Of a stretch of 64,000 bases of DNA, positions 1-64,000 are shown in pieces. A model generated the notes under the pieces. The model ran no database searches and was not told where the DNA came from. It was given only the letters and a program-made list of their open reading frames with translations. The position numbers and the translations under genes were made by a program. Numbering within the stretch: position 1 is the stretch's first letter; the number at the start of each line of letters is the position of its first letter. This stretch comes from Vibrio tapetis subsp. tapetis (GTDB taxonomy: Bacteria; Pseudomonadota; Gammaproteobacteria; Enterobacterales; Vibrionaceae), in NCBI RefSeq assembly GCF_900233005.1, contig NZ_LT960611.1, positions 3,162,001 through 3,226,000 of the forward strand. Direction: 5' to 3'.

Positions 1-874
1 GCGCTTCATCTTCTGTTTCACACAAGTGAGGTTCAAAACCACGTTGCTCAAGGTACTTTATCGCAATATCTGCAAAAGAAATAAGATGCAGGGCTTCACT
101 TAATTTAGGAAAAAAGATGTCGCGGTTTTCACCAAAAATACAAGACATTAAGCAGAGCTCGCCAGACTCTTGCGGAGTCACGAAATAACGTTTGATATCA
201 TTTGGGGCAACTATCGGTTGATTTTTCTGAATACGCTGATTAAAGCCATGCAGTAATGAACCGTCTGAAAACGCTACGTTTGCAAAGCGCGCGGTTGAAA
301 TCGCTATCTGTTCACTTTTACGCATTAAGAACATTTCCATAATACGCTTAGAAGCACCCATCATGTTGACAGGGTTTGCTGCTTTGTCTGTCGAGACACA
401 AAAGTATTTTTTCACACCTGCATCAATTGATTGCTGAATGGTTTTATCGGTATTAAATACATTCACATCGATCATACGCATTAAGGTAAATGGGTCTTTC
501 TCGCTACGAACATGCTTTAATGCAGATAGATTTAAGACGTAGTCATACTGACCATCGGCTTTGATAAACGCATCGTATTCGATGGAGCCAATGTCTAACG
601 CAAAGGTTTGGAAGTCGCCATCGATATAACCAAACGAACTACGAATATCACGAACCAGCTCAACCATATTGTTTTCGCTAATATCGACCACATGCAACTT
701 GTTAGGATTACGCTTGAAGATCTCTTTTGTGACCGCCTGACCAATGGAACCTGCACCACCTAAAACCAAAAAACGAGCATTAGAAACAATACTTTTCAAT
801 TGCTGCTCATTGCTTTGTATATCCGTATTAAATAGCGCTTTTTGTCGCCCAATTAAAGAAAGTATCGTATTCAT
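1..874 (-). CDS. CapD/LegB-type nucleoside-sugar 4,6-dehydratase (partial, C-terminus outside window)
   Basis: The gene reads leftwards from ATG at 872-874 and runs off the window edge, so about 290 residues are visible. After a short N-terminal arm (MNTILSLIGRQKALF) there is a Rossmann dinucleotide site, VLGGAGSIGQAV at about residues 37-48. Further on are VDISENNM, NLSALKHVRSEKDP and STDKAANPVNMMGASKR, which carry the family's substrate and NAD contacts. This pattern belongs to UDP-GlcNAc 4,6-dehydratases of the polysaccharide biosynthesis (CapD) superfamily. The short N-terminal arm recalls LegB of legionaminic acid synthesis, but the neighbouring leg genes would lie outside the window, so that assignment is open. 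It is the first gene after a perfect ops element and therefore probably opens a leftward capsule or O-antigen operon. Confidence 0.8.
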   Translation of the reverse strand, partial: MNTILSLIGRQKALFNTDIQSNEQQLKSIVSNARFLVLGGAGSIGQAVTKEIFKRNPNKLHVVDISENNMVELVRDIRSSFGYIDGDFQTFALDIGSIEYDAFIKADGQYDYVLNLSALKHVRSEKDPFTLMRMIDVNVFNTDKTIQQSIDAGVKKYFCVSTDKAANPVNMMGASKRIMEMFLMRKSEQIAISTARFANVAFSDGSLLHGFNQRIQKNQPIVAPNDIKRYFVTPQESGELCLMSCIFGENRDIFFPKLSEALHLISFADIAIKYLEQRGFEPHLCETEDEA

Positions 875-899
875 ATGCCATAAACCAAAAAGAAAAATG

Positions 900-912
900 T
901 ACGCTACCGCCC
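900..912 (-). promoter_or_regulatory. ops element (JUMPstart) for RfaH, upstream of leftward polysaccharide operon
   Basis: Read on the minus strand this is GGGCGGTAGCGTA, a full match to the ops core GGCGGTAGCGT that recruits RfaH to paused RNA polymerase. It lies in a leader about 25 nt before the ATG at 874. The sequence further upstream (912-960) fits a JUMPstart-like leader only loosely. Known role: RfaH suppresses Rho termination and polarity in long polysaccharide operons. Confidence 0.85.
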
Positions 913-1252
913 TAAGGTTAAACGTACCCTCAAGACGCATTAACATGCTAGGGCATGTATAAGAATTTTATATCTGCGATTATACCCCGATTCCCTGACG
1001 AAACACCAATGCACCGCGACCAATCCAACAATTTGTGCGAGAACTGTGCTTGTGGCCCACAGCACATCTCATTTATTCAATAAAGTCGGTCCCAATACGG
1101 TTAAAATTCTTCTTTTTCATACCTTGCTTTTCATCAAGCCCTGTACGATATTTAGACAATAGTAATCAAAAGGATTCGATTCTGAGAGGCGTTTATGTAC
1201 ACATCCACTTAACCTTAGCTGAATGATTCTAATAAAAAACAATCACAATCAT

Positions 1253-1264
1253 CAGCGGTAGGTA
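1253..1264 (+). promoter_or_regulatory. degenerate ops-like sequence before wecA
   Basis: The plus strand reads AGCGGTAGGTAC just before the ATG at 1269. Compared with GGCGGTAGCGTAC at 900-912 it lacks only the C after GCGGTAG and has A for the first G. It may be an ops relic or chance. The AGGT within it also serves as a weak ribosome site. Confidence 0.25.
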
Positions 1265-1268
1265 CATC

Positions 1269-2351
1269 ATGGCTTTTACACTTCTGGGCGTATTCGTATT
1301 CGCGAGTGTGCTATTAATTTTTGGGCGCAAGCTCGCCCAACAGGTTCAACTGGTTGACAAACCTAACCACAGAAAACATCACTCTGGGGCAATTCCACTC
1401 ATTGGTGGTATTGCGATTTGTATTGCTCTCTGCTCTATGCTGGCATTCCAACCAAGTTTTATCGACAACCAACAATGGCTTATCTTTTCAATGCTTGTTT
1501 TAACAAGCATGGGCGTATGGGATGATAAAAACGAGTTATGTTGCAACATTCGTATGGCCGTTCAGGCTTTACTCAGTATCGGCATGATCTTTATAGCCGA
1601 AATAGAATTACACTCATTCGGGAATCTATTTGGTCATGGTGAAGTTGATTTAGGCGGCCTACTGTCTACTGCCATCACCATCATTGCTGTTATTGGTGCG
1701 ATTAATGCGTTCAACATGGTAGATGGTATAGATGGTTTGCTCGGTGGGCTAAGTATCATTACCTTTTTAGCTATGGGTATTTTACTCACTATTAATGACC
1801 AGCCAGCCTTAGCTATGATCTGCTTTGCCCTCATCGCGGCACTTATTCCATTTATGGCGTTCAACCTTGGGCTGTTTGGCCAAAAACGAAAAGTATTCAT
1901 GGGAGATGCCGGCAGTATGATGATTGGCTTTTTAGCCATTTGGTTGCTGCTGCAAATGAGCCAACCGAACCAATTAGCTGCAATTCGACCAGTGACCGTC
2001 CTTTGGCTTATTGCAGTACCGTTGACAGACATGGTCGCGATTATGTATCGCCGAATTCGGCATGGGCAGTCGCCACTCAAACCAGACAGAGAGCACCTAC
2101 ACCACATTTGCCAACGCATTGGTCTTTCAAATACACAAACATTGGCCTTTATTTACGCTGTTGCTATAAGTTACGCCGCATTTGGTATTTACGGCGAAAT
2201 CGCCGAGATAGCACAAAGCACCATGTTTATCACCTTTTTGGCTTGCTTTGGCGTTTACGCTCTTGGGCTAAGCCACATTTGGCGCATTACCTCATTCATT
2301 CGAGCCAAGCGAGGCGACCAACAGCAAGCCTTTGTTAAAACCAACGACTAA
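1269..2351 (+). CDS. wecA: WecA-like undecaprenyl-phosphate GlcNAc-1-phosphate transferase (copy 1)
   Basis: Polytopic inner-membrane enzyme of the MraY/WecA family, 360 aa (E. coli WecA is 367). It would transfer a HexNAc-1-phosphate from its UDP-sugar to undecaprenyl phosphate, the first step of O-antigen or capsule repeat synthesis. Visible signatures in order: VDKPNHRKHH near residue 30, the Asp-Asp motif WDDKNE near residue 89, FNMVDGIDGLLGG near 150, VFMGDAGSM near 214 and the cytoplasmic REHLHH near 276. About ten hydrophobic segments lie between them. All residues typical of an active enzyme are present. A second, clearly related copy follows 166 bp downstream in the same direction. 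Confidence 0.88.
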   Translation: MAFTLLGVFVFASVLLIFGRKLAQQVQLVDKPNHRKHHSGAIPLIGGIAICIALCSMLAFQPSFIDNQQWLIFSMLVLTSMGVWDDKNELCCNIRMAVQALLSIGMIFIAEIELHSFGNLFGHGEVDLGGLLSTAITIIAVIGAINAFNMVDGIDGLLGGLSIITFLAMGILLTINDQPALAMICFALIAALIPFMAFNLGLFGQKRKVFMGDAGSMMIGFLAIWLLLQMSQPNQLAAIRPVTVLWLIAVPLTDMVAIMYRRIRHGQSPLKPDREHLHHICQRIGLSNTQTLAFIYAVAISYAAFGIYGEIAEIAQSTMFITFLACFGVYALGLSHIWRITSFIRAKRGDQQQAFVKTND

Positions 2352-2356
2352 CTCAA

Positions 2357-2391
2357 TTAAGGCCAGTGAGACCTCACTCCTTTTCTGGCCT
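2357..2391 (+). terminator. hairpin after first wecA copy
   Basis: AGGCCAG pairs with CTGGCCT around a loop that contains a smaller GTGAG/CTCAC stem. No clear run of T follows, so this is either a weak terminator or a processing/stability hairpin between the two wecA copies. Confidence 0.4.
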
Positions 2392-2517
2392 AATATCATA
2401 TCTAGAACACCATCAAACATTGTAACAACTCACGGGTATCTATGCTTTATAATCAAACTAAAATCGACTAGAATATCGCCATAAAAAATACAATCACACG
2501 GACACGTTGGCTACCTC

Positions 2518-3597
2518 ATGTTGTTAGAACTTTCTTTCACTTTCTTCTTTTCCTTTGCCACTCTTTTTTTGATGCGCAAAGTAGCAAAACAAATAGGCTT
2601 AGTAGATAAACCAAACGCGCGTAAGTTCCACACTGGAGCTGTGCCATTGGTTGGTGGTATCTCTATTTGCATTACCTTAGCTCAGTTTATTTTTAACAAA
2701 CCTCATATTATTCACCATAGCCAACTATTTTTGGGCTGTATTGCCTTGTTAACAATTTTAGGCGCATTGGATGATAAATACGACGTGAGCTTTAAAGTTC
2801 GTTTGCTAATTCAAGCGGCTCTTTCTATCACCATGATCCTGTTTGCAGACTTAAACCTACACTTTTTAGGCAACATGTTTGGTTTCGGCGATATGTGGCT
2901 TGGTGACGGTTATATCAGTGGTGTTATCACCATATTTGCGGTCATTGGTGCGATTAACGCTTTCAATATGGTCGATGGAATCGATGGCCTGTTAGGTGGA
3001 CTTTCTATGGTTACCTTTGGCGCACTAGCAATACTGCTAAAGCTCGATGCACGGCAAGGCTTGGCCTATTTATGTGTAGTTTTAGTGGTAACCATGGTTC
3101 CCTATATTTGCATGAACTTGGGCTTATTAGGTAGAGAGCGCAAAGTCTTTATGGGCGATGCGGGCAGTATGCTGATTGGCTTTACTGTGATATGGATTTT
3201 GCTCAGTGCAAGCCAAGCAAATGAAAGTACTGGTGACATGCTAATGCGACCGGTAACTGCACTCTGGATTATTTCGATACCACTGATGGATATGGCCGCC
3301 ATTATGATCCGACGCGTGCGCCGTGGCGACTCACCATTTAAACCAGACCGTGAACACCTACACCATATATTCCAACGCCTAGGCCTTGGCCCACGCGCTA
3401 CACTACTCACAATATGCAGCTTTGCGAGTGCTTTCGCAGGCTTTGGCATTTACGGTGAGGTCACCAATATTCCTGAGCCGGCTATGTTCTGGCTATTTAT
3501 TGCTACTTTCGGCGCTTACGCCGTACTGCTTTCTTATGTGTGGCGCATTACCACCGCAATCAGAAAGTGGCGAGGGATGCCAGAAAAGGCGTTTTGA
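2518..3597 (+). CDS. WecA-like undecaprenyl-phosphate sugar-1-phosphate transferase (copy 2)
   Basis: A 359-aa paralogue of the preceding gene, aligning without long gaps. It keeps VDKPNARKFH, LDDKYD, FNMVDGIDGLLGG, VFMGDAGSM and REHLHH, so it should also be active. It differs mostly in the transmembrane segments and at the C-terminus, leaving room for a different sugar acceptor preference or for serving a different polymer. A strong terminator follows directly. Two adjacent WecA-type genes beside a capsule region suggest separate initiation for two glycans, or allelic replacement that left the old copy in place; the sequence alone does not say which. Confidence 0.85.
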   Translation: MLLELSFTFFFSFATLFLMRKVAKQIGLVDKPNARKFHTGAVPLVGGISICITLAQFIFNKPHIIHHSQLFLGCIALLTILGALDDKYDVSFKVRLLIQAALSITMILFADLNLHFLGNMFGFGDMWLGDGYISGVITIFAVIGAINAFNMVDGIDGLLGGLSMVTFGALAILLKLDARQGLAYLCVVLVVTMVPYICMNLGLLGRERKVFMGDAGSMLIGFTVIWILLSASQANESTGDMLMRPVTALWIISIPLMDMAAIMIRRVRRGDSPFKPDREHLHHIFQRLGLGPRATLLTICSFASAFAGFGIYGEVTNIPEPAMFWLFIATFGAYAVLLSYVWRITTAIRKWRGMPEKAF

Positions 3598-3620
3598 GAG
3601 TAAGCGCTCTAACAAAATCT

Positions 3621-3655
3621 AAAAAATGGCACCTGCATTTAGGTGCCATTTTTGT
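3621..3655 (+). terminator. Rho-independent terminator after wecA copy 2
   Basis: AAAATGGCACCT and AGGTGCCATTTT form a 12-bp perfect stem round the loop gcattt, followed by T-rich sequence. It may act in both directions, since the mirror strand also ends in a T run. Confidence 0.92.
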
Positions 3656-3674
3656 ACTTATTGTAATTTAGAAA

Positions 3675-3979
3675 TCACTTAATTTTAATGCCATATTCTT
3701 CAATATGGGCAAGTAAATCGCTAGAGGTTACTTTCCTCTTTACTAGTAAATCGACTTTAAATGGTAGTGACGATTGCTCTAAACGGTCTTGAAAACCTGC
3801 CACGACGCTAAAGGATGTACCTTCACCTTCAAGTGCAATGTCTATATCAGAACTGTCTTGATAGATGCCCAATGCTCTAGAGCCGAAAACCCAAGCATGG
3901 ACAACCAAAGCGTTACACTCAACAAAATATCGTTAATCAATTGATACTGATGTGGTTTAAGGCCGATAGACGATGGCAC
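3675..3979 (-). pseudogene. MNT-type nucleotidyltransferase (antitoxin), frameshifted
   Basis: The longest open frame (77 codons) begins inside the domain at VVHAWVFGSRALG, carries the GSR...SDIDIAL nucleotidyltransferase motif and reaches a normal C-terminus. The missing N-terminus (from GTG at 3979, then LKPHQYQLINDILL) is present one frame away. The switch falls near 3918-3930, so a single-base shift splits the gene. Intact relatives are the adenylylating partners of HEPN toxins. The HEPN-like partner gene lies immediately upstream and is also damaged. Either the frameshift is real decay or it is a sequencing error; the truncated partner favours decay. Confidence 0.7.
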
Positions 3980-3989
3980 GAATAAATGA

Positions 3990-4265
3990 CTATTGACCAC
4001 TTTTAGCCTCGAAGGCAGTTTTAATGACACTGAGTGGAGAAGAGACATCGAACCCTTCGTATTCAAGTAAATCTTTTAGCGTTTTCCAAGTCAACTCAAA
4101 AGAAAACTCAAAAGAAAACTCAAAAGAAAACTCAAAAGTATGGACAAGCCCGGCTAACTCGAGTTCATTATAGCTTTCTTGCATACAAGCTCTATTGAGC
4201 CGTTGCTGCGCCTTTTTCAGATTCTGCAATCGCTGCGTCCAGAAAAAGCCATAAATTGCTATCAT
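3990..4265 (-). pseudogene. HEPN nucleotidyltransferase substrate-binding protein (HI0074-like), C-terminally truncated with repeat expansion
   Basis: The 91-codon product starts with WTQRLQNLKKAQQRLNRA and contains ELTWKTLKDLLEYEGF and SPLSVIKTAFEAK, the first helices of the HI0074-type HEPN fold. Full-length members have about 130 residues. Here the frame stops after AFEAKSGQ and the last two or so helices are missing, with the MNT gene starting 10 bp later, so about 130 bp were probably lost. The peptide FEFS occurs three times in a row before FELTW, encoded by perfect 12-bp tandem repeats at 4094-4138; relatives have one such stretch. The ATG at 4263-4265 lies inside a perfect inverted repeat. 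Confidence 0.68.
4094..4138 (-). repeat. 12-bp in-frame tandem repeat inside HEPN gene
   Basis: The plus strand unit actcaaaagaaa occurs three times followed by a partial fourth. Each unit encodes FEFS on the minus strand, so gain or loss of units keeps the reading frame. Confidence 0.9.
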
Positions 4266-4276
4266 AGTAGCAATTT
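4253..4276. promoter_or_regulatory. inverted repeat over the HEPN start codon
   Basis: AAATTGCTA and TAGCAATTT form a perfect 9-bp inverted repeat with a 6-base centre that includes the HEPN gene's start codon. It could be an operator for autoregulation or an mRNA hairpin that hides the start. Confidence 0.5.
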
Positions 4277-4310
4277 AATGATTAAAACGATAAAAACCAT
4301 TACTATAGTA

Positions 4311-4523
4311 TCAATTTTTTATCAGGTAATATTGCTGGGAAATATGAGTATCAATCGTCGAAATTAACACATTGGACAAACTGAATTGCCTTGCTTCTTG
4401 TTTAAAACTTCGAGTTTCATGATAGATCTCTTCAATCATATGCTGTAATGACGTCGCGCTTGCCAATGTCTCTTGATGTCCATCCGAAAAGGTTCTTTTT
4501 ACAATCAGAGGCGTATTAAGCAT
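4311..4523 (-). CDS. uncharacterised 70-aa protein downstream of XRE regulator
   Basis: I do not recognise this protein. It is short and soluble-looking, with TPLIVKRTFSDGHQET at the start and a helical middle (LQHMIEEIYHETRSFKQEA). The ATG overlaps the last codons of a frame that continues the upstream XRE gene (ATGCTTAA), the kind of overlap seen in translationally coupled toxin-antitoxin pairs, but no known toxin motif is visible. It may be a remnant of a longer partner gene or a real small gene. Confidence 0.4.
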   Translation of the reverse strand: MLNTPLIVKRTFSDGHQETLASATSLQHMIEEIYHETRSFKQEARQFSLSNVLISTIDTHISQQYYLIKN

Positions 4524-4563
4524 GCTTTAATACCTCATCAATACTGCTTGGCGCATGACTAGG

Positions 4564-4791
4564 CTACTCGATAATATTCTTTATACCGTTAAGATGCCCC
4601 ACAGCTTCAAGCAGCATAAGAAACTGCCTTAAAGAGATGTTCCCCGTTCTTTCAAATTTTCGAATGGTGCTATAAGGCACACCAGAGCGATCCGCTAACG
4701 CCTCTACACTAAGTTTTTGTTGTTTTCGTCGCTCTTTTACAAAATCTTTCAATTCAAGCTGAACGTCAAACGCGGTATCAAGAGAAAGCAT
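4564..4791 (-). CDS. XRE-family helix-turn-helix regulator, probable antitoxin-type autorepressor
   Basis: A 75-aa protein with a single Cro/C1-type helix-turn-helix: KERRKQQKLSVEALADRSGVPYSTIRKFERTG, the recognition helix around SGVPYSTIRKFE. I chose ATG at 4791 because it follows GGGG at proper spacing; an upstream TTG at 4803 is less likely. After the TAG stop the same frame continues as PSHAPSSIDEVLKHA and then a TAA that overlaps the next ATG, suggesting the original protein was about 16 residues longer and that TAG is a recent mutation. Two palindromes in its promoter point to autorepression, as for HipB-like antitoxins. Confidence 0.72.
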   Translation of the reverse strand: MLSLDTAFDVQLELKDFVKERRKQQKLSVEALADRSGVPYSTIRKFERTGNISLRQFLMLLEAVGHLNGIKNIIE

Positions 4792-4804
4792 ATCAAACCC
4801 CAAC

Positions 4805-4861
4805 TGTCACTATGGTGACATTATTATAGAAATAAACTTGAAAAGTGTCACCACTGTAACA
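4805..4861 (-). promoter_or_regulatory. autoregulated promoter with two palindromic operators
   Basis: TGTCACtatgGTGACA at 4805-4820 is a perfect palindrome and TGTCACcactGTAACA at 4846-4861 matches it with one change. Between them on the minus strand lies TATAAT, preceded at 16 bp by TGACAC, which sits in the upstream operator. An XRE dimer on both sites would cover both -35 and transcription start. Confidence 0.75.
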
Positions 4862-4960
4862 ACAACTAATTGTATTAGTATGTCTATCATAGATAATACT
4901 GCCCAGAAGCGACTCGTAGTGGTCAACTAAAATCTCATACTCTGCAATAAAGAAGGCATC

Positions 4961-6082
4961 ATGAGCGAATATCAATTCTATCGATTTGAACGTCTAGAAG
5001 GACAGTTAAACCGCAAACAACATATCGCCCTAAGAAGCATTTCTAGCCGTGCCGACATCACGGCCTCCTCCTTTATAGTGTATTACCATTACAGTGGCCT
5101 AAAGGCAGAGCCGCACGACGTCATGCTTAACTACTTTGATATTGGTTTCTTCTATGCCGATTGGGGCTCTATCCAGGCCTATATTAAGCTGCCAATAGGC
5201 ACGCTACCTGAGGCACTATTACCGCGCAATGATGACAGCTTCTATGTACATGAAACAAAGCAGTGGCAGCTATTAACATTCTCGATAGAAGAATATGGTG
5301 AGTATTTTGATGATGAGCAAGCGGATGATTTTTTTCAGCACCTTGCTACACTTCGCGCCGAACTTTTACAAGGCGACTGGCGCCTAATCTATTTCATTTG
5401 GCTAAACACGTTAGAAAGTGACGATGATTTAGAAGCAATTCCAATGATAGATTTCGACTTTCATCAACTCAGCCAAGCGCAACTGGCTTTTACCCAGTCA
5501 TTCGAGACTCCACAAGAGTTAATAAAATCCTTAGCTCTGGCTCTAGAAGAAAACTCTAGCCACCGCCCTAATCAACACCGCTTTAATTTCGATAGCTGGC
5601 TAAAAGAGCGAACCAGTTTAGAAAAATACCAGCTATTAAAAGCCCTATTTCAGCAAGGGCAACTGACGTCTCAGCAAGCATTAATGATGACCAATAAAAA
5701 GCAAGCCGATACACAACCAGCCTACCAACACTGGCTAACTGCCGCAGTTGTTGAGCCGTATATTGAAACTGCTCACCAGCAAGTAAAGCAAGAACAAGCC
5801 GAAGCACTCGCCCTAAAACTGGCTCAAGAAAAAGCGCAAAAGGAAGCCACACTGACTGAAACTTACAGGCAACGTGAAAACTTATGGCAGCAGGCACAAG
5901 AGCAAGCTAACCGTACTTGTGCCAGTGGATATGACCAAGCCTCATTCAATATGCATCAATTGGCAGAGGCATATCAACTCAAAGGTGACGACTGTGCCTT
6001 TGCACTTCGCTTTAAACAGTTCGTATCAGAGAACAAAAACCGACAAGCGCTACTAAAAAGACTGCACAAATTACGAAATTAA
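4961..6082 (+). CDS. conserved hypothetical protein with C-terminal coiled coil
   Basis: A 373-aa soluble protein. The N-terminal 130 residues (YQFYRFERLEG, ALRSISSRADITASSFIVYYHYSG, DVMLNYFDIGFFYADWGS) resemble a bacterial family that often neighbours SWIM zinc-finger proteins; its biochemical role is unknown. The C-terminal part, about 275-320, is rich in Q, E, A and K (QQVKQEQAEALALKLAQEK), typical of a coiled coil, followed by a helical tail. No catalytic motif is evident. It is divergent from the XRE gene, so the two share the 4.8-4.96 kb intergenic region. No SWIM partner lies next to it here. Confidence 0.6.
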   Translation: MSEYQFYRFERLEGQLNRKQHIALRSISSRADITASSFIVYYHYSGLKAEPHDVMLNYFDIGFFYADWGSIQAYIKLPIGTLPEALLPRNDDSFYVHETKQWQLLTFSIEEYGEYFDDEQADDFFQHLATLRAELLQGDWRLIYFIWLNTLESDDDLEAIPMIDFDFHQLSQAQLAFTQSFETPQELIKSLALALEENSSHRPNQHRFNFDSWLKERTSLEKYQLLKALFQQGQLTSQQALMMTNKKQADTQPAYQHWLTAAVVEPYIETAHQQVKQEQAEALALKLAQEKAQKEATLTETYRQRENLWQQAQEQANRTCASGYDQASFNMHQLAEAYQLKGDDCAFALRFKQFVSENKNRQALLKRLHKLRN

Positions 6083-6231
6083 CCCTTTTATGCGCATTAT
6101 AAACGGAGCTTAAGAGATTTATAGATTGGCTTTACTTCTAATTCATCTTCAACCCCTTATACTTATTGGAACCACATGGAGCTATTGCACAAGCTGTACA
6201 TCCAAAGCAGTATGAAGAGAAACTTGAGTGG

Positions 6232-6340
6232 AGTGTGATTGAGTTACCCTGACCACCAGTGAACAAAGTCTAAACAGATAAAGTAAGCCTAGTTGGCAAT
6301 TTTAAGGGCTTCAAATATATGGGTGACCTGTATTTTTCTT
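6232..6340 (-). mobile_element. remnant of the 5' end of a HUH-transposase element
   Basis: This stretch matches the leader of the transposase genes at 9301-9370 and especially 11960-12080, from the start codon region (ccctgaccaccagtg) through aaacagataaagtaag to the terminal motif tcaaatatatgggtg. The coding part that should lie to its left is missing, so only the right end survives. The remaining sequence between 6083 and 6232 shows no recognisable gene. Confidence 0.75.
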
Positions 6341-6355
6341 GCATGGGCCGACTTA

Positions 6356-6784
6356 TTACTCAGACAATAAAAACGCCACCGCTTTATCCGTAAACTCCGC
6401 TAACGTTAGATAGTGACCTTCACGTAAAATATCTTCAATAATTAATAAATCGATATTTAAGTAATCGTGCACTAAGCCATTACGCATACCGATAACCTGC
6501 TTCCAAGTACGTAACTCATTACTAGAAATTAGGTTATGTTCCTTTAAGATAGAAAAGGATTGATACGCCTCTGTCGCACTCCTACTTTGAATTTTCTTCA
6601 CCATGTGCTTAGATAAGCCAATGCACATCTCTGTAAAAACCTGCAATAAACGCTCTGCAGCTAAATAGTCACGACTTTTTAATTCCGACTGATTTAAATC
6701 AAAGCGAAGTTCATCTAATTCTTTAAGATACTTTGCTTTATGAGATGCCACCTCCGCTAGATATAACTCAAGGCCTTTATTCAT
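6356..6784 (-). CDS. hepT: HepT-like toxin (HEPN RNase of a HepT-MntA system)
   Basis: A 142-aa HEPN protein of the DUF86 type. The key motif RNGLVHDY, near residue 108, fits the RX4HXY signature: Arg and His form the RNase site, and in known systems the Tyr is the residue that MntA adenylylates to silence the toxin. Other helices, AAERLLQVFTEMCIG and ELRTWKQVIG, fit the family. I start at ATG 6784 because it overlaps the mntA stop (ATGAATAA), which gives translational coupling; a longer frame to 6808 would lie further inside mntA. All key residues are present, so the toxin looks functional. Confidence 0.85.
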   Translation of the reverse strand: MNKGLELYLAEVASHKAKYLKELDELRFDLNQSELKSRDYLAAERLLQVFTEMCIGLSKHMVKKIQSRSATEAYQSFSILKEHNLISSNELRTWKQVIGMRNGLVHDYLNIDLLIIEDILREGHYLTLAEFTDKAVAFLLSE

Positions 6785-7166
6785 ATGATGCCTCTCTCTT
6801 ACTTTCAATCAACTGGTATTCAAACATAGAGTGAATACGGTTCTGCTCTTTATAAAACAGTAATGGATTATTGTTATAAATCAGGTCCCCATATTCAATA
6901 ACATTGAAAGCGAGCGCAATAGGTATGCGATTAATGTCAACAATACTCAGTTTATCTAAAGGTAAATTTAAGTGTTCTGCCCACTCTATCGCCAAACATT
7001 CAGGGCGAGTCCGTAAAGCTAAAGTCGACAAACCGTGATCATGAAATGCCACCGCTAAGTCAAAGTCACTTTCTTCATGATAGGTACCTTGAGCGCGAGA
7101 ACCATATAACCACACAAGTTCAATACGTTTATCCATTTTGGCCAAGCTAACGATAGAATCAATCAT
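6777..7166 (-). CDS. mntA: MntA-like nucleotidyltransferase antitoxin
   Basis: A 129-aa minimal nucleotidyltransferase. GSRAQGTYHEESDFD matches the GSX10DXD signature exactly, with both aspartates needed for metal binding. In studied MntA-HepT pairs this enzyme adds AMP to the toxin's Tyr. I prefer ATG at 7166; a TTG two codons upstream is possible. It comes first in the operon and overlaps hepT by 8 bp, the usual antitoxin-first order. In contrast with the pair at 3.7-4.3 kb, this one shows no damage. Confidence 0.85.
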   Translation of the reverse strand: MIDSIVSLAKMDKRIELVWLYGSRAQGTYHEESDFDLAVAFHDHGLSTLALRTRPECLAIEWAEHLNLPLDKLSIVDINRIPIALAFNVIEYGDLIYNNNPLLFYKEQNRIHSMFEYQLIESKREASYE

Positions 7167-7261
7167 ACTCAATCCATGGTTGTTTATTAAAACTATAGCA
7201 AGATTGAAGGCGCATTACTGCCCTCTATTACCCGATACTGTAGCAGTCATGATAATGGAAA

Positions 7262-7510
7262 ACCCTAGAGACCACATACGCTCATTGAACACTTCCCCGA
7301 AACCCACGCTCTGCTGGTATGCCGCGCATAACTTTCTAGTTCTTTAGCTCAGCCCACTGCACAACGAAACTTGCCACCAAAGCTTTCAGAGAACTTTAGC
7401 CATTCCTCAGCATTCATACTTAACCGCTCAAGGAGAGAGTTTTGGCTTGGCTGAATGCTTCCACTAAGGCTAAGTAATCCAGCAAAGAAAACTCAATACC
7501 ACCTATCTTG
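7262..7510 (-). pseudogene. 3' fragment of a HUH transposase gene
   Basis: Clear nucleotide similarity to 8297-8590, the C-terminal part of the intact transposase, including the segments gcccactgcacaacgaaac and agccattcctcagcattcat. The similarity is interrupted by small deletions and stops near 7510, where unrelated sequence leading to the ccdA promoter begins. Only about 80 codons of the C-terminus remain. It lies in the 450-base gap between mntA and ccdA, which otherwise holds only the ccdA promoter. Confidence 0.85.
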
Positions 7511-7556
7511 AAATACACCGACATAGACCATGCAACTGAGTAGTGCTTAATTGTAC

Positions 7557-7608
7557 TTGTTACATGCCTAGCACGCACCTATAATTAGTGCGCATAAACT
7601 ATACGCAC
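7557..7608 (+). promoter_or_regulatory. ccdA promoter with inverted-repeat operator
   Basis: TTGTTA at 7557-7562 and TATAAT at 7580-7585 with a 17-bp spacer form a strong sigma-70 promoter. Immediately downstream, GTGCG at 7588-7592 and CGCAC at 7604-7608 are an inverted repeat suited to binding CcdA-type repressors. GTGATCC precedes the ATG. Confidence 0.75.
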
Positions 7609-7619
7609 AGGGTGATCCT

Positions 7620-7865
7620 ATGAGAAACGCATTCAATGCACAACCCCCGAAAAAAGCGACCAACTTAAGTTTAAATAGCGAGCTGCTAGCCGAAGCTAAA
7701 CGCCTGAAGATTAACTTGTCCGCAACAATGGAAAAGGCACTAGAGAAAGAAGTAAACCAACACCTTAAAGCAGAATGGCTAGAACAAAACGCTGAAGCCA
7801 TTAATGCATGTAATGAGCTGACTGAAAACCATGGCCTGTTTTCTGCTCCCTACCGAGTATTTTAA
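7620..7865 (+). CDS. ccdA: CcdA antitoxin
   Basis: An 81-aa protein with the CcdA pattern: an N-terminal ribbon-helix-helix (KKATNLSLNSELLAEAKRLKINLS) that binds the operator, and an acidic C-terminal tail (EWLEQNAEAINACNELTENHGLF) that in the F-plasmid system wraps and neutralises CcdB. Length and motifs are normal. Its stop overlaps the next ATG (TAATG), the standard ccdAB arrangement. The toxin gene is broken, so CcdA is probably an orphan here, perhaps protecting against incoming ccdB. Confidence 0.9.
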   Translation: MRNAFNAQPPKKATNLSLNSELLAEAKRLKINLSATMEKALEKEVNQHLKAEWLEQNAEAINACNELTENHGLFSAPYRVF

Positions 7866-8094
7866 TGTCACAATTTACGCTATACCAAAACAACGATAAG
7901 AACACTTCAACGGCTTACCCTTACTTCGTAGATGTACAGAGTGAACTGCTTGACACACTAAACACTCGGCTCGTCATCCCACTCACCAAATGGCAAGCGT
8001 ACCGACCAAAATTCTGCGTAAACCCGTTGCCGAATTAAGTACATTCAGAAATGAGATCATAGAGGCTATCGACTTTCTTATTACTGGCATATAA
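7865..8094 (+). pseudogene. ccdB: ccdB toxin gene with internal deletion and frameshift
   Basis: The first 45 or so codons encode a good CcdB N-terminus (MSQFTLYQNNDKN, YPYFVDVQSELLDTLNTRLVIPLT). The frame then runs into nonsense and stops at 8036-8038. In another frame the true C-terminus follows: KILRKPVAELSTFR, NEIIEAIDFLITGI, ending at 8094. CcdB is normally about 101 aa; roughly 33 central codons are missing and the deletion is not a multiple of three. The C-terminal residues of CcdB that poison DNA gyrase are therefore never translated in frame, so the toxin should be dead. Confidence 0.88.
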
Positions 8095-8128
8095 CACAAT
8101 ATACTTCTCTGCCCGTGCCACTTCCGGC

Positions 8129-8242
8129 TCAGTAACAAGAAGACAACAGACATTCATCATTACCCTCACCCAGCTCATCTTTGGTATAAATCGTAACACC
8201 GTTGTTAGGTAAATATTCACACTGATGTATCTGACAAGGCAT
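8129..8242 (-). CDS. small ORF of 37 aa with strong ribosome site
   Basis: Not recognised. ATG at 8242 is preceded by AAAGGAAGTGAT, a good ribosome-binding site. The peptide begins MPCQIHQCEYLPNNGVTIY and ends DECLLSSCY, with five Cys residues including CQIHQC, so a metal site is conceivable. It lies between ccdB and the transposase gene, both sources of pseudogene sequence, and could be a leftover end of a larger gene. Confidence 0.35.
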   Translation of the reverse strand: MPCQIHQCEYLPNNGVTIYTKDELGEGNDECLLSSCY

Positions 8243-8296
8243 ATCACTTCCTTTCAAGTTTCAATCGAACGCAGGACCAATAAAAATGATACCCCC

Positions 8297-9319
8297 CTAG
8301 AGGTCATATAGGCTCATTGAACATTTTCCAGATACCCATGCCCTGTTCGTATGAAGAGCGTAACTTTCAAGCTCTTTAGCCGAGCCCACTGCACAACGAA
8401 ACTTGCCACCAAAGCTTTCAGAGAGGGTTAGCCATTCCTCAGCATTCATATTTAACCGCTCAAGGAGAGAATTGTGGCTAGGTGGAATATAACCGCGCTT
8501 GTTTGGCCGAACCACTTGGCCTAGTTCTTCGACTAGCGCCAAATAATCCAACAGTGAGAACTCAATACCCCCTCTCTTGGACAACACCGAGGACTGCGTT
8601 TCTCGCTCGTTGTCTAAAAAGCCAGTTAGGCCTTTAGCGGGTAATGACGCAATCTCGCCCTTGCCTGTATCTTGCTGACAAGCGAACGAATGAATACGTT
8701 CGTAAATGGAAGTGAATTCTGACTCTTCAAGGGTTTGCGCCATATCGGCCCTAACAGGATTTAAATCTACGTAAGCCATACAGCTGAGCAGGGCTTTTTC
8801 ATCCAATAGGGCTTGTGACTTAAAGCACCCTTCCCTAAATCGGCCTTTACAACCTTCTTCTTTATTGGCTTCACGTGCAATAAATTCGTTAAGGTTACGC
8901 ATTAACCAAGAAATATCCGTTAAGCGTTCACGCCATTCCTCTATAAGTTCTAGAGTTTTGTTAATTTCCGCTTTGGATTTTAACTCACCACTAAGCCAAC
9001 GGCTGACCAACAACGGCGCTTTGTATAACGTTGTCCAACGCTTAGCGACTTCTTCGTTACTCCAGGACTTAGCCAACGCTGTGTCTACATGCAGCACTAA
9101 ATGATAGTGGTTAGACATAATGGCATAGGCGCATACGTCAATCGAAAATACTTGGCTTAGCAAGCGCATTCGCTCTACTATCCACACTCGGCGATGCTCA
9201 AAGCTTTGCCCTGAATAGTTATCTTCGCCGCATAAAAAAGCACGGCGCACACACCGTGAAATACAGTGATAATACGCCGTGTCTTGAAGCGAAACTTGAG
9301 TTGAACGTGATTGCGTCAT
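8297..9319 (-). CDS. HUH (Y1, REP-associated type) transposase
   Basis: About 340 aa from ATG 9319 (MTQSRSTQVSLQDTAYYHC). The open frame extends upstream to 9571, but that part is a fusion of IS66-end sequence and a duplicated transposase fragment, so I exclude it. Motifs: AYYHCISRCVRRAFLCG near residue 15, SNHYHLVLHVD (the HUH metal-binding motif HYH) near residue 70, and AYVDLNPVRA near residue 185, all typical of the IS200/IS605-related REP-associated tyrosine transposases. It probably nicks single-stranded DNA at short palindromes. This is the only intact copy among four copies or fragments in 6-12 kb. Confidence 0.85.
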   Translation of the reverse strand: MTQSRSTQVSLQDTAYYHCISRCVRRAFLCGEDNYSGQSFEHRRVWIVERMRLLSQVFSIDVCAYAIMSNHYHLVLHVDTALAKSWSNEEVAKRWTTLYKAPLLVSRWLSGELKSKAEINKTLELIEEWRERLTDISWLMRNLNEFIAREANKEEGCKGRFREGCFKSQALLDEKALLSCMAYVDLNPVRADMAQTLEESEFTSIYERIHSFACQQDTGKGEIASLPAKGLTGFLDNERETQSSVLSKRGGIEFSLLDYLALVEELGQVVRPNKRGYIPPSHNSLLERLNMNAEEWLTLSESFGGKFRCAVGSAKELESYALHTNRAWVSGKCSMSLYDL

Positions 9320-9361
9320 CCTGACCACCAGTGAGCGAAATCTAAGCAGATAAAGTAAGGC

Positions 9362-9506
9362 TAGTTTGTTTATTTCCGCTTTGGATTTTAACTCACCACT
9401 AAGCCAACGACTACCCAATAACGGCGCTTTGTATAACGTTGTCCAACGCTTAGCGACTTCTTCGTTACTCCATGACTTAGCAAGCGCCATGTCTACATGC
9501 AGCACT
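9362..9506 (-). pseudogene. internal fragment of a second HUH transposase copy
   Basis: Nearly identical to 8960-9098 of the intact gene (aactcaccactaagccaac, ttgtataacgttgtccaacg, gtctacatgcagcact). Its right edge is the IS66 inverted repeat and its left edge joins the leader of the intact gene at ctagtttgttta. In frame with the downstream gene it makes the intact transposase appear to have a repeated LHVD...AEINK block. Confidence 0.88.
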
Positions 9507-9539
9507 GTAAACGCCCCATGAACCCACGGGGCGATATTA

Positions 9540-11069
9540 CTAATGTTTGAAGTTCCAAGGTAGGAGCGCATCGATATCTGGCTCTGCTTTCGCCAACTCT
9601 TTCATGCACTTGACCATATAGTCGTAGAGGATAAGGCCGTTGGCTTTCGCGGTTTCGACGATACTGTAAAGCATCGCGCTCGCGTCAGCACCATTTTGAG
9701 TAGCCGAGAATAACCAATTCTTTCTGCCAATGACCAGCGGTTTGATTGCGCGCTCAGCACGATTATTGTCGATAGATAAATGACCGTCATCGATATAGCG
9801 GATGAGCTTCGGCCATTGGCCAAGCGTATATTTTATTGCTTTACCCAGCGGGCTAGAGCCTATCACTTTCTGAGTTGTCATCCATTCGTAAAACTCATCC
9901 AGTATTGGTTTGGCGTATATCTGCCGTTCTGCTTTTCGTTTTTCGGCAGAGATGCCTTTCAAGCGTGATTCTATTCCATAGAGCTTCTGGATTTTAGCCA
10001 GTGCTTTATCCGCTTTGCCTGACTTGCCTTTTCCTTGAAGCTTCTTAGCATCCATGAACTTACGCCGTGCATGCGCCAAGCAGCCGACATTGGTCACGTG
10101 GTGAAGACCGTCATAGGCACCATATTCATCGGTTTGCATATAACCACTATAATCCCCTAAAAAGGCAGCAGGGCACGCCCTCGCGCGACTGTTTTGATAG
10201 TCGTACAAGGCGATGTTTTTCATATTGGGGAGTGCGGCATCTGGCGAGTCTGCGCCCGAGCAGTAGAGCCACATGTAACACTGTTTATCTTCCTTGAGCA
10301 CATTGAGCGGCGTTTCATCCGCCTGAACCACCACTTGTTCTAGTAGGTGCCTTTTCAGGGCAGCATACAGCGGTACGAACTTCTCACTGACTTGGATAAT
10401 CCACCTTGCCATGGTGGTTCGTGATAGTTCGATACCCGATTGGGTAAACAGCGACTCTTGCCGATACAGCGGCATTGCGTATTGGTATTTGCCAAGGATG
10501 ATATTGGCAAGCAAGCTTTCTGTCGCGAAGCTCTTAGAGATAATGCTTTGCGGCGCTGGCTTTTGAACGATGCGGTTATTGTCCTCTGTTTGCTCGCACT
10601 GGCGGCAAGCATACTTAGGACGAACATATTCCAGCACTTTGAGTACCGCTGGTGAGAATTCCAGCTTTTCACTGCGGTCTTCACCGATTTTATGCAGGCT
10701 CTGCTTGCAGCAAGCGCATTGCTTTTCATGGTCGTCTAAATCGAGTTCGATAATCTCACGAGGTAAGGTCTTTGGAAGTGGCTTACGTTTACCACGTTTC
10801 TTCGTTGTGGTAGTGGTCGTCACCTCAACCTCTTCTTCTTTAGCGGCTTCACATTCCACTTCGTTGAAGAGGTCACCTTGAAATTCATCGTAAGGCTTTA
10901 ACGCCTCCGAACGTTTCGCGAATTGGCGGTCGAAGGCAAGTTTGAGTTGCTCAAGTAGCGATTGGCGCTCTTGTTTCCACTCGCTTTTCTCTGACATCAG
11001 TGCTTTCACCATCGCTTGTAGCTCGGCAACACTTTGACTTTCTGGATTGATATCTGGCGTTTTTTTCAT
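9540..11069 (-). CDS. tnpC: IS66 transposase TnpC
   Basis: 509 aa, normal for IS66 TnpC. An N-terminal coiled coil (LMSEKSEWKQERQSLLEQL) is followed by a Cys-rich zinc-binding region (CACCKQSL ... CRQCE, about residues 118-160) and the DDE catalytic domain: Asp in VVQADETPLNVL near residue 251, Asp in MQTDEYGAYDG near 314 and Glu in NNRAERAIKP near 443. It is last in the element's operon. A poly-Thr stretch (EVTTTTTTKKRGKRK) lies between the first two domains. Confidence 0.94.
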   Translation of the reverse strand: MKKTPDINPESQSVAELQAMVKALMSEKSEWKQERQSLLEQLKLAFDRQFAKRSEALKPYDEFQGDLFNEVECEAAKEEEVEVTTTTTTKKRGKRKPLPKTLPREIIELDLDDHEKQCACCKQSLHKIGEDRSEKLEFSPAVLKVLEYVRPKYACRQCEQTEDNNRIVQKPAPQSIISKSFATESLLANIILGKYQYAMPLYRQESLFTQSGIELSRTTMARWIIQVSEKFVPLYAALKRHLLEQVVVQADETPLNVLKEDKQCYMWLYCSGADSPDAALPNMKNIALYDYQNSRARACPAAFLGDYSGYMQTDEYGAYDGLHHVTNVGCLAHARRKFMDAKKLQGKGKSGKADKALAKIQKLYGIESRLKGISAEKRKAERQIYAKPILDEFYEWMTTQKVIGSSPLGKAIKYTLGQWPKLIRYIDDGHLSIDNNRAERAIKPLVIGRKNWLFSATQNGADASAMLYSIVETAKANGLILYDYMVKCMKELAKAEPDIDALLPWNFKH

Positions 11070-11128
11070 GACATTTATTATACTAAAATCATGTCGTTAA
11101 CGCTTGGTGGATAAGGCTTTATTATCGC

Positions 11129-11482
11129 TTAAGTCATTGTAAAATCGTTTATTCGAACGGGTTTATGGCCGATAATCGTGAAGCCAGAAAGCAGTCTATC
11201 AAGCTCGAATTGCGTCAGGGTAAACACTTCATTTTTCTCTTTTGTAGGCCACTTGTACTTGGCTTTTTGGAGTCGTTTATACCAAAGGGCGAAGCCTGTT
11301 TTATCCCAATACAATACTTTGATTTTGTCGCGCTGTTTGTTGGTAAACAAGAACAGTGCGCCACTCCCCAAAGGCAAATCGGTGTCACTTTCGATAATCG
11401 CCGCGAGGCCGTTGATGGACTTTCTAAAATCGACGCTTTCACGATAGAGGTAAATCTCAGGAGCGCTCAGCATACGTTTCAT
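11129..11482 (-). CDS. tnpB: IS66 accessory protein TnpB
   Basis: 117 aa, the standard size of IS66 Orf2. Family signatures include YRESVDFRKSINGLAAI, LFLFTNKQRDKIKVLYWD and TGFALWYKRLQKAKYKWP. It is needed for IS66 transposition, though its biochemical role is not well defined. Its start overlaps the tnpA stop by 4 bp (ATGA), so the two are translationally coupled. Confidence 0.94.
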   Translation of the reverse strand: MKRMLSAPEIYLYRESVDFRKSINGLAAIIESDTDLPLGSGALFLFTNKQRDKIKVLYWDKTGFALWYKRLQKAKYKWPTKEKNEVFTLTQFELDRLLSGFTIIGHKPVRINDFTMT

Positions 11483-11796
11483 GATAGCGCACCGATAAGC
11501 TCTGCCAGATAGGCCGCAGGCGTGCCTTGAGGAATATTCAGCTCAACATCATTGACGAGAAGTGTCATGTTGGCCGTTGCAATTTGAGCCTGATACTTCG
11601 TTGTCTTTTCGACGACTTCAGCTCTCACAAATCCGACGGTTGCTGATTGGGCTACCGTTTGAAGCTGACGGCGTTTTGCGAAGAACGTGGATAAACTCAG
11701 TCCGTGCTGCTCGCAGAAAACGCGTTGAGTCATATTGCTGCTTTCATACTGTTGAAAAAGAGCCTGCCATTCCTGGTTAGAGCGTCGCTTTGCCAT
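11479..11796 (-). CDS. tnpA: IS66 accessory protein TnpA
   Basis: 105 aa with an N-terminal helix-turn-helix (NQEWQALFQQYESSNMTQRVFCEQHGLSLSTFFAKRRQL), typical of IS66 Orf1. It is the first gene of the element and lies about 80 bp from the right inverted repeat; AAAGGAGATTTGAA before its ATG contains a good ribosome site. The HTH probably binds the element's end. Confidence 0.92.
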   Translation of the reverse strand: MAKRRSNQEWQALFQQYESSNMTQRVFCEQHGLSLSTFFAKRRQLQTVAQSATVGFVRAEVVEKTTKYQAQIATANMTLLVNDVELNIPQGTPAAYLAELIGALS

Positions 11797-11876
11797 TTCA
11801 AATCTCCTTTTGGTTAGAGACTTGATCTTAATATTCGTGCTTGGCGATTAGAATGTGGGGTTTATGAGGCGCTTAC

Positions 11877-12080
11877 ATAGTTATCTTCGCCGCATAAAAA
11901 AGCACGGCGTACCACCGTGAAATACAGTGATAATACGCCGTGTCTTGAAGAGAAACTTAAGTTGAACGAGATTGAGTCATCCTGACCACCAGTGAGCGAA
12001 ATCTAAACAGATAAAGTAAGGCTAGTTGGTGATTTGGAGGAGGGTGTCAAATATATGGGTGTCCTTTATTTTTCATTTTT
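11877..12080 (-). pseudogene. 5' part and leader of the second HUH transposase copy
   Basis: Homologous to 9215-9370. The start codon at 11980 is kept (MTQSRST), but the eighth codon is TAA and one base is missing in the CISRCVRR region, so this copy was already dead or died after IS66 inserted at 11876. The leader on its right (aaacagataaagtaag, tcaaatatatgggtg) matches 6232-6340 and marks the element's right end near 12080. Confidence 0.88.
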
Positions 12081-12108
12081 TACTAAAGATAATTGGTTCA
12101 GTAAGAGG

Positions 12109-12972
12109 CTAACTTAACTCATCCATCATTTCTGATAACTGTTTACGCCAGTGTATCGTTTTAATACCAGAGACTTCTTCTGCACTTGATTTATCAATCA
12201 CCGAAAACGCGGGACGTTTAGCGGGAGTTGGATAAGCGGAGGTTGGTATGGGTAAAACCGGAATAGCCTCTTTTAATAACCCTTTATCAACACCTAACTC
12301 TTGAATCGCTATAGCAAAGTCATACCAAGAAGCTATACCAGCATCGGTCCAATGGTAAGTGCCGGTCACTGCAGGTTTCTCTGCCACTGCCCATAACCAT
12401 TGTACGAGACCTCTAGCCCAAGTCGGCGTGCCCACTTGGTCATAGATGATGCTAAGCTGCGGTTTCTCTTGCATTAAGCGCAGCATGCTTTTAACGAAAT
12501 TGTTACCGTTTACTGAATACACCCAAGCAGTACGTACAATCACACTCGCTTCAGGTAATATCTCCTGAAGGGCTAAATCACCAGCTAACTTTGAAGCACC
12601 ATACACATTGATTGGGTTAGGCTTTGAATCAGTTTGATAAGGCATAGTATCAGTCCCATCAAATACAAAATCAGTCGACACATGTAAAACACGCGCATTG
12701 ATTTCCTTACAAGCGCTAGCTAAGTATTTAATACCTAACTCATTTACCGCATAAGCTATTTCAGTATCTTCTTCAGCCTTATCTACCGCAGTATAAGCAG
12801 CAGCATTAATCACTAAATCAGGCTTAGTCTTTACCATAAACTCAGAGACCAATGACTCATTGGAAATATCAAGTTCCTTAATACCGACACTGATAACTTC
12901 AACATCTTGTGGTACAAGCTGCTCTAACTCCCAAGCGAGCTGCCCCCCTTTTCCTGTAATGACAACTTTCAT
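12109..12972 (-). CDS. rmlD: dTDP-4-dehydrorhamnose reductase (capsule copy)
   Basis: 287 aa from ATG 12972; a TTG 18 bp upstream would overlap rmlC and is unlikely. It catalyses the last step of dTDP-L-rhamnose synthesis with NAD(P)H. The extended SDR pattern is intact: ITGKGGQLAWEL near the N-terminus, NAAAYTAVDKAE near 60, STDFVFDG near 100 and YGASKLAGDLA (catalytic Tyr-x3-Lys) near 125, then RTAWVYSVNGNNFVKSML. Last gene of rmlBACD and of the capsule operon; the transposon region follows. Confidence 0.93.
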   Translation of the reverse strand: MKVVITGKGGQLAWELEQLVPQDVEVISVGIKELDISNESLVSEFMVKTKPDLVINAAAYTAVDKAEEDTEIAYAVNELGIKYLASACKEINARVLHVSTDFVFDGTDTMPYQTDSKPNPINVYGASKLAGDLALQEILPEASVIVRTAWVYSVNGNNFVKSMLRLMQEKPQLSIIYDQVGTPTWARGLVQWLWAVAEKPAVTGTYHWTDAGIASWYDFAIAIQELGVDKGLLKEAIPVLPIPTSAYPTPAKRPAFSVIDKSSAEEVSGIKTIHWRKQLSEMMDELS

Positions 12973-12986
12973 ACTGACTTTACCTA

Positions 12987-13535
12987 TCAATCAAATTTTG
13001 GAGCATCTTTAAATGAAAAACCATCTGCGTCTTTTGCAGATAGTTGAGGTAATTCACCATCAACTAACGGCCATTCAATAGCAAGTTCTGCATCACTCCA
13101 GCGAACAGAGACTTCAGATTCTGGGTGGTAATAATCAGTACACTTATACACAAACTCAGCAGAGTTAGTCATCACATAAAAACCATGTGCAAAACCTTCA
13201 GGCACCCATAATTGACGTTTGTTTTCAGCAGATAGTACAACGCCAACCGCTTTACCAAACGTCGGTGAAGATTGACGCATATCTACAGCAACATCATAAA
13301 CAGCACCCGATGTAACACGTACTAGCTTACCTTGAGTTTGCTCTTGCTGGAAATGCAAACCACGTAAAATACCTTTTGTTGATTTACTATGGTTGTCTTG
13401 CACAAACGGTTTAGCACCCGTTTGTTCCATAAACTCATCAGCACGGAAGGTTTCCATAAAGAAACCACGCTCATCACCAAACACATTTACTTCAACAATT
13501 TTTACATCTGCAATTGCTGTATCAATAAATTTCAT
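12987..13535 (-). CDS. rmlC: dTDP-4-dehydrorhamnose 3,5-epimerase (capsule copy)
   Basis: 182 aa, the family's usual length. A cupin-fold epimerase acting on dTDP-4-keto-6-deoxyglucose at C3 and C5. Seen: ERGFFMETFRADEF, VQDNHSKSTKGILRGLHFQ with the catalytic His in LRGLHFQ, GAVYDVAVDMR and WVPEGFAHGFYV, and YKCTDYYHPESE. Its ATG overlaps the rmlA stop (TAATG), so translation is coupled. It is closely similar to the second copy at 43546-44094. Confidence 0.95.
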   Translation of the reverse strand: MKFIDTAIADVKIVEVNVFGDERGFFMETFRADEFMEQTGAKPFVQDNHSKSTKGILRGLHFQQEQTQGKLVRVTSGAVYDVAVDMRQSSPTFGKAVGVVLSAENKRQLWVPEGFAHGFYVMTNSAEFVYKCTDYYHPESEVSVRWSDAELAIEWPLVDGELPQLSAKDADGFSFKDAPKFD

Positions 13536-14431
13536 TAAACCATTCCATTAGCAATATTGAATAGATACTGACCGTAACCTGTTTTCTTTAGTTTCTCAGC
13601 CTGAACAAGCAACTCTTCTTTAGTTAACCAACCTTGCACGTAAGCAATCTCTTCTAAACATGCGACTTTAAAGCCTTGACGATGCTCAACGGTTTGTACA
13701 AAGTGACTAGCCTCTAATAATGAGTCGTGCGTACCCGTATCAAGCCAGGCAAAGCCACGACCTAATAGCTCAACATTCAAATCACCGCGCTCCAAATAAG
13801 CAATATTTACATCGGTAATTTCTAACTCTCCACGATGTGATGGTTTAATCTTTTTAGCAATATCAATCACATCATTATCATAGAAATACAAACCAGTGAC
13901 TGCATAGTTAGATTTTGGTTGTTCAGGTTTCTCTTCAATACTTAACGCTTTACCACTTCCATCAAACTCAACCACACCAAAACGCTCCGGGTCAGAAACG
14001 TGGTAGCCAAATACCGATGCACCTTTTCCAACTTTTGCAGCAGCCAATAGTTTGTCTGAGAAGTGTTGCCCGTAGAAAATGTTATCACCTAACACTAAAG
14101 CAACATTGTCATTACCAATAAACTCTTCTCCAATAATAAATGCTTGTGCTAACCCATCAGGAGTCGGTTGCTCTTTATAGCTGATTTCAACACCAAATTG
14201 ACTTCCATCGCCTAACATACGCTCAAAATTAGGTAAATCTTCTGGGGTTGAGATAATTAAAATATCATTAATGCCCGCTAGCATCAAAACCGATAGAGGG
14301 TAGAAAATCATAGGTTTGTCGTAGATAGGTAATAACTGTTTAGAAGTGCCTAGAGTAATGGGATGTAGACGACTACCAGAGCCGCCAGCTAGAATAATTC
14401 CCTTGTAGTTTGAAATTAAATTGTCAGGCAT
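13535..14431 (-). CDS. rmlA: glucose-1-phosphate thymidylyltransferase (capsule copy)
   Basis: 298 aa. Makes dTDP-glucose from dTTP and glucose-1-phosphate, the entry step of dTDP-rhamnose synthesis. The nucleotidyltransferase motif [22 protein letters not shown] is at residues 11-32; the metal/sugar sites [10 protein letters not shown] and the pattern [39 protein letters not shown] and [15 protein letters not shown] are all intact. The gene lies 2 bp after rmlB. It has about nine extra N-terminal residues (MPDNLISNY) compared with the second copy; the ribosome site supports either start. Confidence 0.95.
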
Positions 14432-14433
14432 GG

Positions 14434-15510
14434 TTACATATCTCCTATACGTTCTAGTTGGTATTCACCGCTTAATACACGCTTCCACCAGTTTTCATTA
14501 TTTAAATACCATTCAACTGTCTTGCGAATACCTGTTTCGAAGCTCTCTTCTGGTACCCAACCTAACTCTCTATCTATTTTTGTTGCATCGATGGCATAAC
14601 GTACATCGTGACCTGGGCGGTCTTTAACGAAAGTAATAAGCTCGTTATAATTAGTAATTTTCGATGAAGAAAAAGCGGGGTTATCGGAGATAGGTTTTAA
14701 TTCATCAAGAATGGCACAAAGCGTTTCTACTACTTCGATATTCCTCTTTTCATTATGACCACCAATATTATAGGTTTCACCCACAACCCCCTCGGTTACC
14801 ACTTTATAAAGTGCACGTGCGTGATCTTCTACATATAGCCAATCACGAATTTGGCTACCGTCACCATAAATAGGCAAAAGTTTAGCTGCTAACGCATTTA
14901 AAATAACATGAGGAATGAGCTTCTCGGGGAAGTGATAAGGTCCATAGTTGTTCGAGCAGTTTGTTACAATCACAGGTAAACCATAAGTTCGATTCCAAGC
15001 GCGAACTAGATGATCACTTGATGCTTTAGATGCTGAATATGGGGAGCTTGGTTCGTAAGATGTTTCCTCTGTAAACAGGTCATCAGTCCCTTCTAAATCA
15101 CCGTACACTTCATCGGTACTAATGTGATGGAAACGGAAAGCTTGCTTTTTATCTTCTGGTAAAGCAGACCAATAAGCACGTGCAACTTCTAACAAAGTGA
15201 ATGTGCCCATAATATTCGTTTGCATAAAATCAGCAGGACCATCAATCGAACGGTCAACATGTGATTCCGCAGCTAAATGCATCACCGCTGTAGGCTGGTA
15301 TTTTTCAAATACCTCAGACATTGCAATTGCATCACAAATATCTGCATGCACAAAATGATAACGTTCGTTATTGGCAATCGAAGCAACAGACTCAACATTG
15401 CCAGCGTAAGTCAACTTATCTAGATTAACGACTGAATTCGACGTATTTTCAATAATGTAGCGCAAAACTGCACTACCTATAAACCCGGCACCGCCGGTGA
15501 CTAAAATCAT
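14434..15510 (-). CDS. rmlB: dTDP-glucose 4,6-dehydratase (capsule copy)
   Basis: 358 aa, usual length. NAD-dependent extended SDR converting dTDP-glucose to dTDP-4-keto-6-deoxyglucose. Signatures: [16 protein letters not shown] at the start, [15 protein letters not shown] near 82, [13 protein letters not shown] with the catalytic Asp-Glu near 135 and [15 protein letters not shown] near 165 (Tyr-x3-Lys). First of the rmlBACD block; a 122-bp gap separates it from the glycosyltransferase upstream. The product also feeds the epimerase at 16.6-17.8 kb if that enzyme acts on dTDP-rhamnose. Confidence 0.95.
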
Positions 15511-15632
15511 AATAAAACTCTACATTAATAAAAATTGACATTTTGCGTAAGAAACTAAGAGATAACAACATTTAATATTGCTATGGACAGTAAAGCAGCC
15601 ACGGAGATAACAAATGATGCTATGCTTAAAAA

Positions 15633-16637
15633 TCAGTCAACCACATCACCTTCAACTCTGAATATATTCACAATCCAACTTCTTAATGAATATTTCTCAT
15701 AAATACTTTTATCTATTTCTATGTACTTAGCATCCAAAAAACCTTCCGCTACAACAGGATTATTTCGATCAATAACAAAAATATTCCTACTATCGTAGAA
15801 GTCGTACTCTTTAACATTTGAATTGGTAGTGATTAACTTTTTTTTAGCCCCTAGCATCTCAATAGTACGCATAGTCAACCCATTCTGTAAGGGATGCTCA
15901 ATATCTACAATCGCTTTAGAGTCTCTAATGATGTTAATTACTTCATTTTTAGATAGTGAAACAAAACTCACATCACTTCTTTGAATTCGCCTAAATTCCT
16001 TATATAAAAGCCTTTGCAGCATAAATAAAAATCTACTTTGAGAATAGAAATATGAAAACAGCTTAAATCTTCCGTTATCCATGGATTTAACCGTAGAATA
16101 TCGATCACTATGCACACTCCCTATAAATGAAATGTCATACGAGCAATCATCGGACCCGACAGCATCCTCATAGTCTTTTATATAAAAAAGAGGTAAGAAC
16201 CTGATACTTTCATCTATAACTCCGTCATTGGAATCGAAAGTAAAGAATTTATTAGAAGCCGACAACAAATCTAAAGACTTTTTTTTGTTTTTTATAGAGT
16301 CCCACATGTAAGTATAAACAATAACATTCGGGTGACATTTTTTAATAGCTTCAATTATTTTCACATCTATGGTTTCAGGATTGACTAAAAACAGATAATC
16401 AAAACAATCATGCTTGGTATTTTCTATAATGTTGCGATAATAAATATTTATATTATTTTGTATAGCTTTTTTAAGTTGTAAACGAATTAGTGCTTTAGTA
16501 ACAAAATCATTTTTAGGCCTTTCATCAAAATATTTAACTTCAGCACCAAAATTTTCAAGTTCTTTTTTTATCTCTATCTCATAACCGAAAAAAGTTGGCG
16601 CTAAAAAAAGAACCTTTTTTCCCTTTAGAGCCTCCAT
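15633..16637 (-). CDS. CgeB-like glycosyltransferase
   Basis: 334 aa, cytoplasmic, GT-B-like. N-terminus GKKVLFLAPTFFGYEIEIKKEL is a Rossmann start; the C-terminal half contains DIEHPLQNGLTMRTIEMLGAKKK and LITTNSNVKEYDFYD, a nucleotide-sugar-binding pattern of CgeB/capsular glycosyltransferases. The same pattern recurs in the gene at 48838-49833, so the two are distant paralogues. Donor and acceptor are unknown. Its start touches the stop of the epimerase upstream, indicating operon membership. Confidence 0.7.
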   Translation of the reverse strand: MEALKGKKVLFLAPTFFGYEIEIKKELENFGAEVKYFDERPKNDFVTKALIRLQLKKAIQNNINIYYRNIIENTKHDCFDYLFLVNPETIDVKIIEAIKKCHPNVIVYTYMWDSIKNKKKSLDLLSASNKFFTFDSNDGVIDESIRFLPLFYIKDYEDAVGSDDCSYDISFIGSVHSDRYSTVKSMDNGRFKLFSYFYSQSRFLFMLQRLLYKEFRRIQRSDVSFVSLSKNEVINIIRDSKAIVDIEHPLQNGLTMRTIEMLGAKKKLITTNSNVKEYDFYDSRNIFVIDRNNPVVAEGFLDAKYIEIDKSIYEKYSLRSWIVNIFRVEGDVVD

Positions 16638-17767
16638 TACTTATACAAACCTTTTTCTTTCATTTCATTTATACTTTCTTCATATTTATCTTCAGAAACT
16701 TCTTGCTGATTTACCCATTTAACAAACTTACAGATACCTTGTTCAAAGCTAACTTTAGGTTCGAAGCCAAGCTTAGACCTTATTTTACTTAAATCGGCAT
16801 AATTATCTCTAATATCTCCCAACCTGTAATTACCTGAAATTTCAATTTTTGAGGCGCTGTTGTATTCATTAACCAATGTATCTGCGACAGTTAAAACATT
16901 TATTGCTTTCCCTGAACCAACATTAAACACTTCATGGTTCGCTTCATCCTTTTCTATGCCTAACATTGTTGCATCTACGACATCGTCGATATATACGAAA
17001 TCACGACTCTCTTTTCCATCTTCAAAAATTGCAATATCATTCCCATTTTTTATTCGCGTAGAGAAAATAGACAAAATCCCGGTATATGGATTTGACAATG
17101 ACTGACCGGCACCGTAAACATTTTGATATCTAAAGGCCACGGCGGGAATATTCAAAGATTTCCCCATAACCAGAAACATCTGTTCTTGCACTTGCTTTGT
17201 AATACCATAAATAGAACTAGGGTGAACTTTACTTGCTTCATCTGTCGCTAACAATTCAACGTTTTTATTGCAAATTGGACATTTAACAAAAAAGTCGCCT
17301 TTAGCCATATCGCTATCAATTCTATCTTTTGGATAAACAAAGCCGTCATCTACGCAATTGTATTTACCTTCTCCGTAAATAGAACGAGAAGATGCAATTA
17401 CCATTTTTTTCACGGTATGCTCTTCGTTGGCTAATATATCTAAAAAGACAGAAGTACCCTTAATATTTACGTCAGTATACTTCTCGATCTCATACATTGA
17501 TTGGCCAGTACCTGTTTCAGCGGCTAAATGAACAACAACATCAACACCTTCTAAAGCTAGTTTCCAATCATCATAACTGAGAACAGTCCCTTTGATAAAG
17601 TTCACCTTACCCTTAATTGATTCATACAATGGAGACACATCATCATGAATCTGAGGTGACAAGTTATCCAACACCGTAACAGCATACCCTCTATCTATTA
17701 ATTTAAGAGCCAAATTTGAGCCTATAAAACCAGCACCACCAGTTATAAGTATTTTCCTATATTTCAT
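16637..17767 (-). CDS. SDR nucleotide-sugar epimerase, probable dTDP-L-rhamnose 4-epimerase
   Basis: 376 aa, NAD-dependent. [20 protein letters not shown] at the N-terminus, HLAAETGTGQSMYE near 80 and SSIYGITKQVQEQMF (Tyr-x3-Lys) near 185. Between the cofactor and active-site parts is an insert with KCPICNKNVELLATDE, a Cys pair that suggests a bound zinc. Such inserts are known from dTDP-L-rhamnose 4-epimerases (WbiB type), which make dTDP-6-deoxy-L-talose. The adjacent rmlBACD set would supply the substrate. The sugar specificity is inferred; a UDP-GlcNAc/Glc 4-epimerase is the main alternative. It overlaps the acyltransferase gene by 11 bp. Confidence 0.62.
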   Translation of the reverse strand: MKYRKILITGGAGFIGSNLALKLIDRGYAVTVLDNLSPQIHDDVSPLYESIKGKVNFIKGTVLSYDDWKLALEGVDVVVHLAAETGTGQSMYEIEKYTDVNIKGTSVFLDILANEEHTVKKMVIASSRSIYGEGKYNCVDDGFVYPKDRIDSDMAKGDFFVKCPICNKNVELLATDEASKVHPSSIYGITKQVQEQMFLVMGKSLNIPAVAFRYQNVYGAGQSLSNPYTGILSIFSTRIKNGNDIAIFEDGKESRDFVYIDDVVDATMLGIEKDEANHEVFNVGSGKAINVLTVADTLVNEYNSASKIEISGNYRLGDIRDNYADLSKIRSKLGFEPKVSFEQGICKFVKWVNQQEVSEDKYEESINEMKEKGLYK

Positions 17768-18335
17768 CTAAAAAATTTCCTTTACTATCTGTTTTATCCC
17801 AAGAATTAGTCTTTTTATTATAACGTTTCACTATTTTTGCAGGAGCCCCGACTATCACCGAGTAATCTGGAAAGCTCCCTCTCACTACAGAATTACACCC
17901 CACAACACAATGCTTTCCTAATTTAGTCCCCGCCTGAATACAGGCGCCTATTCCAATAAATGAATTTTGTCCAATACATGTGTTAGATATAATTAGAGGC
18001 TGCGAAGAAACTGGCAACTTAATATCCCTATATTCGTGGTCGATATCGGTTACAAATACATTTGCAGAAATAATAACCCCTGGCTCAATTACAATTTTCC
18101 CAGCGGAAGTAATATGGAAATTCTGCCCAATAGAAACATCGTCATTGATATGGATCTCGCCACTCCCATGAGTTTCAACCCGAAAGCCCTTGAATATTCT
18201 TACTTTTTTTCCTATATGTACTTTTCTAAGCCCTATTGAGAAAATAGGAAATGAAACATAGGACGGAAACTTATAGCTTCCAAAAAAAAAGGATAACAAT
18301 AACCCCTGGAAAGCCCAAATTATTTTATAGATCAT
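17757..18335 (-). CDS. left-handed beta-helix acetyltransferase (hexapeptide repeat family)
   Basis: 192 aa. A hydrophobic N-terminus (IIWAFQGLLLSFFFGS) is followed by hexapeptide repeats (IGKKVRIFKGFRVE, IHINDDVSIGQNFHI, IVIEPGVIISANVFV). The likely catalytic His is in VTDIDHEYRD, and the coil ends with IGIGACIQAGTKLGKHCVVGCNSVV and VIVGAPAKIVKRY. It resembles WcaF/maltose-acetyltransferase-like O-acetyltransferases that decorate the repeat unit with acetyl-CoA. Acceptor unknown. Confidence 0.8.
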   Translation of the reverse strand: MIYKIIWAFQGLLLSFFFGSYKFPSYVSFPIFSIGLRKVHIGKKVRIFKGFRVETHGSGEIHINDDVSIGQNFHITSAGKIVIEPGVIISANVFVTDIDHEYRDIKLPVSSQPLIISNTCIGQNSFIGIGACIQAGTKLGKHCVVGCNSVVRGSFPDYSVIVGAPAKIVKRYNKKTNSWDKTDSKGNFLDEI

Positions 18336-19123
18336 TAATTTAAACTCCGAATAATCACTCTTCTTAAAGATTTAAAATAGTAAAAAACTCGAAATATAGC
18401 TCCTTCGAGATGACTTACGTCCCCCCTCTTTATAGCCATATTTAATATCTTCATCCCACCGTCCGACATTGCTTGTAAGTTAGCAGATAAGCCAGAGTGA
18501 CCAAAATTTGGCTTACCTCCACCAGTAATAACTAGAGATTCAGGGAGATAATAAAAGCGGTATTTTGTACAAATCCTTATCCAAAGCTCTCCATCTTCTG
18601 CATGAGTAAAACTAGTGTCATACCCGCCAAGCTCTTGCAACACTGACTTTCTAATTAATGCAGTAGACGTTTGTGGAAACATCTTAACCAATAACTCTCT
18701 TACAACTGCCTTGTGAAGAGTTTTTATTTTTCTCAAACCAATTCTCAACGACTCATTATTTCTAGCGCAGCCTATAAAATCAACATTTGAAGAAAGGCTT
18801 TCAACAACTTCTACCTGACGCCGCAATTTTGATGGTAACCAAATATCGTCTGAATCAAGAAAAGCGATCCAGTCGTATGAGGCATTTTCTATACCCAAAT
18901 TTCTGGCAGACGACACACCACCATTAGGTTTATTGATTAATTTTATATCAAAATCGTTTTTTCCTATAAAATCATTAACAATATTTGAGCAACTATCTGT
19001 TGACCCATCATCAATTACAATTATTTCAATACGACGATCGTAATCTTGCTGGACAACACTTGTTAACACATCAGAAATAGTCGATGATGCATTATACATT
19101 GGTATAACAACAGAAATATTCAT
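18335..19123 (-). CDS. family 2 glycosyltransferase
   Basis: 262 aa, GT-A fold. ISVVIPMYNASSTISDVLTSVVQQ opens the domain, IDDGSTDSCSNIV binds the nucleotide, NKPNGGVSSARNLGIENASYDWIAFLDSDD carries the DXD-like metal site (DSDD) near residue 95, and HAEDGELWIRI fits the catalytic ED region. ATG 19123 overlaps the upstream stop as ATGA, so I prefer it to the ATG 18 bp further up. It is one of five candidate transferases building the repeat unit of this operon. Confidence 0.88.
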   Translation of the reverse strand: MNISVVIPMYNASSTISDVLTSVVQQDYDRRIEIIVIDDGSTDSCSNIVNDFIGKNDFDIKLINKPNGGVSSARNLGIENASYDWIAFLDSDDIWLPSKLRRQVEVVESLSSNVDFIGCARNNESLRIGLRKIKTLHKAVVRELLVKMFPQTSTALIRKSVLQELGGYDTSFTHAEDGELWIRICTKYRFYYLPESLVITGGGKPNFGHSGLSANLQAMSDGGMKILNMAIKRGDVSHLEGAIFRVFYYFKSLRRVIIRSLN

Positions 19124-20202
19124 TTCAAAACCTCTAACCATTTATTTGTAATCAGTTCACTGTCCCATTTTTTTCCTTCATTGAAAGCTCTTTGAGAAAT
19201 TTCTTCCCGGAGTGCGTCATTTACCATAAGATCTTGCAAATGATTTGAGTATAGTTGTTTATTAAAACAAGGCACCAAGTAACCATTTCTAATGTTAATA
19301 ATGTCTCGAGGCCCAGAAGGACAATCAAAGGAAATCACAGGTAAACCAAAAGACATTGCCTCAATAAGAACCATACCAAACCCTTCAAATCTAGATGTCA
19401 AGGCGAATATTGATGATCTTTTGTAGTATTTTACTATATCGGGCGTCGCATCCACGATTAAAATAGTAGATGCAAATTTTGATGTCGCTATTTTCTTCCT
19501 AAGAAAACCACTATTTTCTCCGGACCCCAATATAATTAGACTCCAATCACTCAAGTTAGGGTTTTCGTTCAGGACATCATTCCAAATATCTATTAATAAA
19601 CCTTGTTGCTTATCATCAGTTAACCTTCCAACATTTAGTACTTGTTTAAGACGACGATCTTTTTGGCTGTAATCTAAATTTGGTCTGAAATGAGGTATAT
19701 ATTTTGCTGGAATTCCTATACTATTATAATAGTCAGTATCAGATAACGTTGGTACAATATAAGATTTGCATTTTAGATAAAGAAACTTCTTGATTGTTCT
19801 ATATACAATGTTATACGCTCCATGTGAACCATGCTCAGAAATAATGAGCCTTTCAGAATCCCCCCCCGCCAATCTATACGCAAGTACGCTAATAGGGTGT
19901 GTACAATAGAATAAATCATATTCTGTTGACTTAAGGAAATCTGATAATTTTTTTATTTCGTCAAATAAGGATATTGCAATATTCCTAATTCTTATCGCCT
20001 TAACCGATTCATATTTACCTTGTTTAATCCTTAAACTTAAACATTTTACGTCGGCAGGTATTGGATAAAAGCTTTTCTCAAAATCTTTAGTTAATAGTAC
20101 AATTTCAATTCTACCGTGCAATTTGAATAACAGCGTCGAGATCACACGTTCAATGCCACCTGAAGGTGCCATACTATCTACATAATAGATTACTTTTTTC
20201 AA
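19120..20202 (-). CDS. family 4 (GT-B) glycosyltransferase
   Basis: 360 aa. YYVDSMAPSGGIERVISTLLFKL is a typical GT4 N-terminus with the glycine-rich acceptor loop; LNVGRLTDDKQQGLLIDIW starts the C-terminal donor domain and SRFEGFGMVLIEAMSFGLPVISFD holds the E-x7-E motif (EGFGMVLIE) that binds the sugar nucleotide. Cytoplasmic membrane-associated enzyme of repeat-unit assembly. Its stop overlaps the next gene's ATG. Confidence 0.9.
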   Translation of the reverse strand: MKKVIYYVDSMAPSGGIERVISTLLFKLHGRIEIVLLTKDFEKSFYPIPADVKCLSLRIKQGKYESVKAIRIRNIAISLFDEIKKLSDFLKSTEYDLFYCTHPISVLAYRLAGGDSERLIISEHGSHGAYNIVYRTIKKFLYLKCKSYIVPTLSDTDYYNSIGIPAKYIPHFRPNLDYSQKDRRLKQVLNVGRLTDDKQQGLLIDIWNDVLNENPNLSDWSLIILGSGENSGFLRKKIATSKFASTILIVDATPDIVKYYKRSSIFALTSRFEGFGMVLIEAMSFGLPVISFDCPSGPRDIINIRNGYLVPCFNKQLYSNHLQDLMVNDALREEISQRAFNEGKKWDSELITNKWLEVLK

Positions 20203-20238
20203 ATTTCAAACCTTATAACTTTAATTACGCATAACATG

Positions 20239-21306
20239 TTAAAATATGTCAATAAATTTATATTGATACTGAGCGATATTTGTATAACTATACATCGAAA
20301 AGGCACAGTAAATAAAAATCGTGAGTACATATATCCCTCTATCTAAAGGTGCTTTAAAGTAACCAATAAACATGGGTAATATGATAATATTGAACATAAT
20401 AAAATACGTACTTAAACGCACCGATATATCGGGAAAACTGTAATAAGTCGACAAGAAGAAGCTAAAACCAAAAAACCATACCTTTATGTATGGAGATTTA
20501 ACTAATCCATAACTCTCTTTTCGGTTAATATTAAATAGGTACAATAGTACTAGTAATGGGAAAGACCTTTTTATCGCACCTGCTATGAAATTTCCTAGAC
20601 TAAAGACATTATAACTATCAGAAATATACATATCAACAGCTCTGAAATAACCCAGACTAGATATATAATTAAAAAAGACAGTTGACAAAATATATGGCAT
20701 TATAAACAACATCAATAAGCAAAGTAGGTAAAAAACACGAGTGCTGAAATAATTCACTAATGGATAGAGTATGACAAATATAATTGCGGTTTTATGGAAC
20801 AGAGCTGCGCAGGTAACGGCGAATAAAAAATAGGGCAACCTTTTATCTAGTATATATTTAAACGAATACATGGTAATACTCATTGCAATAGCTTGCCTTA
20901 TTCCACTAAGATGAAAATAAAAAAACACATCAGAGTAAAGAATGCATAAAGCGATACAAGGGTATGTTGTAGTAATAATGACACTTTTATATATAAAAGT
21001 GTACATAATCACACAAACAGAAACCAAGAAAACGTAGAAAGGCATATCTAACAAAGCGAAAAACTTAGATAAATACAAATACCCTAACTCAATTGAGTTG
21101 ACCCCATCATCATATATAGATATTGAATTGTAATATAGACTTTCATATGCATAAAAGTCAGTACCTACACCAGTGCGAAATGAAACTAATACAGTAAAAG
21201 CTATTAGTACATAAAAAGGCAATACATTACTAATACTTTTGTTATTTGAGCCTAATTCTAAAACAGCCAAAAAAGACGCAGAAAAAAAAACTATATAATA
21301 AATCAA
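20239..21306 (-). CDS. wzy: Wzy O-antigen/capsule polymerase (EpsG-like)
   Basis: 355 aa with about ten to eleven hydrophobic segments and unusually high AT content. SFRTGVGTDFYAY, YFHLSGIRQAIAMSI and ALFHKTAIIFVILYP are the conserved loops of the EpsG/Wzy polymerase group. It would join lipid-linked repeat units in the periplasm. Wzy proteins vary greatly, so I rely on topology, these loops, and its position in an operon with wzx and wza-wzc. About 220 bp of featureless AT-rich sequence lies upstream. Confidence 0.82.
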   Translation of the reverse strand: MIYYIVFFSASFLAVLELGSNNKSISNVLPFYVLIAFTVLVSFRTGVGTDFYAYESLYYNSISIYDDGVNSIELGYLYLSKFFALLDMPFYVFLVSVCVIMYTFIYKSVIITTTYPCIALCILYSDVFFYFHLSGIRQAIAMSITMYSFKYILDKRLPYFLFAVTCAALFHKTAIIFVILYPLVNYFSTRVFYLLCLLMLFIMPYILSTVFFNYISSLGYFRAVDMYISDSYNVFSLGNFIAGAIKRSFPLLVLLYLFNINRKESYGLVKSPYIKVWFFGFSFFLSTYYSFPDISVRLSTYFIMFNIIILPMFIGYFKAPLDRGIYVLTIFIYCAFSMYSYTNIAQYQYKFIDIF

Positions 21307-21522
21307 AATATATCTCTAAATTATTAGCAAGTGAAGGTTAAATACTCTCACTATCAACGTGAATTATTATTTAATTTGACCTATCCTATAGACAACATAG
21401 CAATTATAAAATAGGTCCGAGTTGTTATAAGTTTCTGAAACTATAGATATTAACCGAACGCTGCCATGATAGACAAATAATAACCGTTAACCCTCAAGTA
21501 TCATTTCAAATCTAACATAAGT

Positions 21523-21550
21523 TGTTTTATTGTTTTATTGTTTTATTGTT
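21523..21550 (-). repeat. 8-bp tandem repeat at the 3' end of a glycosyltransferase gene
   Basis: The unit ttgtttta is repeated three times on the plus strand across the stop codon of the gene at 21527. Copy-number change would alter the last residues (KNNKTIKQ) and the stop position. Confidence 0.85.
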
Positions 21551-22735
21551 CTTTATACAAAATTTCTCAAGCGCTTCACTAGCATCACCTATCGTATCAA
21601 GTTCCCTAATGTCAGTTACCTCTCTCATTCTTATAAATATCTTAAGTCGGCCTAGAGCTCTCTGATTCAAAAAGCATAGTACAGGCCCCATTAAAAACTC
21701 TATTATAGCGTGAAATATAGGTTTAACGTGTCCTATTTTGGAGTTTAATTTATTTGCCACTCTGTAATGCTCCAAAACCAGAGAGCGAGCTTTAGGTTGA
21801 TTAGACAAAATATATGCATATAATCTAAGCTGCGACGACATTGCCATATCAATACACTCAGAAACATCAGAAAAAGCAGCTAGAGCCGATTCAGCCCAAA
21901 TACAATTTACGTTATATACTTTTGGAACCTGCGAATTCCACTTATATTCACCTCGATATCTCAGGTGTGGTAGATCCTTAATATCCAATGAGTGTGTCTT
22001 TGCAACACCTTCTTGAACTGAAGAGCTGACTTTGCACACTCCTGGTATTGTAATCGGAAAATCAATTTCATAGGTCTTACACTTAAGTAAAGATAAGGCT
22101 ACCGAAGCATAAATATCAGGACTTAACCCACCTAGATATTCTCCCGTTAAGGACTTTATTTCTTCAAATTTGTTTCTCTTCACGATTCCATGGTAAAGTT
22201 TTGGTAACGAAAACTGTAGATAATTAGTAAATCCATTTCTAATTAACTTTTTCAGAGAATCTTCAGTATCTACCTTGCCCATTTTACAAGTAAAACTATC
22301 CAAGACTAAAGTGGAGTCCGTCATTTTAGTAAATATTGTATTTACCTGTTCAGTTCCCGCCCAACGATAATTTGCTGTTAACGAACCAACTAAGCAATCC
22401 ATATTATTTTTCGATGCTAATTCTACCGCCGTAAAGAACTCATGACTAATTCCATCATCATCACCAATAAGACATATATATTCCCCAGAAGACATTTCTA
22501 TGACGTTTCTAAAATTATGAATGGAAGAGATTGGGCTTGCTATATATTCATATTTCAACCTGGGATCTACTTGAAACTCTTCCACTAAAATTGATAGTTC
22601 ATTAGAGTCACTATTATCAGAAATGACCAATTCAAAATTATTTTTCGAGAAACTCAATATATGCTTTATTGTCTCATAAGCGTATTCTTGTCTATTTTTT
22701 GTAGCAATCAAAATACTAACAACTGGGGTAGCCAT
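21527..22735 (-). CDS. family 2 glycosyltransferase with long C-terminal extension
   Basis: 402 aa. The first 110 residues are a GT-A domain: VSILIATKNRQEYAYETIKHIL, FELVISDNSDSNEL and GEYICLIGDDDGISHEFF with the metal-binding GDDD near residue 93. The rest has no domain I recognise; LYHGIVKRNKFEEI and a hydrophobic stretch near 335-350 (GPVLCFLNQR) are seen. It resembles transferases of O-antigen loci. The last codons lie in an octamer tandem repeat. Confidence 0.8.
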   Translation of the reverse strand: MATPVVSILIATKNRQEYAYETIKHILSFSKNNFELVISDNSDSNELSILVEEFQVDPRLKYEYIASPISSIHNFRNVIEMSSGEYICLIGDDDGISHEFFTAVELASKNNMDCLVGSLTANYRWAGTEQVNTIFTKMTDSTLVLDSFTCKMGKVDTEDSLKKLIRNGFTNYLQFSLPKLYHGIVKRNKFEEIKSLTGEYLGGLSPDIYASVALSLLKCKTYEIDFPITIPGVCKVSSSVQEGVAKTHSLDIKDLPHLRYRGEYKWNSQVPKVYNVNCIWAESALAAFSDVSECIDMAMSSQLRLYAYILSNQPKARSLVLEHYRVANKLNSKIGHVKPIFHAIIEFLMGPVLCFLNQRALGRLKIFIRMREVTDIRELDTIGDASEALEKFCIKNNKTIKQ

Positions 22736-22743
22736 ATCACTGA

Positions 22744-23754
22744 TTAACCTTTTAACTGATTTTTTATGTATTCAAGAGAAACGAGTAGCTCCTTCACTTG
22801 CTCTGTATTTAACTGCACAGTATTATGTGACGTATAGTCTTCTATAGAATTAGTTGACAAATCACCCTCTGAAATATATTTCTCATAATTTAGATCTCTA
22901 TTATCAGCAGGCACTCGATAATAACGTCCAAATTCAATTGCTTTAGCCATCTCTTCTCTAGAGATTAATGACTCATATAATTTCTCGCCGTGGCGGGTGC
23001 CGATAACCACTTTATTAGATTTACAACCAAATAGTTCAGAGATTGCATCGGCAAGTGTTCCAACTGTAGAAGCAGGTGCTTTTTGAACAAAAATGTCACC
23101 TTGCTCACCATGTTCAAAAGCGTGAATAACTAGGTCAACAGAATCCTCAAGAGACATTAAAAATCGTGTCATATTTGGGTCTGTAAGAGTTAATGGTTCC
23201 GAATTTTTTACTTTTTCAACAAACAAAGGTATTACAGAACCACGAGAAGCCATCACGTTACCGTACCTTGTAGCACAAATAACAGTATCAGAAACCTCAA
23301 GCCCCCTTGCTTTGGCAACCATAACCTTTTCCGCCATCGCTTTAGATATTCCCATCGCATTAATTGGGTATACCGCTTTATCTGTACTTAAAACAACAAC
23401 ACGTTTAACGGCGTTTTCAATGGCAGCTTGTAATACATTTTCAGTACCAATAACATTCGTATTTACCGCCTCCATAGGGTAAAACTCACAAGATGGGACT
23501 TGTTTTAATGCAGCTGCATGAAATACAAAATCAACGCCTTTCATTGCTTGCCTTATAGATTCAAATTTTCTTACATCACCCAATACAAATTTAATCTTAT
23601 CGTTTTTAAAAGATATTCTCATATCTTCTTGTTTCTTTTCATCTCGACTAAATATAATAATTTTTTTAATATCCGCATTCAAAAATCGCTTCAATACAGT
23701 GTTACCAAAAGATCCTGTGCCACCGGTTATCATTAATACTTTGTCTTTAAACAT
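22744..23754 (-). CDS. UDP-GlcNAc 4,6-dehydratase (5-epimerising type, FnlA/CapE/WbjB-like)
   Basis: 336 aa from ATG 23754; the open frame extends 36 bp further up without a ribosome site. FKDKVLMITGGTGSFGNTVLKRFL binds NAD(P), HAAALKQVPSCEFYPMEAV and STDKAVYPINAMGISKAM form the active site, with Met-Gly-Ile in place of the usual Tyr as in the inverting dehydratases. The tail (RYYRVPADNRDLNYEKYI and DYTSHNT) is specific to FnlA/CapE. The product would be a 4-keto-6-deoxy-HexNAc with L configuration. FnlB and FnlC, needed for UDP-L-FucNAc, are absent, but two DegT genes and a GNAT gene are near, suggesting a 4-amino sugar instead. Confidence 0.8.
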   Translation of the reverse strand: MFKDKVLMITGGTGSFGNTVLKRFLNADIKKIIIFSRDEKKQEDMRISFKNDKIKFVLGDVRKFESIRQAMKGVDFVFHAAALKQVPSCEFYPMEAVNTNVIGTENVLQAAIENAVKRVVVLSTDKAVYPINAMGISKAMAEKVMVAKARGLEVSDTVICATRYGNVMASRGSVIPLFVEKVKNSEPLTLTDPNMTRFLMSLEDSVDLVIHAFEHGEQGDIFVQKAPASTVGTLADAISELFGCKSNKVVIGTRHGEKLYESLISREEMAKAIEFGRYYRVPADNRDLNYEKYISEGDLSTNSIEDYTSHNTVQLNTEQVKELLVSLEYIKNQLKG

Positions 23755-23773
23755 TATATACCTATTCCAAAAA

Positions 23774-25105
23774 TCAATTATAAAAAACAATCATTAAAAC
23801 AATAATGATTTGAAAAATGTAATACTTGAAGATGCTTTTAATAGCAAGTTGACACACATCAGAGCCTGTTGAACCAATCAAATTAACGAAAACAGATATG
23901 GTGTGGTAACACGAGTACAATATACATATTGCTAATATCTCTTTCTCATATGAGAAAAACAATAAAATAAGCACGGTGATAACAGTCATGACAATTGATG
24001 CTTTTGCCTGAAATGAATACTTCTTCAATCCCATTAAAATAGATAATGGAACATAGCCTACGCAACCTAATGCAGTCCCAGGTAAAAGATACGTAACATA
24101 CTCTATGACTACTTTAGCAACATCTGGATCATGTAGCCAAAGACTAATGATCTCTGTTCGATACACCCACAGAAGCATACTAGGGAGTACTGATACTATG
24201 AATATGGATAACATAAAGAATTTTATATTATTATTCAAATTCAGAGCCTGATTATTATCGATATCCTTTATTACTTTAGGTTGAAAATATTGAAATACCG
24301 GTGCAGACATAATCGTTAACGGTAACATGGATACTGATAGAGCAAGGAAATAAGTGGACTGTACTTCTAGACCCATAAATATATTAACAAGTACTTTATC
24401 TGCTTGTAATACAATGACTCCCGATATGCTCATCATGAGAAGAGGTAGCCCAAGCAATACAAGAGATTTAAAACTATTATAAACTGAGCTTATAGTTATA
24501 GCTTCTTTCCGATAAAAATTAGAACCGAAACTCCCTAATAGATAGCGCGTTAATATATAGAATATTACTGAAGTTACCGCTTGCGCGGCCATAAACGAAA
24601 TGATATTTGGCTCCCATAGGACAGCCAAATAACTAAAAATGGCTTTAAACAATGACAAGCCACCTTGAATAAAACCTGATATTGTATATTTTTGGGAACC
24701 AAGCAATATCATAATAAGTATATTTTGAAGCACACAAAATATGATATTAATAGATAGTAGTAAACCAAAATAGATAAGGTTACTATTTATAAAGAGGCAA
24801 CTTATGGCAGTAATTATTGAGAATAGGATAACTAAAGATATTTCGACCGTAAATAAATTCCATGTTCCCTCATTAGAATAAAATTCCCCAGAGGCGGCAC
24901 TACGATGAAATAAAACAGACAGACCAAAATCGAATGATATGGCAATAGCAACACAAGTAAGGTAGAGCGTCACCAATCCAAAATCATGAGTAGAAAGCAA
25001 AATTTGATATAAGGGTAAAAATATAAACCCTACAACTAAGCCGCCACTTCTTCCTATATATAGGGATAAAACATCTATTATTTTACTTGCTTTCATGGAA
25101 CTCAT
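23774..25105 (-). CDS. wzx: Wzx flippase
   Basis: 443 aa with about twelve hydrophobic segments, as expected of the polysaccharide-transporter (MATE/MOP) superfamily. The N-terminus KIIDVLSLYIGRSGGLVVGFIFLPLYQILL is typical. It moves the lipid-linked repeat unit across the inner membrane for Wzy. It starts within the last codons of the DegT gene upstream (overlap of 23 bp, or 14 bp if translation begins at the second ATG, codon 4). Confidence 0.87.
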   Translation of the reverse strand: MSSMKASKIIDVLSLYIGRSGGLVVGFIFLPLYQILLSTHDFGLVTLYLTCVAIAISFDFGLSVLFHRSAASGEFYSNEGTWNLFTVEISLVILFSIITAISCLFINSNLIYFGLLLSINIIFCVLQNILIMILLGSQKYTISGFIQGGLSLFKAIFSYLAVLWEPNIISFMAAQAVTSVIFYILTRYLLGSFGSNFYRKEAITISSVYNSFKSLVLLGLPLLMMSISGVIVLQADKVLVNIFMGLEVQSTYFLALSVSMLPLTIMSAPVFQYFQPKVIKDIDNNQALNLNNNIKFFMLSIFIVSVLPSMLLWVYRTEIISLWLHDPDVAKVVIEYVTYLLPGTALGCVGYVPLSILMGLKKYSFQAKASIVMTVITVLILLFFSYEKEILAICILYSCYHTISVFVNLIGSTGSDVCQLAIKSIFKYYIFQIIIVLMIVFYN

Positions 25106-26201
25106 TCACAACATTTGATATATACGAAATTTCATCTTTAATTAGCCAATAACCGATAGGTAAAGCTAATATTCTTTCTTGTAATTGCACTGTATTGTGA
25201 ATCTGTTTGTCATCACTACAGCTATCAAATGCTTCATATAGATCGTTTCTAAAATGGATCTTTGATGCAGCAACACCTTTAGACTTTAAATGAGCGAGTA
25301 ATTCATCTCTAAAATCGGACAATACTAGAAACCCCCAATACGAAGGTTCCAAACCATCCTTTAGCTTTATTATTTTAAAGTGCTTATTTTCCCGCAAATT
25401 TCGAGTCAATAGTCGAGCATTATCTAAAGTTCTATCGTGCCGTTCCTTTAAACCTTCCAATTGGCTTAAACCGATTGCGCAGTTAATATTACCTAAGTTA
25501 ATTGAAGTCCCAATTTTTTTAATTTGTGATTTAGGATTAATTTCCCCTGTTCCATCCCTAAATGTTGCGCCATCAATTCCAAATCGTCTTAATTTCAATG
25601 CCTGTTTATATTGTTCAGTATCTTTAATACTTAACATAGCCCCTTCTAGAGTATTAATTTGTCTATTGGGATAAAATGAATAAATACTATAATCTGCATA
25701 CGTTCCAACTTTTTTATCATGGCAATTTGCAAAGAGCGCATTATTACAATCCTCAATAAAGGGAATATTGTAGTCTTTACATATTTCACTTACTCTTTTT
25801 GAATCAGAAGGATAGCCTGCAGCATGGTATAATATAACTGCTTTAGTTTTATTACTTATTTTCCTTTGAAGATCGTCTATCGACATAGATACAGAGTTTT
25901 TATCCAAATCTACCCATACGGCTTTAGCTTTTAATAAAGCAATCGGAGAAGTAGATGCTAAACAGTTAAAACTGGTTGTTATTACTTCATCGCCAGCTTC
26001 TATTCCGATAAGATCAAGAGCTAATGCTATCGCACTTGTCATATTATTAACTGATAACAGATTATTTACTTCTAAGTGTTTTTCCAACGCCAACTCAAAT
26101 TTTCTAATACTATCACCGGATGCAATATTTCCAGCTTGCATAGTCTTATTTGCTACATCACTCATTTTATCGCTATAGAAGGCATTAAATAGATTAATCA
26201 T
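25083..26201 (-). CDS. DegT/DnrJ/EryC1-family protein lacking the PLP lysine
   Basis: 372 aa with the DegT fold throughout: GDEVITTSFNCLASTSPIALL near 70, HAAGYPSD near 126, FIEDCNNALFA near 148 and SIYSFYPNRQINTLEGAML near 172-190. In sugar aminotransferases the last motif reads FYPNK, and that Lys carries pyridoxal phosphate. Here residue 180 is Arg (codon AGA, 25662-25664), one base from Lys AAA. EDCAHA is also altered to EDCNNA. The enzyme therefore probably cannot form the internal aldimine and may be catalytically dead, a different PLP or PMP enzyme, or a partner subunit of the normal paralogue next to it. Confidence 0.82.
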   Translation of the reverse strand: MINLFNAFYSDKMSDVANKTMQAGNIASGDSIRKFELALEKHLEVNNLLSVNNMTSAIALALDLIGIEAGDEVITTSFNCLASTSPIALLKAKAVWVDLDKNSVSMSIDDLQRKISNKTKAVILYHAAGYPSDSKRVSEICKDYNIPFIEDCNNALFANCHDKKVGTYADYSIYSFYPNRQINTLEGAMLSIKDTEQYKQALKLRRFGIDGATFRDGTGEINPKSQIKKIGTSINLGNINCAIGLSQLEGLKERHDRTLDNARLLTRNLRENKHFKIIKLKDGLEPSYWGFLVLSDFRDELLAHLKSKGVAASKIHFRNDLYEAFDSCSDDKQIHNTVQLQERILALPIGYWLIKDEISYISNVVNEFHESK

Positions 26202-26212
26202 AAATAAAACAT

Positions 26213-27298
26213 TTAACCTTTAGAAATAATTTCAACGATTCTGTTTCTATCTTCGTCTGCAACCCACCACCCGCAAGGGATATGGACTAATTTATTGTAG
26301 AATAACTCTAAGCTAGTTAACTCATTATCCTTCGAAGCAAATAATGAATGCTGATGATTGGGTCGATGTAGTTTTGATGCTGATACGCCTTGTGATGTTA
26401 GACATTTTATTAATTCATCACTGTCATCAGATAATAATGTATACAACCAATAACTAGGTTTAGCCCCTTCAACTATTCGTGCTGGTTTGACGCCTTGAAT
26501 TTTTGCCAATTCTGTATCATAAAACTGCCCGTTAGAAATATGCATATTTATTTTTGAGTTGATAGAATTAAGCGAAACCAGACCTATAGTTGCATTTACA
26601 TTATTCATATTGTATTTATAGCCAACCGACGTCAAATTAACCTTTGTCCGCTCAACACCTTTTTCCAGGCCGAACCATCTAAACTTTTTTATGTCTGTTA
26701 GCAGATTCTTATTTTTAAAAAACAGAAAACCGCCATCAACTGTTGTCATATGCTTAATTGCTTGAAATGAAAATATAGAAAAATCACCAAATGAGCCTAT
26801 CTTTTTTTCATTAAACTCAGCCCCTAACGCATGGGCACAATCTTCAATTAAACTCAGCTTGTATTTGTCAGCTAACAACCTGATTTTTTCAATTTCAACG
26901 GGATAACCAGCATAATGCACAACTAGAATTGCTTTAGTTTTCGGCGATATCTTTTTTTCTATACTTTCAACAGATAAATTACCTGTATCCGTATATACAT
27001 CTGCAAAAATTGGTTTAGCACCTACTTGGCATATTGCAACATTCGTTGGCTCTGCCGTCATACTCGTGCTTATCACTTCATCGCCAAAACTAACATTAGA
27101 GAAATGTAATGATGCGTGTAATGCAGATGTGCCGCTACTCATTGAAATACCATTAGTTGAACAAAACATCTTATTAAATTCATCTTCGAATTTATAGACG
27201 GCTTCACCTTCAGCAATTTGACCACTGTATAAAACAGATTCTAATTCTGGGAGTAATTCTTTTTTTTCTGGCATTACAACTTTAATTAAGGGAATCAT
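26213..27298 (-). CDS. DegT/DnrJ/EryC1 sugar aminotransferase
   Basis: 361 aa. All catalytic elements are present: GTSALHASLHF near 56, VHYAGYPVEIE near 127, LIEDCAHALGAEF near 150 and FSFQAIKHMTTVDGG with the PLP Lys at residue 182. It should transaminate a 4-keto (or 3-keto) nucleotide sugar with glutamate as donor. The likely substrate is the product of the 22.7-kb dehydratase, but that is inferred from position. It lies 11 bp upstream of the lysine-less paralogue and overlaps the GNAT gene by 4 bp. Confidence 0.87.
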   Translation of the reverse strand: MIPLIKVVMPEKKELLPELESVLYSGQIAEGEAVYKFEDEFNKMFCSTNGISMSSGTSALHASLHFSNVSFGDEVISTSMTAEPTNVAICQVGAKPIFADVYTDTGNLSVESIEKKISPKTKAILVVHYAGYPVEIEKIRLLADKYKLSLIEDCAHALGAEFNEKKIGSFGDFSIFSFQAIKHMTTVDGGFLFFKNKNLLTDIKKFRWFGLEKGVERTKVNLTSVGYKYNMNNVNATIGLVSLNSINSKINMHISNGQFYDTELAKIQGVKPARIVEGAKPSYWLYTLLSDDSDELIKCLTSQGVSASKLHRPNHQHSLFASKDNELTSLELFYNKLVHIPCGWWVADEDRNRIVEIISKG

Positions 27299-28089
27299 AA
27301 CCTATCCAATAAATCATATGTTTCAATTTTTTCAATTTTTATACTTCCAAGCCACATTTGTAGCATTGGTTTATATTCTTTAAAACCAATTTGTTTTTCT
27401 ATTAAGATACGCTTAATACTTTTCATTGTTTCGTCTTTTGTCGGAAAATTACATATGATTATCCCTTTGCAAGACATTATTATATCTACAATATCTTCTA
27501 CTTCTCCAGAATATCTACAAATAGATTTACTACCATCTATATTAGATGTTATTACAACGCAAGAATCCCCTTTATGATAAGTATCAATACTTTTAGAGAA
27601 TGCCGGTATCAATTGCTGTTGATGCGTCACATTTTTTTCAATCAAAGCAAAATCAAGAGCATCCAAATTTTCGAACTTAATGCAGAAACTTGAGTCTAGT
27701 ATGTTAAACCCATACTTTTCATATAAGTAGCTTTTATTAGTCCATAATGTTAACGCAATGTATTTGGTATGGCTAAATTTAATAGCGGCCTTCAATATTT
27801 TGTCAAGTAGCCCTTGCCCCCTGAATGCCTCTTCGATGTAAACTAAGCTAACAATACCTACGTGTTGGTTTTTATTGCACGGGACTATACATACACCGCC
27901 AATTAATTTATCTCTTCGATACAAGTAAAAAAAGTCAGAATTATTCATTCTATCAATTGGAAAGTGTTTATGAAAAGCTACTCCACGCTTCTTAGAATAA
28001 AAGAAACCATTCCATACCATATTCTTAAATTCATCAATGAATGTATCTCCATGAATAATTTCTGTTGAATCATGAGCCAAATTTTTCAT
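27295..28089 (-). CDS. GNAT-family acyltransferase, probable amino-sugar N-acetyltransferase
   Basis: 264 aa from ATG 28089, which has GGGAAGTG at good spacing; the frame is open 42 bp further up. The acetyl-CoA site is VSLVYIEEAFRGQGLLDKILKAA, with RGQG in the R/Q-x-x-G-x-G/A loop at about residues 100-107, followed by LYEKYGF, the usual motif A/B arrangement. It starts the sugar-synthesis block and precedes two DegT genes, so N-acetylation of the amino sugar is likely. The C-terminal 90 residues have no domain I know. Confidence 0.72.
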   Translation of the reverse strand: MKNLAHDSTEIIHGDTFIDEFKNMVWNGFFYSKKRGVAFHKHFPIDRMNNSDFFYLYRRDKLIGGVCIVPCNKNQHVGIVSLVYIEEAFRGQGLLDKILKAAIKFSHTKYIALTLWTNKSYLYEKYGFNILDSSFCIKFENLDALDFALIEKNVTHQQQLIPAFSKSIDTYHKGDSCVVITSNIDGSKSICRYSGEVEDIVDIIMSCKGIIICNFPTKDETMKSIKRILIEKQIGFKEYKPMLQMWLGSIKIEKIETYDLLDRL

Positions 28090-28175
28090 ATTCACTTCCC
28101 TGAATAACCATAATATTACGAAGCACCTCAACTAGGACTAGATCACGCAGAGAAGAAACAATGTTCCAGGAAACA

Positions 28176-28478
28176 TCATAAACATCCCTGTAATACAAAG
28201 TTTATTAGAACCTGATGAAGGTAACTTTCATCCATCGCACACTTAGCTCTTTTATGTATGATACTCGCTTTAAAGATCGAGTCGCTTCTTAGCATGTTCA
28301 AACACCTTTGTCTGATACGATCAAAGTTTTCAGCCCTATCTCCAGCTTTTTTTCTTGAGGCATCTTCACCAAATTCTATATCAAAAATCCAATGTATTGA
28401 TTCAACTAACCAGTGAGAACGGCTCGCATGAAGTAATGATTTTTGCGTGTAGTAGATCTTTTCCTGAATACTCTAAAA
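28176..28478 (-). pseudogene. ISAs1-family transposase, C-terminal remnant
   Basis: A frame without start codon reads SLLHASRSHWLVESIHWIFD, then FGEDASRKKAGDRAENFD and RQRCLNMLRSDSIFKASI, and ends at TGA 28176-28178. SHW-x-E-x-HW and ED-x-SR are signatures of the ISAs1 transposase C-terminus. No start, inverted repeats or N-terminal part remain. It fills the 390-bp gap between wzc and the sugar genes; the leftover 28090-28175 shows nothing. Confidence 0.85.
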
Positions 28479-28481
28479 TAA

Positions 28482-30659
28482 CTACTTCGAAGAATATTCA
28501 TAGTTATAGTAACCGTACCCATAACTAGAAGACGCTTTCTTCTCCGTAGCATTAAAGATCACACCTTTAACATCAATACCTGCCTGCTCAAAGCGGTGTC
28601 TTGCTACGTCTATCTCTTTAACCGTATTTTGGCCGAAGCGTGTCACCATCAATGTGGTACCTGCTAGTGCACCTACAATGCTCGGGTCTGTTACTGCGAG
28701 TACTGGCGGGGTATCTACAATTACTAGGTCGTAATTTTCTGAAGCCCAATCCACTAAGTCTTGCAAGCGTTTGTGCATCAGTAGCTCTGATGGGTTGGGT
28801 GGCACTTGGCCGCGGGTAATAATGCTTAGGTTTTCTACTTTCGAATCTTTAACCGCTGCCGCTATATCTATTTTACCACTAAGCAAGTCAGATAAGCCAT
28901 TGTCCCAACTAAGGCCGAACGTCTGCTGTAGGTAACCTTTACGCATGTCGGCATCTATTAGCAGTACTTTTTGGCCTGTTTTTGCAGCTACTGCTGCGAA
29001 GTTAGTCGATACAAAAGATTTACCCACGCCCGGCGCTGGGCCAGAGATCATCAGTACGTTATTCTTTGCTTCCATCATAGCAAAGTGAAGGCTGGTTCTT
29101 AGCCCGCGCAGTGCTTCAATAGAAAGGTCGGCTGGGTTGCTTTCTGCTAGTAAGAGCATTTCGCCCTTTGCGTTATTTTTGCTCTTGTTTTTTGATTTAC
29201 GTTTAAAGCGATCAAATAACTCTAATTGAAAAGCCGATCTAGGAATACTCGCATAGACGCTAAGGCCAATTTCTTCAATTTGGTCTGGGTTTTCAACACC
29301 GCGATGGAACGCCGCTTTCACCAACACAAAAGCCACACTTAATATGCCGCCAAGTAATGTCGCTAATACCGCTATTAATGGCTTTTTAGGTTTTACTGCT
29401 CGCGAGTAGGCTTGTGCATCATCCAAAATACGAACGTTACCCACAGTGCTTGCTTTGATGATGTTTAGCTCTTGCACTTTATTCAGCAGTTGGATGTAAA
29501 TTTGTTGGTTTACTTCCACATCACGGGTCATGCGCAGTATTTCACGCTGTGTTTTAGGCAGCTGTTGCACTTGCTTGTTTAAGCGTTCTTTTTCACCGAG
29601 TAGTGTGTTTCTTTTATCAATTAAAGATAGGTACGCAGGGTGATCTTTAGTAAATCGCTGGCTAATGTCGCTTTCTTTGAATGTTAACTCGTTAAGTTGC
29701 GCCTCCAGCTCCACCATTACTTTTAAGGTAGACTGTGCTTCAAGTCCAAGGTCTATCGACTCGTTGTCTTGGCGATATTGGTTTAGCTTATCTTCCGCAG
29801 CCATTAAGCTGGTTTTAATGTCTGGCAGGTGGCTGCTTAAAAACTGTAAGCTTTTTTGCGCTTCTTCTGACTGGCGTTCAACGTTTTGTAAAAAGTAGTT
29901 ATGGCTAATGTCGTTAAGTAACTCAGAAATTAGTGTTTTCTGCTCACCTTCTAATGAAAGCGAAATAATGCCCGTTTGTTTGCCTCTTTCTGAAATAGAC
30001 AAACTCTGGTTTAACGCAGCAATAGCTTCAAGCTTGGATTGCTTACCAATGTTAAATGCAAAGCCATTAACAGAGTCCACATGAGTAACAAACAATTTGT
30101 AGCCATCTTTTTGTGCAAGTTCACCCGCCTTGCCTTCAAGTACTACACGTTCGTCATCGCGTACTAGTTGGTATGTTTGCTTTTCTGCATCCAGTACCAC
30201 TATTTGGTGACCAAGTTGCTGTGAATGATCTGGCATTTCGTAACGGCTTACGTCAATACGATTAACGTCACCAGTTAGCCTTGCCCAACCTTTGCCAGCG
30301 ATAGGAAAATAGCTTGGTGACACCATGCTGGTTAAATTAAATTTGTCTACCGTGTCGCCCAAAATCATGCGAGATTTAATGATCTCGATTTCCGTCGTCG
30401 CAGAAGATTCTGAAGAGAACATGTCCCCCATATCCCCCACCATGGCAGAAATGCCGCCTTTGCTTTTTTCTTCAATTTGAATCAGCGCATCGGCTTTGTA
30501 AATCGGTGTAGAAAGCAGTGCAAAAGCCACACCAGCTATTGCGAATAGAAATGTAGTGGCAATAATTGTCCATTTTGCATCCAATAGAATGCCGAACAAT
30601 TTACCTAAATCGATTTCATCAGATGAAGAGTCGACTTGTTTTGAAGGTTGAGTCGTCAT
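28482..30659 (-). CDS. wzc: Wzc-like polysaccharide co-polymerase and tyrosine autokinase
   Basis: 725 aa. An inner-membrane protein with an N-terminal TM segment (TIIATTFLFAIAGVAFALLS near 35), a long periplasmic coiled-coil region (about 80-420), a second TM (PLIAVLATLLGGILSVAFVLV near 430) and a cytoplasmic BY-kinase. Walker A GPAPGVGKS is near 540, Walker A' LLIDADMRKG near 566 and Walker B VIVDTPPVLA near 648. The tail ends in a Tyr cluster (YGYGYYNYEYSSK), the autophosphorylation site that Wzb reverses. It controls chain length and opens export with Wza. Confidence 0.95.
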   Translation of the reverse strand: MTTQPSKQVDSSSDEIDLGKLFGILLDAKWTIIATTFLFAIAGVAFALLSTPIYKADALIQIEEKSKGGISAMVGDMGDMFSSESSATTEIEIIKSRMILGDTVDKFNLTSMVSPSYFPIAGKGWARLTGDVNRIDVSRYEMPDHSQQLGHQIVVLDAEKQTYQLVRDDERVVLEGKAGELAQKDGYKLFVTHVDSVNGFAFNIGKQSKLEAIAALNQSLSISERGKQTGIISLSLEGEQKTLISELLNDISHNYFLQNVERQSEEAQKSLQFLSSHLPDIKTSLMAAEDKLNQYRQDNESIDLGLEAQSTLKVMVELEAQLNELTFKESDISQRFTKDHPAYLSLIDKRNTLLGEKERLNKQVQQLPKTQREILRMTRDVEVNQQIYIQLLNKVQELNIIKASTVGNVRILDDAQAYSRAVKPKKPLIAVLATLLGGILSVAFVLVKAAFHRGVENPDQIEEIGLSVYASIPRSAFQLELFDRFKRKSKNKSKNNAKGEMLLLAESNPADLSIEALRGLRTSLHFAMMEAKNNVLMISGPAPGVGKSFVSTNFAAVAAKTGQKVLLIDADMRKGYLQQTFGLSWDNGLSDLLSGKIDIAAAVKDSKVENLSIITRGQVPPNPSELLMHKRLQDLVDWASENYDLVIVDTPPVLAVTDPSIVGALAGTTLMVTRFGQNTVKEIDVARHRFEQAGIDVKGVIFNATEKKASSSYGYGYYNYEYSSK

Positions 30660-30695
30660 GTTTGTAATAATTCTTATGTTGAAGTTAAGTGCGAA

Positions 30696-30731
30696 GCTCT
30701 AAGCTCTAAGCTCTAAACTCTAAGCCCTAAG
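30696..30731. repeat. 7-bp tandem repeat between wzb and wzc
   Basis: Five units of gctctaa with slight changes in the last two lie in the 76-bp spacer between wzb and wzc. Similar heptamer arrays occur at 53161 and 55998. Confidence 0.9.
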
Positions 30732-30735
30732 TAAG

Positions 30736-31176
30736 TTAAAGCTTTTTGATCCAGGCATCGGCGGACTTTTCTATTAGGTCATAGGCAAAGTCGAAGGCTT
30801 CTTTGCTTTGTTTGTATGGGTCTGGGATGTCTTTTTGGCCAATCCACTGGCCAAATAACATGGTTTTTCCGCGGGCTTCTGGTGCAATCTGTGTTAGTGC
30901 TTCCATGTGGCCTTTTTCCATGACTAGAATAAGGTCATATCGGCTACATAATTCAGATGTTAGCTGTTGAGAGCCGTGGCCTTCTAGGCTTACGCCATGT
31001 TCGTTAGCTACTTCTGCTGCCATTGCATCGGCAGGCTTACCTTCAAGTCGGCTTTTTTTAGAAGCTATTCCTGCAGAGGCCACTTCTTTATTCGGTAACA
31101 GCTTTTGTAAGTAGCGCTCACCAATTGGTGAGCGGCAAATATTGCCGACACAAACTACTAATATTTTATTGAACAT
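30736..31176 (-). CDS. wzb: Wzb-like low-molecular-weight protein tyrosine phosphatase
   Basis: 146 aa. The active-site loop CVGNICRS (C9 nucleophile, R15) lies at the N-terminus and the general-acid Asp in IPDPYKQS near residue 119. It dephosphorylates the Tyr-rich tail of Wzc and so allows cycles of capsule polymerisation. Length matches the family. It sits between wza and wzc in the standard order, with 23 bp to wza and a heptamer array before wzc. Confidence 0.95.
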   Translation of the reverse strand: MFNKILVVCVGNICRSPIGERYLQKLLPNKEVASAGIASKKSRLEGKPADAMAAEVANEHGVSLEGHGSQQLTSELCSRYDLILVMEKGHMEALTQIAPEARGKTMLFGQWIGQKDIPDPYKQSKEAFDFAYDLIEKSADAWIKKL

Positions 31177-31199
31177 ACATCAACACTCTAAAGTTATGT

Positions 31200-32327
31200 T
31201 TAAGGCCACGTTTTAATACGTAACGCCCCTTCAGTAAGGTTATTGAAGCCTGTGATAGTTGGCATTAGTTGCATCATCACTCGGTTCCAGCGGGCTATTG
31301 GTGCTGCGGTCACATAAACGATGTCATAAGGTTTTAAATCAAATTCAGTGCCTACAACCAATGATGATGCTTGTTTAATATTTAGCTGGTAAACATCTGC
31401 CGCGGTTTGCTCATCTTGATTTGAGCGAATCACAAAAACACCCGTTGCATCGGCAGAAAGCTCGTTAATGCCGCCTACGCTGCTTAGCGCTTCAGTTAGG
31501 CTCATGCCCGCGCGGTCTATTTTAAGTAACTGTGGATCTTTTACTTCGCCCATCACGAATACTTTTTGTGCATCGTTGCGTGGAACATGAATAATATCGC
31601 CAGACTGCAATAAACGGTTTTGGGTTAAGTCACCCCGTTGCATTAATGCGTGTAGGGAAACGGTTTGTTCTTCGCCATTACGGGTGAGCGTTACGTTTCG
31701 CCAGTCAGCGTCTTTTTCTAGGCCACCAGCGCGGTTAATTGCATCTAACAAGGTAAGCGGAATGTTAGTAATTGGGTGTTGGCCTGGTTTATCTACTTCA
31801 CCGGTTACATAAGCTTTTTTAGAGCGAAACGCCGCAACGTTTACATCAACTTGCGGGCTTTCAATGTACTTGGCTAAACGCTTAGCCATGTAGTCACGAA
31901 TTTCGGTAACGGTTTTACCTTCTACGTCCACTTTACCTATGTAAGGGTAAAAAATGGTGCCGTCGGCATGCACCCAGTTACCAGCTTCAGCAGAACTACG
32001 GTAAGAGCCTGCAGGAATGGTCAGCTCTGGATGATCCCAAATGGTGACATTTAGAATATCACCCGGCCCAACGCGGTATTCGTAGCGCAGAATAGCTGCG
32101 TCTAGCTCAACGTTAGGTTTCGCGTTAATTTTTGGGGTTTTGTATTCGTTAACTCTATCAGCCGTTAGCGGATAAACGTTAAATTGAGGAGGCGTTTGTT
32201 CTTCTTGGGAAGAGTGGTCGTTAGCGTTTGCAGCATTCGAAGGGGAAAGATGGGAACCTGGAACTGCACAACCCGCTAATAAAGTCGGGATCAGTGCCGC
32301 TAAAACCAGTTTTTTATTAAAGTCCAT
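31200..32327 (-). CDS. wza: Wza-like outer-membrane polysaccharide export lipoprotein
   Basis: 375 aa. The signal peptide ends in LLAGC, so Cys20 should be lipidated. The polysaccharide export domain (YRVGPGDILNVTIWDHPELT near 85-105) and SLBB domains (KKAYVTGEVDKPGQHPI; KVFMGEVKDPQ-like) follow, and the C-terminus has the amphipathic end (WNRVMMQLMPTITGFNNL) that forms the outer-membrane alpha-barrel. First gene of the capsule operon, about 120 bp from the ops element. Confidence 0.95.
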   Translation of the reverse strand: MDFNKKLVLAALIPTLLAGCAVPGSHLSPSNAANANDHSSQEEQTPPQFNVYPLTADRVNEYKTPKINAKPNVELDAAILRYEYRVGPGDILNVTIWDHPELTIPAGSYRSSAEAGNWVHADGTIFYPYIGKVDVEGKTVTEIRDYMAKRLAKYIESPQVDVNVAAFRSKKAYVTGEVDKPGQHPITNIPLTLLDAINRAGGLEKDADWRNVTLTRNGEEQTVSLHALMQRGDLTQNRLLQSGDIIHVPRNDAQKVFVMGEVKDPQLLKIDRAGMSLTEALSSVGGINELSADATGVFVIRSNQDEQTAADVYQLNIKQASSLVVGTEFDLKPYDIVYVTAAPIARWNRVMMQLMPTITGFNNLTEGALRIKTWP

Positions 32328-32444
32328 ATTCTTGTTTAGCTCTTACTTTAGTTAGCCAATGTATGCAGTGGGGAAACCTGGGTAGTAAGTGGTAGCTAAC
32401 CATAGCCGTTATCACAATGTCTCGCCCTTCCTAGGCTATTTAGA

Positions 32445-32457
32445 CACGCTACCGCCC
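32445..32457 (-). promoter_or_regulatory. JUMPstart/ops element for the wza operon
   Basis: The minus strand reads GGGCGGTAGCGTG, a perfect ops, preceded by CAGTGTGGTTAGGCGTATAC, which follows the JUMPstart layout. It is in the wza leader, about 118 nt before the start codon. Sequence downstream is C- and T-rich with no clear terminator. RfaH recruitment here would let transcription reach rmlD 20 kb away. Confidence 0.9.
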
Positions 32458-32489
32458 TTTGGTATACGCCTAACCACACTGCGTTTTTA

Positions 32490-32517
32490 ATTATGTTTTT
32501 GCCAGTATTGCAATCAA
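32490..32517 (-). promoter_or_regulatory. candidate promoter of the wza capsule operon
   Basis: On the minus strand TTGATT and CATAAT are separated by 16 bp and lie about 30 bp upstream of the ops element, a position that fits JUMPstart leaders. The two boxes deviate at two positions and one position from consensus, so this is a reasonable but unproven call. Confidence 0.5.
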
Positions 32518-32616
32518 TTGGCAATTTAGTTTGCCACATTATCCATAATGCGGTGTAAATTACAAACGATTAGCGGTTTGATATTAGAGGTCAAACACTA
32601 CTGACAAAAGCAACAG

Positions 32617-34119
32617 TTAGGTAATGACCTTTGTACTCGGGTTTTGCTTTACTAACAATTGTTTTAAGGTTTTTTTGGGTTCAACGTCACCATGTATCAG
32701 GTGAATTTCACTAACTTGCGAGCCAATCCCTGCTACAAACTTAGTTAAGTCGCTTTGATCGGCATGAGCAGAGTAGCCATACATAGTATGTACTTGAGCT
32801 TTTAATGGAATACGCTCACCATTGATGTCAACTGAGTTCACAGCGTGCTTAGCGGAATTTTGCAGGGTTCTGCCTAACGTGCCGTGTGCTTGGTAGCCTG
32901 CAAAAATCACATCGGTTCTTTCATCCGGTAATAACGCTTTTAAATAATTCACCACCCGCCCACCTTGGCACATACCAGAAGCAGAAATGACAATGGCAGG
33001 CTCGCCAGATGTTGCCAGCCTGTTAACTAACCCCATGTGCTGCTTATGATCTTCGATAACAATACATTGAGAAAACTTTAAAGGCTGTCTCGAGTTTGAG
33101 ACTTTATTCTTGGCTTCTGCACTCCAGAGTTTTCGGTATCGGCGGTAAGAGCGGGTTATTTTGCTCGCTAGCGGTGAGTCCACAATAATAGGTAGGCGGT
33201 GTGATAGTTTTTGGTCATGTAATAGCTGTTCTATATCGAAGAGGAGTTCTTGAGTGCGCCCTACACTAAAAGCGGGAATGATGATGGTGCCGCCGTTATT
33301 TAGTGATTTATTGATAATGTGATTAAGCCGTTCTCGCCTTGTTGTGATGTCTTGGTGGGTTTTGTCACCATAGGTGGATTCTAGGTATAGATAGTCTGCT
33401 CGTTTTGGTGGTTTAGGGTCTGGTAATAATGGCGTGTTGCTTGGGCCTAGATCGCCGGAGAATACGATGACTTGGTTGTTGGGGAGTTTTATTTCGATGT
33501 AGGCAGAGCCGAGGATGTGGCCAGCTTCCTGAAAACGGATGTAGCAGTAATCATATTGAGGGTCGTGCTTGCTTTGAGTAGATCTCGGACATCTCGTTCC
33601 TCGATTCCGAGATGACGATAACTGGGTGCTTTGATTCTTCAGTGACGACGATGAGATATTTCGATTTTTTAATAGCGCTTCATTTAAGTTCAGCTTTAAA
33701 TTGATTCTGTACCACTGGTTGTAGGGGATGGGTTTTATTTGTTTTCTAATCCGTTCTAGTATTCTGGCTCGTTGGCCTTTGTCGAGGTTTAGTTGCAGTT
33801 TTAGGGTGTCTTCTAGCATTAGGGGGGCTAATTCTGCAGTAGCTGGGGTGCAGTAGATGGGTGCTTTGAAGCCTGCGGCTAATAGCCATGGTATGCGGCC
33901 TATGTGATCAATGTGGCTGTGGGTTAATAGTAGTGCTTTGATGTGTTTTATGGGGAAGTCAATGTCTAGGGCTTTGTTGCCTCTGCTTGCTAAGTCTTGC
34001 CCTTGGAATAGTCCGCAGTCTATGAGTAGGCTGTTTTTTCCGAGTTGGAGTTCGTGGCACGAGCCGGTTACGGTGTTTTTGCCGCCGTGGTGGATTGTTT
34101 TGTGGTGGATTGCTTTCAT
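32617..34119 (-). CDS. MBL-fold beta-CASP RNA/DNA hydrolase with a repeat-derived insert
   Basis: 500 aa; relatives are about 450. The metal site HSHIDH is at residues 67-72 and further MBL/beta-CASP motifs follow: GHILGSAYIEI, VFSGDLG, STYGDKTH, IPAFSVGRTQELL, ISASGMCQGGRVVNYL and YGYSAHADQSDL. These belong to the YSH1/CPSF-like exonuclease group. Residues about 152-188 (ISSSSLKNQSTQLSSSRNR and CPRSTQSK) are foreign to the family: they are encoded by a copy of the local palindromic repeat at 33578-33619 plus flanking sequence, and the frame is kept. Function beyond nuclease is unknown. Confidence 0.85.
   Translation of the reverse strand: MKAIHHKTIHHGGKNTVTGSCHELQLGKNSLLIDCGLFQGQDLASRGNKALDIDFPIKHIKALLLTHSHIDHIGRIPWLLAAGFKAPIYCTPATAELAPLMLEDTLKLQLNLDKGQRARILERIRKQIKPIPYNQWYRINLKLNLNEALLKNRNISSSSLKNQSTQLSSSRNRGTRCPRSTQSKHDPQYDYCYIRFQEAGHILGSAYIEIKLPNNQVIVFSGDLGPSNTPLLPDPKPPKRADYLYLESTYGDKTHQDITTRRERLNHIINKSLNNGGTIIIPAFSVGRTQELLFDIEQLLHDQKLSHRLPIIVDSPLASKITRSYRRYRKLWSAEAKNKVSNSRQPLKFSQCIVIEDHKQHMGLVNRLATSGEPAIVISASGMCQGGRVVNYLKALLPDERTDVIFAGYQAHGTLGRTLQNSAKHAVNSVDINGERIPLKAQVHTMYGYSAHADQSDLTKFVAGIGSQVSEIHLIHGDVEPKKTLKQLLVKQNPSTKVIT
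33578..33619 (+). repeat. palindromic hairpin repeat (single unit) inside the MBL gene
   Basis: A 42-bp copy with the stem ATCTCGGA/TCCGAGAT, the same unit as those at 34212, 34773, 34972, 40120, 40446 and 55892. It sits in the coding sequence of the MBL gene and is translated on the opposite strand. Confidence 0.93.
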
Positions 34120-34453
34120 GTTTGTTTCCCTTACAAATACGAACCTATAAGCATATCGATTTATAGAGGAGGGTTTTGCGAGTGGGTTAAAGGGGTTGGA
34201 GCGTGCTTTGGGTAGATCTCGGATATCTCGTTCCTCGATTCCGAGATGACGATGATGGGGTTATTCGATTCTGAGATGACGAATCAAGGTTGTGATATTT
34301 GGGGTAACTTATGCCTAGAAAATCGTAAGCACAGAATTAATAAAGGCTTATTCTTCTATGATAATTCACAAACTCGATCGAATAAGCTTATGAATAAAAA
34401 CCACCAGCTATCAAGTCCCGTTAGACTGCGAATTTTCTCAGAAGGCTAATTTC
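34120..34453. other. intergenic region between MBL and GIY-YIG genes
   Basis: About 330 bases. It contains the hairpin repeat at 34212-34252 and, right after it, a half copy (ttctgagatgacgaa, about 34267-34281). The rest is AT-rich; no further gene is supported. Confidence 0.6.
34212..34252 (+). repeat. palindromic hairpin repeat, left of GIY-YIG gene
   Basis: A 41-bp unit with an 8-bp perfect stem (ATCTCGGA/TCCGAGAT) and the terminal gatgacga. Same orientation as all the other copies. Confidence 0.93.
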
Positions 34454-34741
34454 ATGCAAAAGCAACCCTGCGTTTACTTTCTTTCGTCCGTAAACAAAAA
34501 TGCTTTATATATCGGGGTTACGAGCAATCTAAAGAAGAGAGTATGGTTACACAAAAGTAATGCTGTTAACGGTTTTTCTAAGAGATATCAAACACACGAA
34601 CTCATATATTTTGAATTGTATTCAACAATGGATTTAGCTATCGCAAGAGAAAAACAAGTTAAGAAATGGCGCAGGCAGTGGAAGAATGAGCTTGTTGATA
34701 CGCATAACCCTGAATGGCTAGACTTATACTTGTCATTATAA
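34454..34741 (+). CDS. GIY-YIG nuclease domain protein (COG2827/UPF0213-like)
   Basis: 95 aa, a stand-alone GIY-YIG domain. CVYFLSSVNKNALYIGVTSNLKKRV gives the Y...YIG core (VYF for GIY, YIG) with the catalytic Arg in KKRVWLHK; HELIYFELYSTMDLAIAREKQVKKW carries the conserved Glu (AREKQ) that binds metal, and NPEWLDLY is the usual end. Members of this group are nucleases of unknown biological role. This one is bracketed by palindromic repeats at 34212-34252 and 34773-34812, with a 159-bp copy following at 34853. The position suggests a link to their mobility, though this is only inference. Confidence 0.88.
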   Translation: MQKQPCVYFLSSVNKNALYIGVTSNLKKRVWLHKSNAVNGFSKRYQTHELIYFELYSTMDLAIAREKQVKKWRRQWKNELVDTHNPEWLDLYLSL

Positions 34742-34772
34742 GGTTAGCCTTAAAAAAAACGTGCAAGTTTTA

Positions 34773-34812
34773 GTAGATCTCGGATATCTCGTTCCTCGAT
34801 TCCGAGATGACG
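34773..34812 (+). repeat. palindromic hairpin repeat, right of GIY-YIG gene
   Basis: A 40-bp unit with the stem ATCTCGGA/TCCGAGAT, about 30 bp after the GIY-YIG stop codon. Confidence 0.93.
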
Positions 34813-34852
34813 ATATGTAGTGGTCTCTCAACGACAATACGACGGCGGAGAG

Positions 34853-35011
34853 TCGTCATCTCTGAAACAATGTACCCTAGTAAGGTTATGAGATGAAAGT
34901 GGTGGGCATTGTTATCAGAGATCTACTTGCCTAGTGCTCGGTGATTAAGGGGGCTTAGAGTACGCTTTAGGTAGATCTCGGATATCTCGTTCCTCGATTC
35001 CGAGATGACGA
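34853..35011 (+). repeat. 159-bp composite palindromic repeat (copy 1)
   Basis: Begins TCGTCATCTCTGAAACAATG and ends TTCCGAGATGACGA, so its ends are inverted repeats of TCGTCATCTC. Inside, the first hairpin (ATCTCTGAAACAATG against CATTGTTATCAGAGAT) is followed by a linker and then the 41-bp hairpin unit. Same length as copies 2 and 3. Confidence 0.9.
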
Positions 35012-35052
35012 AATGTAGAGGCTCGATTCCGAGGTAACGGTAATAATAGCCC

Positions 35053-35679
35053 CTATCCCTCTAAATGCTTTTCTAACGCTTCAAGCTGCATCATCCCCTC
35101 TTCCGTCGCTAACGGCTTAACAATGGTGATCATCTGCTGCATGCCTTGCAGAATGACTTGTTCAGTCACTTGAGTTTGAGTCGACATGACGATTCGGTAG
35201 CTTAACCAGTGAGTCGCCACTAAATGAAGCGTGCTAACTAAAGACTTCATTGCCTCATCGGTTACTTCAATCAGGCCAAGATGACGAATTTCTTCTGTAA
35301 TCGCCAGTAAGTTCGCTTGAAGCTTTTGTTGAACTTGCAGGTAGTCTTGGTGCAAAGAGAGATCTCGGTTCAAAATTTCAGGTAAATTTGAATAGAAGAA
35401 TCGGTACTTCCACATCAATGAAAATATGGCTTCCATATAATGTTCAAGAAATGTGAGGTTCTCATCAGGGCGTGATGAAGGGGAAAGCTTCTCTAGCAAT
35501 TCTTGGGAGTAAAGCTCAAAAATACTGCGGATGATCTCTTGTTTATTAGCGAAATGGTAATACAGGTTGCCTGGGCTAATATCGATGTGGGCCGCGATGT
35601 GATTGGTCGTGACGTTACGTTCGCCTTGTTCATTAAAAAGGGTTAACGCATTAAAAATAATTTTATCACGAGTTTTCAT
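35053..35679 (-). CDS. TetR-family transcriptional regulator
   Basis: 208 aa. The N-terminal HTH is clear: KIIFNALTLFNEQGERNVTTNHIAAHIDISPGNLYYHFANKQEII, the YYHF-x-K motif near residue 42 being diagnostic. The C-terminal ligand domain cannot be matched to a ligand. It lies divergently from the yjbEFGH operon, with 260 bp between that contain palindromes, so regulation of yjbE is possible but not shown. Similar regulators in marine gammaproteobacteria often neighbour lipid or efflux genes. Confidence 0.9.
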   Translation of the reverse strand: MKTRDKIIFNALTLFNEQGERNVTTNHIAAHIDISPGNLYYHFANKQEIIRSIFELYSQELLEKLSPSSRPDENLTFLEHYMEAIFSLMWKYRFFYSNLPEILNRDLSLHQDYLQVQQKLQANLLAITEEIRHLGLIEVTDEAMKSLVSTLHLVATHWLSYRIVMSTQTQVTEQVILQGMQQMITIVKPLATEEGMMQLEALEKHLEG

Positions 35680-35886
35680 CTGCCTACCTATTACTTGTCA
35701 TTATCAGCCATTCGAACAAGGTGCTATGGTCTCATTATTTACTCACCTATCGCAAGTTGAGATATTTGGTTAGCTATTTGTTAATTAGATCCTATAAATA
35801 AAGCGATTCATCATAAAGCCTATCAATGACTCCGCATTCACATTACTCGTTTACAATATGCTCAAGGTTACACTACAATGGTAGGT

Positions 35887-35921
35887 GAAGTGCATTGAGC
35901 GCACTTCATACATCGATGTAT
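35887..35921 (+). promoter_or_regulatory. hairpin and 14-bp palindrome upstream of yjbE
   Basis: GAAGTGC at 35887-35893 pairs with GCACTTC at 35901-35907, directly followed by the perfect palindrome ATACATCGATGTAT at 35908-35921, 17 bp before the ATG. They sit in the yjbE leader and could be a regulator site or an mRNA structure. AAGGAATAAAA is the ribosome site. Confidence 0.55.
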
Positions 35922-35938
35922 ATAAGTAAGGAATAAAA

Positions 35939-36232
35939 ATGAAAAATATCGCTCTAGCAATGCTAGTTGCACTAGGTGCAATGGGTACTGCGCAAGCAGC
36001 TGGTACTGAAGGTACTGCAGCAACGACGACAGGTACGTCTACTACTGCAACTACTACTGCTACAACGGCAACTTCTAGCACAGCTGCTGGTGCTGGTGCT
36101 GGCGTTGGTGCTGCTACTGGCGCTACAGTAACAACGGTTGTAGGTGCTACTGTTGCAACTGCTGTTGTTGTCTCTGTTTCTGAAGATGGCAGCACTGAAA
36201 CAACAACTACAACAACAAACACAGCTTCTTAA
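35939..36232 (+). CDS. yjbE: YjbE-like secreted small protein (GfcA type)
   Basis: 97 aa. A clean signal peptide (MKNIALAMLVALGAMGTAQA) is followed by a low-complexity mature chain of Thr, Ala, Ser, Gly and Val, a pattern typical of YjbE/GfcA exopolysaccharide-operon leaders. Its exact role is unknown; yjb operons are involved in exopolysaccharide production. A hairpin terminator 17 bp after the stop suggests strong, partly separate expression from the rest of the operon. Confidence 0.85.
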   Translation: MKNIALAMLVALGAMGTAQAAGTEGTAATTTGTSTTATTTATTATSSTAAGAGAGVGAATGATVTTVVGATVATAVVVSVSEDGSTETTTTTTNTAS

Positions 36233-36248
36233 GTTTGTCTGTTTGTTT

Positions 36249-36277
36249 AACGCCCTGATTTATCTCAGGGCGTTTTT
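36249..36277 (+). terminator. terminator/attenuator between yjbE and yjbF
   Basis: AACGCCCTGA and TCAGGGCGTT form a 10-bp stem around tttatc, followed by TTTTT. It would let only a fraction of transcripts continue into yjbFGH. Confidence 0.92.
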
Positions 36278-36322
36278 TCATTCCTTTCTTCTGCTAATTG
36301 CTTGTCACGTTAGAGCCCTATT

Positions 36323-36988
36323 ATGAATAAACCCTTCTTATTTTTTATCGCGATGTTTATTAGTCTATTCACCCTGAGTGGTTGCACGAATAAAATGGAT
36401 AACGTGAATGACACTGTTAAAGCTCTATACGATAGTTATCAAGACATCGAGCTAAGTACGAGTGAAGTCGAACAACTGCCCTACCCCAGTGCTTACGTAA
36501 GGCTAAATGACGGCCAACAAATTTATATGGTATTGGCCTTTGCGGATATCAACCCAGAAACTCAAGTACCACGCTTGTCTTGGATCTCATCCGACAGAGC
36601 GTTAATCATTACCGAGCAAGGCCGAATAATAAAAACCGTCTCGTTAGAAAATAGTAACTTAAATAACATAACGGCCAAAACACCTCTACTGCCGGTGAAC
36701 AACTTAAAAACATGGCAAGCTCAATACCACTGGATGCCAGACTATCGCTTCAATTTTGAAGCGAGCATGGTGCCTAGTTATATCGGCGAAGCGCGAATTA
36801 GCTCAAGCCAATGGCAACTAGATACTAAATATTATCAAGAGCGTATTCACTTTCCCGGGCTTGAACAAAGTTTCGTTAATCACTATTGGATGACCAGTGA
36901 CAAGAAAGTTGTCAAAACCATTCAATACATTGGGCCTAACTTAACGAAGATCGAAATGACGTTTTTAAAGACCTACGCAGTAAACTAA
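36323..36988 (+). CDS. yjbF: YjbF-like lipoprotein (GfcB type)
   Basis: 221 aa. The N-terminus FIAMFISLFTLSGC has a lipobox (LSGC, Cys21), so it is probably an outer-membrane lipoprotein. The mature domain (YPSAYVRLNDGQQIYMVLAFAD and LSWISSDRALIITEQGRIIKTV) matches the YjbF/GfcB family, which is encoded in operons for group 4 capsule or exopolysaccharide export. In Vibrio the corresponding genes are often called wbf. It lies 15 bp before yjbG. Confidence 0.87.
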   Translation: MNKPFLFFIAMFISLFTLSGCTNKMDNVNDTVKALYDSYQDIELSTSEVEQLPYPSAYVRLNDGQQIYMVLAFADINPETQVPRLSWISSDRALIITEQGRIIKTVSLENSNLNNITAKTPLLPVNNLKTWQAQYHWMPDYRFNFEASMVPSYIGEARISSSQWQLDTKYYQERIHFPGLEQSFVNHYWMTSDKKVVKTIQYIGPNLTKIEMTFLKTYAVN

Positions 36989-37002
36989 AGGAATAGATTG
37001 TC

Positions 37003-37725
37003 ATGCATTTATCAACTCTCAAATTTGCCAGCCGAGCTTTGTCTGCTAGCCTATGTGGTTGCGTTTTTTCCTTTTCAGCTTATGCCGCAAACATCACCTT
37101 GGTGAACCAAGGCCTAGAGTTAACCTACCCCATTTCGGTGCGCTTAGAACAAGCCCTTAATGATACTCACAAGGTGCTAGGGTATTCCCCCTATGCGCTT
37201 GGTGCCGTGTTAACAAACCCAAGCAAGCAAAATGACGTAATTGAATTAAAGCAGCAGGTTTTCTCCCAACTTGATGACTTAGCCAGCGCTGAGTCTACTG
37301 AATTAAAAACTCAGCTTTCCACGCTTAACTATGTTGCTCGGGAGTTTATTCACTTAGATCTAGACTGGGTTCGAGTGAAGCCAAAACATGATCCTTTACT
37401 AAACGGCACCTATCAACTCCGCATCGGTAAAATGCCAACAACATTTCAGGTTATGGGCTTGCTGCCAAAACCACAAAGCATCGATTTAAAAGGTAACGTG
37501 CACCTAGGTAGCTACCTTGAACCGCTTGAACACTTTAAAGCGGGTGATATCAACCATCCTTATCTCATTCAACCTGATGGTAACGTTATCGAAGCCAATT
37601 TATCTTACTGGCACAACGAACGTTATTACCCGGCTCCCGGTGCCCTTGTCTTCATTGGCTACAAAAACAACCCTGAATTGAACCAACAGATAGCTCAACT
37701 GCTGCGCCACGCGGTGAAAAACTAA
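37003..37725 (+). CDS. yjbG: YjbG-like periplasmic protein (GfcC type)
   Basis: 240 aa with a signal peptide (LSASLCGCVFSFSAYA). The mature part (LTYPISVRLEQALNDTHKVLGYSPYALGAVL, then LRIGKMPTTFQVMGLLPKPQ and YLEPLEHFKAGDINHPYLIQPDGNV) has the capsule-biosynthesis GfcC pattern: a periplasmic ubiquitin-like fold often found beside Wza-like proteins. The last base of its stop codon is the first base of the yjbH ATG. Confidence 0.87.
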   Translation: MHLSTLKFASRALSASLCGCVFSFSAYAANITLVNQGLELTYPISVRLEQALNDTHKVLGYSPYALGAVLTNPSKQNDVIELKQQVFSQLDDLASAESTELKTQLSTLNYVAREFIHLDLDWVRVKPKHDPLLNGTYQLRIGKMPTTFQVMGLLPKPQSIDLKGNVHLGSYLEPLEHFKAGDINHPYLIQPDGNVIEANLSYWHNERYYPAPGALVFIGYKNNPELNQQIAQLLRHAVKN

Positions 37726-39992
37726 TGATGACTTCTATGAATAAAATCCAACTGACCTTTTTGGCAACGTCACTCATCACCGCACTTGTTACCGCTCAAA
37801 TAGCCCACGCGGAAACCGAGAACAGTGCGTTTAAACCTGTGCAATTTAAACCTTCTCAAAGTGATTTCGGCGGCACGGGGTTAATGCAAATGCCCAGTGG
37901 CCGTGTTGCGCCCGAGGGTGAATTTAACCTCAACGCTAACTTTAATGATGCTTATCAAATTTATAATGTGTCTCTAGTATTAATGCCTTGGTTTGAAACC
38001 ACGATTCGCTACACGATTGTTCCCAACTCTCGCTATAGCGGTGACTCATCTTTTAGTGGGGACACGCCATACGCAGACAAAGGCATCGATTTTAAAGTAC
38101 GTTTATGGGAAGAAAGCGACCTACTACCAGAAGTATCTGCTGGCGTACGTGACTTTGGTGGTACTGGCCTATTTGATGGTGAATTTGTTGCCGCTTCAAA
38201 GAAGTACGTGTCAGATGATTACGGCATCTTCGACTTCACGTTAGGTATGGGATGGGGCTATATGGGCACCCGTGGCAATGTGACCAATCCATTTTGTAAA
38301 GCCAGTGAAGGTTTTTGTTCTCGAGAGTCTGGATTTAGTGGCAAGGGCGGCATGGTCGATTACCAGCGTTGGTTTAGAGGCCCTGCATCTCTGTATGGTG
38401 GTATCGAGTATCAAACGCCTTACCAGCCACTTGTAGTCAAAATTGAATACGATGGCAACGACTACAGTGAAGATAAGGCAAATGTTCAAAGCCCTTCTAA
38501 TTTTTACAATATCGATATGACGCCACACACACCGTGGAATATTGGCTTAGTGTACGCCATTCACGATGTGGTTGATTTAAAACTCAGCTACCAACGTGGC
38601 GATACGCTTACCGGTGGTATTAGTATTCATACGAATTACAATGAAATTAAAGCCACTTGGTTAGATGAAAGCGAACCTCGCCCAACAGAAAATAGGCCAA
38701 CGAAAACCGAACAAATAGACTGGCAAGCCCTTGAGCAAGAAGTGGCAAAAGTGGCTGGCTACAAAGAAAGCCGTATTTATCTCGATGACGACAGCGTGAC
38801 GATTGTTGGTGAGCAGAAAAAATATCGCCAAAGAGAGACCGCCCACCAAAGGGCCTCTGCGGTATTAAACGCTAACTTGCCAGAATCAATTCAAACTTAT
38901 CGTTTGGTTGAAACCGAGCAACATATTCCACTTACCGAAACCACGATATCAGCCTCACAATACCGTGATGTTGCAAATGTCGCTTATATCGCCCCAAGCA
39001 TTACCGATGCTACTAAAACTACGCCGCCAAGCAGCGAGTCAAGTAACGCTGGCTATGGTGATTTAATGATCGATGGTAGCAAACGTTTAGACTACGGATT
39101 GTCGCCACACCTTAGTCAGTCGTTAGGTAGTGCTGAAGATTTCTACTTATACAGCTTAGGCATCAATGCTAACGCGAGTTACTGGTTAACCAACAATATG
39201 CAGTTAACGGGTTCTATTTACGTTAATTTAACCGATAACTACGATAAATTGAATTATATCACCCCTCCAGATGGAACATCAGAGCCTCCGCGAGTAAGAA
39301 CCATGATGCGAGCGTATGTTTCTGATAACACGGCCCGTATGAATAACTTGCAACTGACTTGGTTTGAAAACTACGGCAGTGATTTTTATCAGCAAGTGTA
39401 TGGCGGCTATTTAGAAATGATGTTTGCCGGTGTAGGTACCGAAGTGCTTTATCGCCCTCACGGGAAAAATTGGGCCATTGGTGCCGATGTGAATGTGGTT
39501 TCTCAGCGTGACCCTTCAAGTTGGTTCGCCACCTACGATGAGCCCCATCAATCTAACCCTGCCTATGGCCGAGACTTTAAGGTGCTAGATAAAGGCACAA
39601 CCGGTTTTGTTTCTGGTTACTACATGCCAGAGTGGTCTTTCCTTGAAAGTACCTTGTTTAGAGTTGATGTTGGCCAGTTCTTAGCTCAGGACATTGGCGC
39701 TCGTGTCGATTTTTCAAAGCAGTTTGATAGCGGTGTGATCGTTGGCGCTTACGCCAGTAAAACTGATATGTCGGTTGAAGCATTCGGTGAAGGTAGCTTT
39801 ACCAAAGGTTTCTATATTTCAATTCCATACGACATCATGACCGTTAAGCCGAGTAAGCAACGTGCCACGATTTCTTGGCAGCCGATTACACGTGATGGTG
39901 GCCAGAAGCTGAACAAGGCTCATTCGTTGTTTGGGATTACGGATGCGGCGTCGCCTTGGTATTCAAGGCCAAGTGTGGTTAGTGAGAAGTAA
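37725..39992 (+). CDS. yjbH: YjbH-like outer-membrane protein (GfcD type)
   Basis: 755 aa, a size normal for YjbH. A signal peptide (LATSLITALVTAQIAHA) precedes FGGTGLMQMPSGRVAPEGEFNLNANF, the family signature, and alternating aromatic strands typical of a large beta-barrel up to GFYISIPYDIMTV near the C-terminus. Probably an outer-membrane export barrel for an exopolysaccharide. Last gene of the operon; repeats follow at once. Confidence 0.9.
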   Translation: MMTSMNKIQLTFLATSLITALVTAQIAHAETENSAFKPVQFKPSQSDFGGTGLMQMPSGRVAPEGEFNLNANFNDAYQIYNVSLVLMPWFETTIRYTIVPNSRYSGDSSFSGDTPYADKGIDFKVRLWEESDLLPEVSAGVRDFGGTGLFDGEFVAASKKYVSDDYGIFDFTLGMGWGYMGTRGNVTNPFCKASEGFCSRESGFSGKGGMVDYQRWFRGPASLYGGIEYQTPYQPLVVKIEYDGNDYSEDKANVQSPSNFYNIDMTPHTPWNIGLVYAIHDVVDLKLSYQRGDTLTGGISIHTNYNEIKATWLDESEPRPTENRPTKTEQIDWQALEQEVAKVAGYKESRIYLDDDSVTIVGEQKKYRQRETAHQRASAVLNANLPESIQTYRLVETEQHIPLTETTISASQYRDVANVAYIAPSITDATKTTPPSSESSNAGYGDLMIDGSKRLDYGLSPHLSQSLGSAEDFYLYSLGINANASYWLTNNMQLTGSIYVNLTDNYDKLNYITPPDGTSEPPRVRTMMRAYVSDNTARMNNLQLTWFENYGSDFYQQVYGGYLEMMFAGVGTEVLYRPHGKNWAIGADVNVVSQRDPSSWFATYDEPHQSNPAYGRDFKVLDKGTTGFVSGYYMPEWSFLESTLFRVDVGQFLAQDIGARVDFSKQFDSGVIVGAYASKTDMSVEAFGEGSFTKGFYISIPYDIMTVKPSKQRATISWQPITRDGGQKLNKAHSLFGITDAASPWYSRPSVVSEK

Positions 39993-40001
39993 CACAACAG
40001 C

Positions 40002-40160
40002 TCGTCATCTCTGAAACAATGTACCCACGGAGCTCAAAGGTGTTGAAAATGGTGTGCATTGTTATCAGAGATCTGCTTACCTTGTGCTCGGTGGTTAAAG
40101 GGTTCAGAGTTCGCATCGGGTAGATCTCGGATATCTCGTTCCTCGATTCCGAGATGACGA
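40002..40160 (+). repeat. 159-bp composite palindromic repeat (copy 2)
   Basis: Same ends and hairpins as the copy at 34853-35011, with terminal TCGTCATCTC inverted repeats. Differs mainly in the linker (tacccacggagctcaaagg). Confidence 0.92.
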
Positions 40161-40275
40161 AGTTTGGATTCCGTGATGACGAAGTTTTGGGTTCCGAGAT
40201 GCCGAGGTTTTGGGTTCCGAGATGCCGAGGTTTTGGGTTCCGAGGTTTTGGGGGCCGAGATGACGACGTTTTGAA
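40161..40275 (+). repeat. tandem G-rich repeats derived from the hairpin unit
   Basis: Units of about 20-23 bp such as ttgggttccgagatgccgag repeat four to five times, each echoing the end of the hairpin unit (ttccgagatgacga). They probably arose by slippage. A shorter block follows the next copy at 40487-40540. Confidence 0.8.
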
Positions 40276-40327
40276 TTTGGGGATAACGATGCTACTGGCC
40301 TCTCAATTACTACCTGAAACTAAATAT

Positions 40328-40486
40328 TCGTCATCTCTGAAACAATGTACCCACGGAGCTCAACGATATTGAAAATGGTGGGCATTGTTATCAGAGATCT
40401 GCTTACCTTGTGCTCGGTGGTTAAAGGGTTCAGAGTTCGCATCAGGTAGATCTCGGATATCTCGTTCCTCGATTCCGAGATGACGA
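40328..40486 (+). repeat. 159-bp composite palindromic repeat (copy 3)
   Basis: Identical in length and nearly in sequence to copy 2, which is 326 bp away; the two may be a local duplication together with the flanking G-rich repeats. Confidence 0.92.
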
Positions 40487-40684
40487 AGTTTGGATTCCGA
40501 GATGCCGAGGTTTGGGGGCCGGGATGCCGCCGTTTTGAATTTAGGGATAACGATGCTACTGGCCTCTCAATTACGATGAAGCGTCAGCTCTGAAACAATG
40601 CTCTCCTGGTATGCTTTCTTACATGCAGCATGTACAATACTTAATATTGTTATCGTCTATTCCATCTATATTTAAAGGTATCTC

Positions 40685-41749
40685 GTGAAAATTCTCATTA
40701 CTGGTGGTGCAGGTTTTATCGGCTCTGCTGTTGTGCGCCATATTATTGATAACACTCAAGATAGTGTCATTAATCTCGATAAGCTTACCTATGCAGGCAA
40801 CTTAGAGTCTTTAGAGTGTGTACGTGAGTCTGAACGCTACCATTTTGAACAAGTGGATATTTGTGATCGTGCAGAATTGGACCGTGTGTTTTCTGAATGT
40901 AAACCCGATGCCGTCATGCACCTTGCAGCTGAATCTCATGTTGATAGATCAATAGATGGACCAGCCGATTTTATTGAAACTAATATCGTTGGTACTTATA
41001 CCTTACTTGAAGCAACACGCAGTTACTGGAATACGTTAACTGAATCAGCAAAATCTGATTTTCGTTTCCACCATATTTCTACCGATGAAGTGTATGGCGA
41101 TTTAGAAGGCACCGATGACCTCTTTACTGAAACGACCTCTTATGCGCCTAGCAGCCCGTATTCAGCATCAAAAGCATCTAGCGACCACTTAGTTCGAGCA
41201 TGGCAACGTACTTACGGATTGCCAACATTGGTAACAAACTGCTCTAACAACTATGGCCCGTTCCATTTTCCTGAAAAACTGATTCCTCTGATGATTCTGA
41301 ATGCGTTAGAAGGGAAGCCACTACCGGTTTATGGCAATGGCATGCAAATTCGAGATTGGCTGTTTGTTGAAGACCACGCTCGTGCACTATACAAAGTGGT
41401 TACAGAGGGTGTTGTAGGTGAAACGTACAACATCGGCGGTCATAACGAAAAAGCTAATATTGACGTAGTGAACACGATTTGTAGCTTGCTCGAGGAATTT
41501 GTTCCGAACAAGCCAGCAGGCGTTGCAAACTATCAAGACTTGATTACCTATGTAACAGACCGCCCAGGACACGATGTACGCTATGCTATCGACGCAAGTA
41601 AAATTGCGGGTGAGTTAAACTGGAAACCAAGCGAAACGTTTGAATCTGGTATACGAAAAACCGTTCAATGGTATTTAGCCAATGAAAAATGGTGGAGCCG
41701 CGTGTTAGATGGCTCTTACTCTCGCGAACGCTTAGGTAGTCAGGAGTAA
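40685..41749 (+). CDS. rmlB: dTDP-glucose 4,6-dehydratase (core-region copy)
   Basis: 354 aa, GTG start with AAAGG upstream. Full set of motifs: [44 protein letters not shown] and [15 protein letters not shown]. It is closely similar to the copy at 14434-15510 but not identical, with most differences in the C-terminal third. First gene of a rml set in the order B-A-D-C, next to hldD and the LPS core genes, so it may serve core or O-antigen rhamnose rather than capsule. Confidence 0.95.
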
Positions 41750-41752
41750 CTC

Positions 41753-42637
41753 ATGAAAGGCATTGTTTTAGCAGGCGGTAGCGGCACACGCTTATACCCA
41801 TTAACTCGTGGCGTATCTAAGCAACTGTTACCAATCTACGATAAACCTATGGTGTTCTACCCAATATCCACGTTAATGCTTGCAGGCATTAAAGATATTT
41901 TGATTATCACCACTCCTGAAGATAACGCCGGCTTTCAACGCCTTCTTGGGGATGGCAGTGATTTTGGTGTCAATATCGAATACGCCATTCAACCAAGCCC
42001 CGACGGTTTGGCGCAAGCGTTTATTATCGGTGAAGAATTCATTGGTGACGATTCTGTCTGCTTGGTTTTGGGCGACAATATCTTCTACGGCCAATCTTTT
42101 ACTCAAACCCTTAAAAATGCAGCGAGTCGTGAACATGGCGCTACAGTTTTTGGCTATCAAGTGAAAGACCCAGAACGTTTTGGTGTGGTTGAATTTGATG
42201 AAAACATGAAAGCCATGTCCATTGAAGAAAAGCCTTTCGAGCCTAAATCAAATTATGCCGTTACTGGGCTCTACTTTTACGATAATCGAGTCATTGATTT
42301 CGCCAAGAAAGTAGAACCTTCTGATCGCGGCGAGTTGGAAATTACGTCTATTAACCAAATGTACCTTGAAGATGGTTCGCTCAGTGTCGAATTACTGGGC
42401 CGCGGTTTTGCATGGTTGGATACAGGGACTCATGAAAGCCTTCATGAAGCTTCTTCTTTTGTGCAGACCATTGAGAATGTTCAAGGGTTGAAAGTCGCTT
42501 GTCTTGAAGAAATTTCATGGCGTAATGGCTGGCTTAGTGACGAACAAGTACTTAACTTAGCTAAACCTATGATGAAAAACGATTATGGCCAATATTTGAC
42601 TCGTTTGATTGCAGAAAAACAAAAAAAGGTGGGCTGA
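41753..42637 (+). CDS. rmlA: glucose-1-phosphate thymidylyltransferase (core-region copy)
   Basis: 294 aa. [24 protein letters not shown] starts the enzyme; [37 protein letters not shown] and [15 protein letters not shown] are all present. Three bases separate it from rmlB. Compared with the capsule copy it lacks the nine extra N-terminal residues and shares most of its core residues. Confidence 0.95.
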
Positions 42638-42640
42638 TAA

Positions 42641-43528
42641 ATGTCTGAACCTCTTATGCGCGTCCTGATCACAGGTGCACACGGTCAAGTCGGCCACTGT
42701 TTAACCCAACAGCTAACGAACAAAGCTGAAATTCTTGCTGTCGATAGGGCTGAATTAGATATCACCGACTCAACCGCGGTTAACCATACCGTCGAAAAGT
42801 TTCAGCCGCACATTATTATCAATGCTGCTGCGCATACCGCTGTAGATAAAGCTGAAACAGAGGTGGATTTGTCTTACGCTATAAACCGAGACGGCCCTAT
42901 GTATTTGGCAAAGGCCGCTCATTCGGCTAGAGCTGCGTTATTACATATTTCCACCGATTACGTATTTGCGGGTGATAAGCAAGGCCTTTATCTTGAAACT
43001 GACACCCCTGACCCACAAGGCATCTACGGTGAAAGCAAACTTGCCGGTGAAATTGCGGTTGCCGAAAACTGTTCAAAGCACATCATTTTACGTACCGCTT
43101 GGGTATTTGGCGAGCAAGGGAGTAACTTCGTAAGAACCATGCTTCGCTTAGGTAAAGACCGAGATTCACTTGGTGTTGTTAGCGACCAATTTGGTGGTCC
43201 AACTTATGCTAGAGATGTCGCCGCGGCACTAATCACCATTGCAGAGAAAATTCACAAAAACGAACAAGTAGAGTTTGGTCTTTACCATTACTCTGGCTTC
43301 CCGCATGTGAGCTGGCATCAATTTGCTCAAAAAATTTTCGAACAGGCCCATCAGCAAAGCATTCTAGCCCGAAAACCAGTGATCAATGCAATTGGAACGG
43401 AAGATTACCCAACCCCTGCAAAGCGACCGGAAAATTCTAAACTTTGTACCGATAAAATAGAACAAAATTTTGCTATTGAAGCGAGTGATTGGCAAGCCGC
43501 ACTCAAACAATTAAAAGACTACCAATAA
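42641..43528 (+). CDS. rmlD: dTDP-4-dehydrorhamnose reductase (core-region copy)
   Basis: 295 aa. ITGAHGQVGHCLTQQL is the nucleotide site, NAAAHTAVDKAETE, STDYVFAGDKQGLY and YGESKLAGEIAVAE (Tyr-x3-Lys) follow, then RTAWVFGEQGSNFVRTML. It is more distant from the capsule copy than rmlA and rmlB are, so the two sets were not duplicated together recently. It comes before rmlC here, unlike the first set. Confidence 0.93.
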   Translation: MSEPLMRVLITGAHGQVGHCLTQQLTNKAEILAVDRAELDITDSTAVNHTVEKFQPHIIINAAAHTAVDKAETEVDLSYAINRDGPMYLAKAAHSARAALLHISTDYVFAGDKQGLYLETDTPDPQGIYGESKLAGEIAVAENCSKHIILRTAWVFGEQGSNFVRTMLRLGKDRDSLGVVSDQFGGPTYARDVAAALITIAEKIHKNEQVEFGLYHYSGFPHVSWHQFAQKIFEQAHQQSILARKPVINAIGTEDYPTPAKRPENSKLCTDKIEQNFAIEASDWQAALKQLKDYQ

Positions 43529-43545
43529 CGATAAGATATAAGCCA

Positions 43546-44094
43546 ATGAATGTAATTCCAACTGATATTCCTGACGTTAAGATCATTGAACCTGCCGTTT
43601 TTGGCGACGATCGTGGTTTTTTTATGGAAACCTGGCAACAAAAACAATTTGAAGAGCTAGTAACAGGCAAACCAACCCCTTTTGTGCAAGACAATCACTC
43701 TAAATCAAGCAAAGGGATCTTACGAGGGTTGCATTTTCAAACGGAAAACACCCAAGGTAAACTTGTTCGAGTCATTTCTGGTGAAGTGTTTGATGTGGCC
43801 GTTGATATCCGCAAAAGCTCTCCAACATATGGGCAGTGGGTCGGTGTATATCTATCTGCGGAAAATAAACGCCAACTTTGGGTGCCTGAAGGTTTTGCTC
43901 ATGGGTTCTATGTCACCAGTGACGAAGCTGAATTTGTGTATAAATGCACCGACTATTATAACCCAAGCGCTGAAGTGTCAATTGCCTGGAATGACCCCAA
44001 ATTAGCCGTTGATTGGCCGATTTCAACAGAGCCGAATCTATCCAGCAAAGACGAAAATGGTATTGGCTTCCTCGACATTACGCCGTTCAAGTAA
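43546..44094 (+). CDS. rmlC: dTDP-4-dehydrorhamnose 3,5-epimerase (core-region copy)
   Basis: 182 aa from ATG 43546; a start further upstream at 43489 would overlap rmlD and add 19 unrelated residues. Motifs: DDRGFFMETWQQKQF, VQDNHSKSSKGILRGLHFQ, EVFDVAVDIRKSS, WVPEGFAHGFYV and YKCTDYYNPSAE. Last of the rmlBADC set; 107 bp follow before hldD. Confidence 0.95.
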   Translation: MNVIPTDIPDVKIIEPAVFGDDRGFFMETWQQKQFEELVTGKPTPFVQDNHSKSSKGILRGLHFQTENTQGKLVRVISGEVFDVAVDIRKSSPTYGQWVGVYLSAENKRQLWVPEGFAHGFYVTSDEAEFVYKCTDYYNPSAEVSIAWNDPKLAVDWPISTEPNLSSKDENGIGFLDITPFK

Positions 44095-44201
44095 GTATTG
44101 CCAAACACGCTAAGTCTACGTGCAGCAAAGTCCATTCTGTATTCTACTTATGTTCTTTGCTAAACTCGCTACAATATTTTTTATAAGCTAGGTGAATAAA
44201 G

Positions 44202-45143
44202 ATGATCATCGTTACTGGTGGTGCTGGCATGATTGGCAGCAATATTGTTAAGGCTCTAAACGAAAAAGGTTTTAACGACATTTTGGTGGTGGATAACCTA
44301 AAAAATGGTAAGAAATTTGCGAACCTAGTGGATCTCGATATCACTGACTACATGGATCGTGATGACTTTTTAACGCAAGTGATGGCCGGTGACGATTTCG
44401 GCCCTATTGAAGCTATTTTCCACCAAGGTGCTTGCTCTGCAACAACAGAGTGGGACGGAAAATACATGATGCTCAATAACTATGAGTACTCTAAAGAATT
44501 ACTTCATTACTCTATTGAACGCGAGATCCCATTCCTTTATGCCTCTTCTGCTGCAACTTATGGCGGCCGCAATGAGAATTTTATTGAAGAGCAAGAATTT
44601 GAAGGCGCGTTAAACGTTTACGGCTACTCTAAACAACAGTTCGATAACTACGTGCGTCGCCTACAAGCAGACGCTGCTGCTCACGGTGAAACCCTGTCTC
44701 AAATTACCGGTTTCCGTTACTTCAACGTATACGGCCCTCGCGAGCAACACAAAGGCAGCATGGCTTCTGTGGCGTTCCACCTAAACAATCAAATTTTAGC
44801 GGGCGAAGATCCAAAGCTATTCGAACGCAGCGATGAGTTTAAACGCGATTTTGTTTACGTAGGTGACGTATGTAAAGTTAACCTGTGGTTTATGGAAAAT
44901 GGCGTATCTGGCATCTTTAACTGTGGCACTGGCCGAGCAGAACCATTTGCAGAGGTAGCAAAAGCCGTTGTTAAGCACCATGGCAAAGGCGAAGTTCAAA
45001 CCATTCCATTCCCAGAGCACCTAAAAGGCGCTTACCAAGAATACACGCAAGCGGATTTAACTAAGCTTCGCGCCGCGGGTTGTGATGTTGAATTTAAAAC
45101 TGTTGCACAAGGTGTTGCACAATACATGGCGATTATTAACTAG
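44202..45143 (+). CDS. hldD: ADP-L-glycero-D-manno-heptose 6-epimerase
   Basis: 313 aa. Converts ADP-D,D-heptose to ADP-L,D-heptose, the donor for the inner LPS core. [18 protein letters not shown] binds [19 protein letters not shown] and [14 protein letters not shown] (Tyr-x3-Lys) are the active site, and [21 protein letters not shown] is specific to the family. A good ribosome site (TAGGTGA) precedes the ATG. A terminator follows, so it is a separate unit from waaF. Confidence 0.96.
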
Positions 45144-45166
45144 CCAAAGCGATAAGTTAGATAACC

Positions 45167-45199
45167 AAAAGTTATGCTGGGCCATCGGCATAACTTTTT
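45167..45199 (+). terminator. terminator after hldD
   Basis: AAAAGTTATGC pairs with GCATAACTTTTT around a short loop, with the T run at the end of the stem; it lies between hldD and waaF. Confidence 0.9.
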
Positions 45200-45235
45200 A
45201 GTGATATGCTCTGTCTGTTATTTTTAGGTGAATAA

Positions 45236-46255
45236 GTGAAAATACTGGTAATCGGTCCGTCTTGGGTTGGCGATATGGTGATGTCTCAAAGCCTGTATAT
45301 GGCACTAAAGACACGGCACCCACAGTGTGAAATCGACGTATTAGCACCAGCTTGGTGTAAGCCAATCTTAGAGCGAATGCCTGAAGTTAACCACTCTATT
45401 GAAATGCCCGTTGGCCATGGTGCGCTTGACCTAAAAAAGCGTTGGCAAATCGCACGATCACTAAAGAAAAACCATTACACTCATGCCATTGTTCTGCCTA
45501 ATTCAGCCAAATCTGCTCTGATTCCGTTTTTTGCAGGGATCAAGCAAAGAACGGGTTGGAAAGGTGAGTTTCGTTATGGCCTGCTAACAGATTTAAGGCC
45601 CAATAAGCGTATTTTCCAATACATGATTGAACGTTATGTTGCTCTTTCTGCCCCTAAAGAGAAGATGTTAGATCAGATATCTTTGAGTAGCTGCTCTCAC
45701 CCTAAGTTATCTATCAACAAAACAAGCCAAAACGCGGCAATGAAGCGCTTAAATTTAAATAATCAAAGAAAAGTATTTGGCCTTTGCCCTGGCGCTGAGT
45801 ACGGCCCGGCAAAACGCTGGCCTGATGAGCATTACTCAACAGTAGCACAACAAGTTATTAATGATGGTGGCCAAGTATGGCTTTTTGGCTCTGTAAAAGA
45901 TAAAGAAGTGACTCAAAAAATAAAGCGGTCACTCCCTCAACCATTACAACAACAATGCTTTGACCTTGCAGGTGAAACTAGCTTAATTGAAGCCGTAGAT
46001 TTACTAGCAGCGTGCCACACTGTTATATGTAATGACTCGGGCTTGATGCATGTTTCGGCGGCAGTGAATTGTAATATCGTCGCGATTTATGGCTCAAGTT
46101 CTCCCGAGTACACACCGCCGCTAACTGCCAAGTTACATATGCTACATACCGATATAGTATGCCGCCCTTGTTTTAAAAAAGAATGCCCGCTAGGTCACCA
46201 AAAGTGCTTAACTGAACTAAGCCCTCAATTGATTATCGAGACGATAAAAAAATAA
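45236..46255 (+). CDS. waaF: ADP-heptose:LPS heptosyltransferase II
   Basis: 339 aa, GTG start. GT9 family; LVIGPSWVGDMVMSQSL with Asp near residue 13, LPNSAKSALIPFFAGIKQRTGWKGEFRYGLL, LCPGAEYGPAKRWP and CNDSGLMHVSAAVN near residue 260 are typical of WaaF. It adds the second heptose to the inner core at the cytoplasmic face. It lies just after hldD, which makes its donor, and 1 bp before the ligase gene. Confidence 0.95.
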   Translation: MKILVIGPSWVGDMVMSQSLYMALKTRHPQCEIDVLAPAWCKPILERMPEVNHSIEMPVGHGALDLKKRWQIARSLKKNHYTHAIVLPNSAKSALIPFFAGIKQRTGWKGEFRYGLLTDLRPNKRIFQYMIERYVALSAPKEKMLDQISLSSCSHPKLSINKTSQNAAMKRLNLNNQRKVFGLCPGAEYGPAKRWPDEHYSTVAQQVINDGGQVWLFGSVKDKEVTQKIKRSLPQPLQQQCFDLAGETSLIEAVDLLAACHTVICNDSGLMHVSAAVNCNIVAIYGSSSPEYTPPLTAKLHMLHTDIVCRPCFKKECPLGHQKCLTELSPQLIIETIKK

Positions 46256-46256
46256 T

Positions 46257-47492
46257 ATGAATAAAATTAATCCTCAGTATTTTAATATATTTCTTGTTGG
46301 CTTTTGCTTCTTGACCATCTACACATCAAAAGCGGGAATGAATATCGCGTTAGCTTTGCTGCTTATTGGTCACTTAATTGCTTTGAGAAACTTCAAAGCG
46401 TTTAAAGAACAGGTAAATCAACAACCTATTTTTATCATGATGTATGCGGTTTTCACTTTGGCTCTGATAGCAAAATCTATTAGTTTTAGTGATATAAATG
46501 AACTGGCCACTACATTTCGAAAAGGCGCATTTCTGCTATTAACACCGTTCATTTCTTTATTATTGCTTAAAAAAAACCACCTCGACTTAGCAAAAAATGC
46601 CCTTATATTGGGGGCTTGCATAGCAATAATAAACAGTTACTATCAATTATATTTAATGGATGACTGGTCTCATTTCAGAGTGCAGAGCTTTTGGGATGTT
46701 GGTCGTTGGTCAGAATTACTTGGGTACTTATTTGTAGGTATAATCCCTTTCATTCTGGTAAAGAAAAATCGACCACATTTGTTTATCAGCGTTTTTTTTC
46801 TAATCGCCACCCTAGGTAGCTTATTAATTGCCAATAGTAGAGGTGCTATTTTAGTCACCGCCATTGTGACGTTTTTTTATCTACTTTTTCATCATCGAAA
46901 ACTACTGCTATTGTGCACCACCGCATTGGTTGTTTTGATTGTCGCCTTTAGTCAAACGAAGCCCGTAAGTGAGTTTGTTGATCGTATAGCAAGTGTTGCA
47001 TCAAGTAGTAATGCCTCGAACAATGCTAGAAAGCTAATGTGGGGAAATGGCATATTACTTGCTCAACATCATATTGAAACAGATCCTGTGACTTTTTTGT
47101 TTGGTACCAGCACAAAAGAGCTGCCGATTAAAGTTGTAGAAATTATTAACACTATTAGCTCAGTTGAAGAAATGCAAGACAGTATTGGCACCAACATTTC
47201 AATACACGATTTTCATAATGCATACATTAACAATATCAATAAAAATGGTTTAGTCTATTTTCTCGCGTATATCACTTTACTGGCCATGCTCGCTAAATTT
47301 TTCTGGTCATATAGATATATCTCCCCAAGTTACGCTTGGGCAGGCATTAACCTTCTATCTGCATATTTGATGCTTGGTGTTGTATATAGTAATGAAATGG
47401 AATTTCAAACAGCTTGCTTATTCTTTATTCTATCGGTCATGATTGCTGGTTGCCTAAAAACAAATAATGAGATAAAGCACAATGCTAGTTAG
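46257..47492 (+). CDS. waaL: O-antigen ligase (WaaL type)
   Basis: 411 aa with about eleven hydrophobic segments. The periplasmic loop SIHDFHNAYINNINKNGLVYF carries the H-N-x3 pattern with the conserved His of Wzy_C/WaaL ligases, and GSLLIANSRGAILVTAI has the conserved Arg. It would attach polymer to lipid A-core. Wzy polymerases are also members of this superfamily, but the position between waaF and waaA favours ligase. It overlaps waaA by 11 bp. Confidence 0.8.
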   Translation: MNKINPQYFNIFLVGFCFLTIYTSKAGMNIALALLLIGHLIALRNFKAFKEQVNQQPIFIMMYAVFTLALIAKSISFSDINELATTFRKGAFLLLTPFISLLLLKKNHLDLAKNALILGACIAIINSYYQLYLMDDWSHFRVQSFWDVGRWSELLGYLFVGIIPFILVKKNRPHLFISVFFLIATLGSLLIANSRGAILVTAIVTFFYLLFHHRKLLLLCTTALVVLIVAFSQTKPVSEFVDRIASVASSSNASNNARKLMWGNGILLAQHHIETDPVTFLFGTSTKELPIKVVEIINTISSVEEMQDSIGTNISIHDFHNAYINNINKNGLVYFLAYITLLAMLAKFFWSYRYISPSYAWAGINLLSAYLMLGVVYSNEMEFQTACLFFILSVMIAGCLKTNNEIKHNAS

Positions 47493-48741
47493 AGCTATTT
47501 ATTCATTGTTCTTGTACTTACTTGCTCCTTTCTTTTTGTACGGTTTATACAAAAAAAAAAATGGGAAACCACACATTGGCATGCGCTGGCTTGAGCACTT
47601 TGGAGTAACACCAAAGACATCAACTACCGAGCGGCCACTCTGGATTCATGCTGTCTCTGTTGGTGAAGCCATTGCTTCTATACCAATCATCAAAATGATA
47701 AAGGCGCGTCACCCACACGTACCCATTGTAGTAACTACAACAACCACTACTGGTGCGGAGCAAATTGAAAAGCTGGGAAGCATTGTAGAACATCGCTACA
47801 TGCCACTGGATTTTGGTTTTGCTATTAAAGGATTCCTACAACAGATTAACCCAAAACAGTTACTCATTATTGAAACCGAATTATGGCCCAACACCCTTCA
47901 TTATGTAAAAAAATCCAACGTTCCGGTAAATATTGTTAACGCTCGATTATCTGAGCGATCTATGAACCGCTATAAAAAGGTATCCGCCCTATTTTCTATC
48001 ATTGCTAGCAATGTTGACCAGTTCCTTTGCCAACATGAGGAGGATGCAGAGCGCTTTATTCAACTCGGAGTCCCGACTGCTAAAATATCAGTAACTGGGT
48101 CATTGAAATTTGATATTCAAATCTCGGCGACCACCTTAGAAGCTGGGGATATATTAAGAAACCGCATTGGAAAATCTCGCCCAGTTTGGATAGCCGCAAG
48201 CACTCACAAAGGTGAGGATGAGATCGTCATTTCAGCACACAAACAAATTCTACTGTCACAGCCGAATGCCCTACTAATCTTAGTACCAAGACACCCCGAA
48301 CGTTTTGATGACGTGTACTCTTACGCAGCTTCAAAAATGACGACAGCCCGACGCACGCACTCTGAAGCCATCAGCTCAGATACTCGAATCTACCTTGGTG
48401 ATACGATGGGAGAAATGCTCACGCTGATCGCTGCTAGTGATGTGTGTTTTATGGGTGGAAGCTTACTTGGTGACAAAGTGGGGGGGCATAATATCCTAGA
48501 ACCCGCAGCTCTTGGCGTCCCGACGATTATAGGCCCTAGCTACTTTAACTTTCTAGACATTACCAATACGTTAGTTAAGCAGCAAGGCGCTATCATTTGT
48601 GAGTCATCTGATTTATCAAATAAGATCTGCGAAATCTTGACTCAAGATTCTCTACGCCTTGAAATGGGAGTAAAAGCAAAACAGTTTGTTACCAGCCAAC
48701 AAGGTAGCATTGAACGCACTTTGCATTTGTTGGATATGTAA
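47482..48741 (+). CDS. waaA: 3-deoxy-D-manno-octulosonic acid (Kdo) transferase
   Basis: 419 aa. An N-terminal membrane anchor (LFLYLLAPFFLYGLY), then the acceptor-domain motif IHAVSVGEAIASIPII with the catalytic Glu, TTTTTTGAEQIEKLG, YMPLDFGFAIKGFL, ETELWPNTL, NARLSERSMNRYKK and GGSLLGDKVGGHNILEPAALGVPTI. It adds Kdo to lipid IVA. Essential in most Gram-negatives. The gene overlaps the ligase. Confidence 0.95.
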   Translation: MLVRAIYSLFLYLLAPFFLYGLYKKKNGKPHIGMRWLEHFGVTPKTSTTERPLWIHAVSVGEAIASIPIIKMIKARHPHVPIVVTTTTTTGAEQIEKLGSIVEHRYMPLDFGFAIKGFLQQINPKQLLIIETELWPNTLHYVKKSNVPVNIVNARLSERSMNRYKKVSALFSIIASNVDQFLCQHEEDAERFIQLGVPTAKISVTGSLKFDIQISATTLEAGDILRNRIGKSRPVWIAASTHKGEDEIVISAHKQILLSQPNALLILVPRHPERFDDVYSYAASKMTTARRTHSEAISSDTRIYLGDTMGEMLTLIAASDVCFMGGSLLGDKVGGHNILEPAALGVPTIIGPSYFNFLDITNTLVKQQGAIICESSDLSNKICEILTQDSLRLEMGVKAKQFVTSQQGSIERTLHLLDM

Positions 48742-48837
48742 CACACTCATTCAAATCGAACCTGTTTAGTATTTGTGCTTGCCTTGCTCTTTATATAACA
48801 TTATACGTTGAATCTACATTTACCATTATGGCCTATT

Positions 48838-49833
48838 ATGAACATTTTATTTATCTGTCCCGATTGGGCAAACCTAGCATCTCCCATTGTGAGTGAGATG
48901 CGCCGTCAGGGCCATGACGTCATCCACTTAGACCATAGTGATTTTGCTGATTTTCGTTATTACAACAAAACTCACCGCCTTCTTTCAAAAGCTTTTGACC
49001 TGATTGCCAGTTCAAAATATAAGCACCTGCGCACCAAAGAGCAGATATCTTTCTCACTGAGAGGTTTTTTCAACCATCGTCAGCGCTTTGACATAATCTT
49101 AATGACAGAACCCAATTTTTTCGGTGATGAACATTTTGACTTGTTTGAAAAAAACACCGACAAACTGGTTCTTTCATTGTGGGATAGCCTAGAGCGTATG
49201 CCTAGAAACGGGACTCATTTAGAGCGATTCTCACCCATTTTCAGCTTTGAACCGACAGACTGTGAAAAGCATGGCTTCATACGTTCTTACAACTACATTA
49301 ATAAGTTTGATAATCAGCATAATAATCTGAAATATGACTTATTTTCTGTTATGAGTTTCAACAAGCAGCGCTATCAAGACGTTGTCTCTTTCTTAGAGGC
49401 GAATCCACATATTAACGCCAATGTGAATTTTTACATCGATCATCCTAGAAAGCGAAAATATATTACGCATCCTCGAGTCAATATTATTGATAAACTGATG
49501 CTGACAGATGAGCTGGAACAAAATATTCGCGAAGCTAAAGCCGTACTAGACATAGGGCAAGGACAACAGCTTCAAGCCGGCCTCTCCTTTAGAGTCTACG
49601 AAGCTCTCGGTTTCGAAAAAAAACTGATTACGACTAACTCATCAATTAGTAAATATGATTTCTTTAATAAAAAGAACATCCAAATTTTGGATGCTTCATT
49701 AAAAATTGAGGATTCATTTTTCGAAGCGCCTTATGAGAAGCCCGATAACAAAGTTTTGCAAAAATATACCCTCTCATCTTGGGTGGAAAATGTTATTGAT
49801 TGCGTCAGTAAAGCACCAGCAATCAAGCATTAA
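48838..49833 (+). CDS. CgeB-like glycosyltransferase (core region)
   Basis: 331 aa from ATG 48838; the open frame continues 30 bp up with a TTG. MNILFICPDWANLASPIVSEMRRQGHD starts the GT-B domain; ILMTEPNFF and LVLSLWDSLERMPRNG follow, and the C-terminal pattern DIGQGQQLQAGLSFRVYEALGFEKK, then LITTNSSISKYDFFNKKNI, mirrors that of the gene at 15633-16637. So the core region and the capsule operon each hold one member. Substrates unknown. Confidence 0.7.
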   Translation: MNILFICPDWANLASPIVSEMRRQGHDVIHLDHSDFADFRYYNKTHRLLSKAFDLIASSKYKHLRTKEQISFSLRGFFNHRQRFDIILMTEPNFFGDEHFDLFEKNTDKLVLSLWDSLERMPRNGTHLERFSPIFSFEPTDCEKHGFIRSYNYINKFDNQHNNLKYDLFSVMSFNKQRYQDVVSFLEANPHINANVNFYIDHPRKRKYITHPRVNIIDKLMLTDELEQNIREAKAVLDIGQGQQLQAGLSFRVYEALGFEKKLITTNSSISKYDFFNKKNIQILDASLKIEDSFFEAPYEKPDNKVLQKYTLSSWVENVIDCVSKAPAIKH

Positions 49834-49930
49834 AGAGTTAACTTACCGTCACGTAGTAAGGAGACAGATTTACATTCTGTCTTCTCAATTGCATAATCTT
49901 GCCCAGTAACGAATATATACAAGGCCAAAA

Positions 49931-51229
49931 ATGAACTCTCCAACATTCTTCGAAAGACACTTTGAGCTGCTTTTTTTTGCGGGACTTTGTATCGGAACTA
50001 TTTTTGCCTTCGTATACGGAGAGCATCAAATACTTCGAGGCGACCAAACGCAAATGATAGCTAAAGGCTATTTGGGTGCTTATGACAATAATTGGCTGGC
50101 CTATGGAAGCTTTGCCAGCACTGTTGGAAACCTACCAGGTTACCTTTCAGCGCTAGTGGTTGGCTTACCTATCATGGTATGGGATTCACCTTGGGCTCCC
50201 ATGGCTTTTTTAATTGCGTTGCGCTTATGTGCATTTTTAATGATAGACGCCGTTATTAAACAAGCCTTTGATAAGCCGATCCGCTTAGTCTTTCTTGGGT
50301 TATTTTGGCTAAGCCCTTGGGTTCAATATGACAACTTGATGTACAACCCAGCTTATCTATGCTTTTTTGCAGCTCTGCACCTATGGACAGCGTCCAAGAT
50401 GCGCGAGAAATCATCGTTTCTATATTCGTTTTTGCACATTTTAGCTATTGGTATGGCTCTGCAGCTGCATTTTTCTTGGCCTATTTTAGCTGTCATAAGC
50501 GTATTCTTGTTCTACAGAACCATGATAAAGGTATCCTGGCTTGGCGTTGCCGCTGGCCTCATCGTCACCATATTGTCTCTCATCCCTTATTTCCATGAGC
50601 TAATGGTTAACGAAGCGATTGTTGAAGAAAGTGATCGCTACATCGGTTACGGCTTAGTCCATGTTTACCCTGTCATAAAGTCTGTCGTTTACTGGCTTCG
50701 ATATGGCTCGTTCCTATTCTCTAACCGTGTCATTGCTAATAGTTCGTTTGATTGGATAACTAGCATTGAATGGATGCAAATGGTTATTCAGTATTTGTGG
50801 AAAGCCGTCACATTTGGTTTTGGTATCGCGTCTGTTCTTATTTCAGCTAAGTTTAACTGGCGTACCTGGAAATTTGTGAAGCCAATTATTAAGCGAGATA
50901 ACCCAATCGAGAATACCGAGTCTTGGCTGATCCTGTACTCGTTTGCAACCTTAACGGGCATTGTTATTTGTGCTTGCCTGTCTCCGATTACCTTTAGTTA
51001 CTGGCATCTTATTATCGCTTTCCCATTTGCCTTATTCCCTATTCTGCGCGAAATCAGGATTTGGAAGGAAAGCAATAACTCACGTTTTACGAAGGTGTTC
51101 CTTATCTCTCTTACCTATCTTTTGGCGCTCAATTTACTTGCATCACATGATAGCCAGAAGTTCTCCTATAAGGTTTCATACCAAGAGCAAGTCGAGAGCT
51201 ATTTAGTCACTGAAGGGCTGTCGAAGTAA
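49931..51229 (+). CDS. GT-C-type membrane glycosyltransferase
   Basis: 432 aa with about eleven hydrophobic segments. The first periplasmic loop, ILRGDQTQMIAKGYLGAYDNNWLAYG, carries acidic residues in the place typical of GT-C transferases (compare the DE motif of dolichol-phosphate-mannose:protein mannosyltransferase-like enzymes). These use polyprenyl-phosphate sugars as donors. It may decorate the core or lipid A in the periplasm. The family match is structural rather than by strong motif. Its stop overlaps the next ATG (TAATG). Confidence 0.65.
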   Translation: MNSPTFFERHFELLFFAGLCIGTIFAFVYGEHQILRGDQTQMIAKGYLGAYDNNWLAYGSFASTVGNLPGYLSALVVGLPIMVWDSPWAPMAFLIALRLCAFLMIDAVIKQAFDKPIRLVFLGLFWLSPWVQYDNLMYNPAYLCFFAALHLWTASKMREKSSFLYSFLHILAIGMALQLHFSWPILAVISVFLFYRTMIKVSWLGVAAGLIVTILSLIPYFHELMVNEAIVEESDRYIGYGLVHVYPVIKSVVYWLRYGSFLFSNRVIANSSFDWITSIEWMQMVIQYLWKAVTFGFGIASVLISAKFNWRTWKFVKPIIKRDNPIENTESWLILYSFATLTGIVICACLSPITFSYWHLIIAFPFALFPILREIRIWKESNNSRFTKVFLISLTYLLALNLLASHDSQKFSYKVSYQEQVESYLVTEGLSK

Positions 51230-52284
51230 TGACGCCTTTATTCAAGGAGTCGCCATCAGCACTCTGTATTTTGCGATTATCAGCCATTGGCGATGTCTGC
51301 AATACTGTTGCCGCAGTACAAGCAATACAAAGACAGTGGCCAGAAACTAAAATAACGTGGATAACGGGCAAGCTAGAAGCCAAACTTATTGGATCTCTAC
51401 CAAACATTGAAGTCATTGTGTTTGATAAGAAGCAGGGATTAAAAGGCTATCAGGTTCTTTGGAAAACACTAAAGAACCACCGTTTTGATGCCTTACTTCA
51501 CATGCAATATGCATTTCGCGCTAGCATCGCAACCTTGGGCATTAAAGCAAAATACAAGCTGGGATTTGACGCAAAGCGTAGCCAAGATTTTCAGCACCTG
51601 TTCACAAATGTTAAGGTGCCTTCACCTTCAGCACCACATGTGTTGGATGGCTTATTGGCTTTTGCACAAACACTTGGTGTGCAAGATATTACTCCTAAAT
51701 GGGCCATTCCTTACTCAGACCAAGAGTCTCGTTGGGCATTAGAGAATCTACAGACAGAATCATCTAACTTGGTGATTGTTCCTGCGGCCAGTAAAGGTTA
51801 TAAGAATTGGACCTGCGACGGGTATGTTGCACTAATTAAACATGCTCAAATCGCTGGCTGGAACGTGATTTTAGCTGGTAGCCCAGCTAAAATTGAACTC
51901 GAATTAGCCGAAGCTATTCAATGCAAACTCGCAAAGCCTGTGAACAATTTGGTTGGTAAAAGTAGCTTACTTGAAATGCTAGCGTTACTAGATAAAGCCC
52001 ATTTGGTTGTCGCTCCAGATACTGGCCCAGCTCACATGGCAAATGCTATGAATACTCCAGTAATCGGCCTTTACGCACACCATAATCCGGAACGAACTGG
52101 TCCTTATCAATATCAAAACTACGTGGTTTCTGCTTATGAAGAAGCAATCCAAGCTGAGACTGGCAAACCGTCTAACCAGCTAGCCTGGCGAACAAGAGTG
52201 AAAGATAAGTCAGCCATGCACCGTATCAGTGCCGACCGGGTTATTCGTATGTTTGATAAAGCGGTAGCTGATTTTTCTCTATAA
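51229..52284 (+). CDS. GT9 heptosyltransferase-family protein
   Basis: 351 aa. LCILRLSAIGDVCNTVAAVQAI starts the domain with Asp in IGDV; KITWITGKLEAKLIGSLPNIEV, LHMQYAFRASIATLGIKAKYKLGFD and VVAPDTGPAHMANAMNTPVIGLYAHHNPERTGPY are family motifs. It is a GT9 enzyme that probably uses ADP-heptose; whether it is the heptosyltransferase I cannot be decided here, since another GT9 gene lies at 53181-54230. Translationally coupled to the upstream GT-C gene. Confidence 0.85.
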   Translation: MTPLFKESPSALCILRLSAIGDVCNTVAAVQAIQRQWPETKITWITGKLEAKLIGSLPNIEVIVFDKKQGLKGYQVLWKTLKNHRFDALLHMQYAFRASIATLGIKAKYKLGFDAKRSQDFQHLFTNVKVPSPSAPHVLDGLLAFAQTLGVQDITPKWAIPYSDQESRWALENLQTESSNLVIVPAASKGYKNWTCDGYVALIKHAQIAGWNVILAGSPAKIELELAEAIQCKLAKPVNNLVGKSSLLEMLALLDKAHLVVAPDTGPAHMANAMNTPVIGLYAHHNPERTGPYQYQNYVVSAYEEAIQAETGKPSNQLAWRTRVKDKSAMHRISADRVIRMFDKAVADFSL

Positions 52285-52323
52285 CCCCGTTACACTAGCT
52301 TACCCAACATGAGAGGCATTCCA

Positions 52324-53097
52324 GTGAGCAAACCAACTTTAGCGGTCGCATTAATTGTAAAAAACGAAGCCGCACACCTTAAAGCATGTTTAGAAACCGT
52401 ACATGATTGGGTGGATGAAATTGTCGTTCTCGATTCTGGTAGCTCTGACGAAACGGAACAAGTTGCTCGAGAGTACACAAACAACTTCTTCGTGAATGCA
52501 GATTGGCCAGGCTTTGGGCCGCAGCGCAGAATCGCTCAAACTCACGTAACATCAGACTATGTTCTTTGGCTTGATGCCGATGAACGTATTACACCTGAAT
52601 TAAAGGCCAGCATACTGCAGGCCGTTGAGACTAATTCCTCTGATACTGTTTATCAATTTGCTCGACTAAGCTGGGTGTTTGGCCGCTATATCAAGCATTG
52701 CGGTTGGTACCCAGATCGCGTGTTAAGGCTTTACCCAACAAAACTAACACAATATACCGATGCTTTAGTCCACGAACGTGTGGAAGTAACCAAAGAAATG
52801 AAAGTGGCAAACCTTGAGGGTGATGCCATTCACTATACTTACAACGATGTGCATCATTATTTAGTGAAATCTGCCGGCTACGCCAAGGCCTGGGCTGACC
52901 AGCGTCAAAAGCGTGGCAAAAAAAGCAGCCTCAGCCAAGGCATTGTGCATGCTTTAGCCTGCTTTATTAAGATGTATATCTTAAAGGTGGGCTTTCTCGA
53001 CGGGAAGCAAGGGTTCTTACTTTCCCTGTTGTCTGCGCATTCTACTTTTGTGAAATACGCAGATTTATGGGTAAGAGAGCAAGAACAGAAAGATTAA
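52324..53097 (+). CDS. family 2 glycosyltransferase, LPS core (WaaE/LgtF-like)
   Basis: 257 aa from GTG 52324, which has AGAGG at 7 bp; an ATG at 52309 adds five residues. [43 protein letters not shown] is diagnostic of WaaE-type transferases, with [26 protein letters not shown] (DXD) near 80, then [13 protein letters not shown] and HERVEV. In other Gram-negatives this enzyme adds a beta-1,4-glucose to heptose I. The C-terminus has a membrane-associated helix. Confidence 0.82.
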
Positions 53098-53160
53098 TTA
53101 CGGAATACAGAATTCGCTTTGCTCACTAGAATACGGAAAAGCAAAGCGGCATCGCTCTTA

Positions 53161-53204
53161 TAGCCTCTAGCCTCTAGCCTCTAGCCTCTAGCCTCTAGCC
53201 TCAA
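53161..53204. repeat. 7-bp tandem repeat beside GT9 gene
   Basis: Six units of agcctct follow a degenerate leader that includes gaattcgctttgctcacta. It reaches into the last codons of the GT9 gene at 53181. Confidence 0.9.
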
Positions 53205-54230
53205 TTTTTCAAAAACCCAACCCTTCAACTCAATCGTAATATCATTGATATCAATTCTCGCCATATCTTCTTGGCTTTGTTTATCACCCGCTTTCGGTGG
53301 ACAAAAAGCAATATGATTACCCTCTGAATTGATTGGTCGCCAGCGAAGTGGCGTCGCACTTCGCTTGCTTGGGAAAAAACCAACTGTTGGCACATCTAAG
53401 GTTGCAGCTATGTGTAGTGGTCCTGTAGAGCCTGCTATAAATAGATCTGCACAAGCAATTGAGCGAGTGAAGTCGACTAAACCTTCATTTTTATCATACA
53501 CAACCGCATTAATACCTTTTTGCTTTAATAGTACCTGAAGCTCTCTCGCTTTTTCTTCTTCCCCTGGTCCTGCTGTTAGTATGCACTCACTCTCAAGGTT
53601 TAGTTCTGAATAAAGCTGTGTGTACTGCTCTAGAGAAAGGTTATTCGCAGAGCCTCCACTACCTGCATGCAAGTAGATCCAAGGCCTACTCACATCAATC
53701 TCTAACGACTCCGACAGCTTTTTCTTTTGCATAGAAAGCTCTGATGAAGAAAAGCTCAAGTATGGAGAGGTAGGTTCCACAACATTGACATTCTGGTCGG
53801 CTAAGAAAGCTCGAATGAGGTCAAGGTTGTATTCATATTCAGGCTTGGCAGACTGAGAGCGATTTTGTTTAATTCGTTTGTTATAAAAGATTTGGGCGAG
53901 TTTAGTCGCTGGTGCTAAGCGGTATTTAATACCTGCTTGCCACACTAACAGAGCGTTATACGTCGTCGAAAACAAGTTAATAGAGGCGTCAAATTGCGCT
54001 GATTTTATCTGCTCAATCAGTTGTTTTTGTTCTGTTTTACTGCCTTTATTCGTTGGGTCAACCATTACTTCGTCTATCCAAGGGCAAAGCTCTGCTAACG
54101 CCTTGGTATAGTTTGGCACTAAAGCGGTAATATGACATTCTGGCATGGATTGTTTAAGCATCGCGAAGCTGGGCCACGCCAGCATGAAATCGCCAATTTT
54201 ATCGTTTCGGATCACCAAAATCTTTTTCAT
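53181..54230 (-). CDS. GT9 heptosyltransferase-family protein
   Basis: 349 aa. ILVIRNDKIGDFMLAWPSFAML gives the Asp-containing acceptor loop; ITALVPNYTKALAELCPWIDEV, SINLFSTTYNALLVWQAGIKYR, PWIYLHAGSGGSANN and FIAGSTGPLHIAATLDVPTVGFFP (donor site) are GT9 motifs. It is opposite in direction to the other core genes and convergent with the WaaE-like gene. Its last codons run into a heptamer repeat (tagcctc), so the C-terminus may vary between strains. Heptose position unknown. Confidence 0.87.
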   Translation of the reverse strand: MKKILVIRNDKIGDFMLAWPSFAMLKQSMPECHITALVPNYTKALAELCPWIDEVMVDPTNKGSKTEQKQLIEQIKSAQFDASINLFSTTYNALLVWQAGIKYRLAPATKLAQIFYNKRIKQNRSQSAKPEYEYNLDLIRAFLADQNVNVVEPTSPYLSFSSSELSMQKKKLSESLEIDVSRPWIYLHAGSGGSANNLSLEQYTQLYSELNLESECILTAGPGEEEKARELQVLLKQKGINAVVYDKNEGLVDFTRSIACADLFIAGSTGPLHIAATLDVPTVGFFPSKRSATPLRWRPINSEGNHIAFCPPKAGDKQSQEDMARIDINDITIELKGWVFEKLRLEARG

Positions 54231-54332
54231 ATCACACTCTCTATTCAGTCTGCCTCCATCATACCGACATAGATAACGAATTTTGAGTTTTATTTGCTAT
54301 GATGAGTTCAGATTAACAAATTAAAAGAGTAG

Positions 54333-54893
<561 letters not shown>

Positions 54894-54933
54894 TCTTAAG
54901 CTCGAACCTAAAGATCACAGTGAAGAAGCCACC

Positions 54934-55758
54934 CTATGATTCTTCATCAAATGGCTGACATTTCGAACAATAAAACGTATTTCGTTGGCCAATTTTAAGT
55001 GCTTCAATCAAGGTTCCACAAATGGGGCATGGCTTGCCTGCTCTGCCATACACTTGCAACTCTTGTGCGAAGTAACCTGGCTTGCCATCAACTTGGTTAA
55101 AATCTTTTAGAGTGGTTCCACCTTGCTTAATAGCCGTAGCAAGTACTGACTTAATGTCATTAACCAATTGTAAAAATTGATTTTTAGTTAACTGCCCGGC
55201 CGGTGTTTTAGGGTGAATATTTGAGTTGAATAACGCTTCGTTAGCGTAAATATTCCCCACTCCAACGACAACTTTGTTATCCATCACAAATTGCTTAATG
55301 ACGACTTTCTTGCTGCTAGCTTTTGCACACAAGTATTCTGCATCAAATTCATCCGTCAGTGGCTCTGGGCCCATATTGTCTAACAGTTTATGCGATTCAC
55401 CTTCCCCGATGAATAACCACGAACCGAACCGACGCGGGTCGTTATAACGAAGCACTTTGCCGTTTTTAAGGATCAAATCAACATGGTCATGTTTTCCAGC
55501 GTCAATGAATGTATCTAATACTCGCAAGCTGCCAGACATGCCTAAGTGGATCATCGCACTGCCTTTTTGAGTTTCAACCAGCAGATATTTAGCACGGCGA
55601 GAGATGCTATTTATTTTTTCACCGACTAAGTCTTGCAACTCTTCCGGCACAGCCCAACGTAACTTTGGCTGTCGCACCACGATTGATTCGATAGTTTGCC
55701 CAACCAAGTGAGGACTAATCCCCATTCGGCTGACTTCGACTTCTGGTAATTCTGGCAT
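54934..55758 (-). CDS. mutM: formamidopyrimidine-DNA glycosylase (Fpg)
   Basis: 274 aa. Removes 8-oxoguanine and FapyG and cuts the abasic site. [12 protein letters not shown] supplies the N-terminal Pro nucleophile and Glu; [10 protein letters not shown] holds the Lys; [32 protein letters not shown] and the C-terminal zinc finger [20 protein letters not shown] then CSKC are all present. Length is about five above E. coli. Good ribosome site (AAAGGATT) before the ATG. Confidence 0.97.
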
Positions 55759-55891
55759 AAAAAATCCTTTAGTTAAGATCGAAGGTTACAGAATTCGCAG
55801 TGCTAACTAGAACACAGAAATAGCAGAGACTAGAGTCTAGATCACTTCGCTGCTAGTAAGAGTAAAAACCTTAGATTACTGTGCGCTGTTA

Positions 55892-55932
55892 GTAGATCCC
55901 GGACATCTCGTTCCTCGATTCCGGGATGACGA
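55892..55932 (+). repeat. palindromic hairpin repeat with compensatory change
   Basis: Stem ATCCCGGA/TCCGGGAT: compared with ATCTCGGA/TCCGAGAT in the other copies, both arms changed together, so base pairing is kept. Confidence 0.93.
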
Positions 55933-55998
55933 TATGGTTGATTAACACCATAACGCTTTTGCTTTTCTAGCTTCTAAAGCGAGCCTACGGGTACTCTG

Positions 55999-56032
55999 TA
56001 ACCTATAACCTATAACCTATAACCTATAACCT
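55999..56032. repeat. 7-bp tandem repeat
   Basis: Unit taaccta, close to five copies, directly followed by gtgagcacagcgaattc. Confidence 0.9.
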
Positions 56033-56056
56033 AGTGAGCACAGCGAATTCTCTTTT

Positions 56057-56533
56057 TTATTCAAACGAAAACAAATACCCCTCATCCACCGAAACCGCCA
56101 ACCATTGCTTGTCCCAATTCTGAAATAGCCAAAACTGTGGGGTTTTGTAGTAGGTTACGCGCTGGGGTTCTTCTTGCTCTTGATACCAGACTTCTATTGT
56201 GTGAGCAGCCGATAGGTTAGGTTTTAGTTGTTCGAAAGTTTTGTTATCAACAGGCGTCCCTTGCAAAGACTGCCAGCGATTAATGGCTTGCTCAGGAGAA
56301 AGAGTGAGTAAACGAGTGGACTGCCAATCACTGCCATCAAACTCTAGTGACCATTTAGGAAAATGGAGCGCGGTAGGCTGCCATTTTGAATTGAGTATAA
56401 AAGGTAAGGTCACTTCAGGTTCGACGCCTAGATTAAAGTGCTCTCGTAGAACACTGGGGGCATTGATCAAAGCAATAAAGACTAAGATCGAGATGATCAT
56501 AACGTTGTTCCATCCACGCCGACTTAATTTCAT
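56057..56533 (-). CDS. uncharacterised membrane-anchored protein
   Basis: 158 aa, not recognised. One N-terminal transmembrane helix (NNVMIISILVFIALINAPSVL, residues about 9-29) followed by a soluble domain with many Trp residues (NSKWQPTALHFPKWSLEFDGSDW, LTLSPEQAINRWQSLQG, TIEVWYQEQEEPQRVTYYK, FWLFQNWDKQWLAVSV). Probably periplasmic. It lies between rpmG and mutM in the same direction as both, flanked by tandem repeats. Function unknown. Confidence 0.7.
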   Translation of the reverse strand: MKLSRRGWNNVMIISILVFIALINAPSVLREHFNLGVEPEVTLPFILNSKWQPTALHFPKWSLEFDGSDWQSTRLLTLSPEQAINRWQSLQGTPVDNKTFEQLKPNLSAAHTIEVWYQEQEEPQRVTYYKTPQFWLFQNWDKQWLAVSVDEGYLFSFE

Positions 56534-56546
56534 ATCCTTCCCCTCA

Positions 56547-56575
56547 CCGTAACCCGTAACCCGTAACCCGTAACC
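56547..56575. repeat. 8-bp tandem repeat
   Basis: Unit cgtaaccc, nearly four copies, about 15 bp upstream of the ATG at 56533. Confidence 0.88.
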
Positions 56576-56645
56576 ATAGTAAAGGACACTGTTAAAATAA
56601 ACACCTACTTTAGGTTAATCCATTTACTCACTTTTCTTCAGGCAA

Positions 56646-56675
56646 TAAAAAACCCAGCTAAAAGCTGGGTTTTTA
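56646..56675 (-). terminator. terminator after rpmG
   Basis: AAAACCCAGCT and AGCTGGGTTTT form an 11-bp stem round a 3-base loop, with A and T runs on either side so that it can work in both directions. Confidence 0.94.
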
Positions 56676-56702
56676 ACACTTTACAAAGGTCGTTAGAATC
56701 AA

Positions 56703-56870
56703 TTACTTGATTTTAGCTTCTTTGTACATAACGTGCTGGCGTACTACTGGATCAAATTTCTTGATCTCAAATTTGCCTGGCATGTTACGTTTGTTTTTGT
56801 CAGTTGTGTAGAAGTGACCTGTTCCAGCAGAAGATACTAGACGGATTTTCTCACGAATGCCTTTAGCCAT
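56703..56870 (-). CDS. rpmG: 50S ribosomal protein L33
   Basis: 55 aa, the typical size. [20 protein letters not shown], then [20 protein letters not shown] and [14 protein letters not shown] match gammaproteobacterial L33, the variant without zinc-binding Cys residues. AAGAGGAATTGAACA provides the ribosome site. 13 bp after rpmB, the standard rpmB-rpmG operon, with its own terminator. Confidence 0.97.
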
Positions 56871-56883
56871 TGTTCAATTCCTC

Positions 56884-57120
56884 TTATACGTTCTCGCCAC
56901 GAGCACGGATATCAACAAGAACAGCTTCGATGCCTTTCTTATCAATAATACGCATGCCTTTAGCAGTTAGACGTAGTTTAACAAAGCGCTTTTCGCCTTC
57001 TACCCAGAAACGGTGAGTTTGTAGGTTCGGCAGAAAACGACGCTTAGTAGCATTTCGTGCGTGTGAACGGTTGTTACCCGTTACAGGACGCTTACCAGTT
57101 ACTTGGCATACTCGGGACAT
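56884..57120 (-). CDS. rpmB: 50S ribosomal protein L28
   Basis: 78 aa. [33 protein letters not shown] and [22 protein letters not shown] are characteristic of L28. First gene of the rpmB-rpmG operon, with a consensus-like promoter at 57250-57278 and a leader of about 120 nt. Confidence 0.97.
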
Positions 57121-57626
57121 GAATGTCTCTCCAAATCGTTTCAGCTCGATATCAACCTTGGTTGCCGAACCTCTCTATCTATCATAAATAAAAGACGTGA
57201 GGTCAAAAACCGTTATGGAATATCCATACAAGGCTATCAAAGGTCGCGCATTATACTAACTTGATACGCATTGCTCAAGACCCGAACAGATCCTTTTTAA
57301 GGATTTTCGTGATCTTTTTTGAACAGAGCTGATTTAGGTTCATAAATTAGTGCGGGGGATGATAGCAGATTTTGAAAAAAAGCTAAGCTTTTTTTTAAAA
57401 TAGATGCTAACCGCATAAATTAGAGCGGACTTCGTCCTTTGAGAATACAGAGACGGGCTACGCCCTAAGATTACAGAGAGCGAAAAAACTAGAACAGTCG
57501 CAAGCTCCTTTCGAGAAACGAGACCGCTTCGCTCCTATAACAACAAAGATAAATGCACGATCTCAACTTTTTCTCTTCATAGTTTCTAGTTTCTTAGTGA
57601 GCATAGCGAATTCTTCCCCTTCCCCC
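57121..57626. other. intergenic region between rpmB and radC
   Basis: About 500 bases. Contains the rpmB promoter, a leader, and from about 57420 small inverted pieces (ggacttcgtcc, gggctacgccc, gaccgcttcgctcc) and the dispersed motif gtgagcatagcgaattc near 57597-57613. These look like degenerate dispersed repeats. No gene. Confidence 0.7.
57250..57278 (-). promoter_or_regulatory. rpmB-rpmG promoter
   Basis: TTGAGC and TATAAT with a 17-bp spacer on the minus strand, followed by GCGCGACC, a G/C-rich discriminator typical of stringently controlled ribosomal promoters. Confidence 0.85.
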
Positions 57627-58301
57627 CTAAATCCACCCCCTCTCAGCAAACGACACAACTTCCCCATCCCCGATAACAAAGTGGTCCAATATTCGAACAT
57701 CGATTAACGCGGTGGCATCTGAAAGGCGGCGGGTGATGCGTCTGTCTGCTTGGCTGGGTTCTGCAACGCCTGATGGGTGGTTGTGGGCAAGGATCAGCGC
57801 GGCGGCATTATGGTGCAACGCACGTTTGACGACTTCTCGTGGGTAAACACTGGCGGCATCTATTGTGCCTTCAAATAAAATCTCATCACTGACGACTCGG
57901 TGCTGGTTATCAAGAAACAAAACGAAAAAGGCTTCTCGATGACGATCTCGGAGTATAGAAGAGAGGTAAAGCTTGGTTTGTTCCGGGCTTGTCAGCGCAT
58001 CTCCCCGTTTTAGAGTTTCAGCAAGGTAACGCTGGGTCATTTCTAGTACGGCTTGCAATTGTACGTAGGTAGCCTCCCCTAGGCCTTTATGTCTGCAAAA
58101 CTGATCTTGGGTAGCGGAAAATAAGGCTCTTAGCGAGCCGCAATCTTTTAATAAAAAGTCGGCAAGCTCTAATACGTTCATGCCTTTTGTGCCCGTTCTT
58201 AAAAAGATAGCCAGCAGCTCTGCATCGGTCAAAGACTTAGGCCCATGGGTTAGTAGCTTTTCTCTTGGCATGGATTCGGTGGGAATGGATTTCACGCTCA
58301 T
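57627..58301 (-). CDS. radC: RadC/JAB-domain protein
   Basis: 224 aa from ATG 58301, which has AGGAG at 7 bp; the frame is open to 58334. N-terminal helix-hairpin-helix-like region ([34 protein letters not shown]) and a C-terminal JAB/MPN metalloprotease-like domain with [14 protein letters not shown] (His-x-His and Asp) near residue 173 and [11 protein letters not shown] at the end. Its biochemical function is not established despite the name. Divergent from coaBC, the usual order. Confidence 0.95.
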
Positions 58302-58548
58302 CAGTTGGCTCCTCATTTTTCTTTTAAACAGCACGCTTAAAATTTGAGAGCAAATTTGATTTAACTTGTTAGGATCAGGCTCATGCCTTGGTGTAATTGA
58401 TAAGTTTAAGAAGTATGAGCATTGAGGACTTATGTTTACTCCTCAAATTTCTCGGTTTTAAAGCTCCCGTCCTCTATCAGTAAATAGCGAATTCCAAAAA
58501 AAATCAGGCTTATGCTAAAGTAGCGGCAGAAAATTTGGAGAGTTAAAC

Positions 58549-59754
58549 ATGCAAACACTTGCTGGAAAGAAAATTCTTGTTGGTATCAGTGGTGGTATCG
58601 CGGCTTATAAATGTGCCGAGTTAACACGCAGGTTAATCGAGCGTGGCGCAGAAGTCCGTATCGTGATGACCAATGCGGCAAAAGAATTCATTACGCCACT
58701 CACGCTACAAGCGGTTTCGGGTCACCCGGTCTCTGAAAGCTTATTTGATCCTGCTGCAGAAGCTTCTATGGGTCATATAGAGTTAGCAAAGTGGGCTGAC
58801 TTAGTGCTTTTAACACCAGCAACGGCTGATCTTATTGCTCGTATTTCGGCTGGTATGGGTAATGACTTATTATCGACGCTAGTGCTTGCGACTGACTCTC
58901 CGGTTGCTGTTTCTCCTGCGATGAATCAGCAGATGTATGCCAATGTGGCCACTCAAGAAAACATAGCGACGTTAACTCGCCGCGGCTTTTATATTTGGGG
59001 CCCAGCTTCTGGCGAACAAGCCTGTGGTGATGTTGGCCAAGGTAGAATGTTGGAGCCAATGCAGTTAGTTAATCACTGTGAAGCGTTCTTTCAACCTAAA
59101 GTGCTGCTAGGAAAATCTGTCGTGATTACCGCAGGCCCGACACGCGAAGCGATTGATCCTGTGCGCTACATCAGCAACCACAGTTCAGGGAAAATGGGCT
59201 TTGCCATCGCTAAAGCCGCAGCCGAGCAAGGTGCACAAGTGACCTTGATCAGTGGCCCGGTATCACTGCCAACACCTGCAAACGTTACCCGCATTAATGT
59301 CGATAGCGCTGAACAAATGCATGCTGCAGCAATGGAACACGCGCCAAAGCACGATATTTTTGTTGGCTGCGCTGCCGTTGCTGATTACCGACCAGCAAAT
59401 ATCGCCGAGCAAAAAATTAAGAAAACTGACGACAGCGATGAAATGACCATCACCATGGTTAAGAACCCAGACATCATCGCCTCTGTTGCCGCACTCACCG
59501 AAAACCGCCCTTTTACCGTCGGTTTTGCCGCTGAAACTCAAGATGTAGAAAGCTACGCTCGCGGTAAGCTTGCACGAAAAAACCTCGATCTTATCTGTGC
59601 CAACGATGTCTCTGTGGCTGGCCTAGGTTTTAACTCGGAAGACAACGCACTGCATCTTTATTGGCAAGGGGGGGATAAAGCACTTCCTCTAGCAAGTAAG
59701 GCGTTGTTGGGGCAGGCGCTTATGAGTGAGATTGGGGAGAGACTGAAAGGCTAG
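58549..59754 (+). CDS. coaBC: bifunctional phosphopantothenoylcysteine synthetase/decarboxylase
   Basis: 401 aa. The CoaC part (1-190) has [44 protein letters not shown] and SPAMNQQMY with FMN and active-site residues; the CoaB part has [45 protein letters not shown] and [10 protein letters not shown]. It forms 4'-phosphopantetheine from phosphopantothenate and cysteine. GGAGAG precedes the ATG. Confidence 0.97.
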
Positions 59755-59923
59755 AGGCTAAGGGCAACTAATGCCTTTTGCCTTCCGCCCGCCCCCAACA
59801 AGCGAAGCGAACCCTCATTTCACTCTTTTACAAACAAAATCAGGCACTCATCACTGGCTACTATGTCAGGCTAAGGTTAAAATGCCGTTTGGTTATTAGC
59901 GCCGTAGATAAGGAACAAATTAC

Positions 59924-60514
59924 ATGGCCGGTACAAAACGCTCTAATCGTCGTGAAGAGATTCTGCAAGCTCTTGCTCAAATGCTGGAATCGACAGACGG
60001 CGCTTCCCGTATCACGACGGCAAAACTGGCTAAACATGTAGGTGTTTCTGAAGCGGCTTTATATCGTCATTTCCCTAGTAAAGCTCGTATGTTTGAAGGG
60101 CTGATTGAGTTTATCGAAGAAGCGTTGATGTCTCGGATCAATCGAATTTTAGATGAAGAAAAAGACACGCTAGAGCGTATTCGTTTGGTTCTCCAACTGA
60201 TATTAGTCTTTTCTGAGCGTAACCCTGGGCTCACCCGTATTCTTTCTGGTCACGCATTGATGTTTGAAAATGAACGCCTTCGCGAGCGAATCAACCAATT
60301 GTTTGAACGCATTGAAACGCAACTGCGCCAGATCTTACGTGAGAGAAAAATACGTGAAGGTAAATCTTTCCCTGTAGATGAAAAAATCTTAGCGACACAA
60401 CTGTTAGGCCAAGTAGAAGGCAGCCTCAATCGCTTTGTACGCTCAGACTTTAAATACCAACCTACCGCCAATTTTGAGGAATACTGGGCGCTACTAAGTG
60501 CACAGATTCAATAG
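59924..60514 (+). CDS. slmA: nucleoid occlusion factor SlmA
   Basis: 196 aa TetR-like DNA-binding protein. [58 protein letters not shown] is the HTH and matches SlmA closely. It binds chromosomal SBS sites and blocks FtsZ assembly over the nucleoid. Its place after coaBC is conserved. 5 bp before the next gene. Confidence 0.95.
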
Positions 60515-60519
60515 AGCTT

Positions 60520-61389
60520 ATGAAGAACAATAAACCACAAGTAACGCTGATAATCGCGTTTTATAACAATATCACTGCACTAGACCTGATCTTTCAGTCA
60601 CTCGCAGCTCAATCTATACAGTGCTTTGAGGTGATTATTGCTGATGATGGTTCTAAGCCCGACGCTGTAGATTTTATTCGTGCCGCTATGGAAAGCCAGC
60701 CATTTACCATCAAACATGTTTGGCATGAAGACAGCGGCTTTCGTAAGAATCGCATTCTAAACCATGCCGTCTTGGCGTCAGAAAGTGATTATTTGATCTT
60801 TATCGATGGTGATTGCATTCCTCAACAGCACTTCATTGAAGATCATTTTTTATCCAGAAAACCAAACTCTGTCATGTGCGGACGAAGAGTGGATTTATCC
60901 GAAATTGCAACTCAAAAATTTATGCAGTCGTCATCCCCGGAGAACTTTTTCCATGACAACCGGTGGGCATTAATGCGGAACTATATTTTTGGGAGAGGCT
61001 CTCAGAAAGAAAAAGGAAAGAACCTTGAAAAAGGGTTTCGCGTAACTTCCAAGTTGATGAGAAAATTGTTGGTGACATCTAAGCCTAAAGGCATTGTTGG
61101 CTGTAATTTTTCTTTATATAAGTCTGACCTTGTTAAAGTTAACGGCTTCGACATGCGATATGAGGCAGCTGCAGTAGGTGAGGATACCGACGTAGACTAC
61201 CGCTTATCTCTTATTGGGCTTAAAAACGTGCCACTTTTTTATAAAGCAGTCCAACTCCACCTTTATCACAGGATCCTTGAGAGAGAGACTATCAACGACG
61301 AGATTTTTGCAGACACAATCAAGGCCAAAAGAGTGCAAGCCCAACTTGGACTTAAAGAAATAGAACGAGAAATCTATGACAAAAAATAA
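60520..61389 (+). CDS. family 2 glycosyltransferase
   Basis: 289 aa. VTLIIAFYNNITALDLIFQSLAAQ, IIADDGSKPDAVDFI, HEDSGFRKNRILNHAVLASESDYLIFIDGDCIP (the DGD metal site near residue 98) and GCNFSLYKSDLVKVNGFDMRYEAAAVGEDTDVDYRL (ED motif) form a complete GT-A domain. It probably acts in LPS modification, since it overlaps the LpxL-type gene by 14 bp. Donor and acceptor unknown. Confidence 0.88.
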   Translation: MKNNKPQVTLIIAFYNNITALDLIFQSLAAQSIQCFEVIIADDGSKPDAVDFIRAAMESQPFTIKHVWHEDSGFRKNRILNHAVLASESDYLIFIDGDCIPQQHFIEDHFLSRKPNSVMCGRRVDLSEIATQKFMQSSSPENFFHDNRWALMRNYIFGRGSQKEKGKNLEKGFRVTSKLMRKLLVTSKPKGIVGCNFSLYKSDLVKVNGFDMRYEAAAVGEDTDVDYRLSLIGLKNVPLFYKAVQLHLYHRILERETINDEIFADTIKAKRVQAQLGLKEIEREIYDKK

Positions 61390-62314
61390 AACCTCTCATA
61401 TTAGCCACCCTAAATACTGGGGCGTTTGGGTTGGGTTTGGCCTGTTAGCCCTGACTGTTACTATTTTCCCGTACTCAATTCTCAAAGTCATTGGACGAGG
61501 GCTTGGTAAGGCTGTCACTCCGTTAATAAAAAAACGATCGCATATTATCCAACGCAACCTTGAATTGGCATTCCCAGAGATGCCAGATGTAGAAAAACAG
61601 CGGATATCCGATGAAGTACACAAGAATACTGGATTAGCCTTAATAGAAACTGGCATCGCTTGGTTTTGGCCAACCTGGCGCTTTAAGCGACTAATTACCT
61701 TTAAAAATGCACAACATCTAGCGGACCTTGAACAACAAAAAAAAGGTGTTCTTGTTGTTTGTACTCATATGCTTAACCTTGAAATAACCAGCCGTGCATT
61801 CACACTTGTCGGTGCATCTGGTTTTGGTGTTTACCGTCCCCATGAAAACCCGGCCATTGAATTCATTCAGTGCTGGAGAAGAACTGCTTTCGGCAATAGT
61901 TTGATTGACCGAGAAGACATTCGTGGCATGGTTCGCTTGCTAAGAAAAGGCGGTCGGTTATGGTATCTACCCGATCAGGACTACGGCAGCACCAATTCTG
62001 TTTATGTTCCGTTTTTCGCGTTTGAGAAAGCATGCTCTCCGGCTGGAACCGGGTTTCTGGTCGATAAAGGTAAGTGTGCAGTTATTACTGGTTCAAGCGT
62101 ACGAACAGGAAACAAATACTGTTTAGAGGTTGATAATGACTTGAGCAGTGAATTTCCAACAAAAGACCCAGAAGGCGCCGCTATCGTCATGAACCGTGCG
62201 ATTGAAAAAGTGATTCTTCGCGGTATTGACCAATACATGTGGATGCACCGCCGTTTCAAAACCATGCATGATGGTAGTGAGCGCGGTAGGCTTTATGATG
62301 ATAAAAGGCCGTAA
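61376..62314 (+). CDS. Kdo-dependent lipid A acyltransferase (LpxL/LpxM family)
   Basis: 312 aa. A TM anchor (WVGFGLLALTVTIFPYSILKVIG, about 15-37) precedes the acyltransferase domain with THMLNLEITSRA, the HX4(D/E) catalytic pair near residue 130, and RGMVRLLRKGGRLWYLPDQDYG. It adds a secondary acyl chain to the Kdo-lipid A precursor. The slmA-pyrE interval in V. cholerae holds lpxL and lpxN; which of them this gene corresponds to cannot be told from sequence alone. A heptamer array begins 2 bp after the stop. Confidence 0.9.
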   Translation: MTKNKTSHISHPKYWGVWVGFGLLALTVTIFPYSILKVIGRGLGKAVTPLIKKRSHIIQRNLELAFPEMPDVEKQRISDEVHKNTGLALIETGIAWFWPTWRFKRLITFKNAQHLADLEQQKKGVLVVCTHMLNLEITSRAFTLVGASGFGVYRPHENPAIEFIQCWRRTAFGNSLIDREDIRGMVRLLRKGGRLWYLPDQDYGSTNSVYVPFFAFEKACSPAGTGFLVDKGKCAVITGSSVRTGNKYCLEVDNDLSSEFPTKDPEGAAIVMNRAIEKVILRGIDQYMWMHRRFKTMHDGSERGRLYDDKRP

Positions 62315-62315
62315 A

Positions 62316-62413
62316 GGCGGAAGGCGGAAGGCGGAAGGCGGAAGGCGGAAGGCGGAAGGCGGAAGGCGGAAGGCGGAAGGCGGAAGGCGGAAGGCGGAAG
62401 GCGGAAGGCGGAA
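62316..62413. repeat. 7-bp tandem repeat, 14 units, after the lipid A acyltransferase gene
   Basis: Unit ggcggaa repeated 14 times without change (98 bp) directly after the acyltransferase gene's stop codon. The longest perfect array in the window. Confidence 0.96.
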
Positions 62414-62431
62414 AAATACCAGCCCAAAAAC

Positions 62432-62457
62432 AAAAAGACAGCAAATGCTGTCTTTTT
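62432..62457. terminator. bidirectional terminator between the lipid A acyltransferase gene and pyrE
   Basis: AAAAAGACAGCA and TGCTGTCTTTTT pair around aa; both strands end in a T run, so it can terminate the two converging genes. Confidence 0.94.
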
Positions 62458-62513
62458 TATTTGAGCCCTATGCCTTCAGCCTTATGCCTCTTAAGCAAAG
62501 CGGCCTGCTTTTC

Positions 62514-63155
62514 CTAAATCCCATACTCTGCACGGTATGCTTTCACGGCTTCTAGATGCTCAGTGTTATCGCCTTTCTCTTCAAGGTAAGAGATAAGGTC
62601 TGTTAGGCTCACGATTGAAATAACCGCACAGCCAAAGTCACGTTCTACTTCTTGAATCGCAGACAATTCGCCTTTGCCTTTTTCTTGGCGGTCAATAGCA
62701 ACTAGAACACCAGCCAAATCAGCGCCGTTTGCTTTAATGATTTCCATTGATTCACGAATGGCTGTACCTGCCGTGATCACGTCATCAACCAGCATGATGC
62801 GACCTTCCAGTTCGCTACCGACTAAGCTGCCGCCTTCACCGTGCGTTTTCGCTTCTTTACGATTAAAGCAGTAAGGCGTATCGATATCATAGTGATCAGC
62901 CAGAGCTACCGCTGTTGTCGTTGCAATTGGAATGCCTTTGTATGCAGGGCCAAACAAAACATCAAACTGGATAGCAGAGTCTGATAATGCTGCTGCGTAA
63001 AAACGGCCAAGCTTCGCAAGGTCAGAACCGGTATTAAACAATCCAGCGTTAAAAAAGTAAGGGCTAGTACGGCCTGATTTCAAAGTAAATGAACCAAACT
63101 TCAGTACTTCTTTTTCTAATGCAAATTCAATAAACTCACGCTGGTATGTTTTCAT
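62514..63155 (-). CDS. pyrE: orotate phosphoribosyltransferase
   Basis: 213 aa, as in E. coli. Makes OMP from orotate and [41 protein letters not shown] starts it, [18 protein letters not shown] and the PRPP-binding loop [19 protein letters not shown] are intact. Follows rph in the same direction; a terminator hairpin lies between the two. Confidence 0.97.
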
Positions 63156-63218
63156 ATCACTCTCTCTAATTCTTTTAACTATTGCCTTCAGCCTTGTGCC
63201 TCAAGCCTTTCTTATCTA

Positions 63219-63248
63219 AAAAAATAGCCCCTTCAAAAGGAGCTATTC
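63219..63248 (-). terminator. terminator between rph and pyrE
   Basis: On the minus strand AATAGCTCCTT pairs with AAGGGGCTATT (one G-U pair) followed by TTTTTTT. In E. coli the rph-pyrE region holds an attenuator that couples pyrE expression to UTP supply; this hairpin lies where such an attenuator would be. Confidence 0.85.
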
Positions 63249-63254
63249 ATCAAA

Positions 63255-63971
63255 TCAATTTTCTAACGCTTTCTTCTGCGTTGTTACGATAGAGTCGATC
63301 CCCGATTTCGCCAGGGCCAACAATTCAAGTAACTCATCGTGGGTAAACGGTTCGCCTTCTGCTGTGCCTTGCACTTCAATCATGCGACCGTCTTCTGTCA
63401 TTACCACGTTCATGTCTGTGCCTGCCGCTGAGTCTTCAACGTATTCAAGGTCACATAATGCTTCACCGTCAACAATACCAACAGAAACAGCAGCAACGTG
63501 CCCTTTCATTGGGTTCTTTTTCATTTTACCTTGGTCAATCAAGTGTTGGAATGCGTCTGCCATTGCAACGCTTGCACCAGAAATAGAAGCAGTACGAGTA
63601 CCGCCGTCTGCTTGGATTACATCACAGTCTACCGTTACCATGAACTCACCCATGGCTTCCAAATCAACCACTGCACGTAAGCTACGAGCAATAAGACGTT
63701 GGATTTCCATAGTACGACCGCCTTGCTTGCCACTCGCTGCTTCACGACGATTACGAGTGTGCGTTGCACGTGGCAGCATGCCGTATTCAGCTGTTACCCA
63801 GCCTTGGCCTTTTCCTTTCAACCAACGCGGTACGTTTTCTTCTACCGTTGCGTTACAAAGTACTTTGGTGTTACCAAATTCAACCAAGACTGAACCTTCA
63901 GCATACGCAGTGTAATTGCGGGTAATTTTTATCGGACGAACTTGTTCGGCACTTCTTTCGCTTGGGCGCAT
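63255..63971 (-). CDS. rph: ribonuclease PH
   Basis: 238 aa, standard length. 3'-exoribonuclease that trims tRNA precursors with phosphate. [54 protein letters not shown] and [33 protein letters not shown] with the metal-binding Asp residues are present and the C-terminus is complete, unlike the frameshifted rph of E. coli K-12. Confidence 0.97.
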
Positions 63972-64000
63972 TGGCTTTACCTATGGTAGCTGGATTGGGT

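Follow-up and report, generated by a model that had tools for sequence, protein, structure and literature searches.

Does a small nuclease gene that stands among hairpin repeats belong to these repeats, and do gene and hairpins form a unit that moves? The question was raised by an earlier note on a Vibrio genome of 5.73 Mb, in which an open reading frame of 95 amino acids for a GIY-YIG nuclease is framed by palindromic sequences. The stretch of DNA analysed, here called the window, comprises 64 kb (C1:3162001-3226000).

The hairpin core TCTCGTTCCTCGATTCCGAGATGACG occurs in seven copies in the window, six of them exact and one with one mismatch, and in none of 100 shuffles. Hairpin A reads CGTCATCTCGG...CCGAGATCTAC on the reverse strand; all seven copies are located on the minus strand and each is CGTC-tagged (Table 1). 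The detector reported one further match in the window, which was unrelated to this family. A 24-base piece of the core had nine matches in the 5.73 Mb of the genome at up to three mismatches, seven of them inside the 64-kb window. Three copies of hairpin A are joined to a second hairpin, B, in inverted pairs, and exact genome matches to the core of hairpin B were confined to these three sites. The third inverted pair follows 326 bp after the second and is apparently its tandem duplication; tandem duplication lies behind some of the local clustering in this genome. In DNA folding, the single hairpin A was no stabler than shuffled sequences (z -0.95), while hairpin B of the inverted pair was stabler (z -3.6). 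The arrangement described in the earlier note was thus recovered: hairpin units lie on both sides of the gene at the positions given there, the "159-bp copy" downstream of the gene corresponds to the first inverted pair, and the further copies within a gene (33578) and at 40.0, 40.3 and 55.9 kb were all found. The gene that carries a hairpin in frame encodes a beta-CASP protein; of the 15 sequences compared with it, 11 (two from the same genome) have 40-49 fewer residues in the hairpin-bearing stretch, and the other four have 25-36 fewer. Some beta-CASP relatives have different, shorter inserts at the same loop. Beside the hairpin at 55.9 kb, a short tandem repeat of CCTATAA (55998-56034) was observed in a stretch that is absent from the close relative G092.

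Table 1 Location of the features in the window and in compared loci (positions refer to the window unless a locus is named)
Feature	Position	Strand	Remarks
Polysaccharide-export/rml/beta-CASP neighbourhood	28482-53097; L004, L005, L015, L031, L033, L041, L048, L051, L148-L151		
beta-CASP gene	32617-34119		in-frame insertion containing hairpin A
Hairpin A	33582..33617	-	CGTC-tagged, in frame within beta-CASP gene
Stretch holding gene and hairpins	34188..35054		about 865 bp; close relative G092 has 44 bp here
Hairpin A	34216..34251	-	CGTC-tagged, upstream of nuclease gene
GIY-YIG nuclease gene	34454..34741	+	95 aa ORF, PF01541 match, core residues invariant in alignment
Hairpin A	34777..34812	-	CGTC-tagged, downstream of nuclease gene
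Inverted pair B-A	34854..35010		hairpin B (+, 34854-34922), hairpin A (-, 34975-35010), CGTC at both outer ends
Inverted pair B-A, second copy	40003..40159		hairpin A part 40124-40159 (-)
Inverted pair B-A, third copy	40329..40485		hairpin A part 40450-40485 (-)
Hairpin A variant	55896..55931	-	ATCCCGG/CCGGGAT vs ATCTCGG/CCGAGAT: both sides of one stem pair changed
Divergent GIY-YIG-like ORFs	L050:6085-6354, L051:5975-6337, L049:9457-9810, L048:6051-6410, L033:7579-7932		

The window hairpins match the class of CGTC-tagged REPs. An unpaired CGTC (or TGTC) is present at one end of all seven, and both genomic repetition and head-to-head dimers were found, with nine copies, three of them in inverted pairs, at a low copy number. 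As far as the accessible text of the survey by Di Nocera et al. (2013, PMC3733652) describes the class, the window repeat shares with it the CGTC tag, a stem starting with AT, the head-to-head dimers and the copies inside genes, and most relatives also share the short loop and the CCA-like tail; the window repeat differs in a longer loop and in a tail other than the consensus. A stem of 8-9 bp beginning with AT, a loop of 4-5 bases and a CCA-like tail are common in relatives, whereas the window hairpin combines the AT start of the stem with a long loop and the tail CTAC; in Vibrio the tails are ATCT and the loops are longer in some. Neisseria dRS3 repeats are assigned to the class in the same source, in which CGTC-tagged REPs "apparently lack a dedicated transposase": its accessible portion reports neither a tyrosine transposase gene with CGTC repeats around it nor any dedicated enzyme, and the word Vibrio is absent from the main text (PMC3733652).

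The 95-residue protein consists of a single GIY-YIG domain (PF01541, E 4.9e-16), and its gene is the sole match of its type in its own genome. An alignment of 24 sequences revealed Y8, Y19, G21, R29, E66 and N85 as invariant, residues that form part of the GIY-YIG active site in this superfamily. Among the Vibrio matches listed, intact genes reached bit scores of 120-153, proteins of the YhbQ type at most 44, with gene fragments and divergent tandem copies in between; by these scores the gene does not group with the near-universal GIY-YIG proteins of Vibrio. This gap, together with the absence of CGTC hairpins from all eight YhbQ-like loci that served as control, led us to reject an identity as an ordinary UPF0213/YhbQ-type protein. 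A phage homing endonuclease was ruled out by the lack of any match among 50,697 phage records; searches of PHROG and PADLOC yielded weak matches and nothing stronger. With the GIY-YIG homing endonuclease genes of phages and introns the gene would share a selfish spread by cutting and repair, but at its length the window protein has no room for a DNA-binding domain of its own. Several Vibrio copies of the gene have beside them a second GIY-YIG-like ORF (Table 1), 28-37% identical and with core-motif residues lost, which may be a dead or a regulatory partner.

The association of gene and hairpin has strong support and extends far beyond Vibrio. Contigs of GTDB genomes were scanned for relatives of the gene; at least 580 were present and the best 80 were fetched, hence the sample leans to close relatives. 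Counted as hairpins were [CT]GTCAT sites with a stem of 8 bp in which one mismatch was allowed; DNA within 500 bp of the gene was considered near and DNA beyond 2.5 kb distal. In these best 80 relatives, 192 hairpins were located in 76.9 kb of near DNA (2.50/kb) and 121 in 660 kb of distal DNA (0.18/kb), numbers that count nested tags twice; after merging, 181 near and 118 distal hairpins were left and the locus counts stayed the same. Near flanks with shuffled dinucleotides contained on average 0.9 hairpins and at most two (20 runs). Near flank of 800 bp or more was available for 72 of the 80 loci; one or more near CGTC hairpins were present at 63 of these and two or more at 55, so the gene is usually accompanied by repeats, though with clear exceptions. 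When the tetramers next to near hairpins were counted blind to the tag, CGTC ranked first, with 148 occurrences for 215 hairpins. Hairpins within 200 bp on both sides of the gene were present at 38 of the 72 loci, and at 25 of these the nearest pair pointed the CGTC outward. For Vibrio, 23 of 27 genes had a hairpin within 500 bp, and the density by the strict pattern fell from 2.19/kb at 0-500 bp to 0.72, 0.34 and 0.46 and was 0.13/kb at 4-6 kb, compared with a genome mean of 0.011/kb. The relative in Neisseria gonorrhoeae (44.6% identity over 97%) is placed among 16 CGTC hairpins, repeats of the CGTCATTCCC type. In a plasmid collection, CGTC hairpins were present at four of eight loci; the four without were the more divergent ones (40-43% identity). 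On a Planktothrix plasmid (L201:2986-3270), a GIY-YIG relative without CGTC hairpins has a type IIL restriction enzyme on one side and DISARM drmA on the other.

Gene and hairpin also match each other in kind. In some genomes each gene has a repeat family of its own: of three Vibrio genomes with two genes, two (G143, with the genes 4 kb apart, and G034) have distinct hairpin families beside their two genes, whereas the third (G051) has alike stems at both. Protein identity correlated with the similarity of the first ten bases of the hairpin (r 0.48 over 67 of the 80 loci, the others having no short hairpin or open frame, and with host relatedness disregarded), a value reached in none of 2000 permutations. 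Nuclease and hairpin are very likely cognate.

The co-occurrence in whole genomes was in line with a partnership that is not strict. The gene was detected in 43 of 196 Vibrio genomes, broken in some, and in 59 of 276 genomes of a class-wide sample. At least six strict CGTC copies were present in 39 of 43 gene-positive and in 50 of 153 gene-negative Vibrio genomes (p 6e-12; a genome with a gene fragment alone, G002, is counted as gene-negative), and at least ten copies in 37 of 59 gene-positive and 18 of 217 gene-negative genomes of the class sample (p 2e-17); the odds ratios of 20 and 19, respectively, ignore host relatedness. The expectation that in Vibrio the hairpins follow the gene was borne out for the gene-positive genomes, yet repeats are also kept by many genomes without it. 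These counts indicate that the gene predicts repeats well and that repeats often outlast the gene or occur without it. Some low repeat counts in gene-positive genomes are false, because the genus pattern misses some stems, that of the window included. Eighteen gene loci were inspected in 17 gene-positive genomes, most of them chosen for few pattern matches; in 12 cases a CGTC hairpin was lacking up to a distance of 700 bp, with just 65 bp available on one side in one of the 12. The detector found no hairpin within 500 bp of four of the 27 Vibrio genes; at one of them (L041) a variant hairpin that it had rejected is visible by eye. Several extra gene copies in multi-copy genomes were without hairpin, and among the 14 multi-copy genomes listed, G232, G450 and G384 belong to the several in which the detector placed no gene copy within 600 bp of a CGTC hairpin. 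At the Vibrio breoganii locus L061, which has three GIY-YIG matches, 21 hairpins were counted at distances above 2.5 kb but none within 500 bp of the best match. Genes without repeats cluster only weakly: the Fitch count was 19 changes, against a shuffled mean of 25.8 and a lowest value of 20, for 146 proteins of which 113 had repeats, 28 had none and five were undecided, a split which cannot be used as a rate because some genomes are present twice. Sixteen repeat-rich gene-negative genomes (six Vibrio, ten of the class sample) were searched at one other GIY-YIG locus each; 14 loci were hairpin-less and two had one hairpin, which at one of the two overlaps a YhbQ-like gene at its end. As no repeat array was present at any of these, no substitute enzyme was found.

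Genome comparisons support the mobility of gene plus hairpins. To the window, the close relative G092 has an identity of 90-95% for six of the nine longest blocks in the alignment; beside the gene the values are 84.7% and 86%, and two other blocks have 68-69%. It has no nuclease gene, one repeat of the family against seven in the window by the same pattern, and a shorter sequence at all four repeat sites of the window; its intergenic DNA is too diverged for an empty site to be delimited exactly. In Azospirillum lipoferum 4B, a unit of 509 bp, consisting of two hairpins, the gene and two hairpins, is inserted between sufB and sufC and is absent from the four relatives compared (A. oryzae, A. 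ramasamyi, A. sp. B510 and A. argentinense), with a scar that is not clean. Rhizobium relatives offered no clean empty site. A genome of 1.9 Mb (G277) contains three copies of the gene on different contigs, each between a forward and a reverse hairpin. These dispersed cassettes have 356-406 bp in common at 94-96% identity, and for their outside flanks a similarity of 0.56-0.61 was obtained in five comparisons out of six and of 0.70 in the other. At the right ends the similarity stops at the end of the hairpin; the left ends are unclean, with an indel between two copies and a third copy that differs from 27 bp upstream of the gene to the hairpin. The mobile unit proposed in the earlier note gained comparative support, with no empty site defined to the exact base. 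The cassette is more likely than not a selfish mobile unit.

A relation between GIY-YIG nucleases and repeats was new to the earlier note; it has probably been described already. A 2025 paper of the Veyrier group in Nature Communications, "Discovery of the widespread site-specific single-stranded nuclease family Ssn", reportedly describes GIY-YIG enzymes whose cognate repeats are cleaved in single-stranded DNA and which influence transformation in Neisseria. On the basis of this description the window gene is placed with the Ssn-like enzymes, and the gonococcal relative is presumably the published neisserial Ssn. The likeness comprises the single GIY-YIG domain of about 95 amino acids with intact core residues, the neisserial homologue among repeats of the cognate type and the possession of an own repeat per gene in some genomes. 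The cassette structure and the link to CGTC-tagged REPs come from the present analysis; the reading as a mobile cassette is the newer part. Among the titles and abstract openings of the literature matches listed, an incomplete coverage, none joined GIY-YIG nucleases to REPs. The arrangement of an enzyme gene between cognate hairpins, with inverted pairs as non-autonomous units, resembles the RAYT/REP system and its REPINs, but has an enzyme of PF01541 in place of an HUH tyrosine transposase and CGTC in place of GTAG as the tag; the locus is therefore not a member of that system.

In the mechanism that we propose, the nuclease would be a small site-specific GIY-YIG endonuclease with the surrounding CGTC-tagged hairpin as cognate target; if it acts as reported for Ssn, cleavage of this target would most likely take place on single-stranded DNA, in or close to the tag. 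Gene and hairpins would act as a selfish pair: the cassette of hairpin, gene and hairpin as the autonomous unit, single hairpins and inverted pairs as its non-autonomous derivatives. We infer that the hairpins are cleaved and that the repeats spread, mostly to nearby sites, through repair of the cuts; as GIY-YIG enzymes are hydrolytic and make no covalent joint, this repair would proceed by copying or annealing. Site-specific nuclease, cognate hairpin, autonomous cassette and repair-driven spread taken together form a reading which we regard as fairly probable. A wider proposal falls somewhat short of an even chance: the cassettes may be transposase-free autonomous mobile elements, spreading mostly nearby by nuclease-provoked repair of single-stranded DNA, and the source of CGTC-tagged REPs across Proteobacteria and beyond, Neisseria dRS3 included. 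Because this pairing is found again in many unrelated bacteria, the nuclease is a good candidate for the partner that a widespread repeat class has been lacking. Thereby a candidate enzyme that tracks the repeats in distant bacteria is named for the CGTC-tagged REPs, the pairs of gene and hairpin supplied here make the mechanism directly testable, and cassettes that do move would be mobile elements driven by a nuclease alone.

The pair could instead be domesticated: during natural transformation the nuclease would cut single-stranded DNA entering the cell wherever it carries the repeats and would thereby set the borders of recombination, with repeats selected around exchangeable loci, e.g., polysaccharide genes, and mobility being incidental. 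The meningococcal enzyme reportedly modulates transformation, the gonococcal relative has its 16 hairpins around it, and among the 42 other gene-positive Vibrio genomes there are at least 12 in which homologues of the window's genes for polysaccharide export, rml or beta-CASP lie no more than about 6 kb from the nuclease gene (Table 1), a count from loci of unequal length without a control set. The common location may however reflect common descent, and the gene looks selfish in being patchy in both samples, sometimes broken and present in dispersed cassettes; we therefore consider domestication unlikely, if worth keeping in mind.

A selfish pair also has to be set apart from mere hitchhiking, in which REPs gather in the intergenic DNA of REP-rich genomes and the gene is there by chance. 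Distal intergenic DNA of the same loci does bear repeats (0.84/kb), but in intergenic DNA alone the density near the gene is 4.59/kb, 5.4 times as high; other ORFs in the same loci had a hairpin in 48 of 388 cases and the YhbQ-like family in none, and the hairpin sequence tracks the gene, all of which renders this explanation quite improbable. Least probable by far is a mobilization of the hairpins by a REP-associated tyrosine transposase at 8.3-9.6 kb, the HUH competitor that the earlier note had placed at 8.3-9.3 kb: a RAYT-like ORF is present in the window (NF047646, E 1.5e-7), but the match is below the cut-off, partial, internally repeated and without Pfam match, no hairpin of the family lies within 24 kb, and the published search cited above, in its accessible text, had no tyrosine transposase gene flanked by CGTC repeats. 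At 8297-11069 of the window, this RAYT-like ORF with its internally repeated segment overlaps another ORF. The overlapping ORF resembles a transposase of the IS66 type.
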